The notes under the pieces: model-generated | The model's input: only the letters and a program-made list of their open reading frames with translations | Databases searched by the model: none | Told to the model about the DNA's origin: nothing | Assembly (NCBI GenBank): GCA_036013505.1 | Contig: CP107851.1 | Coordinates: 4,986,001-5,050,000, forward strand | Direction of reading: 5' to 3' | DNA length: 64,000 nucleotides | Origin: Streptomyces sp. NBC_00510 | Lineage (GTDB): Bacteria > Actinomycetota > Actinomycetes > Streptomycetales > Streptomycetaceae | Program-made: the position numbers and the translations under genes | Shown: positions 1 through 64,000 of the stretch, one piece after another | How positions within the stretch are numbered: the stretch's first letter is position 1 | How the letters are laid out: each line of letters opens with the position of its first letter

Positions 1-896
1 TGGGCGAGGAAGGACAGCAGGCCGGGGACCTCGACGGCCACGGTGTTGTGGCCCTTCTCGACGTCGCCGTACGCGAAGATCGAGAACGGGGCCGGGGACT
101 CGCCGTCCCACAGGGCCTCGGCGGCGGCCATCTTCATCGGCTGCTGCTCGTACATGACCTTGCCCAGCCGGTCGCCGCTGATCGCGGTGAGCAGGCCGGC
201 GACGACGGCGGTGACCAGGGCGAGGCGCAGCGAGGTCCTCATGACCGCGACGTGCCTGCGGCGGGCCAGGTGGTAGGCCGAGATGCCGATCATGAAGGCG
301 GCGCCGGTCAGGAAGGCCGCGGTCAGGGTGTGGAAGACCACGACGAGGGTGGTGTTCTGGGTGAGCACGGCCCAGAAGTCCGTCAGCTCGGCGCGGCCGG
401 TGACCTTGTTGTAGCGGTAGCCGACCGGGTGCTGCATCCAGGAGTTGGCGGCGAGGATGAAGTACGCGGACGCGATCGTGCCCAGCGAGACCAGCCAGAT
501 GCAGGCCAGGTGGATCTTCTGCGGGAGCTTGTCCCAGCCGAAGATCCACAGGCCGATGAAGGTGGACTCGAAGAAGAAGGCGATGAGCGACTCGAAGGCG
601 AGCGGGGCGCCGAACACGTCGCCGACGAAGCGCGAGTAGTCCGACCAGTTCATGCCGAACTGGAACTCCTGGACCAGGCCGGTGGCCACGCCCATGGCGA
701 TGTTGATCAGGAAGAGCTTGCCCCAGAACTTGGTCGCCCGGAGGTACTTCTCCTTGCCCGTGCGCACCCAGGCCGTCTGGAGGCCCGCGGTCAGCGCGGC
801 GAGGGAGATCGTGAGGGGGACGAAGAGGTAGTGGTAGACGGTCGTGATGCCGAATTGCCATCGCGCGACGGCCACGGAGTCCAGTGCCAGGTCCAC
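1..896 (-). CDS. cydA: Cytochrome bd ubiquinol oxidase subunit I (5' part, runs off the window)
   Basis: The leftward frame encodes the first about 298 residues of the cytochrome bd oxidase haem-binding subunit, a membrane quinol oxidase that reduces oxygen to water with high affinity. The protein begins VDLALDSVAVARWQFGITT and contains the conserved helix-I region with the haem-ligand His in TVYHYLFVPL, then GMNWSDYSRFVGDVFGAPLA and WMQHPVGY. I place the GTG start at 896 because AGGAGG lies six bases upstream. The 3' end is beyond base 1, where cydB would be expected. A Rex-type operator lies just upstream, so expression is probably induced when NADH/NAD+ is high, that is under oxygen limitation. 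Function is secure; the start is well supported. Confidence 0.95.
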   Translation of the reverse strand, partial: MDLALDSVAVARWQFGITTVYHYLFVPLTISLAALTAGLQTAWVRTGKEKYLRATKFWGKLFLINIAMGVATGLVQEFQFGMNWSDYSRFVGDVFGAPLAFESLIAFFFESTFIGLWIFGWDKLPQKIHLACIWLVSLGTIASAYFILAANSWMQHPVGYRYNKVTGRAELTDFWAVLTQNTTLVVVFHTLTAAFLTGAAFMIGISAYHLARRRHVAVMRTSLRLALVTAVVAGLLTAISGDRLGKVMYEQQPMKMAAAEALWDGESPAPFSIFAYGDVEKGHNTVAVEVPGLLSFLA

Positions 897-927
897 GCCA
901 CGCCTCCTATCTTGCCGAGCTTGTGAA

Positions 928-943
928 AGTGAACGCATTCACA
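928..943. promoter_or_regulatory. Candidate Rex operator (ROP) of cydA
   Basis: The 16 bases AGTGAACGCATTCACA match the Streptomyces Rex operator consensus TGTGAACGCGTTCACA at all but two positions. Rex is the NADH-sensing repressor of cydABCD in S. coelicolor (established). An overlapping second half site, TTGTGAA at 921-927, makes a wider inverted repeat with TTCACAA at 938-944. The site lies 32 bases upstream of the cydA start. Confidence 0.82.
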
Positions 944-963
944 AGCTCAGTATGCCGCACACG

Positions 964-1003
964 TTTTCGCCCCCTCACACCGGGGGGTGGGAGGGGGCGA
1001 AAA
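964..1003 (-). terminator. Hairpin between hisC and cydA
   Basis: TTTTCGCCCCCTC (964-976) pairs with GAGGGGGCGAAAA (991-1003), with further CACC/GGTG pairing inside. It lies about 50 bases past the hisC stop and probably ends hisC transcription before the cydA promoter. The A and T runs pair with each other rather than giving a free U tract. Confidence 0.6.
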
Positions 1004-1052
1004 GGGGCGTGCCACGACGCCCCGCGGAACCCGGGACGTTGCGCGGGGGCGG

Positions 1053-2126
1053 CTACAGCTCCTTGCGGAAGGCCTCGGCCGTACGGAGGAGGACGTCGTT
1101 GGCGGCGTCCTCGCCGACCGTGATCCGCACGCCCTCCCCCGCGAACGGACGGACGGTGACGCCGGCCCGCTCACAGGCCGCGGCGAAGTCGCCCGTGCGC
1201 TCCCCCAGCCGCAGCCACACGAAGTTGGCGTGGGTCTCCGGCACCGTCCAGCCCTGCGCCGTCAGCCCGTCGAACACCCGGGCCCGCTCGGTCACCAGCG
1301 CGTCGACCCGCTCCAGCAGCGCCGTCTCCGCGCGCAGCGAGGCCACCGCCGCGTCCTGGGCGAGCTGGCTCACCCCGAAGGGGACGGCCGTCTTGCGCAG
1401 CGCCGCCGCGACCGGCTCGTGCGCGATCGCGAACCCCACGCGCAGCCCGGCGAGCCCGTACGCCTTGGAGAAGGTGCGCAGCACCGCCACGTTGGGACGG
1501 TCGCGGTAGACCTCGACGCCGTCCGGGACCTCGGGGTCGCGGATGAACTCCTTGTACGCCTCGTCCAGCACGACCAGCACGTCCGAGGGGACGCGGTCCA
1601 GGAAGCGCTCCAGCGCGGCCCGGCGGACCACCGTGCCGGTGGGGTTGTTGGGGTTGCAGACGAAGACCAGCCGCGTCCGGTCGGTGATCGCCCCGGCCAT
1701 CGCGTCCAGGTCGTGGGTCTCGTCCGCGTCCAGCGGCACCGGCACCGAGGCCGCTCCGCTGATCTGCGTGATAATCGGATAGGCCTCGAAGGACCGCCAG
1801 GCGTAGATGACCTCGTCACCCGGTCCGGCGGTCGACTGCAGCAGCTGCTGCGCGACCCCGACCGAGCCGGTGCCGGTGGCGATGTGCTCCACCGGCACGC
1901 CGAAGCGGTGCGCCAGCTCGCCGTGGAGGACCGTGCACGCCATGTCCGGGTAGCGGTTGAAGTTCTCCGCGGCGGCGGTGGCCGCCTCCAGGACACCGGG
2001 CAGCGGCGCGTAGGGGTTCTCGTTGGAGGACAGCTTGTAAGCGGTCACTCCCTCTTCCACGGCCGGGGGTCTGCCCGGCTTGTACGTGGGGATGCCGTCC
2101 AGTTCGCGGCGCAGTTTGGGGCTCAT
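1053..2126 (-). CDS. hisC: Histidinol-phosphate aminotransferase (PLP, class I/II)
   Basis: Encodes a 357-residue fold-type I aminotransferase. It converts imidazole-acetol phosphate to L-histidinol phosphate with glutamate, or acts as a related aromatic aminotransferase. Visible motifs are [11 protein letters not shown] near residue 33, CNPNNPTG at 157-164, DEAY at 188-191 and the PLP lysine in TFSK at K221. The ATG at 2126 gives the usual family length; an in-frame ATG at 2138 and a much longer frame also exist. The gene lies alone, away from the main his operon expected elsewhere, so it could be a paralogue for phenylalanine or another amino acid. It is divergent from the LacI gene and separated from cydA by a hairpin. 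Confidence 0.9.
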
Positions 2127-2464
2127 GCCCCACACCATACGAGCGGCCGCCCGGCCGGGGGAGGCCCTGCGGCCCACGGGCGCGCGGCAGGGGCTCGCGA
2201 CGGACGCAGCAGGCGGTGCGACGCACTGCGCGCCGGTGGCGCGCGCGGTGGCGCGCATCCCTCGAAGGGGTGAGTTGATGGACGTGCACACCGCGGGGGA
2301 CGGGGTGGGCAGGGCCCCGTGACGGACCCGTAACCCGTGGTAGCCACCCGCCGTCACCTGCGCTTTCCCGGCCACGCCCGGCAGCGTGTGCGGGGAAACG
2401 TATCTGTCAACGCCTTCTCCGGCACCCCGCGAACGGACCACCCGACCCCTACTATCACCACGCC
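2127..2464. other. Divergent hisC/LacI-regulator intergenic region
   Basis: This 338-base gap should hold the divergent promoters. TACTAT at 2450-2455 is a good -10 hexamer only nine bases before the regulator's ATG (2465), which implies a leaderless or nearly leaderless mRNA; no matching -35 was found. A short direct repeat, GGTGGCGCGC, occurs near 2235 and 2250. No open frame here looks like a gene. Confidence 0.4.
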
Positions 2465-3565
2465 ATGACAGCAGCAGGGAACCACCAGGCGAGCCGGCCC
2501 GTCGGACGCCGGCTGGAGCGGGCCGGCATCAGGGACGTGGCCGCCGCGGCCGGCGTCTCGATCACCACTGTCTCCGACGCGCTCAACGGCAAGGGCCGAC
2601 TGCCCGACGCCACCCGCCGTCACGTCCGTGAGGTCGCCGACCGGCTGGGGTACCGCCCCTCCGCCGCCGCCCGCACGCTGCGCACCGGGAGGTCGGGGCT
2701 GATCGGCCTGACCGTGACGACGTACGGCGAAGAACCCTTCACCTTCACGGAGTTCGCCTACTTCGCCGAGATGGCCCGGGCCGCCACCTCCGCCGCGCTC
2801 GCCCGCGGCTACGCCCTGGTCATCCTGCCCGCCTCCTCGCGGCACGACGTGTGGAGCAACGTCGCGCTGGACGGCACGGTGGTGATCGACCCCTCCGACC
2901 ACGACCCGATGGTCACCGAGCTGGTGCGGCAGGGCATCCCCGTGGTCAGCGACGGCCGCCCGGCCGGCAGCCTGCCCGTACAGGCCTGGGTCGACAACGA
3001 CCACGAGGCCGCCGTGCTCGGCATCCTGGAGCACCTCGCCGAGGCCGGGGCCCGCAGGATCGGCCTGCTCACCGGCACCAGCACCGACACCTACACCCGC
3101 CTGTCCACCACCGCCTACCTCAACTGGTGCGAGCGGATCGGCCAGGAACCCGTCGTCGAGGCCTACCCCGCCCACGACCCGTGCGCCGGCGCCGTCGCCG
3201 CCGACCGCCTGCTCGCCCGGCCCGATCGCCCCGACGCGGTCTACGGCCTCTTCGACCCCAACGGCACCGACCTGCTCGCCGCCGCCCGTCGCTACGGGCT
3301 GCGCGTGCCCGACGACCTCCTGCTGGTCTGCTGCAGCGAGAGCATGGTCTACGCGACGACCGAGCCGCCGATCACCACGCTCTCCCTCAAACCGGGCCGG
3401 ATCGGCACCGCGGTCGTCCAGTTGCTCATCGACGCCATCGAAGGGGTGGACGCGGGCCGCCCGGTGCAGCAGGTCATGCCGACCGACCTGATCGTCCGCA
3501 CCTCCTCCCAGCGGCGCTCGCCGCGCACCACCGTCAGCCCGCCCCGCGGGCCCGCGGGGGAATAG
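2465..3565 (+). CDS. LacI-family transcriptional regulator
   Basis: Encodes 366 residues. The N-terminal helix-turn-helix (about residues 20-66) reads [20 protein letters not shown] followed by the hinge sequence [19 protein letters not shown], the classic LacI/GalR signature. Residues about 70-345 form the periplasmic-binding-protein-like effector domain, ending with [23 protein letters not shown]. Such proteins normally bind a sugar or nucleoside and repress nearby catabolic genes. No sugar transporter or glycosidase is adjacent, so the target and ligand are unknown. It may control itself or the divergent hisC. A 7-bp-stem inverted repeat (GTGCGGA...TCCGCAC, 3601-3618) follows the gene. The start is an ATG close to a -10-like TACTAT, consistent with a leaderless message. 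Confidence 0.9.
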
Positions 3566-3600
3566 GAACCGGTGCCTCCGGGGCGAGAACGGTCCGCCCC

Positions 3601-3618
3601 GTGCGGATTTGTCCGCAC
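3601..3618. terminator. Small hairpin after the LacI regulator
   Basis: GTGCGGA and TCCGCAC form a 7-bp stem with a TTTG loop, 35 bases past the regulator's stop and about 90 bases before the next start. It may be a weak terminator or an operator. Confidence 0.35.
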
Positions 3619-3706
3619 CGGATGAAATCGCTATCAGCAGGTGTGTCACGCCACGACATCGTCATTCCTATGATGGGCGGATGGTGGCGCGACGGTGGAG
3701 GGGTCG

Positions 3707-4771
3707 ATGACTCAGGGGGCAGGTCAGGGACCCATGCCCGGTACCTCGTACGGCTGGTCTCAGGACCCCGCGGAGGCGGTGGCGCACGGTGCGCCCATGA
3801 CGCCGTCGGCGCACCCCGCCGATGCCGTCGGGGCCCCACCCGGCCACCCGGCCGGACACGAACCGACCATGATCGACGAGCGGATGATGCCGCCGGAGTA
3901 CACACCCACGCAGCACGACCTCCCGGTGGTCACCGCGACCGACCCCCAGGCGCTGGGCCCGCTCTACGTCGTCGGCGACGTCCACGGCTACCTGGACCGG
4001 CTGCACGAGGCCCTGTACGCGACCGGGCTGATCGACTCCGAGGGCCACTGGGCGGCCGGCAACGCCCGCCTGTGGTTCCTCGGTGACTTCACCGACCGCG
4101 GCCCCGACGGCATCGGCGTGATCGAGCTCGTCATGCAGCTGTCCGCGGAGGCCGCCGCGGCCGGCGGCTACACCAGGGCCCTCATGGGCAACCACGAACT
4201 GCTGCTGCTCGGCGCCCACCGCTTCGGCGACACCCCGGTGAACTCCGCCGCCGGCACCGCCTCCTTCCTCGCCGCCTGGCGCCTCAACGGCGGCCAGACC
4301 ACCGACATGGAGCGGCTGCAGGACCACCACGTCGCCTGGATGTCCCGGCTCGACGCGGCCGCCCTCACCGACGGCCACCTGCTGCTGCACTCCGACACCA
4401 CCGCGTACCTGGAGTACGGCGGCACCATCGACGCGATGAACGACGCCGTCACCGGCATCCTGCAGCGCGGCGACGCCGACGAGTGCTGGGAGCTGTTCCG
4501 CAAGTTCACCCGGCGCTTCGCCTTCCGCGGCGAGTCGGGACCGGAGGCCGCCCGCGAACTGCTCGACACCTACGGCGGCCACCGCGTCGTGCACGGCCAC
4601 AGCCCCATCCCGTACCTGCTCGGCGAGCCCGGCGGGGAGCTCGGCGCCGAACAGCCGGACCGGTCCGCCGTCATCGAGGGACCGCACGTGTACGCGGACG
4701 ACCTGGCGGTGGCCATGGACGGCGGAGTGACCATGGACGGCAAACTCCTGGTCGCACAGCTGCCGTTGTAG
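3707..4771 (+). CDS. Calcineurin-like metallophosphoesterase (Ser/Thr phosphatase family)
   Basis: Encodes 354 residues. After a disordered Pro/Ala-rich N-terminus of about 85 residues comes a metallophosphoesterase domain with all the metal-binding blocks: GDVHG at 90-94, GDFTDRG at 126-132, GNHE at 161-164 and HGHSPI starting at 296. These ligate a dinuclear metal centre for phosphoester hydrolysis, as in PP1/PP2A-like and bacterial PrpA/B-type phosphatases. The substrate cannot be read from sequence; protein phosphatase or nucleotide polyphosphate hydrolase are both possible. I chose the ATG at 3707 behind GGAGGGG; the spacing is short, and an in-frame GTG at 3695 is the alternative. Confidence 0.85.
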   Translation: MTQGAGQGPMPGTSYGWSQDPAEAVAHGAPMTPSAHPADAVGAPPGHPAGHEPTMIDERMMPPEYTPTQHDLPVVTATDPQALGPLYVVGDVHGYLDRLHEALYATGLIDSEGHWAAGNARLWFLGDFTDRGPDGIGVIELVMQLSAEAAAAGGYTRALMGNHELLLLGAHRFGDTPVNSAAGTASFLAAWRLNGGQTTDMERLQDHHVAWMSRLDAAALTDGHLLLHSDTTAYLEYGGTIDAMNDAVTGILQRGDADECWELFRKFTRRFAFRGESGPEAARELLDTYGGHRVVHGHSPIPYLLGEPGGELGAEQPDRSAVIEGPHVYADDLAVAMDGGVTMDGKLLVAQLPL

Positions 4772-4938
4772 TCCCCGAAACCCCCATTTTCCGGAAACAC
4801 TCTGTCACCGCGTCACCTCCGCGCTCTACCATCGGGATATCCGTAGGCAGCTTCTCCTCCGCTTCCGCCCAGCCGGACCGGACCTCAGTCCTTCGTGAAC
4901 TCCGGGCGGCACCGGAGACGGAGCATCGGGGGATGCAC

Positions 4939-5793
4939 ATGAACAGCGCTCCACACCTGCTGACCGAGGACCGCCCGGAGTTCGAGCGCGCCCTCGACAC
5001 GGCTCTGCACTCGGAGGGCACGCGGGCCGCCCTCGCCGACACGCGGAACCGCCTCAACGCCGAGCAGTTGCGCACCATGGCGCTCAACGCGGCCGAGCCC
5101 ATCTCCGCCTGCGCCGCACCCGAGTACGAGCAGTTCGTCAAGGTCCGCGAGGCCTTCGCGGAGCAACGCCGCGAGGCACGCACCGCGGCCGTGCCGGGCC
5201 TCGGCTACGCGGCCGCGGCGGCCCCGGTCGCCGCCGACGGCTCGGGGGCCGGGCTGTTCGCCGTCGTCGCCGTGCTCACGCCGATCCTGGCGGGCACGGC
5301 CGCCGTCATCTTCCTCGTGCTCGGGTACGCCCTGCGCTTCGGGCACCCCGAACCGGCGATCGCCCAGCCACTGCGGCAGGCCGGCTGGCTCTTCGCGGCC
5401 GTCGCCGCCTGCGGCATCGTCATCGGCATGGTCGGACTGCTGCTCACCGCGCTGCGCAACGGCTCGACCGCCCTCCACGACCCTCCCGACGACGCGTCAC
5501 GGGACGTCGCGCTCGCCCGCGAGCTGTGGCGCCGGGCCCTGGTGGAACGGGGGCTGCAGCCCTTCCTCGACGAGGCCCTCACCAAGGCCGCCGGGGCCGC
5601 CCCGACCGCCCCCACCGCGAGCCCCGGCGGCGGCACCTCCCGGATGCCGCGCCTCGGCTACTCCCGCCCCGACTTCTCCAGCCCCGGCCCCGAGTCGTCC
5701 CCCGAACCCGGGGACCGCTTCACCAGCCCGGACTTCACCAGCCCGGACTTCTCCAGCCCCGACTTCGGCGGCCCGGACCACACCCCGGACTGA
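4939..5793 (+). CDS. Two-TM membrane protein with repetitive SPDF tail
   Basis: Encodes about 284 residues that I cannot assign to a named function. Residues 1-85 are charged and helical. Two membrane segments follow, around GLFAVVAVLTPILAGTAAVI and AAVAACGIVIGMVGLLLTAL. The C-terminal region is disordered with an imperfect repeat TSPDF / SSPDF / SSPGP ending in DHTPD. The ATG at 4939 is preferred because the GGGGG run is eight bases upstream; ATG 4933 is in frame. The gene lies between the phosphatase and convergent thiC and looks like an actinomycete-specific membrane protein. Confidence 0.75.
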   Translation: MNSAPHLLTEDRPEFERALDTALHSEGTRAALADTRNRLNAEQLRTMALNAAEPISACAAPEYEQFVKVREAFAEQRREARTAAVPGLGYAAAAAPVAADGSGAGLFAVVAVLTPILAGTAAVIFLVLGYALRFGHPEPAIAQPLRQAGWLFAAVAACGIVIGMVGLLLTALRNGSTALHDPPDDASRDVALARELWRRALVERGLQPFLDEALTKAAGAAPTAPTASPGGGTSRMPRLGYSRPDFSSPGPESSPEPGDRFTSPDFTSPDFSSPDFGGPDHTPD

Positions 5794-5882
5794 CGGGACG
5801 GACCCGGCCAACGCCGGGGCGGGGCGGGCCCGCGCGCCACGGGGCGTCACGGGCCGCCCCGGCAGGGGCCGGATCAGCCGGG

Positions 5883-7741
<1,859 letters not shown>

Positions 7742-7806
7742 TGCAAAGGTGCCTCAACGCTAGCGGGTCCTCGCTGACGCACACCAGGGGGTGTTGCGAT
7801 GATCGG

Positions 7807-9108
7807 GTGGTGGACTCCACTCACCCGCACGCGCACGGCCATGGTCACGGACACGGTCACGGCCCGGTGCCGCCGGTCTCCCGGCACCTGCGCAAGGTCA
7901 TCGCCGCCGTCCTCGTCCCCTTCGTCGCGGCCGTCGTGGCCGGCCTGGTGGTGCTGTGGCCGGGCGGTGTGCCGGAGCACGACCGCACCGGCGTCGGCTT
8001 CGACCAGCAGACGCAGTCCGGGCGGGTGGTGAAGGTCGAGGACGTCAAGTGCTCGGAGGTCAACGCCGAACCGGGCGCCGGCGCCGCTCCCTCCCCCGGG
8101 CCGTCGGCGGCGCCGTCCGGTCCTGCGGTCTGCCAGCGCGCGACCATCGAGGTCACCTCGGGCAAGGACGCGGGCCGCACCTTCACCGAGATCGTGCAGC
8201 CGACCCAGACCCGGCACTACACGAAGGACCAGAAGGTGCTGCTGGCGTACGCGCCCCAGGCGCCGCGCGAACTGCAGTACTCGGTGACCGACCTCGACCG
8301 GGCGTTCCCCCTGTGGCTGCTGGCCGGGATCTTCGCCGCGGTGGTGGTCGTGGTCGGGCGGCTGCGCGGGATCCTGGCGCTGGCCGCACTGGTCATCAGC
8401 TTCGCCGTGCTGACGCTGTTCATCCTCCCGGCGATCCTGCACGGCAGCAATCCGCTCCTGGTGGCGGTGGTCGGCGGCAGCGCCATCATGCTGATCGCGC
8501 TCTACATGTGCCACGGCCTGAGCGCCCGCACCTCGGTGGCGGTCCTGGGCACCTTGTGCTCGCTGCTGCTGATCGGTGTCCTGGGCTCGGTCTTCATCGA
8601 CTGGGCGCTGCTCAGCGGCAACACCTCGGACGAGACCGGGCTGATCCACTCCCTCTACCCGGACATCGAGATCCGCGGTCTGCTGCTGGCCGGCATCATC
8701 ATCGGTTCGCTGGGCGTCCTGGACGACGTGACGGTCACCCAGACCTCGGCCGTGTGGGAGCTGCGGGAGGCGAACCCGTCGGCCGGCCCGCGGCAGTTGT
8801 ACTCGGCGGCGATGCGCATCGGCCGCGACCACATCGCCTCGGTCGTCAACACCCTGGTGCTGGCGTACGCAGGTGCGGCGCTGCCGCTGCTGCTGCTCTT
8901 CTCCATCGCGGAGCGCGGGGTGCTGGCGGTGGCGGGCAGCGAACTGGTCGCCGAGGAGATCGTACGCACCCTGGTGGGCAGCATCGGCCTGGTGGTGGCG
9001 GTGCCGTTGACGACGGCACTGGCCGCGCTGGTGGTGTCGGCGGACCGCGGCAGCGGCGACACTGTTCCCACGGGCACCGGTCGCGGGCACCGGCGCCGCG
9101 CCAAGTGA
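7807..9108 (+). CDS. YibE/F-like multipass membrane protein with His-rich N-terminus
   Basis: Encodes about 433 residues of the YibE/F family. The extreme N-terminus has alternating His residues (HPHAHGHGHGHGHG), suggestive of metal binding. One membrane helix at about 35-55 is followed by an extracytoplasmic segment with paired cysteines (VKCSEV, AVCQRA), then about six or seven helices starting at FPLWLLAGIFAAVVVVVG and ending before RRRAK. The family motif GVLDDVTVTQTSAVWELREANP is intact. Function is not established; a transport role has been suggested for the family. The start is a GTG (7807 or 7810) with no close ribosome site. It is the first gene of a rightward row with the NfeD-like and flotillin genes. 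Confidence 0.85.
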   Translation: MVDSTHPHAHGHGHGHGHGPVPPVSRHLRKVIAAVLVPFVAAVVAGLVVLWPGGVPEHDRTGVGFDQQTQSGRVVKVEDVKCSEVNAEPGAGAAPSPGPSAAPSGPAVCQRATIEVTSGKDAGRTFTEIVQPTQTRHYTKDQKVLLAYAPQAPRELQYSVTDLDRAFPLWLLAGIFAAVVVVVGRLRGILALAALVISFAVLTLFILPAILHGSNPLLVAVVGGSAIMLIALYMCHGLSARTSVAVLGTLCSLLLIGVLGSVFIDWALLSGNTSDETGLIHSLYPDIEIRGLLLAGIIIGSLGVLDDVTVTQTSAVWELREANPSAGPRQLYSAAMRIGRDHIASVVNTLVLAYAGAALPLLLLFSIAERGVLAVAGSELVAEEIVRTLVGSIGLVVAVPLTTALAALVVSADRGSGDTVPTGTGRGHRRRAK

Positions 9109-9127
9109 GCCGGGAGGGGCGGGGGAC

Positions 9128-9328
9128 GTGGTCGGACTGCAAGGCCGGGTGACCGGGACGGTCGGGCCGGGGCTGGTCGGCGAGGTGATCGTGCACGTGC
9201 GGGGCGGTGCGGAGGCGTTCCTGGCGTACCCGGCGACCGCCGGGGAGCGCATCGAGAAGGGCACGGTCGTGGTGGTGGTGGAGCACCTGCCGCCGCGCAC
9301 CGTGTACGTGGCGCCCGCGTACGGCTGA
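9128..9328 (+). CDS. Mini NfeD-like (OB-fold) protein
   Basis: Encodes a 66-residue all-beta protein, LQGRVTGTVGPGLVGEVIVH through HLPPRTVYVAPAYG. This resembles the isolated C-terminal OB-fold domain of NfeD proteins, which pair with flotillin/SPFH proteins. There is no membrane segment and no protease domain. GGAGGGG lies about nine bases before the GTG start. It sits 19 bases after the YibE/F gene and directly before a flotillin, the context expected for an NfeD-type partner, although the family call rests on a short sequence. Confidence 0.75.
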   Translation: MVGLQGRVTGTVGPGLVGEVIVHVRGGAEAFLAYPATAGERIEKGTVVVVVEHLPPRTVYVAPAYG

Positions 9329-9448
9329 GCGGATCGCTCCGCTCCACGTCAAGAAAGCGACAAGGATCCGCCAGGACCTACCGGACCGTCACCCACAGGC
9401 GCACACTCCCGTACGCGGCCCCGATCGGGGCCATTCGTAAGGGGGCGT

Positions 9449-10924
9449 ATGCCGATGCTCATCGGCGTTGCGGCGGGCGGGGCGCTCGTCGCGGTCATCA
9501 TCCTGATCGGCCTGTTCCGGCTCATGTGGCGGGTCGCCGAGCCCAACGAGGCACTGGTCATCTCAGGTTCCAAGCACCGTACGGACGGTGTGGGGGAGGG
9601 CATGGGGTTCCGCATCGTCACGGGGCGGGGGACCCTGGTCCTGCCCGGCGTGCAGGCGGTGCGCAGGCTCTCGCTCGACCTCAACGAGGCCGAGCTGAAC
9701 GTGGACTGCGTCACCCAGCAGGGCATCCCGCTGAAGGTGCACGGCGTGGTCATCTTCAAGGTCGGCGACGACATGGTCTCCATCGCCAACGCCGCACGAC
9801 GGTTCCTGGACCAGCAGAAGTTCATGCCCGAGCGGGTGCACAACGTCTTCGCCGGTCATCTGCGCTCCATCGTGGGCGGGCTGACGGTGGAGCAGATGAT
9901 CCGGGACCGGGAGCGGCTCACCGCCGAGACCCGGGCCGCCTCGGGCTCGGAGATGGAGAAGCTCGGTCTGATCATCGACTCGCTGCAGATCCACGAGATC
10001 GTCGACCCGACCGGTTACATCAACAACCTGGCCGCTCCGCACGCCGCGGCCGTCCAGCGTGACGCGCGCATCGCGCAGGCGGAGGCGGACCGGCTGGCCA
10101 CCGAGGCCGAGCAGCAGGCCGCGGCCCGCATGGCGGAGGCGACCCGGGACAGCCAGATCCTGCAGGCCGGTTACATGGCCGAGCGGGACAAGGCCACCGC
10201 GTCCTCCCGGCAGGCGGGCCCGCTCGCGGAGGCGGCGGCCCGGCAGGAGGTCGTCGTCCAGGAGACCCGGGTCGCCGAACTGGAGGCGCAGCGGCGCGAG
10301 CAGCAGTTGCAGGCGGACGTCCGCAAGCCGGCGGACGCCTCCGCGTACGAGAAGCGGACGCTGGCGGAGGCCGAGCGCGACGCGCGCATCTCGGCGGCCG
10401 AGGCGAAGGCCCGCGAGACGGAACTGGCCGCCATCGCCGAGGCCAACCGCGTCAAGACGGCCGCGGCGGCGCAGGCGGAGCAGACCAGGATCGGCGGTGA
10501 GGCGGCCGCCGCGGCCACCCGGGCCACAGGTGAGGCCGAGGCCGCCGCGACGCAGGCGCGGGGTCTGGCGGAGGCCGAGGCCGCGAAGGCCAAGGGCCTG
10601 GCCGAGGCCGAGTCGATCAAGGCGCGGGCCGCGGCCCTGGCGGAGAACCAGGAGGCGGTCGTCGCCCAGCAGCTGGCCGAGAACTGGCCGGAGATCGTCC
10701 GGGCGGGCGCCGAGGCCTTCGGCAACGTGGACCACATGGTGCTGCTGAACGGCGCCGACGGGATGTCGGAGATGTTCGCCAAGGCGCTGACCATGGGTGG
10801 TACGGGCCTGGGCCTGGCCCGTCAGCTGCTCGCCCAGATGAACGGCGCGACCGGCGCCGGCGGCGACGCCTCACCGAACGGTGCGGCGCCGCGGAGCCCG
10901 GAGCGCGTGCGGCTCCAGGACTGA
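9449..10924 (+). CDS. Flotillin-like SPFH/Band 7 protein
   Basis: Encodes 491 residues. A short N-terminal membrane segment (about 4-25) leads into an SPFH domain (about 30-190, with AEPNEALVISG and LDLNEAELNVDCVTQQGIPL). Then come long Ala/Glu-rich heptad stretches (about 200-400, repeated EA, AEAEAAKAKGLAEAESIKA) typical of the flotillin coiled coil, and a C-terminal domain. Flotillins form oligomeric scaffolds in membrane microdomains. The ATG at 9449 follows AGGGGG; ATG 9455 is possible. The NfeD-like and YibE/F genes upstream suggest a membrane-organisation unit. Confidence 0.92.
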   Translation: MPMLIGVAAGGALVAVIILIGLFRLMWRVAEPNEALVISGSKHRTDGVGEGMGFRIVTGRGTLVLPGVQAVRRLSLDLNEAELNVDCVTQQGIPLKVHGVVIFKVGDDMVSIANAARRFLDQQKFMPERVHNVFAGHLRSIVGGLTVEQMIRDRERLTAETRAASGSEMEKLGLIIDSLQIHEIVDPTGYINNLAAPHAAAVQRDARIAQAEADRLATEAEQQAAARMAEATRDSQILQAGYMAERDKATASSRQAGPLAEAAARQEVVVQETRVAELEAQRREQQLQADVRKPADASAYEKRTLAEAERDARISAAEAKARETELAAIAEANRVKTAAAAQAEQTRIGGEAAAAATRATGEAEAAATQARGLAEAEAAKAKGLAEAESIKARAAALAENQEAVVAQQLAENWPEIVRAGAEAFGNVDHMVLLNGADGMSEMFAKALTMGGTGLGLARQLLAQMNGATGAGGDASPNGAAPRSPERVRLQD

Positions 10925-10935
10925 GCGGCGCACCT

Positions 10936-10966
10936 CCCGTGGGGCCCGGTGACCGGGCCCCACGGG
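10936..10966. terminator. Bidirectional terminator between flotillin and small membrane protein
   Basis: CCCGTGGGGCCCGGT (10936-10950) is perfectly complementary to ACCGGGCCCCACGGG (10952-10966). It lies between convergent stop codons and can serve both genes. Confidence 0.8.
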
Positions 10967-10967
10967 G

Positions 10968-11180
10968 TCACCACTTGTCGCGGGAGTCGGACGAGGACGA
11001 GGTGAACTTCTTGACCACGTACACCAGACCGCCGACCAGTGCCACGAAGACCAGCACCTTGAACAGCAGCCAGAACAGGAACCCGATCGCGCTGGCGATC
11101 ATGCCGCCGAAGACCACGATCGCGATCACGGGCACCGCGACCCACTTGACCCACCAGGGCAGGCCCTCGAAGAGCTTCAC
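10968..11180 (-). CDS. Small membrane protein (70 aa)
   Basis: Encodes 70 residues: a short amphipathic start (VKLFEGLPWWVKWVA), about two hydrophobic helices (VIAIVVFGGMIASAIGFLFW and LLFKVLVFVALVGGLVYVV) and a charged tail KKFTSSSSDSRDKW. The GTG at 11180 is selected because AGGAGGAGG is placed about six bases upstream; a longer frame to 11258 lacks this. Similar short proteins are common in Streptomyces genomes, with no known role. Confidence 0.8.
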   Translation of the reverse strand: MKLFEGLPWWVKWVAVPVIAIVVFGGMIASAIGFLFWLLFKVLVFVALVGGLVYVVKKFTSSSSDSRDKW

Positions 11181-11302
11181 CGTTTCCTCCTCCTTGTCGT
11201 CCTTCCGCTCCCAGGCTAGGGCCGCGACGGCCCCCTGCGGAGGCCTCGCGGTCCCCATCCGTCCCTGACCCTCCCCCTACGGGAACCCGGGGGCAAAGGC
11301 CC

Positions 11303-11620
11303 TCACGCCTCGGGGGGCGAGAAGACCACCATGACGTTCAGGTCCTCGGTGACGTGGTGGAAGCGGTGCGGCGTCCCGGCCGGGACATAGACCACGCTGC
11401 CGCGCGCGACGTGCGTCGTCTCCTCCCCCACGGTGATCAGCGCCCGGCCGCTCACGACCAGGTAGATCTCGTCCTGCGCGTGCGGTTTCTGCGGGTCGAG
11501 CTCCCCGGCCCGCAGGGCGTAGAGCCCGGCGGACATGTTCCGCTCGCGCAGGAAGCCGAGGTACGCGCCCTCGTTGGCGGCCCGCTCGGCCTCCAGGTCG
11601 TCCAGCCGGAACACCTTCAC
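11303..11620 (-). CDS. Cupin-domain protein
   Basis: Encodes 105 residues forming one small cupin barrel. Motif 1 is seen as KPHAQDEIYLVVSGRALITV and motif 2 as GSVVYVPAGTPHRFHHV, giving likely metal ligands His, Glu and His. Single-domain cupins can be isomerases, dioxygenases or sensors; no substrate can be assigned. The GTG start at 11620 follows GAGGGAG. It is divergent from the PF04020-like gene. Confidence 0.85.
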   Translation of the reverse strand: MKVFRLDDLEAERAANEGAYLGFLRERNMSAGLYALRAGELDPQKPHAQDEIYLVVSGRALITVGEETTHVARGSVVYVPAGTPHRFHHVTEDLNVMVVFSPPEA

Positions 11621-11677
11621 TTACCCGCTCCCTCTCGCCCCTGTGCCTGTGGGATCACTTCTGCGACGATCTCAGCC

Positions 11678-12055
11678 ATGATGAACTTCGTCGTCAAGAC
11701 GCTCGCGAACGCCGGGGCCCTGCTGGTGGCCATCTGGCTCGTGGGCAACATCACGCTCACCGGTGACGACACCGCGCACAAGGCCCTCACCCTCATCCTC
11801 GTCGCCCTGGTCTTCGGCGTGGTCAACTGGCTGGTGAAGCCGCTGGTGAAACTGCTCTCGCTGCCCCTGCTCGTGCTCACCCTCGGGTTGTTCACGCTGA
11901 TCGTCAACGCCCTGATGCTGCTGCTCACCTCCTGGATCTCCGGCAAGCTCGACCTGGACTTCCACGTCGAGGGCTTCTGGGCGGCGTTCCTCGGCGGCCT
12001 GATCATCAGCATCGTCTCCTGGGCCCTGAACATGGTCCTGCCGGACGAGGACTGA
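11678..12055 (+). CDS. Phage-holin-family IV / DUF360-like membrane protein
   Basis: Encodes 125 residues with four hydrophobic helices: KTLANAGALLVAIWLVGNI, LTLILVALVFGVVNWLVKPL, LLSLPLLVLTLGLFTLIVNA and FWAAFLGGLIISIVSWALNM. The N-W-L-V-K-P-L-V-K-L block after helix 2 is typical of the PF04020 family (YvlD-like). Despite the family name there is no sign of prophage here. Two tandem ATG codons (11678, 11681) are both possible starts and no clear ribosome site is visible. Confidence 0.85.
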   Translation: MMNFVVKTLANAGALLVAIWLVGNITLTGDDTAHKALTLILVALVFGVVNWLVKPLVKLLSLPLLVLTLGLFTLIVNALMLLLTSWISGKLDLDFHVEGFWAAFLGGLIISIVSWALNMVLPDED

Positions 12056-12070
12056 CCCCGGGGCTGCATC

Positions 12071-12613
12071 ATGGAGCCCATGAGCGCTCCGTCCTCCCGC
12101 ACCCCGCTGCGGGTGTGCTTCGTGTGCACCGGCAACATCTGCCGTTCGCCGATGGCCGAGTCCGTCTTCCGCGCCCGTGTCGAGGAGGCCGGACTCGGCG
12201 CCCTGGTCGTCGCGGACAGCGCGGGGACCGGCTCCTGGCACGAGGGCGACGGCGCCGACCACCGCACCGTGGCCGTGCTCCGCGCGGCCGGGTACGGGCA
12301 CGAGCACATCGCGCGCCAGTTCCAGCCCGAGTGGTTCGCCGGGCTCGACCTGGTGATCGCCCTCGACTCCGGCCACCTGCGGGACCTGCGCCGGCTGGCG
12401 CCGACCGCGGAGGACGCCGCCAAGGTACGGCTGCTGCGCTCCTACGACCCCGGTGCGGACGCCGGCGCGGACGGCCGTGGCCTGGACGTGCCCGACCCCT
12501 ACTACGGGGACATCGGCGGCTTCGAGGAGTGCCTGGGGATGTGCGAGGCCGCCGCCGACGGCCTGCTGGAGGCCGTACGCGACGCCCTCGGCGAGCCCGC
12601 GCCCACGCCGTGA
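12071..12613 (+). CDS. ptpA: Low-molecular-weight protein tyrosine phosphatase
   Basis: Encodes 180 residues with the P-loop signature CxxxxxR as C19-TGNIC-R25 and the general-acid loop DPYYGD (D142). These enzymes dephosphorylate phosphotyrosine through a cysteinyl-phosphate intermediate. The S. coelicolor homologue in this region, PtpA, has been linked to antibiotic production when overexpressed (established, from memory). ATG 12071 is used; ATG 12080 is an alternative with a poorly spaced GGAG. The stop overlaps the next gene's start (GTGA), so the two are translationally coupled. Confidence 0.92.
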   Translation: MEPMSAPSSRTPLRVCFVCTGNICRSPMAESVFRARVEEAGLGALVVADSAGTGSWHEGDGADHRTVAVLRAAGYGHEHIARQFQPEWFAGLDLVIALDSGHLRDLRRLAPTAEDAAKVRLLRSYDPGADAGADGRGLDVPDPYYGDIGGFEECLGMCEAAADGLLEAVRDALGEPAPTP

Positions 12614-13497
12614 CCCGTCCGGCCGGACTCGCGGACCGGGTCGCCGCCCTGCTGGGCGAGCCGGTGACCGAGCTCGGCCCGGTGGGCGGCGGCTCCATCT
12701 GCCGGGCGGTACGGCTGCGGCGCCGCTCGGGCGGCACGGTCTTCGCCAAGACCCTCGCGGACGCGCCGCCGGGCTTCTTCGCCGCCGAGGCCGCGGGCCT
12801 GCGGCTGCTGGGCGGGACCGGCACGGTCGCCGTACCGGAGGTGCTCGCCGCCGACGACCGCACGCTCGTCCTGGAGTGGGTCGAGCCCGGCCCGGCCACC
12901 CCGGCCGCCGCCGAGCGCCTGGGCCGTGAACTCGCCGCCCTCCACCGGTTCCCCGCCCCGGGGTACGGGACGGCGCACCCCGCCTACATCGGTTCGCTCC
13001 CCCTGCCGTCACCCGGCTCCGGGCAGGCGTCCGGCTCCTGCGGGGACTGGCCCTCCTTCCACGCCGGCCGGCGGCTGCTGCCCTTCCTGCGGCAGGCCGC
13101 CGACGACGGGGCCGTGGCCCCGGCCGACGTCCGCGCGGTCGAGCGGGTCTGCGAGGCGCTGCCGCTGATCGGCGGCCCCCCGCAGCCGCCCGCGGTGATC
13201 CACGGCGACCTGTGGTCCGGCAACGTCCTGTACGCCGCCGACGGCCGCGCCCGCGTCGTCGACCCGGCGGCGCAGGGCGGGCATCCCGAGGCCGACCTGG
13301 CGATGCTGGAGCTGTTCGGCTGCCCGCACCTGGAGCGGGTGCTCGCCGCGTACGAGGAGGTCCGGCCGCTGCCCGGCCGCCGGGAACGGGTGCCGCTGCA
13401 CCAATTGCACCCCCTGCTGGTGCACGCCGTCCTGTTCGGGGCGGGCTACGGGGCCGCCGCGGGCCGGGCCGCCCGTGAGGCCCTCGCGTCCGCCTAG
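12610..13497 (+). CDS. Fructosamine kinase-family protein (FN3K-like)
   Basis: Encodes 295 residues of the fructosamine/ketosamine-3-kinase family in the APH/choline-kinase fold. Recognisable blocks are VGGGSICRAVRL (glycine loop), FAKTL (lysine), FAAEAAGLRLL, the catalytic loop VIHGDLWSGNVLY and the metal site RVVDPAAQGGHPEADLAM. Such enzymes phosphorylate glycated amines to remove them from proteins. Its GTG overlaps the ptpA stop as GTGA, suggesting co-expression with the phosphatase. A role in protein deglycation is likely but not proven. Confidence 0.9.
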   Translation: MTRPAGLADRVAALLGEPVTELGPVGGGSICRAVRLRRRSGGTVFAKTLADAPPGFFAAEAAGLRLLGGTGTVAVPEVLAADDRTLVLEWVEPGPATPAAAERLGRELAALHRFPAPGYGTAHPAYIGSLPLPSPGSGQASGSCGDWPSFHAGRRLLPFLRQAADDGAVAPADVRAVERVCEALPLIGGPPQPPAVIHGDLWSGNVLYAADGRARVVDPAAQGGHPEADLAMLELFGCPHLERVLAAYEEVRPLPGRRERVPLHQLHPLLVHAVLFGAGYGAAAGRAAREALASA

Positions 13498-13519
13498 CGG
13501 ACGGCCGTGTTCGTTGGCC

Positions 13520-13546
13520 CGTACACCGGTATCTTCCGCCTGTACG
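13520..13546. promoter_or_regulatory. Inverted repeat upstream of the PLP lyase
   Basis: CGTACA (13520-13525) and TGTACG (13541-13546) are exact 6-bp arms separated by 15 bases, located between the kinase-like gene and the ATG at 13579. They may form an operator in the lyase promoter; no regulator can be named. Confidence 0.3.
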
Positions 13547-13578
13547 TTCGCGAAGACGGGGAGAGCGAGGAGAGGGCG

Positions 13579-14715
13579 ATGACGGAGTACGAGAGCAGAC
13601 CCGGGGACAGCACCCGCAGTGTGCACGCGGGCCGCCCGCCGGCCCGGCCGCACGAGCCGGCGCTGCCCGGCCCGGTGTTCGCCGCGCACTTCCACCTGCC
13701 GGGCGACGTCACCGGCCCGTACACCTACGGCCGTGACGAGAACCCCACCTGGACCCGGCTGGAGGAGGCGATCTCCGCCCTGGAGTCCCCGGACGTCCCC
13801 GCGCAGACGCTGGCCTTCTCCTCGGGCATGGGCGCCATCTCCTCCGTGCTGTTCTCGCAGGTGCGTTCCGGCGACACCGTGGTGCTGCCCTCCGACTGCT
13901 ACCAGGCGACCCGCACCCTCCAGGGCCGCCTGGAGGACTACGGGGTCTCGGTGCGCCTGGCGCCCACCGCGGGCGACGCCCAGCTGAAGGTGCTGGAGGG
14001 CGCCCGGCTGCTGTGGATCGAGACGCCGTCCAACCCGGGCCTCGACGTGTGCGACATCCGCCGGCTGGCCGACGCCGCGCACGCCGCGGGCGCGCTCGTG
14101 GCGGTCGACAACACCCTCGCCACCCCGCTCGGCCAGCGTCCGCTGGACCTGGGCGCGGACTTCTCGGTGGCGAGCGGCACCAAGGCGCTGTCCGGCCACG
14201 GCGACCTGCTGCTGGGCTACGTGACCACCCGTCGGCCCGAGCTCGCCGCCGGCGTGCGGATGTGGCGCAAGACCGTCGGCGCGATCCCCGGTCCCATGGA
14301 GGCCTGGCTGGCCCACCGTTCGCTGTCCACGCTCGCGCTGCGGGTGGACAAGCAGGCCGCCAACGCCCTGGAGCTCGCCGCCGCGCTGCGCCGGCGCCCC
14401 GAGGTGACCGACGTGCGGCACCCGGGTCTGGTGGACGACCCGGCGCACGCCGTCGCGACCGCGCAGATGACCCGGTTCGGCAGCGTCGTGTCCTTCACGC
14501 TGCCCGACAAGGAGCACGCCGAGCGCTTCCTGTCCGAACTGCTGCTGACGACCGAGGCCACCAGCTTCGGAAGCGTGACCAGCACCGCGGAACGCAGGGC
14601 ACGCTGGGGCGGCGACGCGGTCCCCGAGGGCTTCGTCCGCTTCTCGGTCGGGGTGGAGGACGCGGCCGACATCCTGCGGGACGTGACGCAGGCCCTGGAC
14701 GCCGCCGCGCGCTGA
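13579..14715 (+). CDS. Cystathionine gamma-lyase/synthase-family PLP enzyme
   Basis: Encodes 378 residues of the Cys/Met-metabolism PLP family. Signature elements are YGRDENPTWTRLEEAISALE (about 50-69), FSSGMGAISSV (about 80-90), ETPSNPGLDVCDI (148-160), AVDNTLATP (175-183) and the PLP lysine K202 in SGTKALSGHGD. Cystathionine gamma-lyase (reverse transsulfuration, cysteine formation) is the most common annotation, but synthase or methionine gamma-lyase activity cannot be excluded. ATG 13579 follows GGAGAGGG; the frame stays open further upstream. Confidence 0.88.
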   Translation: MTEYESRPGDSTRSVHAGRPPARPHEPALPGPVFAAHFHLPGDVTGPYTYGRDENPTWTRLEEAISALESPDVPAQTLAFSSGMGAISSVLFSQVRSGDTVVLPSDCYQATRTLQGRLEDYGVSVRLAPTAGDAQLKVLEGARLLWIETPSNPGLDVCDIRRLADAAHAAGALVAVDNTLATPLGQRPLDLGADFSVASGTKALSGHGDLLLGYVTTRRPELAAGVRMWRKTVGAIPGPMEAWLAHRSLSTLALRVDKQAANALELAAALRRRPEVTDVRHPGLVDDPAHAVATAQMTRFGSVVSFTLPDKEHAERFLSELLLTTEATSFGSVTSTAERRARWGGDAVPEGFVRFSVGVEDAADILRDVTQALDAAAR

Positions 14716-14941
14716 CCCCGTCCGTTCATCTCGGACAGATATATCTACGTAGTGGGCCCTACGCAGAATGGGTGGCCCGAGCCTCCCCCCTCGTGGCTCG
14801 GACCACCCTGGCTTTACGCGCGGAGATCCGCTCGAACAAGGCTAGTTGACTCTGCGTCAGTGTCCAATCACAGTTGCGATACAGACCTATCGATATATTT
14901 ATATGTTGGGGTCGTACCGGTGGCTGGGAGGGAGCGGTTCC
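14716..14941. promoter_or_regulatory. AT-rich intergenic region before the LysR gene
   Basis: This short gap is markedly AT-richer than its surroundings. It holds the palindrome AGATATATCT (14741-14750), the pair TACGTAG/CTACGC around 14749-14764, and CGATA-cagacc-TATCG (14877-14892), which is shaped like a LysR T-N11-A operator. It is a good place for autoregulation by the LysR protein downstream. Confidence 0.5.
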
Positions 14942-15838
14942 ATGGATCTGGCTCTGCTGCGCACGTTCGTCACCGTGCACCGGGCCGGCTCCTTCACCAG
15001 GGCCGCCCAGTTGCTGGGACTGTCGCAGCCCGCCGTCACCAGCCAGATCCGCAGCCTGGAGCGGCAGGTGGGCCGCCCCCTGTTCCTGCGCCTGCCGCGC
15101 GGCGTCGCCCCGACCCCCGTAGGGGACGACCTGGCCCACCGGGTGGCCCCGCACCTCGACGCCCTCCTGGAGATAACCGAGGCGGACCTCGACGAGGAGT
15201 CCGGCAACCGCACCCTGCACCTCGCCGGGCCGCCCACCTTCACCTCCCTGCGCGCCCTTCCCGCCCTCGCCCCGCTGGTCGCCGAGGGCCTGCAGCTGCG
15301 GATCGCGCTGGCCGGCGAGGACGAGGCCCTGGCCGGCCTCGCCGCGGGCCACCACGACCTGTCCATCGGCACCCTCCGGCCGCGCGACCGGCTGCTGACC
15401 GCCAGCGCCCTGTGGGACGAGGAGCAGATACTCGTGGCCGCCCCCGTCTGGCAGGAGCGGATCGGCGGCCCGCTCGCGGTGCGCACCCACGGGGCACAGG
15501 TCCTCGACGACATCCCCGTGATCTCCTACGACGAGGGCATGCCGTTGATCGACCACTACTGGTCCGCGGTCTTCGACACCACCCCCGCCATCGTCCCGGC
15601 CGTGGTCGTGCCCGACCTGAGGGCGGTCCTGGAGTGCGTGGTCGCCGGGGTCGGCATGGCCGTCCTGCCGCGCTACCTGTGCTGCGAGGCCATCACGGCG
15701 GGCGCCGCCAAGGCGCTCCTGGAGCCGCCGGTGCCACCCCTGCGCACGTACTTCGTCTCGGTGCGCGCCGGAACGCTCGCGCTGCCGCACATCGCGCGGG
15801 TGCACGAGCAGCTGATGCGCTCCTCCGCGGCCTGGTGA
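14942..15838 (+). CDS. LysR-family transcriptional regulator
   Basis: Encodes 298 residues. The N-terminal winged helix-turn-helix (LRTFVTVHRAGSFTRAAQLL, then GLSQPAVTSQIRSLERQVGR, about residues 5-62) is typical for LysR. The remainder is the two-subdomain effector-binding region with the C-terminal VVAGVGMAVLPRYLC segment. GGGAGGG lies nine bases before ATG 14942. The target is unknown; the upstream gap contains a LysR-like inverted repeat. The PLP lyase upstream is on the same strand, so a link to sulphur amino-acid metabolism is possible but speculative. Confidence 0.92.
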   Translation: MDLALLRTFVTVHRAGSFTRAAQLLGLSQPAVTSQIRSLERQVGRPLFLRLPRGVAPTPVGDDLAHRVAPHLDALLEITEADLDEESGNRTLHLAGPPTFTSLRALPALAPLVAEGLQLRIALAGEDEALAGLAAGHHDLSIGTLRPRDRLLTASALWDEEQILVAAPVWQERIGGPLAVRTHGAQVLDDIPVISYDEGMPLIDHYWSAVFDTTPAIVPAVVVPDLRAVLECVVAGVGMAVLPRYLCCEAITAGAAKALLEPPVPPLRTYFVSVRAGTLALPHIARVHEQLMRSSAAW

Positions 15839-15941
15839 CCGCGCGCCCGGCGTACGGCGGGTGACCTCCGCGAGAACGCGGCGTTCCGATTCGCCGTCCC
15901 GGAGGCGTTTGCCGCCTCCCGCGCCGCGGCAGATCTCAGGC

Positions 15942-16469
15942 ATGCCCCCGGACATCGAAGCACCTGCCACACCCGGTGCACCGACCGCCCCGGCCACCCG
16001 GCCGGTGGTCAAGCGCACCGCCCGTGCCATCCTGCTCGACGGCGACTCCCTCGTGCTCATCAAGCGCACCAAGCCCGGGCTCCACCCGTACTGGATCACC
16101 CCCGGCGGCGGGGTCGAGGTCGAGGACGCCACCATCGTCGAGGCGCTCCACAGAGAGCTGGACGAGGAGCTCGGCGCCAAGGTCACCGATGTCGTCCCGG
16201 CCTTCGTCGACACCGTCGAGCACATCGGCGAGGACGGCTCGCACGGCGTGAAGGTGCAGCACTTCTTCGTGTGCCGGCTGGCCTCCATGGACCCCTCGCG
16301 GCGGCACGGCCCCGAGGTGGAGGAGCCCTCGGGGACGTACGACGTGGTCCGCGTGCCCTTCAGCCGGGTCGGGCTCGCCTCCGTGGAGATCGTTCCGCTG
16401 ACCCTGCGGCACTACCTGGACGGCAACATCGAAGGGGTGCTGGGACTGCTCTCGGCCGACCTCGGCTGA
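15942..16469 (+). CDS. Nudix hydrolase-like protein
   Basis: Encodes 175 residues with a Nudix fold: TARAILLDGDSLVLIKRTKP, then GGGVEVEDATIVEALHRE and LDEELG. The REUxEExG half of the Nudix box is intact (RELDEELG), while the first conserved Glu of GX5E appears as Ala, with Asp adjacent. Metal binding by the EExxG helix should still be possible. Nudix enzymes cleave nucleoside diphosphates linked to other groups; no substrate can be predicted. ATG 15942 was chosen on domain fit; the frame extends further upstream. Confidence 0.85.
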   Translation: MPPDIEAPATPGAPTAPATRPVVKRTARAILLDGDSLVLIKRTKPGLHPYWITPGGGVEVEDATIVEALHRELDEELGAKVTDVVPAFVDTVEHIGEDGSHGVKVQHFFVCRLASMDPSRRHGPEVEEPSGTYDVVRVPFSRVGLASVEIVPLTLRHYLDGNIEGVLGLLSADLG

Positions 16470-16497
16470 CCCCGGGGCGACCCGGCCGGCCCCGGGG
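16470..16497. terminator. Terminator hairpin between convergent Nudix and PPOX-fold genes
   Basis: CCCCGGGGC (16470-16478) pairs with GCCCCGGGG (16489-16497). The arms start directly after the Nudix stop and end just before the stop of the leftward gene, so the structure can serve both. Confidence 0.6.
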
Positions 16498-16502
16498 CGG
16501 CC

Positions 16503-17162
16503 TCAGACGCCGAACCAGCCCGGGCCCGCGCCGCCGGGCCGCGCGGTGCGGGAGTGCGCGGCGTCGGCGGCCGCCCGGAAGTGGTCGCCGCCCTTGCGCC
16601 GCACGTCGTCGGTGCCCCAGGCCCGGCCGCCCTGCAGGGGCACCTTCGCCATCCGCGGGATGTGCTTCGAGCAGTGGACGTACGCCTCCACGACGCTCAC
16701 CCGTACCCACAGCTGAGGCCTGCGGCCGGGCACCGCGTCCACCGGGAGCGAGGGGTGCAGGGCACGCATCGCGCCGTCCGGGACCGCCCGCGCGCGGCCG
16801 TTGACGTGCAGTCCGATCCGGTCCCGGGTGAAGTCGAGCATCAGGATGCCCACGTGCGGGTTCTCGCGCATGTTGCCCAGCGAGGCCATCACGCCGTTCC
16901 CCCGGTACTCGGGGTAGACCAGGGTCCGCTCGTCCAGGACGGTCAGGAAGCCGGGCGGGCCGGCCCTGAAGGTGCTGTCGCACTCCCCCCGGGCGTCCGC
17001 CGTGGACAGGAAGAACATCTCCTGCCGCTCGGTGAACTCCCGCATCAGCGGGTTGAGGTGGTCCAGCACCTGTTCGGTGTAGAAGCGGTCCGCGCGGTCG
17101 GCCGTGCCCATCTCCTCCTGGACACGGTGCTCTCCCGCGCTTCCGGGACGTTCCTGCGGCAA
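16503..17162 (-). CDS. Pyridoxamine 5'-phosphate oxidase-fold (FMN-binding split barrel) protein
   Basis: Encodes 219 residues. The core FFLSTADARGECDSTFRAGP, GFLTVLDERTLVYPEYRGNG and NPHVGILMLDF is characteristic of the PPOX/FMN-dependent flavin-reductase-like barrel. The region VEAYVHCSKHIPRM matches a subfamily often found beside flavohaemoproteins or nitric-oxide-related genes. The likely start is TTG at 17162, since AAGGAG is placed about five bases before it. The gene lies immediately downstream of the flavohaemoprotein and is probably co-transcribed (56-base gap). The electron donor and substrate are unknown. Confidence 0.85.
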   Translation of the reverse strand: MPQERPGSAGEHRVQEEMGTADRADRFYTEQVLDHLNPLMREFTERQEMFFLSTADARGECDSTFRAGPPGFLTVLDERTLVYPEYRGNGVMASLGNMRENPHVGILMLDFTRDRIGLHVNGRARAVPDGAMRALHPSLPVDAVPGRRPQLWVRVSVVEAYVHCSKHIPRMAKVPLQGGRAWGTDDVRRKGGDHFRAAADAAHSRTARPGGAGPGWFGV

Positions 17163-17217
17163 CGTTTCTCCTTGTGGGGGGTGGTGGGGGCCCGGGGGGG
17201 GCGTGGGCGGAGCGGAT

Positions 17218-18657
17218 TCAGTCGCCGGCCGCGACCAGTTCCTCGATCAGGTCGTGCCGGATGCGCTGGGAGGGCATGCCGCTGCGCACGAGGGTGTCGA
17301 CGCCGCTGCGGATCATGCCGGGCGGCCCGCTGAGGTACGCGTCGTACTCGGGCCAGGGGCCGTACTGCCGCACGATCTCGGGGAGCGGGCCGTGCAGCCC
17401 CACTTCGCCGCGGCCGTGGGAGACCACGGGGCGCACCGAGAGCCAGGGGTGGCGCCGGGCGAGCCCCACCAAGGTGTCCAGGTCGTACAGGTCGTGGTCG
17501 CTGCGGGCGCCGTAGAAGACGTCCATGGCACGGCGGCGGCCGTGCTCGGCGACGTCCTCGACCAGGGCCTTGATGGGGGCGATGCCGGTGCCGCCGCCCA
17601 GGCAGAGCAGTCCGTTGTCGGTGCTGTGGTCCACGACCATGGAGCCGCCCGGAGGACCGAGCCGCAGCACGTCGCCGGGCCGCGCGCGGTGCACCAGCGC
17701 CCCGCTGACCCAGCCGGCCGGCACGGCCTTCACGTGGAAGACCAGCAGGCCGTCCGGGCGGGGGGCGCTGGCGAAGGAGTAGTGCCGCCAGACCCGCGGC
17801 CACCAGGGCGTCTCCAGCGTCGTGTACTGGCCCGCGAGGAAGGGGTAGGGCTGGTCGGGGCGGACGCTGAGCACCGCGATGTCGGAGGTGCGCGGTTCGT
17901 GGCTGACGATCTCCGCCTGCCACCAGGGCGGCGCGTGCTTCTCGTCGGCCGCCGCCGCGTCGATCATGATCTGCGAGATCGCCGTGTAGGCGCGCACCCA
18001 GGCCGCCTCGACCTCGTCGTTCCAGACCGCCGAGGCGTACCGGGTCAGCGCCCCGATCAGGCATTCCCCCACGGCCGGATAGTGCTCGGGCCGGGTGCCG
18101 TATTTCCGGTGGCCGCGGCCCAGGTGGGACAGGTATTCGGTGAGTATCTCGGCGTCGTCTATGTGCTCCGCGGCGGTGAGGAGCGCTTTCAACAATCGGT
18201 CGCGCTGCGCGTCCATCGCGGCCGGAAAGAGTTCGCGCAACTCCGGATGCCGTATGAACAAAAGTGCATAGAAATACGACGTCGTCTTGTCGGCTACGGG
18301 CGCGACCTCCTCCATCGTCCGCCGGATGAGCAGTGCGTCCGCGCTCGGCTGCCGCGACCGCGGCCGGGCCTCCGCCCGGGGCGGGGGCTGCCGGTCCGGC
18401 GGCTCCGGGTGGTGCCGCGGCCCCGGCGCGTCCTGCGGGGGGCCGGGCCGCGGCAGCGCCGGGCCGGGGTCGGCGTTCCGCCCGGCTCCCGTGCCCACCG
18501 GCCTTATGGGCCGTACCGGGCGGCTCGGCTCGCCGCCGCCCCCGCCCTCGTGGTGGGGTCTCGGCCCGTCAGGGGGTGTGTGCGGCGTGAACCATCCGGA
18601 GGACCCAGCCCCGGCTCCCTTTCCCGGTTCGGCCGCGTTCGTGGTCAGAGCGTCCAT
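17218..18657 (-). CDS. Flavohaemoprotein-like globin/FAD/NAD(P)H oxidoreductase
   Basis: Encodes 479 residues. About 105 residues of disordered Pro/Gly/Arg-rich sequence precede a globin domain (about 106-235), with YFYALLFIRHPELRELFP and the proximal-His region GHRKYGTRPEHYPAVGE (H183). FAD and NAD-binding reductase domains follow (about 245-479; RHYSFASAP for FAD, LCLGGGTGIAPIKAL and YLSGPPGMI for NAD(P)H). This is the layout of nitric-oxide dioxygenase or related haemoproteins. ATG 18657 is the first ATG; a TTG at 18753 would add 32 residues. The long N-terminal tail is unusual for the family. Confidence 0.88.
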   Translation of the reverse strand: MDALTTNAAEPGKGAGAGSSGWFTPHTPPDGPRPHHEGGGGGEPSRPVRPIRPVGTGAGRNADPGPALPRPGPPQDAPGPRHHPEPPDRQPPPRAEARPRSRQPSADALLIRRTMEEVAPVADKTTSYFYALLFIRHPELRELFPAAMDAQRDRLLKALLTAAEHIDDAEILTEYLSHLGRGHRKYGTRPEHYPAVGECLIGALTRYASAVWNDEVEAAWVRAYTAISQIMIDAAAADEKHAPPWWQAEIVSHEPRTSDIAVLSVRPDQPYPFLAGQYTTLETPWWPRVWRHYSFASAPRPDGLLVFHVKAVPAGWVSGALVHRARPGDVLRLGPPGGSMVVDHSTDNGLLCLGGGTGIAPIKALVEDVAEHGRRRAMDVFYGARSDHDLYDLDTLVGLARRHPWLSVRPVVSHGRGEVGLHGPLPEIVRQYGPWPEYDAYLSGPPGMIRSGVDTLVRSGMPSQRIRHDLIEELVAAGD

Positions 18658-18879
18658 GGTCAGCTTCGCCTCGAGCTTCTCCCGGTCGGTGTCCGTACAT
18701 CGGCCACACATCCTGCGCGGAAAGCCTGCCAGGACTTCACGCCGCCCGGACAAATAGCCGGAAGTACGGGAAACGCCGATACGGATCCGGTTAAGCTCAG
18801 CCGAATGTGAAGCCCCGCTGCCGCGGAACCCTGACGACCCTACCCCGAGTCACTGCTTTCACAACCGCCACTCAATTCC

Positions 18880-18909
18880 CGTGACGATCACCACAGTTCC
18901 ATCGTCACG
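18880..18909 (-). terminator. Hairpin after the HAD phosphatase gene
   Basis: CGTGACGAT (18880-18888) and ATCGTCACG (18901-18909) form a perfect 9-bp stem with a 12-base loop, four bases beyond the stop codon of the leftward HAD gene. It separates that gene from the flavohaemoprotein promoter region. Confidence 0.6.
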
Positions 18910-18912
18910 TAT

Positions 18913-19545
18913 TCAGCCCACGACCAGCGCATACGCTTCACGCAAATCGCGCCCCGTGTACGCATGGCTGGCCAGCCCGCTCACGTGGTGGTCCCCGTTG
19001 ACCGCGACCGACACCGGCACCGCCGCGAAGAGCGCCGTGTCCGACAGCGAGTCCCCGTACGCCACGCACTCCGCGCGGCTGACCCCGTAGCGGGCGCACA
19101 GCTCGTCCGCCGCCGTCACCTTCGTCTCCGGCAGCAGGATGCCCGCCACGTCCAGTCCCGCCGCCGGGCCGAACGGGAACTCCGGGAAGACCGACGCCCG
19201 CACCTCGTGCGCCCCCCACTCCAGCAGCCGGCGCACGAAGAAGTCCGGGGAGAGCGACACCACCGCGCAGTGCTCCCCGCGGGCGGCGATGTCCGCCCAC
19301 ACCTCCCGTATCCCGGCCAGCCACGGGGCGCCCTCGAACGCCGTCGCCACCTGCGCCGGGGTGAGCGCCCGCCACAGCTCGTACGCCCGCTCCGCGTAGC
19401 CCGGCGAATCCAGCAGACCCCGCCCGAGCGCGTGCTCCAGCTCGCGGAACTCCGCCACCAGCCCCAGCTCCCGGGCGAGTTCCATGCTCGCCGAGGAGCC
19501 GTGCATCAGCGTCCCGTCCATGTCGAAGATGTGCAGCCGTCCCAC
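18913..19545 (-). CDS. HAD-superfamily phosphatase (SerB-like)
   Basis: Encodes 210 residues. The HAD motif I FDMDGTLMHG is at residues 7-16, motif II is VVSLSPDF, motif III includes the Lys in LPETKVTAA, and motif IV is AYGDSLSDTALF. The layout resembles phosphoserine phosphatase-type HAD-IB hydrolases. GGGAGGGA precedes GTG 19545. The start lies inside the 3' end of the upstream LysR gene (40-base overlap), so the two are likely translationally coupled. Its physiological substrate is not evident. Confidence 0.88.
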   Translation of the reverse strand: MGRLHIFDMDGTLMHGSSASMELARELGLVAEFRELEHALGRGLLDSPGYAERAYELWRALTPAQVATAFEGAPWLAGIREVWADIAARGEHCAVVSLSPDFFVRRLLEWGAHEVRASVFPEFPFGPAAGLDVAGILLPETKVTAADELCARYGVSRAECVAYGDSLSDTALFAAVPVSVAVNGDHHVSGLASHAYTGRDLREAYALVVG

Positions 19546-20459
19546 GCGGTCCCTCCCTCGTCACCCGCCGCCCGGCCGGTCCCCGGCGGCGTCCCTCCGA
19601 ACAGCCGGGCGGCGTCCTCCGCCGCCCCGCGGACCGCGGGCCTGCGGTCCGCCGCCCGCCAGGCCAGCGCGACCGTGCAGCGCACGTCCCCGGCCAGCGG
19701 CACGATCACCACGTTCGACCGCGCGTAGTGCTCGTCGGTCGCCGTGCTCGCCAGTGCGCAACCCCGCCCCGCCGCCACGAGTTCGAGCGTCTCCTCCAGC
19801 GATCCCGACGGCACCGTCCCGGCCACGTGGGCGACGCCCACGGCCGACGGATGGCGGAAGCCGGCGTAGGCCGCGTCCCCGGTCCGCGGCACCACCCAGG
19901 TCCTGCCGCCCAGTTCATCGGGCGCGACCTCGGTCCTGCGGGCCAGCGGGTCCGTCGCGGGCAGCGCCACGCAGCGCCGGTCGCTGGAGACGGTCACCAT
20001 CCCCAGTCCCGGGGCGTCCAACGGGGGCCACACGATGGCCAGGTCGGAATGCCCGTCGAGCAGCCCGCAGGAGGGGTCGTCGAAGTCGTAGCGCCGCAGC
20101 CGCACGTCGCCCGGGGCGCGGGCCTGGACCAGGTCCAGCAGCTCCCGGGTGCGGCCGGCCGCCGCCTCCCCCAGGAAGCCCACGGTGAACGGCCGGGACG
20201 CCCCGTCCAGCAGCCCCTCGAGTTCGTCCGCGGCGTCGACCGCCGCCACCGCGTGGGCCAGGATCCGCCGCCCCAGGTCGGTCAGTTCGGCCCGTTCGCG
20301 GTTCCGCACCAGCAACGGCCGCCCCGCGGCGGCCTCCAGTCGGCGCACCGACTCGCTCACCGTGGGCTGCCGTACGTCGAGTTGCCGAGCGGCCGCCGAG
20401 AACGAGCCCGTACGCGCCACCGCCACGAACGCCCGCAGGCCGGGCAAGGTCAGCGTCAC
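19506..20459 (-). CDS. LysR-family transcriptional regulator
   Basis: Encodes 317 residues. The helix-turn-helix LRAFVAVARTGSFSAAARQL followed by DVRQPTVSESVRRLEAAAGR (about 6-60) is clear. An effector-binding domain follows, with LDGHSDLAIVWPPLDAPG. The last about 25 residues, rich in Gly and Thr, overlap the HAD gene. GTG 20459 is the first start that keeps the family N-terminus; the frame remains open far upstream but without LysR sequence. The gene is divergent from a double-GNAT gene with an 84-base gap, the usual arrangement for LysR control of a divergent target. Confidence 0.88.
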   Translation of the reverse strand: MTLTLPGLRAFVAVARTGSFSAAARQLDVRQPTVSESVRRLEAAAGRPLLVRNRERAELTDLGRRILAHAVAAVDAADELEGLLDGASRPFTVGFLGEAAAGRTRELLDLVQARAPGDVRLRRYDFDDPSCGLLDGHSDLAIVWPPLDAPGLGMVTVSSDRRCVALPATDPLARRTEVAPDELGGRTWVVPRTGDAAYAGFRHPSAVGVAHVAGTVPSGSLEETLELVAAGRGCALASTATDEHYARSNVVIVPLAGDVRCTVALAWRAADRRPAVRGAAEDAARLFGGTPPGTGRAAGDEGGTAWDGCTSSTWTGR

Positions 20460-20543
20460 TCCCGGAGGATAGCCAGGCCCCGGCCGATGGCCATAGGGGA
20501 AAACTATGGGTGTCGCCCGCCGCCGCCACGGCACGCTGCCCGC

Positions 20544-21407
20544 ATGACATCCCCCACGGCCCCCGTGCGCCGCCTCACCCCCGCCGACCTCCCCGCCTGC
20601 AGCGCGCTGGCCGTCAGCCGCGACTGGGGCGCCGAGGAGCACAAGTGGCGCTTCCTGCTCACCCACGGCGCCGGTTACGGCATCGACGCCCCCGACGGCG
20701 ACGGCCTGGCCGCCACCACCGTCCTGACGCGCTACGCGGGCGGCCTGGCGGCGGTCAGCATGGTCCTGGTCGCGGCCCGGTACGAGGGGCAGGGCCTCGG
20801 CCGGCGCATCATGACCCACGTCCTGGCCGAGGCGGGCGACGACACCGTCACCCTGCACGCCACCGACCGCGGCCGCCCCCTCTACGAGAAGCTCGGCTTC
20901 CGGGCGGTCGGCACCGTCGTCACCCACCGCGGACGCTTCGCCCCGCTGGTGCCCGCCCCCGACCGTCCCGGCGCCGCCCAACCGCGGCCCTTCACCGAAG
21001 CCGATCTGCCCGCCCTGCTCGCCCTCGACGCCGAGGTGTTCGGCGCGGACCGCTCCCCCCTCCTGCGCGACCTGCCGCGGTTCGCCGAACGCCTCCTGGT
21101 CGCCGGGGAGGACGGTGTCCTGACCGGTTACGCCTCGGCCTGGCTCAACGCGGACACCCTGGTCGTGGGCCCCGTCGTCGCCGGGAGCACGGCCGCGGCG
21201 AAGCGACTGATCACCGCGGTCACCCGTGACGCGGGCACACCCGTCCGCCTCGACCTGCGCACCGGCACCCCCGGCGGTCTCGACGGCTGGGCCGCGGAGC
21301 ACGGCGTGGCCCCCGTCTTCCCCAACACCCTCATGGTGCTCGGTGACCGTGACCTGCCCGGCGACGAACACCGCCGCCACGCACCGCTGATGGTGGCCCT
21401 GGGCTGA
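20544..21407 (+). CDS. Tandem-GNAT acetyltransferase
   Basis: Encodes 287 residues consisting of two GNAT folds. The first (about 8-135) has the acetyl-CoA loop VAARYEGQGLGRRIMTHVL and ends in YEKLGFRAVGT. The second (about 145-287) has a weaker motif A around GPVVAGSTAAAKRLITAVT. Only the first domain has a convincing Q/RxxGxG/A loop. Substrate unknown. It is divergent from a LysR regulator that may control it. The stop codon lies in a long inverted repeat shared with the dnaB stop. Confidence 0.87.
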   Translation: MTSPTAPVRRLTPADLPACSALAVSRDWGAEEHKWRFLLTHGAGYGIDAPDGDGLAATTVLTRYAGGLAAVSMVLVAARYEGQGLGRRIMTHVLAEAGDDTVTLHATDRGRPLYEKLGFRAVGTVVTHRGRFAPLVPAPDRPGAAQPRPFTEADLPALLALDAEVFGADRSPLLRDLPRFAERLLVAGEDGVLTGYASAWLNADTLVVGPVVAGSTAAAKRLITAVTRDAGTPVRLDLRTGTPGGLDGWAAEHGVAPVFPNTLMVLGDRDLPGDEHRRHAPLMVALG

Positions 21408-21463
21408 GCCGCCGTCCGGCCGCGCGAAGGTCGCACGGCGGATCCCCGCCCCGGGCGGCTCAG
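21404..21463. terminator. Inverted repeat containing two convergent stop codons
   Basis: CTGAGCCGCC (21404-21413) pairs perfectly with GGCGGCTCAG (21454-21463). The GNAT TGA lies in the left arm and the dnaB TGA in the right arm. The 40-base loop makes it a weak terminator; it may still form in convergent transcripts. Confidence 0.35.
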
Positions 21464-22935
21464 GTCTGGGCCATGTCCACGAAGCGCGAGTAGTGGCCCT
21501 GGAAGGCCACGGTGATGGTGGCCGTGGGGCCGTTGCGGTGCTTGGCGACGATCAGGTCGGCCTCGCCGGCACGCGGGGACTCCTTCTCGTAGGCGTCCTC
21601 GCGGTGCAGCAGGATCACCATGTCCGCGTCCTGCTCGATGGAGCCCGATTCGCGCAGGTCGCTGACCATGGGCTTCTTGTCCGTGCGCTGTTCGGGGCCA
21701 CGGTTCAGCTGGGAGAGCGCGATGACCGGCACCTCGAGCTCCTTCGCCAGGAGCTTGAGGTTACGGGACATGTCGGAGACCTCCTGCTGACGGCTCTCGG
21801 GCCGGCGCGAACCGCCCGCCTGCATCAGCTGGAGGTAGTCGATGACGACCAGGCGGAGGTCGTTGCGCTGCTTGAGCCGGCGGCACTTGGCCCGGATCTC
21901 CATCATCGACAGGTTCGGCGAGTCGTCGATGTAGAGGGGCGCCGCGGAGACGTCGGGCATGCGGCGGGCCAGTCGCGTCCAGTCGTCGTCGGTCATGTTG
22001 CCGGAGCGCATGTGGTGCAGGGCGACCCGGGCCTCGGCGGACAGCAGGCGCATCGCGATCTCGTTGCGGCCCATTTCGAGGGAGAAGAAGACGCTGGGCA
22101 TGCCGTTGGTGACCGAGCAGGCACGGGCGAAGTCCAGCGCGAGCGTGGACTTGCCCATCGCGGGACGGGCGGCGATGACGATCATCTGGCCCGGGTGCAG
22201 ACCGTTGGTGAGGGAGTCCAGGTCGGCGAAGCCGGTGGGCACCCCGGACATCTGGCCGCTGCGCGAGCCGATGGCCTCGATCTCGTCGAGGGCGCCCTCC
22301 ATGATCTCGGAGAGCGGGAGGTAGTCCTCGCTGGTGCGCTGCTCGGTGACGGCGTAGATCTCGGCCTGCGCGGAGTTGACGATCTCGTCGACGTCGCCGT
22401 CGGCGGCGTACCCCATCTGCGTGATGCGCGTGCCCGCCTCGACGAGCCGGCGCAGGACCGCGCGCTCGTGCACGATCTCCGCGTAGTACTCGGCGTTGGC
22501 GGCGGTGGGCACCGCGTTGACGAGACTGTGCAGGTAGGGGGCCCCGCCCACGCGCACGAGCTCACCGCGCTTGGTCAGCTCGGCGGCGACGGTGATGGGG
22601 TCGGCGGGCTCACCGCGGGCGTAGAGGTCGAGGATCGCGGCGTAGATGGTCTCGTGGGCGGGCCGGTAGAAGTCGGCGCCCTTGAGCACCTCGACGACGT
22701 CGGCGATGGCGTCCTTGGACAGCAGCATGCCGCCGAGCACCGACATCTCGGCGTCCAGGTCCTGCGGGGGTACGCGTTCGAAGCCGGCCCCTCCGCGGTC
22801 GTCGTCACGGTCGCGGTCGCGGTCCCGCTCGTCCCTCCGGCGGAAGCGGGAGACGGGCAGGCGGTCGCCGGGACCGTCCGGCGGGAACGGCGGCTCGCTC
22901 CCCCAGTGGTCGTCCGCGGGTTCGGGCTGGCTCAC
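21460..22935 (-). CDS. dnaB: Replicative DNA helicase DnaB
   Basis: Encodes 491 residues. After a charged N-terminal tail with RD repeats (about 33-47) come the DnaB N-terminal domain (about 56-160) and the RecA-like helicase core with Walker A ARPAMGKST (256-264), Walker B LRLVVIDYLQLM and the DnaB box with RPESRQQEVSDMSRNLKLLA and LSQLNRGPE. It unwinds DNA at the replication fork ahead of the polymerase. GTG 22935 (VSQPEPADDHWG) has GGAGG upstream. No intein was seen. The promoter side faces a cluster of DnaA-box-like sequences. Confidence 0.97.
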   Translation of the reverse strand: MSQPEPADDHWGSEPPFPPDGPGDRLPVSRFRRRDERDRDRDRDDDRGGAGFERVPPQDLDAEMSVLGGMLLSKDAIADVVEVLKGADFYRPAHETIYAAILDLYARGEPADPITVAAELTKRGELVRVGGAPYLHSLVNAVPTAANAEYYAEIVHERAVLRRLVEAGTRITQMGYAADGDVDEIVNSAQAEIYAVTEQRTSEDYLPLSEIMEGALDEIEAIGSRSGQMSGVPTGFADLDSLTNGLHPGQMIVIAARPAMGKSTLALDFARACSVTNGMPSVFFSLEMGRNEIAMRLLSAEARVALHHMRSGNMTDDDWTRLARRMPDVSAAPLYIDDSPNLSMMEIRAKCRRLKQRNDLRLVVIDYLQLMQAGGSRRPESRQQEVSDMSRNLKLLAKELEVPVIALSQLNRGPEQRTDKKPMVSDLRESGSIEQDADMVILLHREDAYEKESPRAGEADLIVAKHRNGPTATITVAFQGHYSRFVDMAQT

Positions 22936-23372
22936 CCCCCTGCCACCTCCTCCCGTCCGGCGCGGACCGCTGCGTCGTGTTCCATTTCCTACGCCACGGC
23001 TCTGACAATCAGCCGCCCGGACACACCTGTGGCACGTCGGGCGACGCCCCACGGTAGGGGTCCGCGGGGCCCACAGCCAAGACGGTTATCCACAGGGGCT
23101 GGGGATGACCTGTTGAAGAACCGCCCCTACCTGTGGAGAAGCCCGCTCCAGCTGTGTACAGGGCGGGGGACAGCGCGGTGGACAAGCACACAATCACCCA
23201 ATGATCACGCGGTTGACCTGCGCTTTCTTCATCCACCCGCTGTGGACAAGAAAAACTTGCCCGCTCGGCTCAAGATCACGACAAACGGCACGGAGGAGAT
23301 CACCCTGCGCAGCCGGAAGTAAGAGGCAGAATTGCCTTGCATCCCTTACATGTGGATGATTACCCTGGCCGG
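22936..23372. promoter_or_regulatory. dnaB-MATE divergent region with DnaA-box cluster
   Basis: This 437-base non-coding gap carries one perfect E. coli-type DnaA box, TTATCCACA (23086-23094), one perfect Streptomyces-type box on the minus strand (TGTGGACAA, 23241-23249) and near matches TGTGGAGAA (23132-23140) and GGTGGACAA (23177-23185). A candidate promoter for the MATE gene is TTGCAT (23337) with TTACCC (23360), 17 bases apart. Open frames in the gap look spurious. Confidence 0.6.
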
Positions 23373-24716
23373 GTGCCCCAGGTCGCCGAACACTCCCCCC
23401 AGCAGGCCGTACGCCGCCACGACCGCGAGATCATGGGCCTCGCGCTGCCCGCCTTCGGCGCGCTGGTCGCCGAACCACTCTTCCTCATGGCCGACAGCGC
23501 GATCGTGGGCCACCTCGGCACCTCGCAGCTCGCCGGGCTCGGTGTCGCGGGCGCCCTGCTGACCACCCTCGTCGGCGTCTTCGTCTTCCTCGCCTACGCC
23601 ACCACCGCCGCCGTCGCCCGCCGGGTCGGCGCGGGCGACCTGCCCGCGGCGATCCGCCAGGGCATGGACGGCATCTGGCTCGCCCTCCTCATCAGCGCCG
23701 CCGCGGTCGCCGTCGCCGTCCCCGCGGCACCCGCCCTCGCCGACCTGTTCGGCGCCTCGGGCACCGCGGCGCCGTACGCCGTCACCTACCTGCGGATCAG
23801 CGCCCTCGGCATCCCCGCGATGCTCGTCGTCCTCGCGGCCACCGGTGTGCTGCGCGGACTGCAGGACACCCGTACCCCGCTCTACGTCGCCGTCGGCGGC
23901 TTCGCCGTGAACGCCGTGCTCAACGTGGTGCTGGTGTACGGCGCCGGCCTCGGCATCGCCGGCTCCGCCTGGGGCACCGTCATCGCCCAGAACGCGATGG
24001 CGGCCGTCTACCTCGTCGTCGTGGTCCGCGGCGCCCGCCGGCACGGCGCCTCGCTCCGGCCCGACCCCGCCGGCATCCGCGCCTGCGCCCAGGCCGGGAC
24101 GCCCCTGCTGATCCGCACGCTGAGCCTGCGGGCCGTCCTGCTGCTCGCCACCGTGGTCGCGGCCCGGCTCGGGGACGCCTCCGTCGCCGCCCACCAGATC
24201 ACCATCGCCCTCTGGTCGCTGGCGGCCTTCGCCCTGGACTCCATCGCCATCGCGGGTCAGGCCATCATCGGCCGCTACCTCGGCTCCGACGACGTGGCCG
24301 GGGCCCGGGCCGCGTGCCGCCGCATGGTGCAGTGGGGCATCGCCTCCGGCGTGGTGATCGGCCTGCTCCTGGCCGTCTCCAGGCCGCTGATCGCCCCGCT
24401 GTTCACCCCGGACCCGGCCGTGCGCTCCCAGTTGACGACCGTCCTGCTGGTGGCGGCGCTCTCCCAGCCGGTCTGCGGCGTGGTCTTCGTGCTGGACGGG
24501 GTCCTCATCGGCGCCGGCGACGGCACCTACCTGGCCTGGTCGACGGTCGTCACCCTCGCCGTCTTCGCCCCCGTGGCGCTGGCCGTACCCGCCCTGGGCG
24601 GGGGACTCACCGCCTTGTGGTGGGCGATGGGGCTGATGATGCTCACCCGGCTGGCCGGCCTGCACTGGCGCGCCCGCTCGGGGAAGTGGGCCGTCACCGG
24701 CGCCGTACGCGCCTGA
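23373..24716 (+). CDS. MATE-family efflux transporter
   Basis: Encodes about 447 residues with twelve predicted membrane helices and the MATE features LALPAFGALVAEPLFLMADSA at the start and the internal repeat beginning AGTPLLIRTLSLRAVLLLAT. Members export drugs or metabolites in exchange for H+ or Na+ (DinF branch likely). GTG 23373 is chosen because promoter-like TTGCAT/TTACCC boxes overlap the upstream TTG (23337), which points to a nearly leaderless message; TTG 23337 would add 12 residues. The substrate is unknown. It is divergent from dnaB. Confidence 0.88.
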   Translation: MPQVAEHSPQQAVRRHDREIMGLALPAFGALVAEPLFLMADSAIVGHLGTSQLAGLGVAGALLTTLVGVFVFLAYATTAAVARRVGAGDLPAAIRQGMDGIWLALLISAAAVAVAVPAAPALADLFGASGTAAPYAVTYLRISALGIPAMLVVLAATGVLRGLQDTRTPLYVAVGGFAVNAVLNVVLVYGAGLGIAGSAWGTVIAQNAMAAVYLVVVVRGARRHGASLRPDPAGIRACAQAGTPLLIRTLSLRAVLLLATVVAARLGDASVAAHQITIALWSLAAFALDSIAIAGQAIIGRYLGSDDVAGARAACRRMVQWGIASGVVIGLLLAVSRPLIAPLFTPDPAVRSQLTTVLLVAALSQPVCGVVFVLDGVLIGAGDGTYLAWSTVVTLAVFAPVALAVPALGGGLTALWWAMGLMMLTRLAGLHWRARSGKWAVTGAVRA

Positions 24717-24765
24717 CCCGCGGGCCCTCCCGTACGCCTCCCGCACACCTCCCGCACGTGGAACG

Positions 24766-24802
24766 ACGCCGGGCCCGGAACTCGCGGTTCCGGGCCCGGC
24801 GT
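24766..24802. terminator. Bidirectional terminator between MATE and rplI
   Basis: ACGCCGGGCCCGGAAC (24766-24781) is perfectly complementary to GTTCCGGGCCCGGCGT (24787-24802) with a 5-base loop. It ends both the MATE transcript and the leftward ribosomal operon. Confidence 0.88.
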
Positions 24803-24820
24803 TCACGCGGTGCGCGAGTG

Positions 24821-25270
24821 TCAGGAAGCGACGACCTCGACGTCGAGAGCGGCCTCGACCTCGGGGTGCAGACGCACCGACACCTTGTGCGAGCCCAGCG
24901 TCTTGATCGGGGAACCGATCTCGATCCGGCGCTTGTCCACGTCCGGACCGCCCGCGGCCTTGACGGCGGCGGCGATGTCGGCCGGGGTCACCGAACCGAA
25001 CAGCCGGCCGGCGTCGCCCGCGCGGGTCGACAGCTTGACCTTGACGCCCTCGAGCTGCGCCTTGAAGGAGTTGGCCTGCTCGACGGTCGCGATCTCACGG
25101 ATCCGGCGCGCGCGGCGGATCTGCTCGACGTCCTTCTCGCCACCCTTGGTCCACGCGATCGCGAAGCCGCGCGGGATCAGGTAGTTGCGGGCGTAGCCGC
25201 TCTTGACCTCGACGACATCGCCGGCGGCACCGAGGCCGCTGACCTCGTTGGTGAGGATGATCTTCGCCAT
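24821..25270 (-). CDS. rplI: 50S ribosomal protein L9
   Basis: Encodes 149 residues: N-terminal beta domain [20 protein letters not shown], the conserved [13 protein letters not shown], a long connecting helix and a C-terminal domain ending DVEVVAS. L9 binds 23S rRNA near the L1 stalk and influences frame maintenance. It is the last gene of rpsF-ssb-rpsR-rplI, 17 bases after rpsR, and is followed by a strong hairpin. Confidence 0.98.
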
Positions 25271-25287
25271 TGCTCGGTCACCCTTCC

Positions 25288-25524
25288 TTAGCGAGCGGTC
25301 GAGGTGTAGGGCAGCAGCGCCATCTCACGGCTGTTCTTCACGGCCGTGGCGACGTCGCGCTGGTGCTGGGTGCAGTTGCCGGTGACCCGGCGGGCACGGA
25401 TCTTGCCGCGGTCGGAGATGAACTTCCGCAGCAGGTTCGTGTCCTTGTAGTCGACGTAGGTGATCTTGTCCTTGCAGAACACGCAAACCTTCTTCTTAGG
25501 CTTGCGAGCAGGCGGCTTCGCCAT
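25288..25524 (-). CDS. rpsR: 30S ribosomal protein S18
   Basis: Encodes 78 residues. The N-terminus has [11 protein letters not shown] with a C14-x2-C17 pair and a later Cys in [10 protein letters not shown], consistent with a zinc-binding (C+) S18 form. In actinobacteria such forms often have zinc-independent paralogues made under Zur control elsewhere in the genome (family knowledge; not seen here). S18 pairs with S6 on the 30S platform, and rpsF is in the same operon. Confidence 0.97.
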
Positions 25525-25568
25525 TGTCTCTCTCCAGTGTGATCAAGAAGTTTGGTACGCCGCCGCCC

Positions 25569-26162
25569 TTAGAAGGGCGGCTCGTCCGAGAAACCGCCGC
25601 CGCTGCCGGAGCCACCGCCCCAGCCGCCGCCACCGCCGCCCTGGCCGCCACCGGCCGGAGCGCCGGTCGCCCACGGGTCGGCGTCGGGCGCACCGCCCTG
25701 GCCGCCACCGGGGCCACCGCCCCAGCCGCCGCCACCGCCGCCCTGGCCGCCACCGCCGCCGTAACCGCCCTGGCCGCCGCGCGAGGCACCGCCGCCGCCG
25801 CTGGCCCGGGTGATCTTGGCGGTCGCGCTGCGCAGGCTGGCGCCGACCTCGTCGACGTCCAGCTCGTAGACCGTCCGCTTGACGCCCTCGCGGTCGTCGT
25901 ACGAGCGCTGCTTCAGACGGCCCTGCACGATGACGCGCATGCCCTTCTGGAGCGACTCGGCCACGTTCTCCGCCGCCTGCCGCCAGACCGAGCACGTGAG
26001 GAAGAGGCTCTCGCCGTCCTTCCACTCGTTGGTCTGCCGGTCGAAGGTGCGGGGAGTGGACGCGACACGGAACTTCGCGACCGCCGCACCGGACGGGGTG
26101 AAGCGCAGCTCGGGGTCGTCGACGAGATTGCCGACGACCGTGATGACGGTCTCGCCTGCCAT
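25569..26162 (-). CDS. ssb: Single-stranded DNA-binding protein
   Basis: Encodes 197 residues. The OB fold covers about 1-115 ([18 protein letters not shown], then [19 protein letters not shown]). A very glycine-rich linker with two copies of [14 protein letters not shown] (or nearly so) leads to the acidic tip FSDEPPF, which recruits replication and repair proteins. The position in the rpsF-rpsR operon marks it as the main replicative SSB. The tail repeat comes from a 42-base perfect direct repeat (25611-25652 and 25713-25754). Confidence 0.97.
25611..25754. repeat. 42-base direct repeat in the ssb linker
   Basis: Bases 25611-25652 and 25713-25754 are identical over 42 positions, starting GCCACCGCCCCAGCC. 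The offset is 102 bases (34 codons), so the reading frame is kept and the Gly/Trp linker is duplicated. Confidence 0.85.
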
Positions 26163-26223
26163 GGTGAGTGACCTCTCGGCTTTGCTTGGCTTCTCGGTTT
26201 CCCGACTGCCTGAGCCGTCAGGC

Positions 26224-26514
26224 TCAGTGGGTCTCGGGACGGAGGACCTTGGTCCGGAGGACCGACTCGTTCAGGTTCATCTGACGGTCGAGCTCCTTGA
26301 CGACCTCAGGAGTGGCGTTGAGGTCGATGACCGAGTAGATGCCCTCGGGCTTCTTCTTGATCTCGTACGAAAGACGACGACGGCCCCAGGTGTCGACCTT
26401 CTCGACCTTGCCGCCGCCATTGCGGACGACGCCGAGGAAGTTCTCGATCAGCGGGGAGACAGCACGCTCCTCGAGATCGGGGTCGAGGATGACCATCACC
26501 TCGTAGTGACGCAT
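26224..26514 (-). CDS. rpsF: 30S ribosomal protein S6
   Basis: Encodes 96 residues starting [19 protein letters not shown] and ending [11 protein letters not shown], a full-length S6. ATG 26514 is preceded by AAAGGAGGTGGG, one of the strongest ribosome sites in the window; longer in-frame extensions are ignored. S6 forms a heterodimer with S18. It is the promoter-proximal gene of the rpsF-ssb-rpsR-rplI operon. Confidence 0.97.
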
Positions 26515-26667
26515 GTGGAACCCACCTCCTTTGGACTCAGCGGCCACGGCGTTTCCGTGGCAGGAGGGTTTGCATCGCGTCGCAACGGTATCGCGGCCCA
26601 CCGACAACGCCCGCGGCGTTCCGGGGATCGCTCCCCGAAGGCCTTTCGGAACCGTCGTGTGGACCTG

Positions 26668-26687
26668 CACAGACACCGGTGCAGACG
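26668..26687 (-). promoter_or_regulatory. Inverted repeat in the rpsF leader region
   Basis: CTGCAC and GTGCAG form a 6-bp stem about 150 bases upstream of rpsF. It could be part of the operon leader, where S6:S18 feedback sites exist in other bacteria, but the S6:S18 consensus was not recognised. Confidence 0.25.
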
Positions 26688-26805
26688 GTACACACTACCC
26701 GCCTCGTGGCTTCCGGTTGAAATCCGGCCCCGGAAGCCCGCAATCTGTACACATCGGGTGTGTCCGGCGCTACGATGCGCCACCTCTCCATCACGGAGGT
26801 GCCCC

Positions 26806-27141
26806 ATGGCACAGGCAGTGCGACCCACCACCGGCAGCCGTCTCTACCAGCGGATCCTCAGCACCCTCAACTCGGACGGCCGACCCCACCCGGTGGAGAA
26901 CACCCTGGCCGTCGCGACCGTCGTGCTCGGCCTGATCTCCGCCATCGCGGCGTTCTGGAGCGGGCTGCACCTGCTCAGCTCCTGGGCCGGCCTGGTCGGC
27001 ATCCTCGTGGGCGCCGTCGGGCAGTACCGCTCCGCCACCACGGCCGAGCGCTTCTTCTTCATCATCGGCATGGGGCTGGCCGCGGTCGGCTTCTACATCG
27101 GCATGGCCCACGGCGGTCTCTTCGGCGGGGTGGTGTCCTAG
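26806..27141 (+). CDS. Small membrane protein (111 aa)
   Basis: Encodes 111 residues. After a polar N-terminus (about 1-30, TTGSRLYQRILSTLNSDG) come three hydrophobic helices: NTLAVATVVLGLISAIAAFW, LLSSWAGLVGILVGAVGQY and RFFFIIGMGLAAVGFYIGMA. ATG 26806 has GGAGGT five bases upstream. No function is assigned. It is divergent from rpsF. Confidence 0.85.
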   Translation: MAQAVRPTTGSRLYQRILSTLNSDGRPHPVENTLAVATVVLGLISAIAAFWSGLHLLSSWAGLVGILVGAVGQYRSATTAERFFFIIGMGLAAVGFYIGMAHGGLFGGVVS

Positions 27142-27284
27142 CCCCTCCGTTCCCGGCCCCCGCCGGGCGAAGCCGCGGACCGAGTTGTCCACAGCCCTCG
27201 TGGGGGCGTTCGCCGTTCGCAGTAGGCTTCGGCGCAGTAATGCAGTCAGCAATGCCGTAGCCGCAGCGATGGGGAGCGCCCCGC

Positions 27285-28406
27285 ATGAGCTTGACCCTGA
27301 GGACCATCAGTCGGGAACAGCACCTGGCGTACATCCAGAGCCTGCCCTCGGCAAGCCACTGCCAGGTTCCCGCCTGGGCGGACGTCAAGACGGAGTGGCG
27401 CTCGGAGAACCTCGGCTGGTTCGACGACAAGACCGGTGAGCTGGTCGGCGCCGGCCTGGTGCTCTACCGGCAGCTGCCCAAGGTGAAGCGCTACCTCGCC
27501 TACCTCCCCGAGGGCCCGGTGATCAACTGGTACGCGCCCAACCTGGAGGAGTGGCTGCGCCCGATGCTGGCGCACCTGAAGCAGCAAGGCGCGTTCTCCG
27601 TGAAGATGGGCCCGCCGGTCGTCATCCGCCGCTGGGACGCGGCCGCCATCAAGTCCGGCATCGCCGACCCGGACGTCAAGCGCCTGCGCGACGTCGAGGC
27701 CACCTTCATCGAGCCCCGCGCCTTCGAGGTGGCCGACCGGCTGCGCCGCATGGGCTGGCAGCAGGGCGAGGACGGCGGCGCCGGCTTCGGCGACGTGCAG
27801 CCCCGCTACGTCTTCCAGGTCCCGCTGGAGAACCGCAGCCTGGACGACGTCCAGAAGGGCTTCAACCAGCTGTGGCGGCGCAACATCAAGAAGGCCGAGA
27901 AGGCCGGCGTCGAGGTCGTCCAGGGCAGCTACGACGACCTCCCCGTGTGGCAGCAGCTGTACGAGGTCACCGCCGAGCGCGACCACTTCCGCCCGCGGCC
28001 CCTGTCCTACTTCCAGCGCATGTGGCAGGTCCTCAACTCCGAGGACCCCAACCGCATGCGGCTGTACTTCGCCCAGCACGAGGGCGAGGCGGTCGCCGCC
28101 GCGACGATGCTCGTCGTCGGCCGGCACGTCTGGTACTCGTACGGGGCCTCGGCCAACCACAAGCGCGAGGTCCGGCCGAGCAACGCCATGCAGTGGCGGA
28201 TGCTGCGGGACGCCTACGCGCTCGGCGCGAGCGTGTACGACCTGCGCGGCATCAGCGACTCGCTCGACGAGAGCGACCACCTCTTCGGTCTCATCCAGTT
28301 CAAGGTGGGCACCGGCGGGCAGGCTGCCGAATACCTGGGCGAGTGGGACTTCCCGCTCAACAAGCTGCTGCACAAGGCGCTCGACATCTACATGTCCCGC
28401 CGCTGA
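27285..28406 (+). CDS. femX: FemX-like peptidoglycan branch aminoacyltransferase
   Basis: Encodes 373 residues of the FemABX/MurM family, two GNAT-like halves fused. Key parts are QVPAWADVKTEWRSE, YLPEGPVINWYAP, LWRRNIKKAEKAGVEVVQG and the C-terminal YDLRGISDSLDESDHLFGLI. In Streptomyces the interpeptide bridge is a single glycine on LL-diaminopimelate, and a protein at this locus is the expected Gly-tRNA-dependent transferase acting on lipid II (established in S. coelicolor, from memory). ATG 27285 follows GGGGAG eight bases away. It is followed closely by a racemase-fold gene. Confidence 0.88.
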   Translation: MSLTLRTISREQHLAYIQSLPSASHCQVPAWADVKTEWRSENLGWFDDKTGELVGAGLVLYRQLPKVKRYLAYLPEGPVINWYAPNLEEWLRPMLAHLKQQGAFSVKMGPPVVIRRWDAAAIKSGIADPDVKRLRDVEATFIEPRAFEVADRLRRMGWQQGEDGGAGFGDVQPRYVFQVPLENRSLDDVQKGFNQLWRRNIKKAEKAGVEVVQGSYDDLPVWQQLYEVTAERDHFRPRPLSYFQRMWQVLNSEDPNRMRLYFAQHEGEAVAAATMLVVGRHVWYSYGASANHKREVRPSNAMQWRMLRDAYALGASVYDLRGISDSLDESDHLFGLIQFKVGTGGQAAEYLGEWDFPLNKLLHKALDIYMSRR

Positions 28407-28457
28407 CCCACCTGCCCGACCGACCGCAGACACCGCAGAAAGGTCCTCGTTCCGGCC

Positions 28458-29489
28458 ATGGCGCTCACCCTGTACGTCGACACCGCGCGCTGGCGTGCGC
28501 ACCAGCAGTCCGTGGCGGAGCAGTTCCCCGGGCTGGTCCCCGTCTGCAAGGGCAACGGGTACGGCTTCGGCCACGAGCGCCTGGCCGAGGAGGCGATCCG
28601 GCTCGGCTCGGACGTCCTCGCCGTGGGCACGACGTACGAGGCCGCCCGGATCAAGGACTGGTTCGGCGGCGACCTGCTGGTGCTGACCCCGTACCGGCTG
28701 GGCGAGGAGCCGGTGCCGCTGCCGGACCGCGCCATCCGCTCCGTGTCCTCCGTGGAGGGCGTGCGCGGCCTGGTCGGCGCCCGCGTGGTCATCGAGGTCA
28801 TGAGCAGCATGAGGCGCCACGGCGTCAGCGAGGACGACCTGGTCAAGCTGCACTCGGCCATAGACGACGTCCGCCTGGAGGGCTTCGCCATCCACCTGCC
28901 GCTGGACCGCACCGACGGCTCCGACGCGGTGGAGGAGGTCTTCCGCTGGATGGAGCGGCTGCGCGCGGCCCGGCTGCCGCTGCACACCATGTTCGTCAGC
29001 CACCTGAAGGCCGGCGAGCTGACCCAGCTGCGCAACCAGTTCCCGCAGACCCGCTTCCGCGCCCGGATCGGCACCCGGCTGTGGCTCGGCGACCACGAGG
29101 CCACCGAGTACCGGGGCGCCGTCCTGGACGTCACCCGCATCGCCAAGGGCGAGCGCTTCGGCTACCGCCAGAACAAGGCCTCCGAAGACGGCCACCTGGT
29201 CGTCGTGGCGGGCGGTACGTCGCACGGGGTGGGCCTGGAGGCCCCCAAGGCCATGCACGGCGTCATGCCGCGCGCCAAGGGCGTCGCGAGGGCCGGTCTG
29301 GCCACCATCAACCGCAACCTGTCGCCCTTCGTGTGGGCCGGCAAGCAGCGCTGGTTCGCCGAGCCCCCGCACATGCAGGTGTCGATCCTCTTCCTGCCGG
29401 GCGACGTGGCGCCCCCGGCGGTCGGGGACGAGCTGGTGGCGCACCTGCGGCACACGACGACCACGTTCGACCGCGTCGTCGACCGCTGA
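28458..29489 (+). CDS. Alanine-racemase-fold PLP protein of uncertain activity
   Basis: Encodes 343 residues with the N-terminal Alr-type barrel. VCKGNGYGFGHE supplies the PLP lysine (K31), RARIGTRLWLGDHEA matches the RxGxxLYG block, and GERFGYRQ offers the opposite-face tyrosine. The usual GYADG and MDQ signatures are missing: the corresponding regions read GTSHGVGLEAPKA and NRNLSPFVWAG. It may be a divergent amino-acid racemase or a PLP-binding protein with another job. It lies 51 bases after femX, so a peptidoglycan role is likely. The true alr of Streptomyces is expected elsewhere. Confidence 0.82.
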   Translation: MALTLYVDTARWRAHQQSVAEQFPGLVPVCKGNGYGFGHERLAEEAIRLGSDVLAVGTTYEAARIKDWFGGDLLVLTPYRLGEEPVPLPDRAIRSVSSVEGVRGLVGARVVIEVMSSMRRHGVSEDDLVKLHSAIDDVRLEGFAIHLPLDRTDGSDAVEEVFRWMERLRAARLPLHTMFVSHLKAGELTQLRNQFPQTRFRARIGTRLWLGDHEATEYRGAVLDVTRIAKGERFGYRQNKASEDGHLVVVAGGTSHGVGLEAPKAMHGVMPRAKGVARAGLATINRNLSPFVWAGKQRWFAEPPHMQVSILFLPGDVAPPAVGDELVAHLRHTTTTFDRVVDR

Positions 29490-29511
29490 GCGCCCCGGGC
29501 GTCCCCTCCGC

Positions 29512-31059
29512 TCAGTGGGGCGGGGCCGGCGGCGCCGGGTCCACGCCCCACTGCACCGGGAGCGCCTCGCCGTAGCCGTGACCGTCCTCGGGCCCGCCCT
29601 GCAGCGGCGCCGCGTGCCGCGGCTGGTGCGAGGACCGCCCCAGCACGAACGCGTCCTCCGCCCCGTCCAGCACGCCCCCCGAGGGGTCGTCCGAGCCGTC
29701 CTGGCGGACCGCGTCGCGCTCGGGGAGGACGATGTCGCGGACGACGACCACGCACAGGTACAGCGTCCCGATCAGGTGCGCCGCGATGGCCAGGTGGTAG
29801 CCGTCCTGGGGCAGGCCCTTGCTGTTGCCGCCCGTCGTGTACGCCAGGTACGACCAGATCCCGAGGAAGTACATGACCTCGGCCGCCTGCCAGATCAGGA
29901 AGTCCCGCCAGCGCGGCCGGGCGAGCGCCGCGAGGGGCACCAGCCACAGCACGTACTGCGGCGAGTAGACCTTGTTGGTCAGGATGAAGGCGGCCACGAC
30001 GAGGAAGGCCAGCTGCGCGAAGCGCGGGCGCCGCGGGGCGTAGAGGGTCAGCCCCGCCATGCCGGCGCAGAACAGCAGCATGAGCGCGATGGCGTAGGAG
30101 TTCGCCCCGTCGATGGACTTGCCGGTCTGCTGGGAGATGATCAGCCAGACCGAGCCGTAGTCGACGCCCCGCTCCTGGCTGAAGGTGTAGAACTTCGCCC
30201 AGCCGTCCCGGGCGAGCAGCATCACGGGAAGGTTCACCACGAGCCAGGCCACCGCGGCACCGCCCACCGCCGCGCCCCAGGCCTTCAGCTTCCCGGCCCG
30301 CAGGCACAGCAGGAACAACGGCCCCAGTAGCAGCACCGGGTAGAGCTTGGCGGCCGTCGCCAGCCCGATCAGGATGCCCGCGGCCAGCGGCCGGTTGCGC
30401 GACCACAGCATCATCCCGGCCGCCGCGAGGGCGACCGCGAAGAGGTCCCAGTTGATGGTCGCGGTCAGCGCGAACGCGGGCGCCAGCGCGACCAGCAGCG
30501 CGTCCCACGGGCGGCGCCGGTTGGTCCGGGCGACGCAGACCGCGATGACGGCGGTGCAGACCAGCAGCATCCCGGCGTTGACCAGCCAGTAGATCTGCTC
30601 CCGGTGCTGGATCGTGCCGCCGTGCGGGGTGAGCCAGGAGGCGACCTCCATGAACAGCCCCGTCAGGACCGGGTACTCCAGGTAACCCATGCCGCCGGAG
30701 ACCGTGTCCGGGATCCGGTCGAAGTACGGGACGAGGTCGTCGGCGAAGCCCCGGCCGTAGTACAGGTGCGGGATGTCGGAGTAGCAGGCGTGGCTGTACT
30801 GGGCGTTCGCCCCGTAGAACCAGCCGCTGTCGTAGCACGGCACCTTCTGCACCATGCCCAGCGCGAACATCCCGATCGCGACCAGCACGACCACGCGCAG
30901 GGGGTTCCACCAGCCCCGCCGCCCCACGGCAGCGAAGCGGCCGAGCGGGCCGCCGATGACCTCGCTCCCGGCCACGGCGACCGGGTCCTCGCGGGTCGGG
31001 GGCACGACCGCCTCGGCCTCCGAGGCCTCGTGGTGGGGGTCTTCGCGCACGATCGTCAT
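29512..31059 (-). CDS. GT87-like (DUF2029) polyprenyl-phosphate mannosyltransferase, membrane
   Basis: Encodes 515 residues with about ten to twelve membrane helices between residues 50 and 440 and soluble tails. The region MGYLEYPVLTGLFMEVASWL and ATAAKLYPVLLLGPLFLL, and VYSPQYVLWLVPL, are typical of GT-C glycosyltransferases of family 87, which use polyprenyl-phosphate sugars outside the membrane. Substrate is unknown; glycan or glycoprotein mannosylation is possible. ATG 31059 is used; ATG 31068 is in frame. A 15-bp hairpin separates it from the PBP gene on the same strand. Confidence 0.83.
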   Translation of the reverse strand: MTIVREDPHHEASEAEAVVPPTREDPVAVAGSEVIGGPLGRFAAVGRRGWWNPLRVVVLVAIGMFALGMVQKVPCYDSGWFYGANAQYSHACYSDIPHLYYGRGFADDLVPYFDRIPDTVSGGMGYLEYPVLTGLFMEVASWLTPHGGTIQHREQIYWLVNAGMLLVCTAVIAVCVARTNRRRPWDALLVALAPAFALTATINWDLFAVALAAAGMMLWSRNRPLAAGILIGLATAAKLYPVLLLGPLFLLCLRAGKLKAWGAAVGGAAVAWLVVNLPVMLLARDGWAKFYTFSQERGVDYGSVWLIISQQTGKSIDGANSYAIALMLLFCAGMAGLTLYAPRRPRFAQLAFLVVAAFILTNKVYSPQYVLWLVPLAALARPRWRDFLIWQAAEVMYFLGIWSYLAYTTGGNSKGLPQDGYHLAIAAHLIGTLYLCVVVVRDIVLPERDAVRQDGSDDPSGGVLDGAEDAFVLGRSSHQPRHAAPLQGGPEDGHGYGEALPVQWGVDPAPPAPPH

Positions 31060-31135
31060 GGGCCACATCCTGCCCTACATCGCCACGTGCGGAGCGTCGG
31101 ATCCCCATGCGGCCCTCCACCCGGCGGGAACGCAC

Positions 31136-31170
31136 GCGGCCGCGGAGGGCGTGCTGCCCTCCGCGGCCGC
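31136..31170 (-). terminator. Strong hairpin after the PBP gene
   Basis: GCGGCCGCGGAGGGC (31136-31150) pairs perfectly with GCCCTCCGCGGCCGC (31156-31170), loop GTGCT. It lies 30 bases past the PBP stop and upstream of the GT87-like gene, so the two genes are probably separate transcripts. Confidence 0.85.
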
Positions 31171-31199
31171 GGATCACTGCTCTACCCAACGCGGGGCGA

Positions 31200-33908
31200 T
31201 CAACCGCCCGGCCCTGCGATGAGTCCGCCGTTGCCGTTGCCTCCGTTGCCCTTGCCCGTGGTACTGGACGACGGGGTCGACGACGGTGTCCCGCCCGTGC
31301 CGCCGTCGGTGGCTCCACCGTCGTTGCCACCGCCGCCGTCCTGGCAACCCCACTGCCAGGGCTTGCAGTTCCCGGAGTCGGTCGGGGTCGGCGTGGTCGG
31401 CGGCTGCGAGATGGTCGGGGTCGGATTCGTGGTCGCCGACTCGGTCGGGCTGGCCGAGACCGAGGGGCTCGGCGACGGGGCGCCGACCTGGTCCTTGACC
31501 TCGCCGATCTTCCCGGGATCCGGGAAGCCGTTGTCGTCCTTCCCCTTGAGCGCCTGGGTCATGTACTTCGCCCAGACCTCCGCCGGCATCTCACCACCGT
31601 GCGCGGAGTCCTTCCCCGCGGTGCCCGCCATGCCGATCAGACCGGGCTTCTTGGGGTTCTCCCGGAACAGGACCACCGAGGTCGACAGCTGCTTGGTGTA
31701 GCCGACGAACCAGGCGGACCTGGTTCCCTTCTCGCTGTCCGTCGTACCCGTCTTGCCCGCCACTGTGCGACCGACCGCCAGGGCCTTCTGACCGGTGCCG
31801 TTCTTGACCACGTTCTGCAGCACGTCGGTGACGTTGTCGGCGACGTTGCTGTCGATCGCGTCCCGCTTGATCTTCGGCTTGCCGAAGCCCGGCACGTCCT
31901 TGCCGTCCGCGACCACCTTGGTGACGGAGTAGGGCTCGGCCTGCGTGCCCGACGAGGCGAACGTCGCGTAGGCGTCGGCCATGCGGATGGCGGACGGCTT
32001 GGACGTACCGATCGAAAACGAGGCGTTCAGGGACTCGAAGCTCGAATCCAGCACGCCCGCGTTCTTCGCCATCTCGGCCACCTTGGGCAACCCGACGTCC
32101 TCGCCGAGCTGCACGAAGGGGGTGTTGATGGACTGCTCCATCGCCTTGCGCAGCGAGATGTAACCCCAGGGGTATCCGCTCTCGTTCTTCTGCTTGAAGA
32201 CGCTGCCGTCCTTCTTCAGGACCCAGTTGCCTTCATGGTCCTTGATCTTGAGCAGGTCGTTGCCGTTGTACTTGCTCTGCGGCGACAGCCCGACGCCGTC
32301 GGTCTGGTTGGTGCCGTACTGCATCGCCGCGGCCAGGACGAACGGCTTCCAGGTGGAGCCGACGGGGACACCCGTGGTGTTGGCGTTGTTGTTGAACTGG
32401 CCGTGCTCGTAGCCCTCGCCGCCGTAGATGGCGACGATCCTGCCGTCACCCGGCACCACGGAAGCCGCGCCGAACTGTACGAACTTGTCGGCTTCGCGCT
32501 TCTTGGGGTTGATGTTCTTCTTGCGGACCTCGTCGACGGCCTTCTTGAGCGAGTCGACCTTCTTCTTCTCGAAGGTCGTGTGGATCTCGTAACCGCCCTT
32601 GTCCAGCTGGCTCTGGCTGATGTCCGAGTGACTCAGAACGTAGCTCTTGGCGGTGTCGACCAGGTAGCTGATCTGACCGCTCATGCCGGCGGTCGCCTTG
32701 AGGCCCTGCGGCATCGGGTACTTGCTGACGGCCTCGGTGTACTCGTCCTTGTTGAGCTTGCCGTCCTTGTACATCTCGCCGAGGATCCACTTCCAGCGGT
32801 CCTCGGAGCGGGCCCGGTTCGCCTTCGCCGTAGCGGTGCTGTCGATGTTCGCGGCACCGGCCGGGTCGTAGTACGTCGGGCCCTTGAGCAGCGCGGCGAG
32901 GAAGGCGCATTGGCTCGGGGTGAGCTTGTCGGCGTCGACGCCGTAGTAGGTCTGCGCGGCCGCCTGGATGCCGTAGGCGCTCCGCCCGTAGTACGAGGTG
33001 TTCAGGTAGCCCTGCAGGATGTCGGGCTTCTCGAGCTTCGTCCCCACCTTTATGGAGATGAAGAGCTCCTTGAACTTACGGCTGACCGTCTGGTCCTGGC
33101 TCAGGTAGGTGTTCTTGACGTACTGCTGGGTGATCGTCGAACCGCCCTGCGCGTCACCGCCCTTCGCCATGTTGAACAGGGCCCGGCCGACGCCCATGGG
33201 GTCCACGCCCGAGTCTTCGTAGAAGCTCTTGTTCTCCGCGGAGATCACCGCGTTCTGCATGGCCTTGGGGATGTCGGAGAGCGTCACGTTCTGCCGGTTG
33301 GCACCCGTGCCGGTCGCCACCATGCGGCTGCCGTCGGCCCAGTAGAAGACGTTGTTCTGCGACTTGGCGGCGTCGTTCTCGTTGGGGATGCCCACCATCG
33401 CGTAGCCGACGCCCGCGACCGCGACCAGGCTGCCGAAGAAGAACAGGCACAGCCCGGAGGCGAGCTTCCAGGACGGCATCCAGCGGCGCCATCCGTCCTT
33501 CCCCCAACGGGGGTAATCGATGATGCGCTTCTTCGGGGGCTGGCCCCCGCCACGGCCGCCCTGCGCGTCCGTGGCGCCACGGCGGCGGCCGCCCTTCTGC
33601 GTGGCCTGGGCGGCACGGCGCGCGGCTGCCCGCCCCTGGTACGGCGGCTCGGCCCCGCGGGACCGGCCTCCCGCACCCGCGCGGCCCCCCGCGCCCGTAC
33701 CCGCACCCTGACGGGGGGGTTGTCCCATGCCCTGGCGCGGGCCGTGGCCCTGCCCCGAACCGGTTCCGTGCGTGCCGTACGGCTGCGGCGTGGGCGGCCC
33801 AGCGGCCCGCCGGCCGCCTGGCGGCGGGGGCGGCTGCTGCGCGCCGCGCCGGGCGGCGGCCCGGCCGTCGCCGGGCGACTGCGGCGGCTTGCGACGGTGC
33901 TCGCTCAT
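31200..33908 (-). CDS. Class A penicillin-binding protein (transglycosylase/transpeptidase)
   Basis: Encodes 902 residues. A long basic, Gly/Pro/Arg-rich cytoplasmic tail (about 1-140) precedes one membrane anchor (GLCLFFFGSLVAVAGVGYAM). The GT51 glycosyltransferase domain has ENKSF with the catalytic Glu at about E225 and GGSTITQQYVKN. The transpeptidase motifs are SxxK (S518-TWK521), SxN (S593-IN) and KTG (719-721). It polymerises lipid II and cross-links the peptides. The C-terminus is a low-complexity Ser/Thr/Pro/Gly tail (about 800-902). AGGAG lies eight bases before ATG 33908. The PadR gene is divergent. Confidence 0.95.
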   Translation of the reverse strand: MSEHRRKPPQSPGDGRAAARRGAQQPPPPPGGRRAAGPPTPQPYGTHGTGSGQGHGPRQGMGQPPRQGAGTGAGGRAGAGGRSRGAEPPYQGRAAARRAAQATQKGGRRRGATDAQGGRGGGQPPKKRIIDYPRWGKDGWRRWMPSWKLASGLCLFFFGSLVAVAGVGYAMVGIPNENDAAKSQNNVFYWADGSRMVATGTGANRQNVTLSDIPKAMQNAVISAENKSFYEDSGVDPMGVGRALFNMAKGGDAQGGSTITQQYVKNTYLSQDQTVSRKFKELFISIKVGTKLEKPDILQGYLNTSYYGRSAYGIQAAAQTYYGVDADKLTPSQCAFLAALLKGPTYYDPAGAANIDSTATAKANRARSEDRWKWILGEMYKDGKLNKDEYTEAVSKYPMPQGLKATAGMSGQISYLVDTAKSYVLSHSDISQSQLDKGGYEIHTTFEKKKVDSLKKAVDEVRKKNINPKKREADKFVQFGAASVVPGDGRIVAIYGGEGYEHGQFNNNANTTGVPVGSTWKPFVLAAAMQYGTNQTDGVGLSPQSKYNGNDLLKIKDHEGNWVLKKDGSVFKQKNESGYPWGYISLRKAMEQSINTPFVQLGEDVGLPKVAEMAKNAGVLDSSFESLNASFSIGTSKPSAIRMADAYATFASSGTQAEPYSVTKVVADGKDVPGFGKPKIKRDAIDSNVADNVTDVLQNVVKNGTGQKALAVGRTVAGKTGTTDSEKGTRSAWFVGYTKQLSTSVVLFRENPKKPGLIGMAGTAGKDSAHGGEMPAEVWAKYMTQALKGKDDNGFPDPGKIGEVKDQVGAPSPSPSVSASPTESATTNPTPTISQPPTTPTPTDSGNCKPWQWGCQDGGGGNDGGATDGGTGGTPSSTPSSSTTGKGNGGNGNGGLIAGPGG

Positions 33909-34255
33909 GAACAGCTACTCCTAGGACAGGCGGAATCGCCTGAAAGCGGCAGTTGATTTCCGGTCCCCCCGGCGTGCGATGACCGCACTGCACCAGGGAC
34001 AAGGACGCTCACTGGCGTCACACGGTTCCCGGTGCTCTGCATGGCGAACAGAGTACGCACGGTCAAAAGAGGTTCTAGCCAGATGTTCATCACATTCCGG
34101 GCGGTTGACGGTGGACGGATTTCGTGATGTGACGCCGGTCACCGTGAGCCGTCTTGCCGTACCGGAGAACTCGTTCTATCGTCTCGATGTATCGAGTCGA
34201 TACATCACGGCGAGATAAGAGGCGACGAAGGCACGGACGGGAGGGAAACGAGGAC
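33909..34255. other. PBP/PadR divergent region
   Basis: This 347-base gap should hold the PBP promoter on the left and the PadR promoter on the right. Its clearest element is the 21-base palindrome at 34186-34206 described separately. The open frames inside it look spurious. Confidence 0.5.
34186..34206. promoter_or_regulatory. Palindromic operator for the PadR regulator
   Basis: GATGTATCGA-G-TCGATACATC is a perfect inverted repeat about 50 bases upstream of the PadR start. The outer ATGT...ACAT matches the PadR-family operator pattern, here with 11 bases between. It is likely an autoregulatory site that also controls the coupled inositol-phosphate synthase gene. Confidence 0.72.
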
Positions 34256-34906
34256 ATGAGCAAACGCTCCGGCATCCTCGAGTTCGCCGTCCTGGGCCTG
34301 CTGCGCGAATCCCCGATGCACGGTTACGAGCTGCGCAAGCGGCTCAACACCTCGCTCGGTGTGTTCCGCGCGTTCAGCTACGGCAGCCTCTACCCCTGCC
34401 TCAAGACACTGGTCACCCAGGGCTATCTGGTCGAGGAGACCGGCCCTGACCCCGATCCGCTCGCCGCGCCGCTGGCCGGCCGACGGGCCAAGATCGTGTA
34501 CCGGTTGACGGCGGCCGGCAAGGAGCACTTCGAGGAGCTCCTCGCCCACTCCGGGCCTGACGCGTGGGAGGACGAGCACTTCGCGGCTCGTTTCGCCTTC
34601 TTCGGCCAGACGTCCAGGGACGTACGGATGCGTGTCCTCGAGGGGCGGCGCAGCCGCCTCGAGGAGCGCCTGGAGAAGATGCGCGCGTCCCTCGCGCGTA
34701 CCCGTGAGCGGCTCGACGACTACACGCTCGAGCTGCAGCGGCACGGCATGGAGTCGGTGGAGCGAGAGGTCCGCTGGCTGAACGAGCTGATCGAGACCGA
34801 GCGGGCGGGGCGTGACAAGCAGCCCCCGGCCGCTCCGTCCGCCGATGCCGAGCAGGACAACCAACAGGAAAACGGCGGACCCGGCACGCGCCGGGGACCC
34901 GCGTGA
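34256..34906 (+). CDS. PadR-family transcriptional regulator
   Basis: Encodes 216 residues. The winged helix-turn-helix at about 8-90 shows the PadR signature [20 protein letters not shown] and [21 protein letters not shown]-terminal helical domain (about 120-190) mediates dimerisation, and a Gln/Pro-rich tail ends the protein. The stop overlaps a GTG in front of the inositol-phosphate synthase gene, so the two are one transcript. A perfect palindrome in its promoter suggests autoregulation. The ligand is unknown. Confidence 0.92.
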
Positions 34907-34929
34907 CGATTACACAGGGAGCAACCGGA

Positions 34930-36012
34930 ATGGGTTCGGTTCGCGTAGCCATCGTTGGCGTGGGCAACTGCGCCGCTTCGCTGGTGCAGGGTGTCGAGTA
35001 CTACAAGGACGCCGACCCGGGCACCCGCGTGCCCGGCCTCATGCACGTGCAGTTCGGCGACTACCACGTGCGTGACGTCGAGTTCGTGGCGGCCTTCGAC
35101 GTGGACGCGAAGAAGGTCGGCCTCGACCTCGCGGACGCCATCGGTGCCAGCGAGAACAACACCATCAAGATCTGCGACGTGCCGCAGAAGGGCCTGACCG
35201 TCCAGCGCGGCCACACCCTGGACGGTCTCGGCAAGTACTACCGCGAGACCATCGAGGAGTCCGCCGAGGAGCCGGTGGACGTCGTGCAGATCCTCAAGGA
35301 CCGCCAGGTCGACGTGCTCGTCTGCTACCTGCCCGTGGGTTCCGAGGACGCGGCGAAGTTCTACGCGCAGTGCGCCATCGACGCCAAGGTCGCCTTCGTC
35401 AACGCCCTCCCGGTCTTCATCGCCGGTACCAAGGAGTGGGCGGACAAGTTCACCGAGGCCGGTGTGCCGATCGTCGGTGACGACATCAAGTCGCAGGTCG
35501 GCGCCACCATCACGCACCGCGTGCTGACCAAGCTCTTCGAGGACCGCGGTGTCATCGTCGAGCGCACCATGCAGCTGAACGTCGGCGGCAACATGGACTT
35601 CAAGAACATGCTCGAGCGCGAGCGCCTGGAGTCCAAGAAGATCTCCAAGACGCAGGCCGTCACCTCCCAGATCCCCGACCGCGACCTGGGTGAGAAGAAC
35701 GTCCACATCGGCCCCTCGGACTACGTGGCCTGGCTGGACGACCGCAAGTGGGCGTACGTCCGTCTCGAGGGCCGTGCCTTCGGCGACGTGCCGCTGAACC
35801 TGGAGTACAAGCTCGAGGTCTGGGACTCCCCGAACTCCGCGGGTGTCATCATCGACGCGCTGCGCGCGGCGAAGATCGCCAAGGACCGCGGCATCGGCGG
35901 CCCGATCCTCTCGGCGTCCTCCTACTTCATGAAGTCCCCGCCGGTGCAGTACTTCGACGACGAGGCCCGCGAGAACGTGGAGAAGTTCATCCGCGGCGAG
36001 GTCGAGCGCTGA
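34930..36012 (+). CDS. ino1: Inositol-1-phosphate synthase
   Basis: Encodes 360 residues. The NAD-binding [16 protein letters not shown] at the N-terminus and the conserved [34 protein letters not shown] and KSKISK-like lysine block are those of myo-inositol-1-phosphate synthase. It turns glucose 6-phosphate into inositol 1-phosphate, feeding mycothiol and phosphatidylinositol synthesis in actinobacteria. ATG 34930 has GGGAG about eight bases upstream; a GTG at 34903 overlaps the PadR stop. Placement behind PadR suggests that regulator controls it. Confidence 0.95.
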
Positions 36013-36055
36013 ACAGCGGCTTAACCCCCGTCACCACTCGTCGTACGACGCGACC

Positions 36056-36092
36056 GCACAGGCCCCCGGGTATGGCACCCGGGGGCCTGTGC
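36056..36092 (+). terminator. Terminator after ino1
   Basis: GCACAGGCCCCCGGGT (36056-36071) and ACCCGGGGGCCTGTGC (36077-36092) form a perfect 16-bp stem with an ATGGC loop, about 45 bases past the ino1 stop. Confidence 0.9.
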
Positions 36093-36111
36093 GTCATGTG
36101 AGGCTGTGCGC

Positions 36112-37401
36112 ATGCCCGTTGTCCGTGATCTCCGTGTGCTGCTGCGCTTCCGGGACTTCCGCCGGCTGCTGACGGTGCGGCTGCTGTCCCAGCTCTCCGA
36201 CGGGGTCTTCCAGGTGGCGCTGGCGGCCTACGTGGTCTTCTCCCCGGAGAAGCAGACCTCGCCGGCCGCCATCGCCTCCGCGATGGCGGTCCTGCTGCTG
36301 CCGTACTCGCTCCTGGGGCCGTTCACGGGCGTCCTGCTGGACCGCTGGCGGCGCCGGCAGGTCCTCCTCTACTGCAACCTGCTGCGGGCGGCGCTCTCCA
36401 TCGGCACCGCCGTGCTGATGCTGCTGCGCGTCCCGGACTGGCTCTTCTGCCTGTCCGCCCTCTCGGTCACCGGCATCAACCGCTTCGTGCTCGCGGGCCT
36501 GTCGGCCGCCCTGCCCCGGGTCGTCGACGGGGAGCGCCTGGTCATGGCGAACGCGCTGTCCCCGACCGCCGGCACCCTCGCGGCCACCGCCGGCGGGGGA
36601 GCGGCCTTCCTGGTGCACCTGGTGATGGCCGAGGGCACCCGCTCCGACGTCCTGGTCGTGGTGCTGGGCGCTGTCCTCTACCTCTGTGCCGGACTCGCCG
36701 CACTCACCCTGGGGCGGGACCTGCTGGGGCCGGACCCGTCCCGTATCCAGCCGCGGGTGGGCGAGGCGCTGCTCAGCACCTTCCGCGGTCTGGTGCACGG
36801 CTTGGGACATCTGCGCCGGCGGCCACGCGCCGCACGCGCCCTGGCCGCGATGACGGCGATGCGCTTCTGCTACGGCGGGCTCACGGTGACGGTGCTGATG
36901 CTCTGCCGCTACGCCTGGGCGGGATCCGACGGGACCGGCCGTGGAACGGCGGACGGACTGGCGCTGCTCGGGCTGGCGGTCGCCGTCTCGGGTGCGGGCT
37001 TCTTCGCGGCGGCCGTGCTCACCCCCTGGGCCACGGGCCGCTTCGGCACCTTCGGATGGATCACCGTCTGCGCGGGTTCGGCCGCCGTCCTGCTCCCCGC
37101 ACTGGGCCTCCCCTTCGAGCCGGCGCCGGTACTGGCGGCGGCCTTCGTGCTCGGGCTGGCCACCCAGGGGGCGAAGATCGCCACCGACACGGTGGTCCAG
37201 TCCTCGATCGACGACGCCTACCGGGGGCGCATCTTCTCGATCTACGACGTGCTGTTCAACGTCGCCTTCGTCGGCGCCGCAGCCATCTGCGCGCTGGTCC
37301 TCCCGCCGGACGGCCGCTCCGTGGGCCTCCTTCTCGGACTCTCCGTGGTCTACGCGGCGGTGGCGGTCGGCACCGCCAGGACTCCGCGTCGTTTCACGTG
37401 A
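36112..37401 (+). CDS. Major facilitator superfamily transporter
   Basis: Encodes 429 residues with about twelve membrane helices and the MFS loop motif in VLLDRWRRRQVLLYCN between helices 2 and 3. It resembles drug/H+ antiporters of the enterobactin/MefA type. Substrate unknown. ATG 36112 has GTGAGG eight bases upstream. Its TGA stop (37399-37401) lies within a parS site, so the last residues (RRFT) are encoded by the start of the ParB-binding sequence. Confidence 0.88.
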   Translation: MPVVRDLRVLLRFRDFRRLLTVRLLSQLSDGVFQVALAAYVVFSPEKQTSPAAIASAMAVLLLPYSLLGPFTGVLLDRWRRRQVLLYCNLLRAALSIGTAVLMLLRVPDWLFCLSALSVTGINRFVLAGLSAALPRVVDGERLVMANALSPTAGTLAATAGGGAAFLVHLVMAEGTRSDVLVVVLGAVLYLCAGLAALTLGRDLLGPDPSRIQPRVGEALLSTFRGLVHGLGHLRRRPRAARALAAMTAMRFCYGGLTVTVLMLCRYAWAGSDGTGRGTADGLALLGLAVAVSGAGFFAAAVLTPWATGRFGTFGWITVCAGSAAVLLPALGLPFEPAPVLAAAFVLGLATQGAKIATDTVVQSSIDDAYRGRIFSIYDVLFNVAFVGAAAICALVLPPDGRSVGLLLGLSVVYAAVAVGTARTPRRFT

Positions 37402-37404
37402 AAC
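37391..37404. other. parS: parS site 1
   Basis: Perfect GTTTCACGTGAAAC, the Streptomyces ParB-binding site. It overlaps the MFS stop codon and lies 38 bases from the next site (start to start). Confidence 0.95.
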
Positions 37405-37428
37405 ACGAAGATCACCCCGCGTCCGCCC

Positions 37429-37442
37429 GTTTCACGTGAAAC
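37429..37442. other. parS: parS site 2
   Basis: Perfect GTTTCACGTGAAAC in the intergenic region after the MFS gene. Confidence 0.95.
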
Positions 37443-37533
37443 ACACGCCCCGGCGGATGGGCTGTCCGACCCCTCCAGTAACGTTCGCGCGTTCACAGGA
37501 ACTGACAGGTTCATCCCAGGGAGGGGAACGACC

Positions 37534-38013
37534 ATGGCGACTCCGCCGTCCGACAACACCAACATTCCGGCCCCGCAAGGCCAGCCCGGCGCCTTCCCGC
37601 CGCCTCAGGGTCAGCCCGGCGCCTTCCCGCCCCCGCAGGGTCAGCCCGGCGCCTTCCCGGCACCTGCCGCCCCGCCGCGGCGCGGCAAGAACATCGGCAA
37701 GGGCATCATCGGCGTGATCGTCACCATCGTGGTCATCATCGGCGTGCGGTTCGCCTTCTCCCAGTTCGACCAGACCGACGCCGAGACGTCGAAGGTCGGC
37801 AGCTGCCTCCACAACAAGGGCACCGAGAAGAGCCCGGACCTGGTGGACGTCGACTGTTCCTCCGGGGATGCGCAGTTCAAGATCGTCAAGAAGTTCGACG
37901 ACTCGACCGACCAGAAGCAGTGTGAGTCCGTCACCGAGTCGGACGTCTACTACACCCAGTCCGGGACCGACTTCAACAACGTGGTGCTCTGCCTGCAGAC
38001 CATCAGCAAGTGA
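37534..38013 (+). CDS. LppU/SCO3897-like membrane-anchored protein
   Basis: Encodes 159 residues. The N-terminal cytoplasmic part has three copies of a QGQPGAFPPP-type repeat, followed by one membrane helix (about 55-74) and an extracytoplasmic domain with four cysteines (SCLHN, VDCSS, KQCES, VLCLQ), able to form two disulphides. This matches the LppU/SCO3897 family, known by name only. AGGGAGGGGAACG precedes ATG 37534. It may act in the envelope; no enzymatic motif is seen. Confidence 0.8.
   Translation: MATPPSDNTNIPAPQGQPGAFPPPQGQPGAFPPPQGQPGAFPAPAAPPRRGKNIGKGIIGVIVTIVVIIGVRFAFSQFDQTDAETSKVGSCLHNKGTEKSPDLVDVDCSSGDAQFKIVKKFDDSTDQKQCESVTESDVYYTQSGTDFNNVVLCLQTISK
37571..37660 (+). repeat. Three 30-base tandem repeats
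   Basis: Units 37571-37600, 37601-37630 and 37631-37660 share AGCCCGGCGCCTTCCCG and encode the Pro/Gln/Gly repeat of the LppU-like protein. Confidence 0.9.
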
Positions 38014-38030
38014 TGGGACGGCCGTTAAGG

Positions 38031-38070
38031 CCGAGGGGGTCGTGTTTCACGTGAAACACGACCCCCTCGG
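38031..38070. terminator. 40-bp perfect palindrome combining a terminator with parS
   Basis: The arm 38031-38050 (CCGAGGGGGTCGTG then TTTCAC) is the exact reverse complement of 38051-38070. The centre is parS. It lies between convergent stops of the LppU-like gene and cca. As RNA it would form a GC-rich hairpin with the parS bases at the tip. Confidence 0.85.
38044..38057. other. parS: parS site 3 (centre of the 40-bp palindrome)
   Basis: Perfect GTTTCACGTGAAAC between convergent genes, flanked on each side by 13 further palindromic bases. Confidence 0.95.
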
Positions 38071-38098
38071 TGCGTCCGAGGCCCGGACGGGGTGACGC

Positions 38099-39514
38099 TC
38101 AGCCCTGCGCGGCCCACCACTCCTTCAGTGCGGCCACAGCGGCCTCCTCGCCCAGCGGGCCGTTCTCCAGGCGCAGCTCCAGCAGGTGGTTGTACGCCTT
38201 GCCGACCTGGGGGCCCGGGGGGATGCCCAGGACCTCCATGATCCGGTTGCCGTCCAGGTCCGGCCGGATCGCGTCCAGCTCCTCCTGGTCCTTCAGCTGC
38301 GCGATGCGCTCCTCGAGCCCGTCGTAGGTGCGCGACAGGGCCCCCGCCTTGCGCTTGTTGCGGGTCGTGCAGTCGGAGCGGGTCAGCTTGTGCAGCCGGT
38401 CGAGCAGCGGTCCGGCGTCCCGGACGTAGCGCCGGACGGCGGAGTCGGTCCATTCCCCGGTCCCGTAGCCGTGGAAGCGCAGGTGCAGCTCGACCAGCCG
38501 GGCGACGTCCTTGATGGTGTCGTTCGGGTACTTGAGCTTGGTCAGCCGTCCCTTGGTCATCTTGGCGCCGACCACTTCGTGGTGGTGGAAGGAGACCCGC
38601 CCGTCGGGCTCGAAGCGCCGGGTCCGCGGCTTGCCGATGTCGTGCAGCAGCGCAGCGAGGCGCAGCACGAGGTCCGGCCCCTCCGTCTCCAGCGCCATCG
38701 CCTGGTCCAGGACGGTCAGCGTGTGCTCGTAGACGTCCTTGTGGCGGTGGTGCTCGTCACGCTCCAGGCGCAGCGCCGGCAGCTCCGGGAGGACCCGTGC
38801 GGCCAGGCCGGTCTCCACCAGCAACTGCAGGCCCTTGCGGGGGTGGTCGGAGACGACCAGCTTGTTGAGCTCGTCCCGGATCCGCTCGGCGGAGACGATC
38901 TCGATGCGGTCGGCCATCTCCGTCATGGCTGTCACGACCTCGGGAGCCACCTCGAAGTCCAGCTGGGCGGCGAAGCGCGCGGCGCGCATCATCCGCAGCG
39001 GATCGTCGGAGAAGGACTCCTCCGGGGTGCCGGGAGTGCGCAGCACGCGCTGGGCGAGGTCACCGAGCCCGCCGTACGGGTCGACGAACTCCGCTTCCGG
39101 CAGGGAGACCGCCATCGCGTTGACGGTGAAGTCCCGGCGGACCAGGTCCTCCTCGATGGTCTCCCCGTAGGAGACCTCCGGCTTGCGCGAGGTGCGGTCG
39201 TAGGCCTCGGAGCGGTAGGTGGTCACCTCGATCTGGTAGCCGTACTTGCGGCATCCGACCGTGCCGAAGGCGATGCCCACCTCCCAGACGGCCTCCGCCC
39301 ACCCGCGGATGATCTTCAGTACCTGGTCGGGCCGGGCGTCGGTCGTGAAGTCGAGGTCGTTGCCGAGCCTGCCGAGCAGGGTGTCGCGGACCGAGCCGCC
39401 GACGAGGGCAAGCCGGAATCCGGCGTCCTTGAAGCGACGGCCGAGCTCTTCGGCCACCGGCGCGATCACGGGCGCGGTCTTCAGGGTCTGGGGGGCGTTG
39501 TTGGCATTCGGCAC
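38099..39514 (-). CDS. cca: CCA tRNA nucleotidyltransferase (with HD domain)
   Basis: Encodes 471 residues. The class II nucleotidyltransferase core shows LVGGSVRDTLLG (GGSVRD at 39-44) and the metal aspartates in GNDLDF (D53, D55), then VNAMAVSLPE and DPLRMMRAARFAAQL. An HD domain (LAALLHDIGKPRTRR and HHHEVVGAK) follows at about 245-330. It adds or repairs the 3' CCA of tRNA, or acts as a poly(A) polymerase. GTG 39514 is preceded not by a ribosome site but by a TACCCT -10-like box eight bases away, suggesting a leaderless mRNA. Confidence 0.93.
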   Translation of the reverse strand: MPNANNAPQTLKTAPVIAPVAEELGRRFKDAGFRLALVGGSVRDTLLGRLGNDLDFTTDARPDQVLKIIRGWAEAVWEVGIAFGTVGCRKYGYQIEVTTYRSEAYDRTSRKPEVSYGETIEEDLVRRDFTVNAMAVSLPEAEFVDPYGGLGDLAQRVLRTPGTPEESFSDDPLRMMRAARFAAQLDFEVAPEVVTAMTEMADRIEIVSAERIRDELNKLVVSDHPRKGLQLLVETGLAARVLPELPALRLERDEHHRHKDVYEHTLTVLDQAMALETEGPDLVLRLAALLHDIGKPRTRRFEPDGRVSFHHHEVVGAKMTKGRLTKLKYPNDTIKDVARLVELHLRFHGYGTGEWTDSAVRRYVRDAGPLLDRLHKLTRSDCTTRNKRKAGALSRTYDGLEERIAQLKDQEELDAIRPDLDGNRIMEVLGIPPGPQVGKAYNHLLELRLENGPLGEEAAVAALKEWWAAQG

Positions 39515-39674
39515 AACAGAAAAGGGTACGTGGCCATGCGCCCCGCGGCGGACCGGTTTACCGGCATCCGCGATCTTGCCGACGCCTCCGCGCCCCCGGA
39601 CTGTATCGATCTTGTGGCCCACTCACAGCACTTTGGGTCATCGAGCATCGTTACCATTCCAGGACGCACATCCG

Positions 39675-42077
39675 ATGACGACGAGGGACGGCCAGCGCGT
39701 GGGCGAGGCGGCACAGCACCCCGGAGGCACTCCGGCCCGTTCGAGGCTGCGCCGGGCCACGGCACTGCTCGTGGGCGCCACCCTGTTCGCCGGCCTGGTC
39801 CAGGCCCGTACGGCCCCCGCGGCGTACGCGGAGAGCTCCGACGGCCGGGCCGTGGACGTGTCGGTGAACTCACTGTCCCCCACCGTGCCCGCCAAGGGCG
39901 ACACCCTCACGGTGACCGGCACCGTCACGAACAAGAGCAAGCACACCGTCAGCGGTGCCCACGTGGGCGTGGAGATCGCCCCTCAGGGCCCGCTGGGCAG
40001 CCGCAGCGCCATCAGCGGCACCTCCACCAGCGCGCCCCACACCCCGGCCGACGGCCAGGAGATCCCCGGGCACACCGTGCCCGTCGACGACCTGCCGTCC
40101 GGCATCAGCCGCAGCTTCACCCTGGAGGTCCCGGTCAAGGACCTGGACCTGGGCCGGGACGGCGTCTACCAGCTCGGCGTCTCCCTGACCGGGCAGACCA
40201 GGGACCGCGGCTACGACGAGTACCTGGGGATCGAGCGGACCTTCCTCCCCTGGTACCCGGACGGGGACGCCAAGCCGACCCGCTACACCTTCCTGTGGCC
40301 GCTGATCGACCGCCCGCACCTCGCCGTGCGCAGCGAGAGCGACGACCAGCAGAGCCCGATCTTCCTCAACGACGACCTCGCCGGGGACCTGGCGCCCGGC
40401 GGCCGTCTGCAGCAGATGGTGGCGCTCGGCCGGGACCTGCCCGTCACGTGGGTCATCGACCCGGACCTGCTCGCCACGGTCGACGCGATGACGCGCCGGT
40501 ACCAGGTCGCGGGGCCCGGTGGTGATCTCGACCACACCACGTCCGGCACCGGCACCGACGACGCGAAGCGCTGGCTGAACAGCCTCAAGGAGGCCGTCGC
40601 CGGGGACGAGGTCGTCGCCCTACCCTTCGCCGACCCCGACCTCGCCTCGATCGCGCACCACGGCAAGAGCGTCCCGGGCACCCTGAACCACCTCAAGACC
40701 GCCACGGAGCTCGCGACCACGACGGTCGAGACCGTCCTCAACGGCGTGGTCACCCCCGACACGGACGTCTCCTGGCCCGTGGAGGGCGCCGTCGACCCCT
40801 CCATCGTCGACGTGGCCACCTCGGCCGGCGCCGACAAGGTGATCGCCCGCAGCGACAGCCTCGGCGAGCCCGGCGGCCTCAGGTACACCCCCACCTCGGC
40901 GCGGCCCATCGGCGGGGGCACCACGGCGGTGGTCGCCGATTCCGGGCTCTCCAAGGCCTTCCAGGGCGACATGACGTCGGCCGGGACCTCGACCCTCGCG
41001 GTGCAGAAGTACCTGGCCCAGACGCTCATGATCACGATGCAGGCGCCCGACCGGCAGCGCAGCGTCGTCGTCGCCCCGCAGCGCATGGCCAAGGCCTCAC
41101 AGGCGCAGGCCATGGCCCAGGCCATCACGGAGGTCGCCGCCGGCGGCTGGGCCGAGACCATCGCCTTCTCCGCGGCGGCGAAGGCCACCCCCGACCCCAA
41201 GGCCAACCGCACGGTGCCCGGTACCGGGTCCTACCCCAAGCGCCTGCGCAAGCAGGAGCTGAGCACCGCGGCCTTCCGCCAGATCCAGGCGACCCAGGGC
41301 GAGCTCGACGACTTCATGGCCCTCCTGAGCAAGCCCGACCGGGTGCGGACCCCCTTCGGCAACGCGCTGATGCGCTCGATGTCCACCGAGTGGCGCGGCT
41401 CCTCCTGGAGGTCGGCCGCCTACCGCACGGCCATCTTCGACTACCTGTCCGACCTGATGAGCCTGGTCTACCTGCTCCCCAAGACCGGGACGCTCACGCT
41501 GTCGGGCCGCAGCGGCACCATCCCGGTGACCGTGAAGAACGAGCTCGGCCAGACCGTGCAGGGCCTGGAGCTGCGCCTCACGTCCAGCCAGGGCAACAGC
41601 CTCGACCCGGGCGACGCGCAGCCCGTGACCGTGGAGGGCGGCCACACCCGCTCCCTGAAGTTCGAGGGCACCGCCGCCCGCAACGGACTGAACACGATCA
41701 CCGCCCAGCTCTACACGGCGGACGGCGCGAAGTTCGGCTACCCCATCACGTTCCAGGTGGATGTCACCTCGATCACATCCACCGTCATGCTGGTGATCGC
41801 CGCCGGGCTCCTGCTGCTCGTGCTGGCGGGCGTCCGGATGTACCACCAGCGCAAGCGCCGCGCGGCCGCCGGGGGCGAGGACGACGACACGGATCCGCCC
41901 GGGGACGACGCGGACCCGTCCGGGGACGGGAACACGGGCGAGGACGAGGACGACGCCGCAGAGGGCACCATGGGTGACCGGGAGGGCGTCGAGGACGAGC
42001 AGCCGGGTGACCTGGCGCCGGACACCTCCCCGGAAAGTACGGACCCGTCCGGGACGGGTGAGAAGGTGGACCGATAG
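39675..42077 (+). CDS. DUF6049-type large secreted/membrane-anchored protein
   Basis: Encodes 800 residues of a family known in actinobacteria from the locus before MurJ. A signal peptide (about 20-52, LLVGATLFAGLVQA then APAAYA) leads to a large extracytoplasmic region with an early Ig-like domain (about 60-165), a segment around WVIDPDLL and FADPDLASIAHHG resembling a glycoside-hydrolase/polysaccharide-deacetylase-type barrel without clear catalytic residues, and a late beta domain. One membrane helix at about 701-722 is followed by a basic then acidic, Asp/Glu-rich cytoplasmic tail. It lies 33 bases before murJ. A role in the envelope is inferred. Confidence 0.8.
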   Translation: MTTRDGQRVGEAAQHPGGTPARSRLRRATALLVGATLFAGLVQARTAPAAYAESSDGRAVDVSVNSLSPTVPAKGDTLTVTGTVTNKSKHTVSGAHVGVEIAPQGPLGSRSAISGTSTSAPHTPADGQEIPGHTVPVDDLPSGISRSFTLEVPVKDLDLGRDGVYQLGVSLTGQTRDRGYDEYLGIERTFLPWYPDGDAKPTRYTFLWPLIDRPHLAVRSESDDQQSPIFLNDDLAGDLAPGGRLQQMVALGRDLPVTWVIDPDLLATVDAMTRRYQVAGPGGDLDHTTSGTGTDDAKRWLNSLKEAVAGDEVVALPFADPDLASIAHHGKSVPGTLNHLKTATELATTTVETVLNGVVTPDTDVSWPVEGAVDPSIVDVATSAGADKVIARSDSLGEPGGLRYTPTSARPIGGGTTAVVADSGLSKAFQGDMTSAGTSTLAVQKYLAQTLMITMQAPDRQRSVVVAPQRMAKASQAQAMAQAITEVAAGGWAETIAFSAAAKATPDPKANRTVPGTGSYPKRLRKQELSTAAFRQIQATQGELDDFMALLSKPDRVRTPFGNALMRSMSTEWRGSSWRSAAYRTAIFDYLSDLMSLVYLLPKTGTLTLSGRSGTIPVTVKNELGQTVQGLELRLTSSQGNSLDPGDAQPVTVEGGHTRSLKFEGTAARNGLNTITAQLYTADGAKFGYPITFQVDVTSITSTVMLVIAAGLLLLVLAGVRMYHQRKRRAAAGGEDDDTDPPGDDADPSGDGNTGEDEDDAAEGTMGDREGVEDEQPGDLAPDTSPESTDPSGTGEKVDR

Positions 42078-42110
42078 CCAGCGAGCCATGGCCGATGAGG
42101 TGGGGCAGAG

Positions 42111-44174
42111 ATGAACGCACCGTACGACGGTGAGCGCGAACGGGAAGCCGGGGAGCGGTTCCCCGAGCAGCCCGGGCAGCACCCTGCCGCGCCCGACCCG
42201 TACCTGCAGGACACCTACGCCCGCGACCCGTACCAGCGGCAGGATCCGACCGCGCAGGACCCGGTGGGCGAGGCGCTGTACGACAGAACCGCGCACCCGC
42301 CGGCCCAGCCCCATGCCTACGGGCCGCCGTACGCGCACCAGGAGCCGTACCGCATGCCCTACGCCGACGACGCCAACACCCGGTACGTCGGCGTCGACGA
42401 GCTGGTCTCCCACGCTCCGGACGAGGACGGGAGGCCGGCGCGGCCGGACGAGTACGCCCACCTCTTCCGTGACGAGCCGGTGCAGACGGCCCCGGCGGAG
42501 CCCGAGCCCGCGGCGGAGCCCGTGGCCGGGAAGTCCGGCGGACGGGCCGGCAGCATCCTCAAGTCCAGCGCGCTCATGGCGGCCGGCACCCTGGTCTCCC
42601 GGGTCACCGGATTCCTCCGCACCCTGGTCATGGCGGCCGCGATCGGCGTCGGCACGCTGAACGACGGCTACCAGGTCGCCAACACCCTGCCCACGATGAT
42701 CTACATCCTGGTCGGCGGCGGCGCCCTCAACGCGGTCTTCATCCCGCAGCTCGTACGGGCCATGAAGAACGACGACGACGGCGGCGAGGCGTACGCCAAC
42801 CGCCTGCTCACCCTGGTCGTCGTCGGCCTGGCGGCCGTCACCGCCGTCTGCGTGGTCGCCGCACCGGTCTTCATCCAGGCGATGTCCCACGACATCGCCT
42901 CGGACCCGGTCAGGTTCGAGGTCGCGGTCACCTTCGCCCGCTACTGCATCCCCACCATGTTCTTCATGGGGGTGCACGTCGTGCTTGGGCAGATCCTCAA
43001 CGCCCGCGGCCGCTTCGGCGCGATGATGTGGACTCCGGTCCTCAACAACGTCGTCATCATCGCCACCTTCGGCGCCTTCATCTGGGCCTTCGGCTCCTTC
43101 ACCGACACGCGCGTCTCCTCCGGGACCATCACCCCCGACGGGGTCCGGCTGCTGGGCCTGGGCACCCTGCTGGGCCTGGCGGTGCAGGCGCTGGCGATGC
43201 TCCCCTACCTGCGCGACGCCGGCTTCCGGATCCGGCCGCGTTTCGACTGGCGCGGCCACGGCCTCGGCCACGCGGCGAAGCTGGCCAAGTGGACCTTCTT
43301 CTTCGTCCTCGCCAACCAGGTCGGCATGATCGTCCTCACCCAGTTCGCCACGGCGGCGGGCGCGGCGGCCGAGAAGACGGGCCACGAGGGCGCCGGCATC
43401 ACCGGCTTCAACTACGCGCTGCTCCTGTGGCAGATGCCGCAGGCCATCATCACCGTCTCCGTGATGACCGCCGTGCTGCCGCGGATCTCCCGCGCCGCGG
43501 CCGACGGTGACGCCGCCGCCGTCCGCGACGACCTCTCCTACGGCCTGCGGACCTCGGGCGTGGCCGTCGTGCCCGCTGCGTTCGCCTTCCTCGCCCTCGG
43601 CCTCCCCATGGCCACCCTGCTCTACAGCAGCTCCGGAGAGGGCGCCCTGAACATCGGCTACATCCTGATGGCCTTCGGCCTCGGGCTGATCCCGTTCTCG
43701 GTGCAGTACATCGTCCTGCGCGGCTTCTACGCGTACGAGGACACCCGCACCCCCTTCTACAACACGGTCATCGTCGCCGCCTGCAACGCCGTCGCGGCCG
43801 CCGTCTGCTACTTCGTGCTCCCCGCCCGCTGGGCCGTGGTCGGCATGGCGGCCGGGTACGGCCTCGCCTACACGATCGGCGTCGGAGTGGCGGTCAAGCG
43901 GCTGCGCAGGCGCCTCGGCGGCGACATCGACGGCAAGCGCGTGGTCCGCACGTACGCCAGGCTCTTCGGTGCGTGCATCCCCGCCGCTGCGGGCGCCGGC
44001 GCCGTCGTCTACGGTGTCTCGCAATCGCTGGGTCACGGCGCTGCCGCATCGTTGCTGTCGCTGGTGCTCGGCGCCCTTGTGCTGGGCGGGATCTTCTTCA
44101 TCGCCGCCAAGCGCATGCGCGTCGAGGAACTGACGGCCATGGTCGGCATGGTCAGGGGCCGTCTGGGCCGCTGA
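42111..44174 (+). CDS. murJ: Lipid II flippase MurJ (MviN)
   Basis: Encodes 687 residues. A long hydrophilic cytoplasmic N-terminus (about 1-145, rich in Pro, Tyr, Asp) precedes fourteen or so membrane helices of the MOP/MviN superfamily. The core includes SSALMAAGTLVSRVTGFLRT, NLPTMIYI-like NTLPTMIYILVGGGALNAVF and IPTMFFMGVHVVLGQILNAR. MurJ flips lipid II to the outer face for peptidoglycan synthesis. Mycobacterial MurJ carries a pseudokinase and an extracellular domain at its C-terminus; here those parts are in the next gene. Confidence 0.93.
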   Translation: MNAPYDGEREREAGERFPEQPGQHPAAPDPYLQDTYARDPYQRQDPTAQDPVGEALYDRTAHPPAQPHAYGPPYAHQEPYRMPYADDANTRYVGVDELVSHAPDEDGRPARPDEYAHLFRDEPVQTAPAEPEPAAEPVAGKSGGRAGSILKSSALMAAGTLVSRVTGFLRTLVMAAAIGVGTLNDGYQVANTLPTMIYILVGGGALNAVFIPQLVRAMKNDDDGGEAYANRLLTLVVVGLAAVTAVCVVAAPVFIQAMSHDIASDPVRFEVAVTFARYCIPTMFFMGVHVVLGQILNARGRFGAMMWTPVLNNVVIIATFGAFIWAFGSFTDTRVSSGTITPDGVRLLGLGTLLGLAVQALAMLPYLRDAGFRIRPRFDWRGHGLGHAAKLAKWTFFFVLANQVGMIVLTQFATAAGAAAEKTGHEGAGITGFNYALLLWQMPQAIITVSVMTAVLPRISRAAADGDAAAVRDDLSYGLRTSGVAVVPAAFAFLALGLPMATLLYSSSGEGALNIGYILMAFGLGLIPFSVQYIVLRGFYAYEDTRTPFYNTVIVAACNAVAAAVCYFVLPARWAVVGMAAGYGLAYTIGVGVAVKRLRRRLGGDIDGKRVVRTYARLFGACIPAAAGAGAVVYGVSQSLGHGAAASLLSLVLGALVLGGIFFIAAKRMRVEELTAMVGMVRGRLGR

Positions 44175-44294
44175 CGGCGCCCAGCGCGCAACCTTCGTGG
44201 GCCGTCGTGTGTCGTGCATAGCGGTGGACTGTTGGCACAATTGTCCTCGGCTGTGTTGTCAGATCTTGCAACGGATGGGGAGGCAGGAACGACG

Positions 44295-46028
44295 GTGGCG
44301 GAACGGAGCACGGCTGCCGTCGGAGTGGCCAACGAGGGCGGCGAAGAGCAGCTCGCCGCCCACACGGACGGGGCCACGGCCGACGAGGCGACGGACCGGA
44401 GCGAAGAGCAGGACGCGCCAGAGCAGACCATCCCCGAGGAGACAGCACCGACCAAGTCCGAGCCGCCGGAGCTCCACAGCGGCCACAAGCTCGCCAAGCG
44501 CTACCGCCTGGAAGAGTGCCTCACCCGTTCCGACGGCTTCAGCAGCTGGCGGGCCGTCGACGAGAAGCTGCGCCGCGCCGTGGGCATCCACACCCTGCCC
44601 GCCGACCACGGCCGGGCCCGTTCGGTGCTGGCTGCGGCCCGCTCCGCCGCCCTGCTCGGTGACCCCCGTTTCGTCCAGGTCCTCGACGCGGTCGAGGAGA
44701 ACGACCTCGTCTACGTCATCCACGAGTGGCTCCCGGACGCGCGCGAACTGACCGCCCTGATCACCGCCGACCCGCTGGAGCCGCACGAGGCCTACCAGAT
44801 GGTCAGCCAGATCTCCCAGGCCATGGCGGCCGCCCACCGTGAGGGCCTGGCCCATCTGCGGCTCGGCCCCGACGCCGTGCTGCGCACCGACTCCGGCCAG
44901 TACCGCATCCGCGGTCTGGCCGTCGCCGCCGCGTTGCGCGGGATCTCCTCCGAGCGCCCGCAGCGGGAGGACACCGAGGCCATCGGAGCCCTCCTGTACG
45001 CCTCGCTCACCCAGCGCTGGCCGTACCCGGAGGACGACCACGGGCTCACCGGCCTCCCCAAGGACGTCGGCCTGGTCGCGCCCGACCAGGTGCGGGCAGG
45101 GGTCCACCGTGGGCTGTCGGAGCTGGCCATGCGTGCCCTGGTCAACGACGGGGCGACGGCCTCCCGTGAGCCGGAGCCCTGCACCACCCCCGAGGAGCTG
45201 GCCAAGGCCGTCACCGCGATCCCCAAGATCCGGCCGCCCGAGCCGGCGATGGCGCCCTACTCGCGCACCACCTACCAGCAGGGCTCCTACCGCCAGACCG
45301 GCGCGGGCCCCGCGTCCCCCGGCGCCACGGCATCCCTCCCCGCCGCGCCGCCCCCGGCCCTGCCCGGCCGCACCGGCAAGGCCCTCAAGTGGTCCGTCTC
45401 GGCCCTCCTCATCGTCGCCCTCGGCCTCGGCAGCTGGCAGCTCGCGGAGACGCTGATGGACCGCGAGAACCAGGCGAAGTCCGGAGGGACCTCCACCTCC
45501 CACAACACGGGCGGCGACGGCGGCAGCGACAACGGCGGCGCGAACCAAGTGACGCTGAAGCCGCTGCCGGTCCAGGACGCTGCCGAGTACTACCCGGACG
45601 GCACGCCGCAGCACACCGAGCAGGTGAAGCTCACCTACGACCAGGACGCCGGGAGCTACTGGCGCAGCAGGAGTTTCCAGAAGGGCCCGGTGCTCGCCCC
45701 CTACAAGAAGGGGGTCGGCATCGTCTACGACCTCGGCGCCGTGAAGAAGCTGAGCGCGGCGACGATAGGCCTCTACTACGGCGGAGACCACACCACGGTC
45801 GAGCTCTACGCAACGGACTCGTTGTCCTCGTCGGCCGACCTCTCGGGCATGAAGAAGATCGCCACGGTCAAGACCTCCGGTCGTTCCGCCAAGCTCACGA
45901 CGAAGCAACCCGTGGAGACGCGGTACGTTCTCGTCTGGCTGACGGCCATGCCCAACTCTCCGGCGGACAACTTCAGCCAGTCGGGGTACAAGCAGGCCAT
46001 CACCGACGTGAGGTTCGAGGGGCAGTAG
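44295..46028 (+). CDS. Transmembrane pseudokinase with extracellular jelly-roll-like domain
   Basis: Encodes 577 residues. An acidic, disordered N-terminus (1-65) precedes a protein-kinase-like domain (about 68-310). The kinase catalytic loop is AHLRLGPDAVL (187-197) instead of HRDLKxxN, and DFG is replaced by RGLAV (206-210), so it is very likely inactive. A Pro/Ala-rich linker, one membrane helix (about 365-383) and an extracellular F5/8-type beta domain (about 425-577, AEYYPDGTPQHTEQVKL, IGLYYGG) follow. GTG 44295 is chosen with AGGA six bases upstream; GTG 44214 is in frame. It likely regulates MurJ, as in mycobacteria. Confidence 0.85.
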   Translation: MAERSTAAVGVANEGGEEQLAAHTDGATADEATDRSEEQDAPEQTIPEETAPTKSEPPELHSGHKLAKRYRLEECLTRSDGFSSWRAVDEKLRRAVGIHTLPADHGRARSVLAAARSAALLGDPRFVQVLDAVEENDLVYVIHEWLPDARELTALITADPLEPHEAYQMVSQISQAMAAAHREGLAHLRLGPDAVLRTDSGQYRIRGLAVAAALRGISSERPQREDTEAIGALLYASLTQRWPYPEDDHGLTGLPKDVGLVAPDQVRAGVHRGLSELAMRALVNDGATASREPEPCTTPEELAKAVTAIPKIRPPEPAMAPYSRTTYQQGSYRQTGAGPASPGATASLPAAPPPALPGRTGKALKWSVSALLIVALGLGSWQLAETLMDRENQAKSGGTSTSHNTGGDGGSDNGGANQVTLKPLPVQDAAEYYPDGTPQHTEQVKLTYDQDAGSYWRSRSFQKGPVLAPYKKGVGIVYDLGAVKKLSAATIGLYYGGDHTTVELYATDSLSSSADLSGMKKIATVKTSGRSAKLTTKQPVETRYVLVWLTAMPNSPADNFSQSGYKQAITDVRFEGQ

Positions 46029-46047
46029 CCCCGCGGGGAGGGGGACG

Positions 46048-46740
46048 GTGGGCACGCAAGGAACGGGCGGGGAGGTCAGCGACAGCGACCTCCTCGCCCG
46101 TCATGTCGCGGGGGACCCGAACGCCTTCGGGGAACTCGTCCGCCGGCACCGCGACCGGTTGTGGGCGGTGGCGCTGCGGACCCTGGGGGACCGCGAGGAA
46201 GCCGCGGACGCCGTGCAGGACGCGCTCGTCTCGGCCTTCCGCTCCGCCCACACCTTCCGCGGGCAGTCGGCCGTCACAACCTGGCTGCACCGCATCACCG
46301 TGAACGCGTGCCTGGACCGGGCACGCAAGGCCGCCTCACGCCGCACCGCTCCGGTCACGGACGAGAAGCAGTTCGAGGAACTGCTCGAACCCCATGAGTC
46401 CGCCGCGGCCCCCGCCGAGCGGGGCGAGCTCCACCGGGAACTGCTGCGGGCGCTCGGGACGCTCCCCGTGGAGCAGCGGGCCGCCCTGGTCCTGGTCGAC
46501 ATGCAGGGCTACCCCGTGGCCGAGGCCGCCGCCGTCCTGGACGTGCCGACGGGGACGGTCAAGAGCAGATGTGCCCGCGGCAGGGCACGACTGCTGCCGC
46601 TCCTCTCCCATCTACGGGAGGCGTCAGGGAGTAGCGGCGATCACCCAGGGGGAAGGAACCGGACGGAGAACGCATCCGTCCCAGAGACGGAGGCCCGGCC
46701 GGGCCACGGCTTCACGAAGGGCGGAGGTGGACACCCATGA
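46048..46740 (+). CDS. sigM: ECF sigma factor (SigM-like)
   Basis: Encodes 230 residues. Sigma region 2 is at about 14-85 (DLLARHVAGDPNAFGELVRR, EAADAVQDALVSAFRSAHTF, TWLHRITVNACLDRAR) and region 4 at about 135-185 (LGTLPVEQRAALVLVDMQGY, VPTGTVKSRCARGRARL). Extracytoplasmic-function factors of this type respond to envelope or oxidative stress. GTG 46048 follows GGGAGGGGGA. It overlaps its anti-sigma gene (ATGA) and starts 19 bases after the pseudokinase gene. The name sigM follows usage for this locus; the exact ECF group is not determined. Confidence 0.88.
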   Translation: MGTQGTGGEVSDSDLLARHVAGDPNAFGELVRRHRDRLWAVALRTLGDREEAADAVQDALVSAFRSAHTFRGQSAVTTWLHRITVNACLDRARKAASRRTAPVTDEKQFEELLEPHESAAAPAERGELHRELLRALGTLPVEQRAALVLVDMQGYPVAEAAAVLDVPTGTVKSRCARGRARLLPLLSHLREASGSSGDHPGGRNRTENASVPETEARPGHGFTKGGGGHP

Positions 46741-47600
46741 CGTCGACGACGGGTACGGACGAGCACCCCGAGGTCGCCGAGATCTCCGCGCTCACCGAGG
46801 GCATCCTCCCGCCCGAGCGCTCGGCCGACGTCCGCGGGCACATCGACGGCTGTGCGCTCTGCGCCGACGTCCACGCCTCGCTGGACGAGATCCGGGGGCT
46901 GCTGGGCACCCTCCCCGGCCTGCCCCGGATGCCGGCCGACATCGCGGGCCGGATCGACGCCGCACTCGCCGCCGAGGCACTGCTCGCCGCGAGCGGGGCC
47001 GATGTTTCACGTGAAACAGAGACCACGGAGCCGCCCCGTGTTTCACGTGAAACATCGGCCCCGGCAGACGGAAGGCCCTCCGGCCGCGGCACCGGTCCCA
47101 GCGGGCCCGGCCGCCCGGGCACCCGGCCCCGTCGCCGCTGGGGGAAGGGGATCCTCATCACCGCTTCCGTGGCCGCCGTGCTCGGTCTCGGGACCGTCCT
47201 CGCCCAGTCCGGCTGGAACGCCGGGGGAAGCTCCGACAGCCAGTCGTCGTCGGCCTCCGATGCGGGTGTCAAGGCTGACGCCGACATGCTCGGCGTGCAG
47301 GTACACGATCTGCTGACAGACCGCACGAGCAAGGGCACTGAGAGCAAGCCCCAGGGGCAGTCCCCCATGGTCGGCATGGACAGCGCCGCGCCGTCCTGCG
47401 TCCTGGGGGCCGTCGACCGCCGGGAGGCCCCGATCGCCTTCCAGCGGGGCCGGTACGAGGGCATGGACTCCTACCTGGTCGTGATGCCGCACGAGGGCGA
47501 CCCCGCGCTGGTCGACGCCTACGTCGTGGACGCCTCGTGCGCCACCGCGCAGCCCCCCGTCACGGGCACCCTCCTCCGTGAGGAGACATACCCTCGCTAG
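46737..47600 (+). CDS. ZAS-type anti-sigma factor, membrane-anchored
   Basis: Encodes 287 residues. The N-terminal anti-sigma domain has HxxxCxxC (H35-IDG-C39-AL-C42), the zinc/redox ZAS motif. A basic linker, one membrane helix (about 139-156) and an extracellular domain follow, the latter with one Cys pair (SCVLG and ASCAT). It should hold the upstream ECF sigma factor inactive; the ATGA overlap supports coupled synthesis. Two parS sites lie in the coding region, both encoding VSRET (90-94 and 102-106), in the linker before the membrane helix. Confidence 0.87.
   Translation: MTSTTGTDEHPEVAEISALTEGILPPERSADVRGHIDGCALCADVHASLDEIRGLLGTLPGLPRMPADIAGRIDAALAAEALLAASGADVSRETETTEPPRVSRETSAPADGRPSGRGTGPSGPGRPGTRPRRRWGKGILITASVAAVLGLGTVLAQSGWNAGGSSDSQSSSASDAGVKADADMLGVQVHDLLTDRTSKGTESKPQGQSPMVGMDSAAPSCVLGAVDRREAPIAFQRGRYEGMDSYLVVMPHEGDPALVDAYVVDASCATAQPPVTGTLLREETYPR
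47004..47017. other. parS: parS site 4
   Basis: Perfect GTTTCACGTGAAAC inside the anti-sigma gene, encoding VSRET. Confidence 0.95.
47040..47053. other. parS: parS site 5
   Basis: Perfect GTTTCACGTGAAAC inside the anti-sigma gene, 36 bases from site 4 and in the same reading frame, again VSRET. Confidence 0.95.
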
Positions 47601-47614
47601 CGCCGCGCCGATGG

Positions 47615-47640
47615 GAATGCCCGGACCGTAGGATCCGTTA
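47615..47640 (+). promoter_or_regulatory. SigR-type promoter of trxBA
   Basis: GGAAT (47615-47619) and GTT (47638-47640) are separated by exactly 18 bases, the established Streptomyces SigR (thiol-oxidative-stress sigma factor) promoter, known for trxBA. The promoter is 15 bases past the anti-sigma stop. Confidence 0.93.
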
Positions 47641-47709
47641 GGCGGGATGACAATGGTCCCGTCGCCGAGGCACCCGGCGAGTCGGCACAGCAGAGACGAG
47701 GAAGCACCC

Positions 47710-48696
47710 GTGAGCGACGTCCGAAACGTGATCATCATCGGTTCCGGTCCGGCGGGATACACAGCCGCGCTCTACACCGCCCGCGCCTCCCTCAAGCCCC
47801 TGGTCTTCGAAGGGGCGGTCACGGCCGGCGGTGCTCTGATGACCACGACCGATGTGGAGAACTTCCCCGGCTTCCGCGACGGCATCATGGGCCCCGACCT
47901 CATGGAGAACATGCGGGCCCAGGCCGAGCGGTTCGGTGCCGAGCTGATCCCGGACGACATCGTCGAGGTCGACCTCGAGGGCGACATCAAGACCGTCACC
48001 GACTCCGCGGGCACCGTCCACCGGGCGAAGGCCGTCATCGTCGCCACCGGTTCCCAGCACCGCAAGCTGGGCCTGCCCAACGAGGACCAGCTCTCCGGTC
48101 GCGGCGTCTCGTGGTGCGCCACCTGTGACGGCTTCTTCTTCAAGGACCACGAGATCGCCGTCATCGGCGGTGGCGACACCGCCCTGGAGGAGGCGACCTT
48201 CCTCTCGCGCTTCGCCAAGAGCGTGAGGGTCGTCCACCGCCGGGACACCCTCCGCGCCTCCAAGGCCATGCAGGAGCGTGCCTTCGCCGACCCGAAGATC
48301 TCGTTCGTCTGGGACAACGAGGTCGCCGAGATCAACGGCGACGGCAAGCTCTCCGGCCTGGTCCTGCGGAACACCAAGTCCGGCGAGACCTCCGAGCTGC
48401 CGGTCACCGGACTCTTCATCGCGATCGGCCACGACCCGCGGACCGAGCTGTTCAAGGGCATCCTCGACCTGGACGAGGAGGGCTACCTCAAGGTCGAGTC
48501 CCCCAGCACCCGTACGAAGATCCCCGGGGTCTTCGCCGCCGGCGACGTCGTGGACCACACCTACCGCCAGGCGATCACCGCCGCGGGCACCGGTTGCTCC
48601 GCCGCCCTGGACGCCGAGCGCTACCTCGCCGCTCTGAGCGACGCGGGCAGCGAGCACACCCGCGAGCCCGAGCAGACCGCCGCCGCGGTCGTCTGA
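47710..48696 (+). CDS. trxB: Thioredoxin reductase
   Basis: Encodes 328 residues. FAD site [10 protein letters not shown] at 11-20, NADPH site around [11 protein letters not shown] and the redox pair C136-AT-C139 in VSWCATCDG are intact. It passes electrons from NADPH to thioredoxin, whose gene follows 47 bases later. GTG 47710 has GAGGAAG upstream; a longer frame to 47647 would cover part of the SigR leader. The SigR promoter ties it to disulphide stress. Confidence 0.97.
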
Positions 48697-48743
48697 CCGC
48701 ACCGCACAAGCAAGTACCCGTCCTACACACCGAGGAGACAGCC

Positions 48744-49073
48744 GTGGCCGGCAACACCAAGACCGTGACCGATGCGACCTTCGACGAGGAGGTCCTGTCC
48801 AGCGACAAGCCCGTGCTCGTCGACTTCTGGGCCGAGTGGTGCGGTCCGTGCCGCCAGATCGCCCCCTCCCTGGAGGCGATCGCCGCGGAGCACGGCGACC
48901 AGATCACCATCGTCAAGCTGAACATCGACGAGAACCCGGTCACCGCCGCCAAGTACGGCGTCATGTCGATCCCGACCCTCAACGTCTACAAGGGCGGTGA
49001 GGTCGTGAAGACCATCGTCGGCGCCAAGCCGAAGGCCGCCATCGAGCGCGACCTGTCCGACTTCATCGGCTGA
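48744..49073 (+). CDS. trxA: Thioredoxin
   Basis: Encodes 109 residues with the active site WCGPC (C33, C36) in VDFWAEWCGPCRQIAPSLE and the cis-proline SIPT. GTG 48744 follows GAGGAG. The trxB-trxA pair makes the classic thioredoxin system; a strong hairpin follows it. Confidence 0.97.
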   Translation: MAGNTKTVTDATFDEEVLSSDKPVLVDFWAEWCGPCRQIAPSLEAIAAEHGDQITIVKLNIDENPVTAAKYGVMSIPTLNVYKGGEVVKTIVGAKPKAAIERDLSDFIG

Positions 49074-49092
49074 GCACCGCAGACGGACACGA

Positions 49093-49123
49093 AAGGGCCC
49101 GCCCCCGTGAGGGGCGGGCCCTT
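49093..49123. terminator. Bidirectional terminator between trxA and the GNAT gene
   Basis: AAGGGCCCGCCCC (49093-49105) pairs with GGGGCGGGCCCTT (49111-49123), loop CGTGA. It sits between convergent stop codons. Confidence 0.88.
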
Positions 49124-49129
49124 CGTCCG

Positions 49130-49747
49130 TCACAGGGGCCGCAGCGCCGGCTCCTTCTGCACGGCGCCGAGCAGCCGGTCGATCGCCATCTCGACGTCCT
49201 CCTTCCAGGAGATCGTCGTCCGCAGTTCCAGCCTCAGCCGGGGGAACCGCGGGTGCGGCCGCACCGTCTTGAACCCGACCGCCAGCAGGTGCTCGGCGGG
49301 GAGCACGCACGCGGGCTCCTCCCAGCGCGCGTCACCGAAGGCCTCGATCGCCCGGAAGCCCCGCCGCACCAGGTCCTTGGCCACGGACTGCACCAGGACC
49401 CGGCCCAGTCCCTGTCCCTGGAAGCCCGGGAGGACGCGGGCGGTCATCAACTGGACCGCGTCGGGGGAGACGGGACTCGTGGGGAAGGCCGTCGAGCGCG
49501 GCACGTAGGCCGGCGGGGCGTACAGCACGAAACCGGCCGGCACCTCGTCCACGTAGACGACACGGCCGCAGGAACCCCACTCCAGGAGGACCGCGGAGAT
49601 CCAGGCCTCCTTCTCGAGCTCGGGCTTGCCGGCTTGGACGGCGGCCTCACCGCTTACCGGATCGAGTTCCCAGAAGACGCACGCGCGGCAGCGGTTGGGG
49701 AGATCCGGGAGGTTGTCCAGCGTGAGCGGAACGAGCCGACGCCCCAT
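49130..49747 (-). CDS. GNAT-family acetyltransferase
   Basis: Encodes 205 residues. The acetyl-CoA loop appears as ARVLPGFQGQGLGRVLVQSV, and VRRGFRAIEAFG follows. An N-terminal segment with CRACVFWELDP contains a CxxC pair. Substrate unknown. ATG 49747 is used; GAGGGTCAG lies near. The 5' end overlaps the 3' end of a small gene upstream. In Streptomyces a GNAT gene commonly sits here near parB. Confidence 0.88.
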   Translation of the reverse strand: MGRRLVPLTLDNLPDLPNRCRACVFWELDPVSGEAAVQAGKPELEKEAWISAVLLEWGSCGRVVYVDEVPAGFVLYAPPAYVPRSTAFPTSPVSPDAVQLMTARVLPGFQGQGLGRVLVQSVAKDLVRRGFRAIEAFGDARWEEPACVLPAEHLLAVGFKTVRPHPRFPRLRLELRTTISWKEDVEMAIDRLLGAVQKEPALRPL

Positions 49748-49881
49748 GAGGTCTGACCCTCGTTTCTGTCGTGGACCCAACTGCCGACGAAGCCACCCAC
49801 GGCGCCCAGCCCAAGCCCCGCTGCGAGGAGGGCGGCCTTCTGCCAATCGTGCTCCACTCCGACGCGCCGCACCGATCGCAT
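49654..49881 (-). CDS. Small protein with one hydrophobic helix, overlapping the GNAT gene
   Basis: The 75-residue frame begins MRSVRRVGVEHDWQKAALLA and continues with a Gly-rich hydrophobic stretch (AGLGLGAVGGFVGSWV) and a charged segment HDRNEGQT. GAGGAGGGG lies four bases before its ATG at 49881, a strong ribosome site, which is why I keep it. The last about 31 codons overlap the GNAT start region in another frame. It is probably a real small membrane protein, but the C-terminal part could be chance. Confidence 0.5.
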   Translation of the reverse strand: MRSVRRVGVEHDWQKAALLAAGLGLGAVGGFVGSWVHDRNEGQTSWGVGSFRSRWTTSRISPTAAARASSGNSIR

Positions 49882-49971
49882 GAGCCCCTCCTCGGAGGTA
49901 GTGCTCCATCCCGTACGCATCGTATCCGCGGGCGGACAAGTCCGACACCGGAGCAACGCGAACGGCCCAGC

Positions 49972-50006
49972 AAAAAGCGGGTCACATCCCGCTCGGGATG
50001 CGACCC
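49972..50006 (-). terminator. Rho-independent terminator of the parAB operon
   Basis: On the minus strand GGGTCGCATCCC pairs with GGGATGTGACCC (one mismatch) over a 4-base loop, followed by GCTTTTT (complement of 49972-49978). It is one of the few hairpins in the window with a clear U tract, 39 bases past the parB stop. Confidence 0.88.
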
Positions 50007-50044
50007 GCCCAGAAGTTGCGGCCCGTCACATGACGGGGAGGGGA

Positions 50045-51154
50045 TCACTCCTCCTCGTCGGTCTCCTCGGTGAGCGACCGCTCGAGAACCTCGCCCTCAC
50101 CAGGGGCCATCGAGCCGAGGATGCGCTCCAGGTCCTCTATCGAGGCGAACTCCACGACGATCTTCCCGCGCTTCTGCCCCAAGTCCACCTTCACCCGGGT
50201 CTCGAAGCGGTCCGAGAGCCGCAGCGCCAGATCGGTCAGCGCGGGAGACATCCGCTTGCCGGCCCGGGGGGACGGGGCCTTCCTCGTCGGCTGGGACTCG
50301 GAGTTCATCACATGCACGATCTCCTCGACCGCGCGCACCGAGAGCCCCTCGGCCACGATCCGGCTGGCGAGCCGGTCCTGGTCCTCCACGTCCTCCAGGG
50401 CGAGCAGGGACCGTGCGTGCCCGGCGGAGAGCACACCGGCCGCCACACGGCGCTGTACGGGCGCGGAGAGCTTCAGCAGGCGCAGGGTGTTGGAGACCTG
50501 GGAACGGGAGCGGCCGATGCGGTCGGCGAGCTGCTCGTGCGTGCAGGCGAAGTCCTTGAGGAGCTGGTCGTAGGCGGCCGCCTCCTCCAGCGGGTTCAGC
50601 TGGGCACGGTGCAGGTTCTCCAGCAGCGCGTCCAGGAGGAGCTTCTCGTCCTCGGTGGCCCGCACGATCGCCGGGATGGCTTCCAGGCCCGCCTCACGGC
50701 TGGCCCGCCAGCGGCGCTCACCCATGATGAGCTCGTAGCGCTCCGGTCCGACCTGACGGACGACGACCGGCTGCAGGAGGCCGACCTCCTTGATGGAGGT
50801 CACCAGCTCGGCCAGCGCGTCCTCGTCGAAGACCTCACGCGGCTGACGCGGGTTGGGGATGATCGCGTCCAGCGGCAGCTCGGCGAAGTACGCCCCTGCG
50901 ACCATCGGCGGCTCCTGGGCCGCGATGGCTTCGGGGGTTTCACGTGAAACCGGGATCGCAGCGGTGCCCTCACGACCCTGCTGTTCCACCAGGGCCGCCA
51001 CCTTGGCGACGGCGACCCCTCGTTCCGGCGCCAGGACCGGGGCGGCGTTCGCCGCCGTCGCCACCGCGGTCGCGGCCGCCGCGTCCACACCGTTCGGTGC
51101 GGCGGGAATCAGCGCGCCAAGACCACGGCCGAGTCCTCTGCGTCGCTCACTCAC
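50045..51154 (-). CDS. parB: Chromosome-partitioning protein ParB
   Basis: Encodes 369 residues. A basic start ([14 protein letters not shown]) is followed by an Ala-rich linker (about 20-85), the CTP-binding ParB/Srx domain with GERRWR (145-150), the helix-turn-helix (about 200-225, [20 protein letters not shown]) and a C-terminal dimerisation domain. ParB loads at parS and slides, helping orient sister origins in sporulating hyphae. Its GTG overlaps the parA stop (GTGA). A parS site lies in the linker and encodes VSRET at 69-73. Confidence 0.97.
50937..50950. other. parS: parS site 6 (within parB)
   Basis: Perfect GTTTCACGTGAAAC in the parB linker, encoding VSRET. Confidence 0.95.
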
Positions 51155-52275
51155 TGGATCCCCTCCGAGGTGTTCTGCTCATTGACTTCTTGGGTGCGCC
51201 CCAGCCCGCGCAGGGCCATCTCGCGTGCAGCCTCCAGGTACGACAGCGCTCCGCTCGAACCCGGATCGTAGGTCAGCACCGTCTGGCCGTAGCTGGGGGC
51301 CTCCGAGATGCGGACCGAGCGCGGGATGCTCGTGCTCAGCACCTCCTTGCCGAAGTGGGTGCGCACTTCTTCGGCGACCTGCGAGGCGAGCCGGGTCCGG
51401 CCGTCGTACATGGTCAACAAAATGGTGGAGACGTGGAGCTTCGGGTTGAGGTGGCCACGCACCAGTTCCACGTTGCGGAGCAACTGGCCCAGTCCTTCCA
51501 GGGCGTAGTACTCGCACTGGATGGGGATGAGGACCTCGGCACCGGCGACCATGGCGTTGACGGTCAGCAGACCGAGCGAGGGCGGGCAGTCGATGAGGAT
51601 GTAGTCCAGCGGCTGCTCGTAGGACTCGATGGCCCGCTGCAGCCGGCTCTCCCGGGCTACCAGCGAGACCAGCTCGATCTCGGCACCGGCCAGGTCGATG
51701 GTGGCGGGGGCACAGAACAGGCCCTCCACGTCCGGCACCGGCTGGACTACGTCGGAGAGCGGCTTGCTCTCGACCAGGACGTCGTAGATGGAGGGGACTT
51801 CGGAGTGGTGGTCGATCCCTAGGGCGGTGGATGCATTGCCCTGGGGGTCGAGGTCGACGACCAGCACCCGGGCCCCGTGCAGGGCCAGGGAGGCGGCCAT
51901 GTTGACCGTGGTGGTGGTCTTGCCGACCCCGCCCTTCTGGTTGGCGACCACGACCACTCGGGTCTGGGGTGGGCGGGGGAGTCCTTCACCGGCCCGCCCC
52001 AGCGCCTCCACGGCCAGTTGGGCTGCACGGCCGATGGGGGTGTCGTCCATCGGGGGCGGTGTTTCACGTGAAACATCATCCCCGAACGACTCGGTGCGGG
52101 GACCGGGGACCGGATCGGCCATCGGTCCCGCGATGTTGGCGTCGGACCGCAAGGATTCACTCTCCTCGACTACAAGCTCGCAATGAACAGAGCCTGCCAT
52201 GCTTTCGGGGTCACGAACCAGTGAGGGCCGTTCTCCTGTGGATGAATCCACCGGTTGGGTCGCTGAATGGGTCAT
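51151..52275 (-). CDS. parA: Chromosome-partitioning ATPase ParA
   Basis: Encodes about 374 residues. The deviant Walker [19 protein letters not shown] starts near residue 113, with Walker A' [12 protein letters not shown] and switch blocks [17 protein letters not shown] long non-conserved N-terminal extension (about 100 residues) precedes it. The start is not secure: in-frame choices are GTG 52365 (inside parS site 8), ATG 52275, ATG 52200, 52122 and 52050, none with a strong ribosome site. A parS encodes VSRET about residue 68. ParA helps distribute ParB-origin complexes during sporulation. Confidence 0.93.
52061..52074. other. parS: parS site 7 (within parA)
   Basis: Perfect GTTTCACGTGAAAC within the non-conserved N-terminal extension of parA, encoding VSRET. 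Confidence 0.95.
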
Positions 52276-52349
52276 CTCGACGGCCCGATGAGAGAGCGAT
52301 TCGGCCGCGGCACGGGCGCGGCCGAGGATTCCTGGAAGTAGAGAGCGCC

Positions 52350-52363
52350 GTTTCACGTGAAAC
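52350..52363. other. parS: parS site 8 (upstream end of parA)
   Basis: Perfect GTTTCACGTGAAAC at the promoter side of parA, overlapping the furthest in-frame GTG (52365). ParB binding here could affect parAB expression. Confidence 0.95.
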
Positions 52364-52453
52364 ACGATGCGCAGCGCGGCGACCGTTTCCTACACGACAC
52401 TCCGGATTGTGTACGTATGGCCGTTTGTATGGAGCACACGACCCCAGCCGCGA

Positions 52454-53170
52454 TCAGCGTTGGCGCCGGCGGCTCTCCCGGGCCGCCTTGGCCCTCCGGG
52501 TCGCCGCACGGACACCACCGGGGCTCTCCCCCGCGAGCACCCGCACCACGGTCGACAGCGGATCCACGATCCCCTCGCCGACCTGGACCACGGAGGTCTC
52601 CACGGCACCGAGACGGCTCAGCGCGGCACGCGCCGCCTTCAGCTCCTCCTCGGCCGTGTCGCCCTTGAGGACGGTCATCTCCCCGTGCGGACGGAGCAGG
52701 GGAAGTCCCCAGCCGGCGAGCCGGTCCAGGGGGGCCACGGCGCGCGCGGTCACCACGTCCACCGGAGGCACCTTGCCCACCATCTCCTCGGCCCGGCCAC
52801 GCACCACCACGACGTTGGACAGCCCCAGCAGCCGCACGGCCTCCTCGAGGAAGGTGGTCCTGCGCAGCAGCGGCTCCAGCAGGGTGATGCTGAGGTCCGG
52901 CCGGGTCAGTGCCAGCGGGATGCCCGGCAGCCCCGCCCCCGAGCCCACGTCGCACACCGAGACGCCCTGGGGGATCACCTCGGCGAGCACCGCGCAGTTC
53001 AGCAGATGGCGTTCCCACAGCCGGGGCACCTCCCGCGGACCGATCAGCCCGCGACGCACGCCCGCGTCGGCCAGCAGTTCCGCGTACCGCACCGCGTCCG
53101 CGAAGCGCTCCCCGAACACCTCACGTGCCGCCTCCGGCGCCGGGGGGAGCTCCGCCGCTGCCTCCGTCAC
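52454..53170 (-). CDS. rsmG: 16S rRNA (guanine527-N7)-methyltransferase
   Basis: Encodes 238 residues. The SAM-binding motif [20 protein letters not shown] and the GidB block [20 protein letters not shown] and [19 protein letters not shown] are clear. It methylates G527 of 16S rRNA; loss gives low-level streptomycin resistance in Streptomyces (established) and can raise antibiotic production. It sits before parAB in the conserved leftward series, with a hairpin between it and jag. Confidence 0.95.
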
Positions 53171-53217
53171 GAGAACCGTCCTTCCGTTGTTACGGGCCTT
53201 CTCCAGGCTGACAAGAT

Positions 53218-53247
53218 TCGGCCCCGCCTGCGAACAGACGGGGCCGA
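53218..53247 (-). terminator. Hairpin between jag and rsmG
   Basis: TCGGCCCCG (53218-53226) pairs with CGGGGCCGA (53239-53247); CTG and CAG extend the stem around a CGAA loop. It probably attenuates transcription between the yidC-jag part and rsmG-parAB. Confidence 0.7.
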
Positions 53248-53273
53248 GTGAGTACCGCTGAGACCGGGGGAGG

Positions 53274-53771
53274 TCAGGAGGCCGGAAGGACGACCACCCG
53301 GCGCTCGGGCTCCTCGCCCTCGGACTCGCTGCGCAGCCCCGCGGCGGCCACGGCGTCGTGCACGACCTTGCGCTCGAAGGGCGTCATCGGCTTCAGCTTG
53401 ACCGGCTGGCCGGAGCCCTTGACCTCCTCGGCCGCCTTCTCGCCCAGCTCGGTCAGCTCGGCCCGCTTCTGCGCCCGGAAGCCGGCGATGTCCAGCATCA
53501 GCCTGCTGCGGTCGCCGGTCTCCCGGTGGACCGCGAGCCGGGTCAGCTCCTGGAGCGCCTCCAGCACCTCGCCGTCCCGGCCGACGAGCTTGTTGAGGTC
53601 ACGGCTCGACGGGTCGCCGACGATGGAGACCGAGGCGCGGTCCCCTTCGACGTCCATGTCGATGTCACCGTCGAGGTCGGCGATGTCCAGCAGCCCCTCG
53701 AGGTAGTCGGCCGCGATCTCGCCCTCCTGCTCGAGGCGGGTGAGCGCGTCGGTGGTGTTGCCGTCCGTCAC
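53274..53771 (-). CDS. jag: Jag/KhpB-like KH and R3H RNA-binding protein
   Basis: Encodes 165 residues. An acidic N-terminus is followed by a KH domain ([20 protein letters not shown] then [14 protein letters not shown], about 48-85) and an R3H domain ([14 protein letters not shown] at about 128-141). Proteins of this type bind RNA and influence cell-wall growth in Gram-positives. Start is GTG 53771. It is 15 bases after yidC, in the rpmH-rnpA-yidD-yidC-jag series. Confidence 0.93.
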
Positions 53772-53786
53772 GGCAGGACTCCTCTA

Positions 53787-54839
53787 CTACTTCTTCTTCG
53801 ACAGGTTCGGCTTGTCCGCGCCGCTGCTCGGCTTGGGCTTGGTGCCCGCGGTCGCTCCGCCGCCCGGCTTGGGCTTCGGCTTGGTGCCGCCGGCAGCAGC
53901 ACCCGGCTGCGCGGGACCGCCCGTCTGGCGCTGGGACTTGGTCTGGCGCTTGGGCTGGCTGCGCTTCACCGGCGCCGCGTCCTGCAGCTCCTTGTCGGCG
54001 GCGGGCTCGTCCTTCAGCTTGCCCTTGGCCTTCAGGCGCTCCTGGCGCTGCTGGAAGGCGAGGCTGCCGGGGGTCGGGTTCCGGCGGATGACGAACATCT
54101 GCTGCCCCATGGTCCACACGTTGGTGGTCAGCCAGTAGATGAGGACACCGACGGGGAAGTTGATGCCGAAGACGGCGAACATGATCGGGAAGACGTACAT
54201 CAGCATCTTCTGCTGCTGCATGAACGGCGTCTTCACCGTCATGTCGACGTTCTTCGTCATCAGCTGGCGCTGCGTGTAGAACTGCGAGGCCGACATCAGG
54301 ATGATCATGATGACGGTGACCACGCGGACGTCGGTGACCGAGGCGCCCAGCGAGGCGAGCTTGTCAGCGCTGTCGGTGAACTTCGCGGCGAGCGGGGCGC
54401 CGAAGATGTGCGCCTTCTGGGCGCTGTTGACCAGGTCCTGGCTCATCACGCCGACCTGCTTGCCCTGCGCGATGTAGCTCAGCACGTGGTACAGCGAGAA
54501 GAAGAAGGGGGACTGCGCCAGGATCGGAAGGCACGAGGAGAGCGGGTTGGTGCCCGTCTCCTTGTACAGCTTCATCATCTCTTCGGACTGGCGCTGCTTG
54601 TCGTTCTTGTAGCGCTCCTGGATCGCCTTCATCTTGGGCTGGAGCGCCTGCATGTTCCGGGTCGACTTGATCTGCTTCACGAAGAGCGGGATCAGGCAGA
54701 TCCGGATCAGGACCACCAGAGAGACGATCGACAGACCCCAGGCCAGGCCGCCGTCCTTGTCAAAGACAAGACCGTACAGCGAGTGGAACTGGACGATGAT
54801 CCACGAAACGGCGGCGTAGAGGGGGTTCAAGATCCCCAC
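53787..54839 (-). CDS. yidC: Membrane protein insertase YidC
   Basis: Encodes 350 residues. Five membrane helices with the hydrophilic-groove arginine in [20 protein letters not shown] and the conserved [18 protein letters not shown] are typical of the short YidC/OxaA form without the large periplasmic domain. The C-terminus is Lys/Pro/Gly-rich, suited to ribosome contact. It inserts membrane proteins with or without Sec. GTG 54839 is two bases after the yidD stop. Confidence 0.96.
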
Positions 54840-54841
54840 GG

Positions 54842-55162
54842 TCAGGCTCCTTGGGCATGAGGCGTCTCGACGGGCTCGGGAGTAACGGACCCGCCTGGTG
54901 CGTCACCCCGGAGGGCTTCGCGCAGGCGAGCGTGCCACGGCGGTCGCTTGCGCGGGGGGACATGGTCCACACCGCCGAGCGACCACGGGTTGCAACGCAG
55001 GATCCGCCACGCGGTCAAGGCAGTGCCCTTGATCGCGCCGTGCCGATCGATCGCCGTATACCCGTAGTGAGAGCACGAGGGGTAGTACTTGCAGACCGGA
55101 CCGAGCAACGGGCTGATGGTCCACTGGTAAATCTTGATCAAGGCCAGCAACGGGTACTTCAT
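54842..55162 (-). CDS. yidD: Membrane protein insertion efficiency factor YidD
   Basis: Encodes 106 residues. The core [20 protein letters not shown] followed by [16 protein letters not shown] and [18 protein letters not shown] is the typical YidD cysteine-containing motif. It assists YidC. It overlaps rnpA by four bases (ATGA). The C-terminal 30 residues are extra compared with E. coli and Pro/Arg-rich. Confidence 0.94.
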
Positions 55163-55533
55163 AGCGCCACCCCCAGGAGCCTCCCGAGGGCGGCATCCAG
55201 GTCTCGGGCCAGCTGTGAATGGTCTGCGTCACCCGCACCGGGCAGCGCTCGTACGACTACCAGGCTACCGGGGGGCAGCACGGACAGACGTTCGCGGACG
55301 AGGTGACGAAGCCGACGCTTGACCAGGTTCCGGGTCACGGCGTCGCCGACGGCCTTGCTCACGACGAAACCCGCACGCGCCGGGGAGGCACTCCCCCCCG
55401 CCGCGTGCGGGTCCCTTGTGTCACTGTCGGTGCGCAGGTGGACGACCAAGAGCGGCCGTCCGGCCCGGCGTCCTCGACGTACCGCCGTCGCGAAGTCCTG
55501 GCGCCGCCTCAGCCGATTACCGGTGGGCAGCAC
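55159..55533 (-). CDS. rnpA: Ribonuclease P protein component
   Basis: Encodes 124 residues. The RNR motif [15 protein letters not shown] and the start [20 protein letters not shown] are clear. It binds the RNase P RNA to process tRNA 5' ends. It overlaps yidD and follows rpmH by 26 bases in the nearly universal rpmH-rnpA pair. Confidence 0.96.
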
Positions 55534-55559
55534 GACTCACACCTCGCGCTTCGGTGCGA

Positions 55560-55697
55560 TCAGGCGGACAGACGGGCGCGGCCCTTGCTGCGGCGGGTCG
55601 CGAGGATGGCGCGGCCGGCACGCGTACGCATACGCAGCCGGAAGCCGTGGGTCTTGGCGCGACGACGGTTGTTCGGCTGGAAGGTGCGCTTGCTCAC
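55560..55697 (-). CDS. rpmH: 50S ribosomal protein L34
   Basis: Translating the minus strand gives a 45-residue protein, beginning [19 protein letters not shown] and ending [11 protein letters not shown], a complete L34. GTG 55697 has GGAG about eight bases upstream. It is the first gene of the leftward series and marks the classical rpmH-dnaA divergent region next to oriC. Confidence 0.97.
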
Positions 55698-56087
55698 TCG
55701 GGGGCTCCAGGATGAATCGGGTGTTGGCGGGGCGTCGCCTGGCTGTCACCGTGCGCCCACGAGAAGCTCGCGGAACATTCAGGTGTGCACCGCTTGACGA
55801 TCACCTTGGTGATCCTCGCCCATCGGTAGGCAGGCGGCAGCAGCCATCGACAACTCGACCTGGTTACGGTACGCGGGGCCGCGGCATCAGGTCAAACCCG
55901 CTGGGGCGCGGGCCGTGGTGCACCGCCATCCGGACGTGGTTTTGCACACCCTGTGGACAACGACTTGAACCAGGTAGCCCGCGCTGACTACCGTGGCCAA
56001 ACCCCGAAACATTCCCGTCCGTCCCAAGAACCACACCTTCGTGGGACCCATCGGCACCAACCAGCGACCGACGAGAGAGCGTGCACT
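55698..56087. promoter_or_regulatory. rpmH-dnaA divergent region
   Basis: This 390-base gap holds the divergent promoters. A perfect DnaA box (TGTGGACAA, 55952-55960, minus orientation) lies about 130 bases before the dnaA start and next to a TTGAAC (55965-55970)/TACCGT (55989-55994) promoter candidate, so DnaA may repress itself. GATCACC-TT-GGTGATC (55799-55814) is a 16-base palindrome of unknown purpose closer to rpmH. I see no gene. Confidence 0.7.
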
Positions 56088-57836
56088 GTGGCTGACGTAA
56101 CTGCCGATCTTGCCTCAGTGTGGCCCAGGGTCCTGCAGAAACTGCTCGCCGAAAGCGACGACCTCAAGCCGAAGGACGCGGAGTGGCTGCAGCGGACGCA
56201 GCCGTTGGCGCTCGTCGCGGGCACGGCGGTGCTGTCCGCCCCCAACGAGTTCGCCAAGAGCGTGCTGGAGGGACGGCTCCTCCCGCTGATCACCGATGTC
56301 CTCAGCCGTGAGTTCGGGCACCCCGTGGGCATCGCCATCGCCGTGGCCTCGGGCGGCGAGCCGGAAGCGGCGCCCGCGCCGCCGGCCCCGGTCGCCCCCG
56401 AGCCGCAGTCCCAGGCCCAGCCGCAGCCCCCCGGGTACGGCGCGGAACCCGCCCGGTACGGCGAGCAGCCGCACGGCTACGGCGAGGTCCCGCGGATGCG
56501 CCCGGCCTACCCCGACCACGCGGTCGGGCCCACCGGCGGTGCCGGCGGCTGGCCGCCCCACGAGCCCGAGGACCGCTGGCAGCAACAACATTTCGGCGAC
56601 TACCAGGATCGCGAGCCGTACCGGCCGCCCGCCTCCCGCTACGAGATCCCCCCGCCGCACCAGCCTCAGGGGCGTCCGGAGCCGGTGCCGCCGCAAAGGC
56701 CGACCATGCCCACCATGCCGACGCCGCGCACCGGTGGCGGCGGTGGTGTCGGTTCCCCCACGGGCGGCGCGAGCGGTTCGGGTGGTTCCGTGGGCCCGGC
56801 CGAGCCCACGGCGCGGCTGAACCCCAAGTACCTCTTCGACACCTTCGTCATCGGCGCCTCCAACCGCTTCGCGCACGCCGCGGCGGTCGCCGTCGCGGAG
56901 GCACCGGCCAAGGCGTACAACCCGCTGTTCATCTACGGGGAGTCCGGCCTCGGCAAGACGCACCTGCTGCACGCGATCGGGCACTACGCCCGCAGCCTCT
57001 ACCCGGGGACGCGGGTGCGCTACGTGAGCTCCGAAGAGTTCACCAACGAGTTCATCAACTCCATCCGCGACGGCAAGGCGGACGCGTTCCGCAAGCGCTA
57101 CCGCGACATGGACATCCTGCTCGTCGACGACATCCAGTTCCTGGCGAGCAAGGAGTCGACGCAGGAGGAGTTCTTCCACACCTTCAACACCCTGCACAAC
57201 GCCAACAAGCAGATCGTGCTCTCCTCGGACCGGCCGCCCAAGCAGCTGGTGACCCTGGAGGACCGGCTGCGCAACCGCTTCGAGTGGGGCCTGATCACCG
57301 ACGTCCAGCCGCCCGAGCTGGAGACCCGGATCGCGATCCTCCGCAAGAAGGCCGTGCAGGAGCAGCTCAACGCCCCGCCGGAGGTGCTGGAGTTCATCGC
57401 CTCCCGGATCTCGCGGAACATCCGCGAGCTGGAGGGTGCGCTGATCCGCGTGACGGCCTTCGCCAGCCTCAACCGGCAGCCGGTGGACCTCCAGCTCACC
57501 GAGATCGTGCTGAAGGACCTGATCCCGGGCGGGGAGGACTCCGTCCCCGAGATCAGCGGGCAGGCGATCATGGCGGAGACGGCCTCGTACTTCGGTCTGG
57601 ACGTGGAGGACCTCTCGGGCTCCTCCCGCAGCCGGGTGCTCGTCACGGCCCGGCAGATCGCCATGTACCTGTGCCGTGAGCTCACGGACCTTTCGCTGCC
57701 CAAGATCGGCGCCCTGTTCGGCGGCCGCGACCACACGACCGTCATGCACGCGGACCGCAAGATCCGCTCCCTGATGGCCGAGCGGCGGTCGATCTACAAC
57801 CAGGTCACCGAGCTCACCAACCGCATCAAGAGCTGA
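56088..57836 (+). CDS. dnaA: Chromosomal replication initiator DnaA
   Basis: Encodes 582 residues. Domain I (about 1-85) is followed by an unusually long Pro/Gly/Gln-rich domain II (about 90-240), typical for Streptomyces. The AAA+ domain III has Walker A GESGLGKT (284-291), Walker [10 protein letters not shown] (about 344-352) and sensor regions, and domain IV contains the DnaA signature [15 protein letters not shown] (about 545-559). It binds DnaA boxes in oriC and opens the origin. GTG 56088 is used, giving [12 protein letters not shown] at the N-terminus; GAGAGAG lies upstream. Confidence 0.97.
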
Positions 57837-58674
57837 GCGCAGCGCCCTCGGCGTCCGCCGAGACCTCCACAGCGCCCCGGGCCAACTCCCGGGGCGCTTC
57901 TCGTTGTTCGACTGCGCCGGCCGCGTCTTGGGGACAGGAACGTCTCTCCACAGGCGGGGGCGGTTTTCCCCCGTCCACAGCCTGGGGATGCCCGGGTTGT
58001 CCCGAACGTGTCCACAGGCACGACCGCGGGATACTCATCCGGGCTGCTGGAGGCCGTGTGGATTTGTGGGCAACCCTGATCCACAGACTGTGGACGCTCC
58101 CGCCGCCCACAAGGCCACCCTCCCGGTTGTCCACCGGCCGCCCACAGGCAGGGGCACGTTGTCCCCAGTCAGGGACCACTTCTCCACAGTCCTGTCCACT
58201 GTTCGGCAACGGAACAGACCCGCTCACCGATCGGAGTGAACCGCATCACACCAACGTGGTGGGTTGGGCTGGGGAGAACCTGGGTATTCCTGGGGACAGC
58301 GCTGGGGAGAACCGGAGCGTCCCTGTGAATCGCGTGTGCACAACTTCCGGGCGTCCACAGATCGGCTGGGTTGTCCACGGGCTCCGCCCACAGGCGCGGT
58401 GGATAAAAAACAGGGCCTGACCTGCACCGGGACCACTTATCCACGGTATCCACACCCCCTATTACTACGACCAGGGATAGTTACCGGGGAATCTGCTTCG
58501 AAGTGGGGCCTGTGCACAACCGAGCCGCGGGCCGTCCGCCTCCCCGCCCTCCGGCTTGACCGCAACCCGCACCGCATGTCCGTGGCGGCTGTCAGACTGT
58601 TCTCCGGCAAGAGGGCCAGCAGGGCCAAGAGACAGTCGGCCACAGACAGCCAGCAACAGCAGGAGGCGGTTCCG
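57837..58674. other. oriC: oriC, chromosomal replication origin
   Basis: The dnaA-dnaN gap of 838 bases is non-coding and carries many DnaA-box-like sequences in two clusters. Examples: CCGTCCACA (57971), GTGTCCACA (58008), TGTGGGCAA (58065), TGATCCACA (58077), TTGTCCACC (58127), TTCTCCACA (58180), CTGTCCACT (58192), GCGTCCACA (58351), TTGTCCACG (58371), GGTGGATAA (58398), TTATCCACG (58437) and GTATCCACA (58446). A break at about 58201-58345 separates the clusters; an A-rich GGATAAAAAAC and a relatively AT-rich stretch near 58458-58483 may help unwinding. Layout agrees with known Streptomyces origins. Confidence 0.95.
57871..57898 (+). terminator. Terminator of dnaA
   Basis: AGCGCCCCGGG (57871-57881) pairs perfectly with CCCGGGGCGCT (57888-57898), followed by TCTCGTTGTT. 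It ends the dnaA transcript before the DnaA-box array. Confidence 0.85.
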
Positions 58675-59805
58675 GTGAAGATCCGGGTGGAGCGCGATGT
58701 ACTCGCGGAGGCAGTGGCCTGGGCGGCCCGCAGTCTCCCGGCCCGTCCCCCGGTGCCGGTCCTGGCCGGCCTGCTGCTGAAGGCCGAGGAAGGCCAGCTG
58801 AGCCTGTCCGGCTTCGACTACGAGGTCTCGGCCCGCGTCTCCGTGGAGGCGGACGTCGAGGAGGACGGCACCGTCCTGGTCTCCGGCCGGCTGCTCGCCG
58901 ACATCTCGCGGGCGCTCCCCAACAGGCCTGTGGAGATCGCCACCGACGGCGTGCGCGTGAGCGTCGTCTGCGGCAGCTCGCGATTCACACTCCACACCCT
59001 GCCTGTGGACGAGTACCCGGCGCTGCCCGCGATGCCGACCGCCTCCGGCACCGTCCCCGGCGAGGTCTTCGCCGCGGCCGCCGCCCAGGTCGCGATCGCC
59101 GCCGGCCGCGACGACACCCTGCCGGTGCTCACCGGTGTGCGGATCGAGATCGAGGGCGACACGGTCACCCTGGCCGCCACCGACCGCTACCGCTTCGCGG
59201 TCCGCGAGTTCCTGTGGAAGCCGGAGACCCCGGACATCTCCGCGGTCGCCCTGGTGCCCGCCAAGACGCTGCTGGACACCGCCAAGTCCCTCACCAACGG
59301 CGACTCGGTCGCCATCGCCCTGGCCGGCTCCGGCGCGGGCGAGGGCCTGATCGGCTTCGAGGGCGCGGGCCGCCGCACCACCACCCGCCTGCTCGAGGGC
59401 GACCTGCCGAAGTACCGGACGCTCTTCCCGACCGAGTTCAACTCCGTCGCGGTGATCGAGACCGCTCCGTTCGTCGAGGCCGTCAAGCGCGTTGCCCTGG
59501 TGGCCGAGCGCAACACGCCGGTCCGGCTGAGCTTCGAGCAGGGCGTGCTGACCCTGGAGGCCGGTTCCAGCGACGACGCACAGGCTGTGGAGCGTGTGGA
59601 CGCCAAGCTGGAGGGCGACGACATCTCGATCGCCTTCAACCCGACCTTCCTGCTGGACGGCCTGAGCGCGATCGATTCGCCGGTGGCGCAGTTGTCGTTC
59701 ACCACGTCGACCAAGCCCGCGCTGCTCAGCGGCCGTCCGGCGGTCGACGCCGAGGCCGACGACGCGTACAAGTACCTGATCATGCCGGTCCGGCTGTCCG
59801 GCTGA
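58675..59805 (+). CDS. dnaN: DNA polymerase III beta subunit (sliding clamp)
   Basis: Encodes 376 residues, the normal clamp length, comprising three similar domains (KIRVERDVLAEAVAWAARSL, FAAAAAQVAIAAGRDDTLPV, TAPFVEAVKRVALVAERNTP) and the C-terminal YKYLIMPVRLSG. It holds polymerase on DNA. GTG 58675 has AGGAGG upstream; the reading frame continues into oriC but is non-homologous there. It is the first gene on the right of oriC. Confidence 0.98.
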   Translation: MKIRVERDVLAEAVAWAARSLPARPPVPVLAGLLLKAEEGQLSLSGFDYEVSARVSVEADVEEDGTVLVSGRLLADISRALPNRPVEIATDGVRVSVVCGSSRFTLHTLPVDEYPALPAMPTASGTVPGEVFAAAAAQVAIAAGRDDTLPVLTGVRIEIEGDTVTLAATDRYRFAVREFLWKPETPDISAVALVPAKTLLDTAKSLTNGDSVAIALAGSGAGEGLIGFEGAGRRTTTRLLEGDLPKYRTLFPTEFNSVAVIETAPFVEAVKRVALVAERNTPVRLSFEQGVLTLEAGSSDDAQAVERVDAKLEGDDISIAFNPTFLLDGLSAIDSPVAQLSFTTSTKPALLSGRPAVDAEADDAYKYLIMPVRLSG

Positions 59806-59890
59806 CGCGAGGCCTGTCCGGTCGCGTCGCCCTGCAGGTACCGACGTAGGCTCGACGTAGGTCAGGCAGGCTTCGAACGAAGGATCAACG

Positions 59891-60766
59891 ATGGAGCTCG
59901 GTCTCATCGGTCTCGGCAAGATGGGCGGGAACATGCGCACGCGCATCCGCCAGGCCGGTCACACTGTCGTCGGCTACGACCGCAACCCGGATCTCGCCGA
60001 TGTCCACAGCCTGCAGGAACTTGTGGACAAGCTCGCGGCCCCGCGGGTGGTGTGGGTGATGGTGCCGGCCGGCGCCGCGACCCAGGCGACGATCGACGAG
60101 CTCGGTGAGCTGCTCTCCCCCGGTGACGTGGTCGTCGACGGCGGCAACTCCCGCTGGACGGACGACGAGAAGCACGCCGAGGAGCTGGCCGCCAAGGGCA
60201 TCGGCTTCGTCGACTGCGGTGTCTCCGGCGGCGTCTGGGGCCTGGAGAACGGCTACGCGCTGATGTACGGCGGCGAGCCCGAGCACGTCGAAAGGGTGCA
60301 GCCGGTCTTCAACGCCCTCAAGCCGGTGGGGAACTTCGGTTCCGTCCACGCGGGCAAGGTCGGCGCCGGCCACTTCGCCAAGATGGTCCACAACGGCATC
60401 GAGTACGCCATGATGCAGGCCTACGCCGAGGGCTGGGAGCTGCTGGAGAAGGTCCACTCGGTCACCGATGTGCGCGAGGTGTTCCGCTCCTGGCAGGAGG
60501 GCACCGTCATCCGCTCCTGGCTGCTGGACCTGGCCGTCAACGCCCTGGACGAGGACGAGCACCTCGACAAGCTCAAGGGGTACGCGGAGGACTCCGGCGA
60601 GGGCCGCTGGACCGTCGAGGCGGCCATCGACAACGCCGTGCCGCTGCCCGCGATCACCGCGTCGCTCTTCGCCCGCTTCGCGTCCCGCCAGGACGACTCC
60701 CCGCAGATGAAGATGATCGCCGCGCTCCGCAACCAGTTCGGCGGCCACGCCGTCGAGAAGCACTAG
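59891..60766 (+). CDS. gnd: 6-phosphogluconate dehydrogenase (decarboxylating, short type)
   Basis: Encodes 291 residues. The NADP-binding [12 protein letters not shown] lies at 4-15, VVDGGNSRW and [19 protein letters not shown] follow, and the catalytic-lysine region is [20 protein letters not shown]. The protein is of the short (about 300-residue) Gnd type common in Gram-positives, producing ribulose 5-phosphate and reduced cofactor. It is a conserved member of the dnaN-gnd-recF order in Streptomyces. Confidence 0.95.
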
Positions 60767-60798
60767 TCACACCCACGGGAAGGAGGCGGCGCGCAGCC

Positions 60799-61929
60799 AT
60801 GCACGTCGCGCATCTGTCGCTCGCCGACTTCCGCTCCTACGCCCGGGTCGAGGTCCCGCTCGACCCGGGCGTCACCGCCTTCGTCGGCCCCAACGGCCAG
60901 GGCAAGACCAATCTGGTCGAGGCGGTCGGTTACCTGGCGACCTTCGGCAGCCACCGGGTCGCGAGCGACGCCCCGCTGGTGCGGATGGGCGCGGACCGGG
61001 CGATCGTGCGGGCGTCCGTGGTGCAGGGCGAGCGCCAACAGCTGATCGAGCTGGAGATCAATCCGGGCCGCTCCAACCGGGCCCGGCTCAACCGCTCCTC
61101 CCAGGTCCGCCCGCGCGACCTGCTGGGGATAGTCAGGACGGTGCTCTTCGCCCCCGAGGACCTGGCCCTGGTCAAGGGCGACCCCGGGGAGCGCCGGCGC
61201 TTCCTCGACGAGCTGCTCACGGCCCGGGCGCCCCGGCTGGCGGGCGTCCGCAGCGACTACGAGCGGGTCCTCAAGCAGCGCAACACGCTGCTGAAGTCGG
61301 CCGCCATGGCCCGCCGCCACGGCGGCCGCGGCGCCGACCTGTCCACGCTCGACATCTGGGACCAGCACCTGGCCAGGGCCGGCGCCGAGCTGCTGGCCCA
61401 GCGTCTGGACCTCACCCAGGCCCTGCAGCCGCTGGCGGACAAGGCGTACGAGCAGCTGGCACCGGGCGGTGGCCCCGTCGTCCTGGAGTACCGCAGTTCG
61501 ATCGGCGAACGGATCGCCGGGGCGTCGGGCCGCGAGCAGCTGTACGGACTGCTGCTGGAGGCCCTGGGCGAGGCCCGCAAGCAGGAGATCGAGCGCGGGG
61601 TGACCCTGGTCGGCCCGCACCGGGACGACCTCTCCCTCAAGCTGGGACAGCTCCCCGCCAAGGGGTACGCGAGCCACGGCGAGTCCTGGTCGTACGCCCT
61701 GGCGCTGCGCCTGGCCTCGTACGACCTGCTGCGCGCCGACGGTGGCGAACCGGTGCTGGTGCTCGATGACGTCTTCGCCGAGCTCGACGCCCGGCGCCGC
61801 ACCCGGCTGGCCGAGCTGGTGGCCCCCGGTGAGCAGGTGCTGGTGACGGCCGCGGTGGACGACGACGTACCGGACGTGCTGGTCGGCGCCCGGTACGCGG
61901 TGGAGGACGGCGGCGTGGAGCGGGCATGA
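60799..61929 (+). CDS. recF: DNA replication and repair protein RecF
   Basis: Encodes 376 residues of the ABC/SMC-like ATPase RecF. Walker A is GPNGQGKT (30-37), the signature region is [20 protein letters not shown], and Walker B is [12 protein letters not shown]. It aids loading of RecA at gaps. AGGAGG lies near ATG 60799. The stop overlaps dciA (ATGA). Confidence 0.97.
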
Positions 61930-62483
61930 CGGATCAGCAGCAGCCGGCGCCGCAGCCGGGGCAGGAGACGGGCGCCCAGGACAAGCCGGTGTCCGGCGTC
62001 GACCTGGCCAGGGTCGCGCTGCGAGCCGCCAAGGAGCAGGCCCGCGCGAGGGGCGCGGCCGCCCAGCAGAAGAAGCAGGCCCGGCGCGGGGGCTTGCGCA
62101 GTGGTGCGCGGGCGGACGGGCGGGACCCGCTGCCCCTGGGCGCCGCGATCAGCCGGCTGATCACCGAGCGCGGCTGGGAGGCCCCCGCGGCGGTGGGCGG
62201 CGTGATGGGCCGCTGGCCGGAGCTGGTGGGCGACGACGTGGCCCTGCACTGCCAGCCGCAGCGGTACGACGAGGAGGACCGGGTCCTCACGGTGCAGTGC
62301 GACTCCACGGCCTGGGCGACCCAGCTGCGGCTGCTCGCCCCGACGCTCGTGGCCAGGCTGAACGCCGATCTCGGGCACGGCACCGTGAAGTTGATCAAGG
62401 TCCTGGGGCCGGGAGGACCGGTGCGTTCGTACGGGCGTCTGCGTGCCCCCGGGAGCCGTGGGCCGGGCGATACGTACGGATAG
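61926..62483 (+). CDS. dciA: DciA-like replicative helicase loader/operator (DUF721)
   Basis: Encodes 185 residues. A disordered N-terminus rich in Gln, Ala, Lys is followed by a DUF721 domain (about 75-165) with [20 protein letters not shown] and [17 protein letters not shown]. DciA proteins interact with DnaB and substitute for DnaC/DnaI in bacteria that lack those loaders. It overlaps recF by four bases, between recF and gyrB as in other actinobacteria. Confidence 0.93.
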
Positions 62484-62777
62484 GCCGGGAACCTGCTGTG
62501 CGTAATCGGGTCGAAGCCCTGTGCGCCCGCGTGAGCCGTTTTGGGACCCGGTCCGCGTGTGGGGAGTCGGCTGGAGGTACTTCCGTCGGGCACACGGGAA
62601 CTCAGGTACCGCCAAAGCCCCATCTATGTCGGCGCTACCGGTAGACTGGTGGCAGTACCGCCCGCCCCTGGCCTCCGGCACCGGGGGACCCCAGCGGGAC
62701 CAGTCGAACGATGTCGAGTGATGCAGCCGGTTCCGCGCCGCGGGACCCGGCTCATGCTGTGCCAGAAAGGGCGCTTC
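62484..62777. promoter_or_regulatory. gyrB upstream region
   Basis: This 294-base gap contains TAGACT (62642-62647), a good HrdB-type -10, without a clear -35. gyrB promoters can be supercoiling-sensitive and non-consensus. I see no gene here. Confidence 0.45.
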
Positions 62778-64000
62778 GTGGCCGATTCCGGCAACCCCAA
62801 CGAGATCAATACGTCCGCAGCTGACGGCTCCGCCGCGCCCGCCACCGGTGGGGCGTACGACGCCAGCGCGATCACCGTCCTTGAGGGCCTGGACGCGGTT
62901 CGCAAGCGCCCGGGCATGTACATCGGCTCGACGGGCGAGCGCGGCCTGCACCACCTGGTGTACGAGGTCGTCGACAACTCCGTCGACGAGGCACTGGCCG
63001 GTCACGCGGACACCATCAACGTCACGATCCTCCCCGACGGCGGCGTGCGCGTGGTCGACAACGGCCGCGGCATCCCGGTGGACATCGTCCCGTCCGAGGG
63101 AAAGCCCGCCGTCGAGGTCGTGCTCACGGTGCTGCACGCGGGCGGCAAGTTCGGCGGCGGCGGCTACGCCGTCTCCGGCGGTCTGCACGGCGTCGGCGTC
63201 TCGGTCGTGAACGCGCTGTCGAACAAGGTCGCGGTCGAGGTCAAGCGTGAGGGCTTCCGCTGGACCCAGGACTACAAGCTCGGTGTTCCCACCGCCCCGC
63301 TGCAGAAGAACGAGCCGGTCGCGGAGACCGGCACGATCGTGACCTTCTGGGCCGACGGTGACATCTTCGAGACCACCGAGTACTCCTTCGAGACGCTGTC
63401 GCGGCGCTTCCAGGAGATGGCCTTCCTCAACAAGGGCCTGACCATCTCGCTGACCGACGAGCGTCCCGAGCACGCGGACGTGGAGAACGAGGGTCAGCCG
63501 CGCTCGGTCGCGTACCACTACGAGGGCGGCATCGTCGACTTCGTGAAGTACCTGAACTCGCGCAAGGGCGAGCCGGTCCACCCGTCGGTGATCGACATCG
63601 ACGCGGAGGACAAGGAGCGGCTGCTCTCCGTCGAGGTCGCGATGCAGTGGAACACCCAGTACAGCGAGGGTGTCTACAGCTTCGCCAACACCATCCACAC
63701 CCACGAGGGCGGCACCCACGAGGAAGGCTTCCGCGCCGCGTTGACCACGCTGGTCAACAAGTACGCGCGCGAGAAGAAGCTGCTCCGCGAGAAGGACGAC
63801 AACCTCACCGGTGAGGACATCCGCGAGGGTCTGACCGCGATCATCTCGGTCAAGCTGGGCGAGCCGCAGTTCGAGGGCCAGACGAAGACCAAGCTCGGCA
63901 ACACCGAGGCGAAGACCTTCGTCCAGAAGGTCGTGCACGAGCACCTGACGGACTGGCTGGACCGCAACCCCAACGAGGCCTCGGACATCATCCGCAAGTC
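62778..64000 (+). CDS. gyrB: DNA gyrase subunit B (5' part, runs off the window)
   Basis: Encodes the first 407 residues. A hydrophilic N-terminal extension (about 1-35) is followed by the GHKL ATPase domain with [42 protein letters not shown] and the transducer-domain sequence [20 protein letters not shown] with the QTK lysine. The gyrase uses ATP to introduce negative supercoils. GTG 62778 lies eight bases after AAAGGG. The gene continues past 64000, and gyrA is expected next. Confidence 0.97.

Follow-up and report, generated by a model that had tools for sequence, protein, structure and literature searches.

A parS site at the apex of a putative two-way transcript-end hairpin between convergent genes of Streptomyces

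The window (the whole 64,000-nucleotide stretch of Streptomyces sp. NBC_00510 DNA analysed here) carries a long palindrome built around a parS site, in the gap between an LppU-like gene and cca. The features concerned are the following:

37534–38013, + strand: LppU-like gene (label of the sequence-only reading), from the ORF list; our own gene caller recovered the 3' part
38031–38070: 40-bp perfect palindrome, CCGAGGGGGTCGT-GTTTCACGTGAAAC-ACGACCCCCTCGG, read from the sequence
38031–38043: left outer arm, CCGAGGGGGTCGT, pairing base for base with 38058–38070; the arms covary in relatives
38044–38057: parS core forming the hairpin apex, GTTTCACGTGAAAC, an exact 14-bp match
38058–38070: right outer arm, ACGACCCCCTCGG, pairing base for base with 38031–38043; the arms covary in relatives
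38099–39622, − strand: cca-type nucleotidyltransferase gene, identified by Pfam domains, start codon uncertain
50045–51154, − strand: parB (Pfam)
51151–52365, − strand: parA (Pfam)

We confirmed that the element noticed in the sequence-only reading of this DNA is a 40-bp perfect inverted repeat centred on an exact parS at 38031–38070, and that the genes flanking it are convergent, both in the ORF list and by our own gene caller. It is the only even perfect palindrome of at least 20 bp in the window. Outside the 14-bp core at 38044–38057 it comprises 13 perfect pairs, the chance of which is ~1e-7 per site by our own arithmetic (from base composition only, at ~29% match per pair). The stop codon of the LppU-like gene (+) ends 17 nt ahead of the palindrome, and the end of cca (−) lies 28 nt away from it. 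The identification of cca was confirmed, with PolyA_pol, PolyA_pol_RNAbd and HD domains all above the Pfam cut-offs; for the 159-aa protein labelled "LppU-like", Pfam gave no family.

The genome holds 11 exact parS sites, 10 of them within 77 kb. Two of the 11 are long-armed, namely 38031–38070 (13 pairs) and G000:C1:5296512 (15 pairs); no more than 1 further pair flanks any of the other seven exact sites of the window or the remaining sites of the genome (5060739 judged by eye). The second long-armed site (L225:2013) is located outside the window, in a tandem gap 39 nt behind a gene end, and all of its 15 outer pairs are perfect. Exact parS sites are also found inside the parB and parA frames (window 50937, 52061 and 52350). 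At 37391–37404, the parS core supplies the TGA stop codon (37399–37401) of an MFS transporter gene (36106–37401), an arrangement seen by coordinates also in L233 and L256.

We searched named genomes for cca and analysed the best 80 of at least 581 loci. In all of these best 80, cca is followed by one to three exact parS (153 sites), all within 135 nt of where the cca match ends, and the next called gene is convergent. At least one near-cca parS bears an outer stem of at least 7 positions in 71 of the best 80 loci, and of at least 9 positions in 67 of them, by a score that allows mismatches at a cost. The nine loci without an outer stem of at least 7 positions are L008, L011, L015, L018, L027, L029, L043, L063 and L075; L008, L011, L015, L018, L043 and L063 have two tandem parS without long arms. 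At least 7 perfect pairs beyond the core were found at 99 of the 153 near-cca parS versus 3 of the 198 parS elsewhere in those loci, and 178 of the latter have 0–2 pairs beyond the core. The earlier remark that known parS sites usually have the core only is true for the other parS sites of our sample. The element itself takes several forms: an insertion or part-duplication makes its centre asymmetric in L027/L156 and L064, where the arms still pair, and one stem encloses two parS in L140, L142, L151, L157, L170 and L180. In a hairpin survey of 201 of 206 oriented loci (L032, L090, L198, L201 and L213 were left out as containing N or being too short), the best hairpin contains parS in 163 of 167 loci, a figure that is overstated, as any two copies of parS will pair with one another.

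The sequence-only reading had made its proposal depend on the outer arms staying complementary in relatives, and it withstood this check, since we observed strong covariation. The letters of the arms vary between species and their pairing is kept, as in GAGGGGCGAT/ATCGCCCCTC, GAGGGGGTGAT/ATCACCCCCTC and CCCGGGGGGAT/ATCCCCCCGGG. We scored pairing over 12 positions in those 72 of the best 80 loci (of at least 581) that carry at least two exact parS copies: 79% of the position-by-locus cells pair at the distal site, where shuffling the arms among species gives 59% (sd 1.3%), and 66% at the proximal site, where shuffling gives 48% (sd 1.3%). For parS elsewhere, the values are 36.5% and 35.0% (sd 0.9%). 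Parsimony on a cca DNA tree gave 79 and 76 replacements of one Watson–Crick pair by another at the two sites, against 7–11 and 10–12 when one arm was slid by 1–3 bases; these counts are approximate and include closely related species. On the same tree, 98 and 116 changes from a Watson–Crick pair to a mismatch represent losses.

Such arms could in principle serve the DNA, either as an extended symmetric site for ParB or another protein or as a cruciform that aids segregation, in which case the RNA hairpin would be incidental. The element is indeed symmetric in DNA. Yet the arm letters are free to change while pairing stays, unlike in a protein site read base by base; pairing alone would fit a cruciform too. 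The pairing around asymmetric centres and the near-absence of arms from parS elsewhere in those loci also speak against a role in DNA, and taken with the evidence given below they leave us regarding it as unlikely. A neutral origin seems to us less probable still. Templated repair of quasi-palindromes is a known mutation type, and during replication it could perfect and lengthen palindromes nucleated by parS without any selection; it would also yield compensated changes. However, the same nucleus is present at the 198 parS elsewhere in those loci and acquired arms at three, and such an origin does not sit well with this difference of gene-end parS from the rest. So do the other families: among 47 parS in 17 genomes outside the family (20 genomes searched; sites as printed, in one orientation each), 46 have no more than 4 pairs and one has 7, and 44 of the 47 have 0–2. 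Around cca in 17 loci of other families, we found no parS with up to one mismatch.

We determined the gene context of 107 exact parS in the window and in fetched stretches, together from six genomes (for G287, among the matches listed), with genes called by our own codon-usage script. Among the matches listed, 12 of the 36 convergent parS carry perfect arms of at least 7 pairs versus 1 of the 71 others (p 5e-6), which again counts against arms that serve the DNA. Twenty-four of the 36 convergent parS in the six genomes have no such arms, and the cca gap accounts for 7 of the 12 armed ones (both among the matches listed). With the cca gap excluded, perfect arms are found at 5 of 27 convergent versus 1 of 71 other parS (p 0.006), again among the matches listed. 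When mismatched stems of at least 7 positions are counted, the figures among the same listed matches become 12 of 36 versus 4 of 71 (p 3e-4); leaving out the cca gap turns them into 5 of 27 versus 4 of 71 (p 0.06). The four non-convergent parS with such stems are those of L249, L262, L225 (the 5296512 site) and L252. In L249 and L262 there is one perfect pair, position and sequence match the parS in the parA frame of the window, and our caller had ended the gene too early. In L252 a gene ends 15 nt before the stem, and the mismatch beside the core reads T-G on one strand and C-A in the direction in which the flanking genes are read.

Among gaps of 40–400 bp, strong hairpins occupy 23 of the 29 convergent ones, 15 of the 86 tandem ones and none of the 15 divergent ones, and exact parS lie inside 9 of the 23 in convergent gaps. 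The density of exact parS per kb is 3.24 in convergent gaps, 1.14 in tandem gaps, 0.20 in divergent gaps and 0.03 in coding sequence; these rates, from the window and 13 fetched stretches chosen for holding parS, serve to compare the classes only. Thus, parS are ~16-fold denser in convergent (26 in 8.0 kb) than in divergent gaps (4 in 19.6 kb), and look as if kept away from promoters. Two single parS, G116:C1:6008381 and 7669515 (L243 and L244), are located far from the origin cluster, one of them ~11 kb from the end of the 7.68-Mb contig. The parS of 20 closed streptomycete chromosomes have been mapped in a study whose available passages on stem-loops concern telomeres (PMC8743542).

Among the sampled genomes, genera g72, g73, g75, g80 and g83 have no parS behind cca. 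A strong, GC-rich plain hairpin is found in 19 of 34 parS-less loci, starting at a median of 13 nt after the cca stop, and this too weighs against arms that serve the DNA; no strong hairpin lies within 160 nt in the other 15. The hairpin is therefore often present with or without parS. Several parS-less loci show a comparable arm closed by plain GC letters, for example GCGAGGGGCGGCCCCGGGATTCTCCCGGGGCCGCCCCTCG in L223, with further cases in L207, L209, L217, L218 and, less strongly, L220; in L196, a parS that has no arms stands apart from a hairpin. We built a tree of 35 cca proteins, leaving out L295 (locus cut by a contig end) and L096 (one of two close outgroup rows); it implies three changes of the parS label (2–3 in bootstrap trees). 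The genome of L295 carries an armed parS in L150. The simplest history, in our view, is one gain of parS after g72/g75 had branched off and then a loss in the g73/g74/g80/g83 group, with g79 keeping or regaining it.

The parS core itself varies in the genus of the window (L115–L139, L160, L163 and L164). In 30 of 35 genomes of this genus, GTTCCACGTGGAAC is present in 4–14 copies, with 0–6 canonical copies kept; it is absent from the genome of the window and from four other genomes of the genus, and mixed core forms also occur. In G148, G149, G150 and G154, the gap copies have a changed core and a canonical copy is, by coordinates, still located inside parB. Directly before the G of GHAR, 25 of 25 sampled ParB proteins of the GTTCCACGTGGAAC group carry F and 5 of 5 from the other group carry A, one among several fixed ParB differences between the two. 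Matched by eye, the G of GHAR resembles the specificity residue G201 of Caulobacter ParB (PMC7383237). A single event within one clade may account for the core change. We toned down our initial view of this within-genus switch as a large novelty: PMC7022226 lists GTTCCACGTGGAAC-type sites as the parS of M. xanthus and P. aeruginosa, and C-type cores are the usual form in Myxococcus and Pseudomonas.

Read as RNA from either strand, the palindrome folds into a stem of at most 18 pairs, closed by an ACGU loop of 4 nt; the + strand structure has one G-U pair more, and in the − strand structure the two outermost pairs are open. Folding each strand of the whole 88-nt gap (38011–38098) gave −57.1 kcal/mol (z −5.94) for the + strand and −51.5 kcal/mol (z −5.90) for the − strand; for neither strand did any of 200 shuffled sequences reach the same stability. 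A GC-rich hairpin close behind stop codons, a trait of intrinsic terminators, is thus present at the palindrome. No U-tract follows the stem, and 0 terminator-like sites were detected in 37800–38300. In the 8 nt past 134 near-cca stems we counted on average 1.96 and 1.98 T in the two directions versus 1.41 expected, a weak excess. The terminator-like look described in the sequence-only reading is thus borne out by position, fold, recurrence between convergent genes and the plain hairpins of some parS-less relatives, but not in the sense of a canonical intrinsic terminator. We also tried wobble pairs as a guide to which strand's RNA matters and abandoned them: the 25 mismatches of near-cca stems (10 G-T, 8 A-C and 7 other) show no asymmetry. 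That the wobble counts give RNA no preference, and that the U-tract is absent, are both in favour of arms that serve the DNA.

A Term-seq study of S. lividans reports a U-rich motif at 194 of 1,640 3' ends, regards the upstream stem as the common determinant of 3' ends and suggests Rho-dependent termination as the source of U-less ends with stems (PMC6742748). Given that proportion of U-rich ends, the missing U-tract does not exclude a transcript-end role. The attribution of U-less stem ends to Rho in that species, together with the absence of a U-tract at 38031–38070, favours a variant in which termination is Rho-dependent and the main role of the hairpin is to protect or mature the resulting mRNA 3' ends, rather than to stop the polymerase itself. 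Nothing decisive stands against this variant, to which we give a substantial chance, somewhat short of even; the RNA-level evidence is common to it and to our preferred explanation, so that the two overlap in probability.

Our preferred explanation, which we hold with good though not full confidence, is that the palindrome is a two-way transcript-end hairpin of the LppU-like gene and cca that lacks a U-tract and has parS as its apex. The sequence supports a hairpin directly behind both genes, with parS on top and arms that stay complementary despite their letter changes, and some parS-less relatives keep a plain hairpin in the cca gap. An RNA stem made from either strand would end or protect the transcript, through the polymerase or through nucleases, and without a U-tract it would probably act as a U-less hairpin and/or as a block upstream of which Rho-dependent ends are left. 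The parS core would be where ParB loads on the duplex DNA. Since parS is self-complementary, it can take the place of the hairpin tip and leave the stem unspoiled. Watson–Crick pairs would serve both RNAs and G-U pairs only one, and near-perfect palindromes would be favoured over stems with G-U because both strands are transcribed into the hairpin. A likely benefit would be the loading of ParB where transcription from both sides fades. One short sequence would thus probably both load a segregation protein and mark the ends of two genes, and parS-tipped hairpins in convergent gaps appear, from their sequences, to recur in part of the Streptomycetaceae. Termination at 38031–38070, and any cross-talk between it and ParB, is what we infer from these data. 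We put forward only tentatively, as rather doubtful, the broader idea that such centromere-terminators form a class in Streptomycetaceae that shields ParB loading from transcription, and that ParB occupancy alters flanking termination in sporulation, coupling segregation to gene ends.

On this explanation, a single sequence would be common to chromosome segregation, as duplex DNA, and to the ending of transcripts, as RNA, with its pairing kept across many species. The density of parS per class of gene gap suggests a rule for the placement of ParB sites. Mutual disturbance of transcription and ParB clamps is open to direct test, for arms and core can be altered separately, and deletion or editing of parS in Streptomyces may alter read-through.

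With chromosomal parS sites of ParABS systems, the element shares the exact core, the clustering around parA/parB and its membership in a set of 11 genome copies; elsewhere parS have mostly 0–2 pairs past the core and 38031–38070 has 13. Passages on S. venezuelae report that parS sites are bound by ParB (PMC4852455, PMC12511625) and, for the sites as a group, that almost all ParB ChIP-seq peaks lie at them (PMC4852455). We found no description of parS as part of a terminator in the titles, abstract openings and passages searched; in this literature, parS and the transcript-end hairpin are each known and their fusion did not appear. According to passages on surveyed bacteria, stem-loops prefer convergent gaps (PMC1590033), and 55 bidirectional transcript ends have been mapped in S. 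clavuligerus (PMC8269248). These two-way ends share with our element the position between convergent genes and a strong hairpin on both strands; 38031–38070 differs in its apex, a protein-loading site, and in the lack of a U-tract. The nearest printed idea in the passages we found is that DNA uptake sequences of Neisseria and Pasteurellaceae act as inverted-repeat terminators, a role described as contentious (PMC2346458, citing Ambur 2007). In both systems a genome-wide DNA signal would double as part of a transcript-end hairpin stem; in the uptake sequences copies face each other, whereas at 38031–38070 the tip is a single self-complementary site and the base consists of covarying arms.
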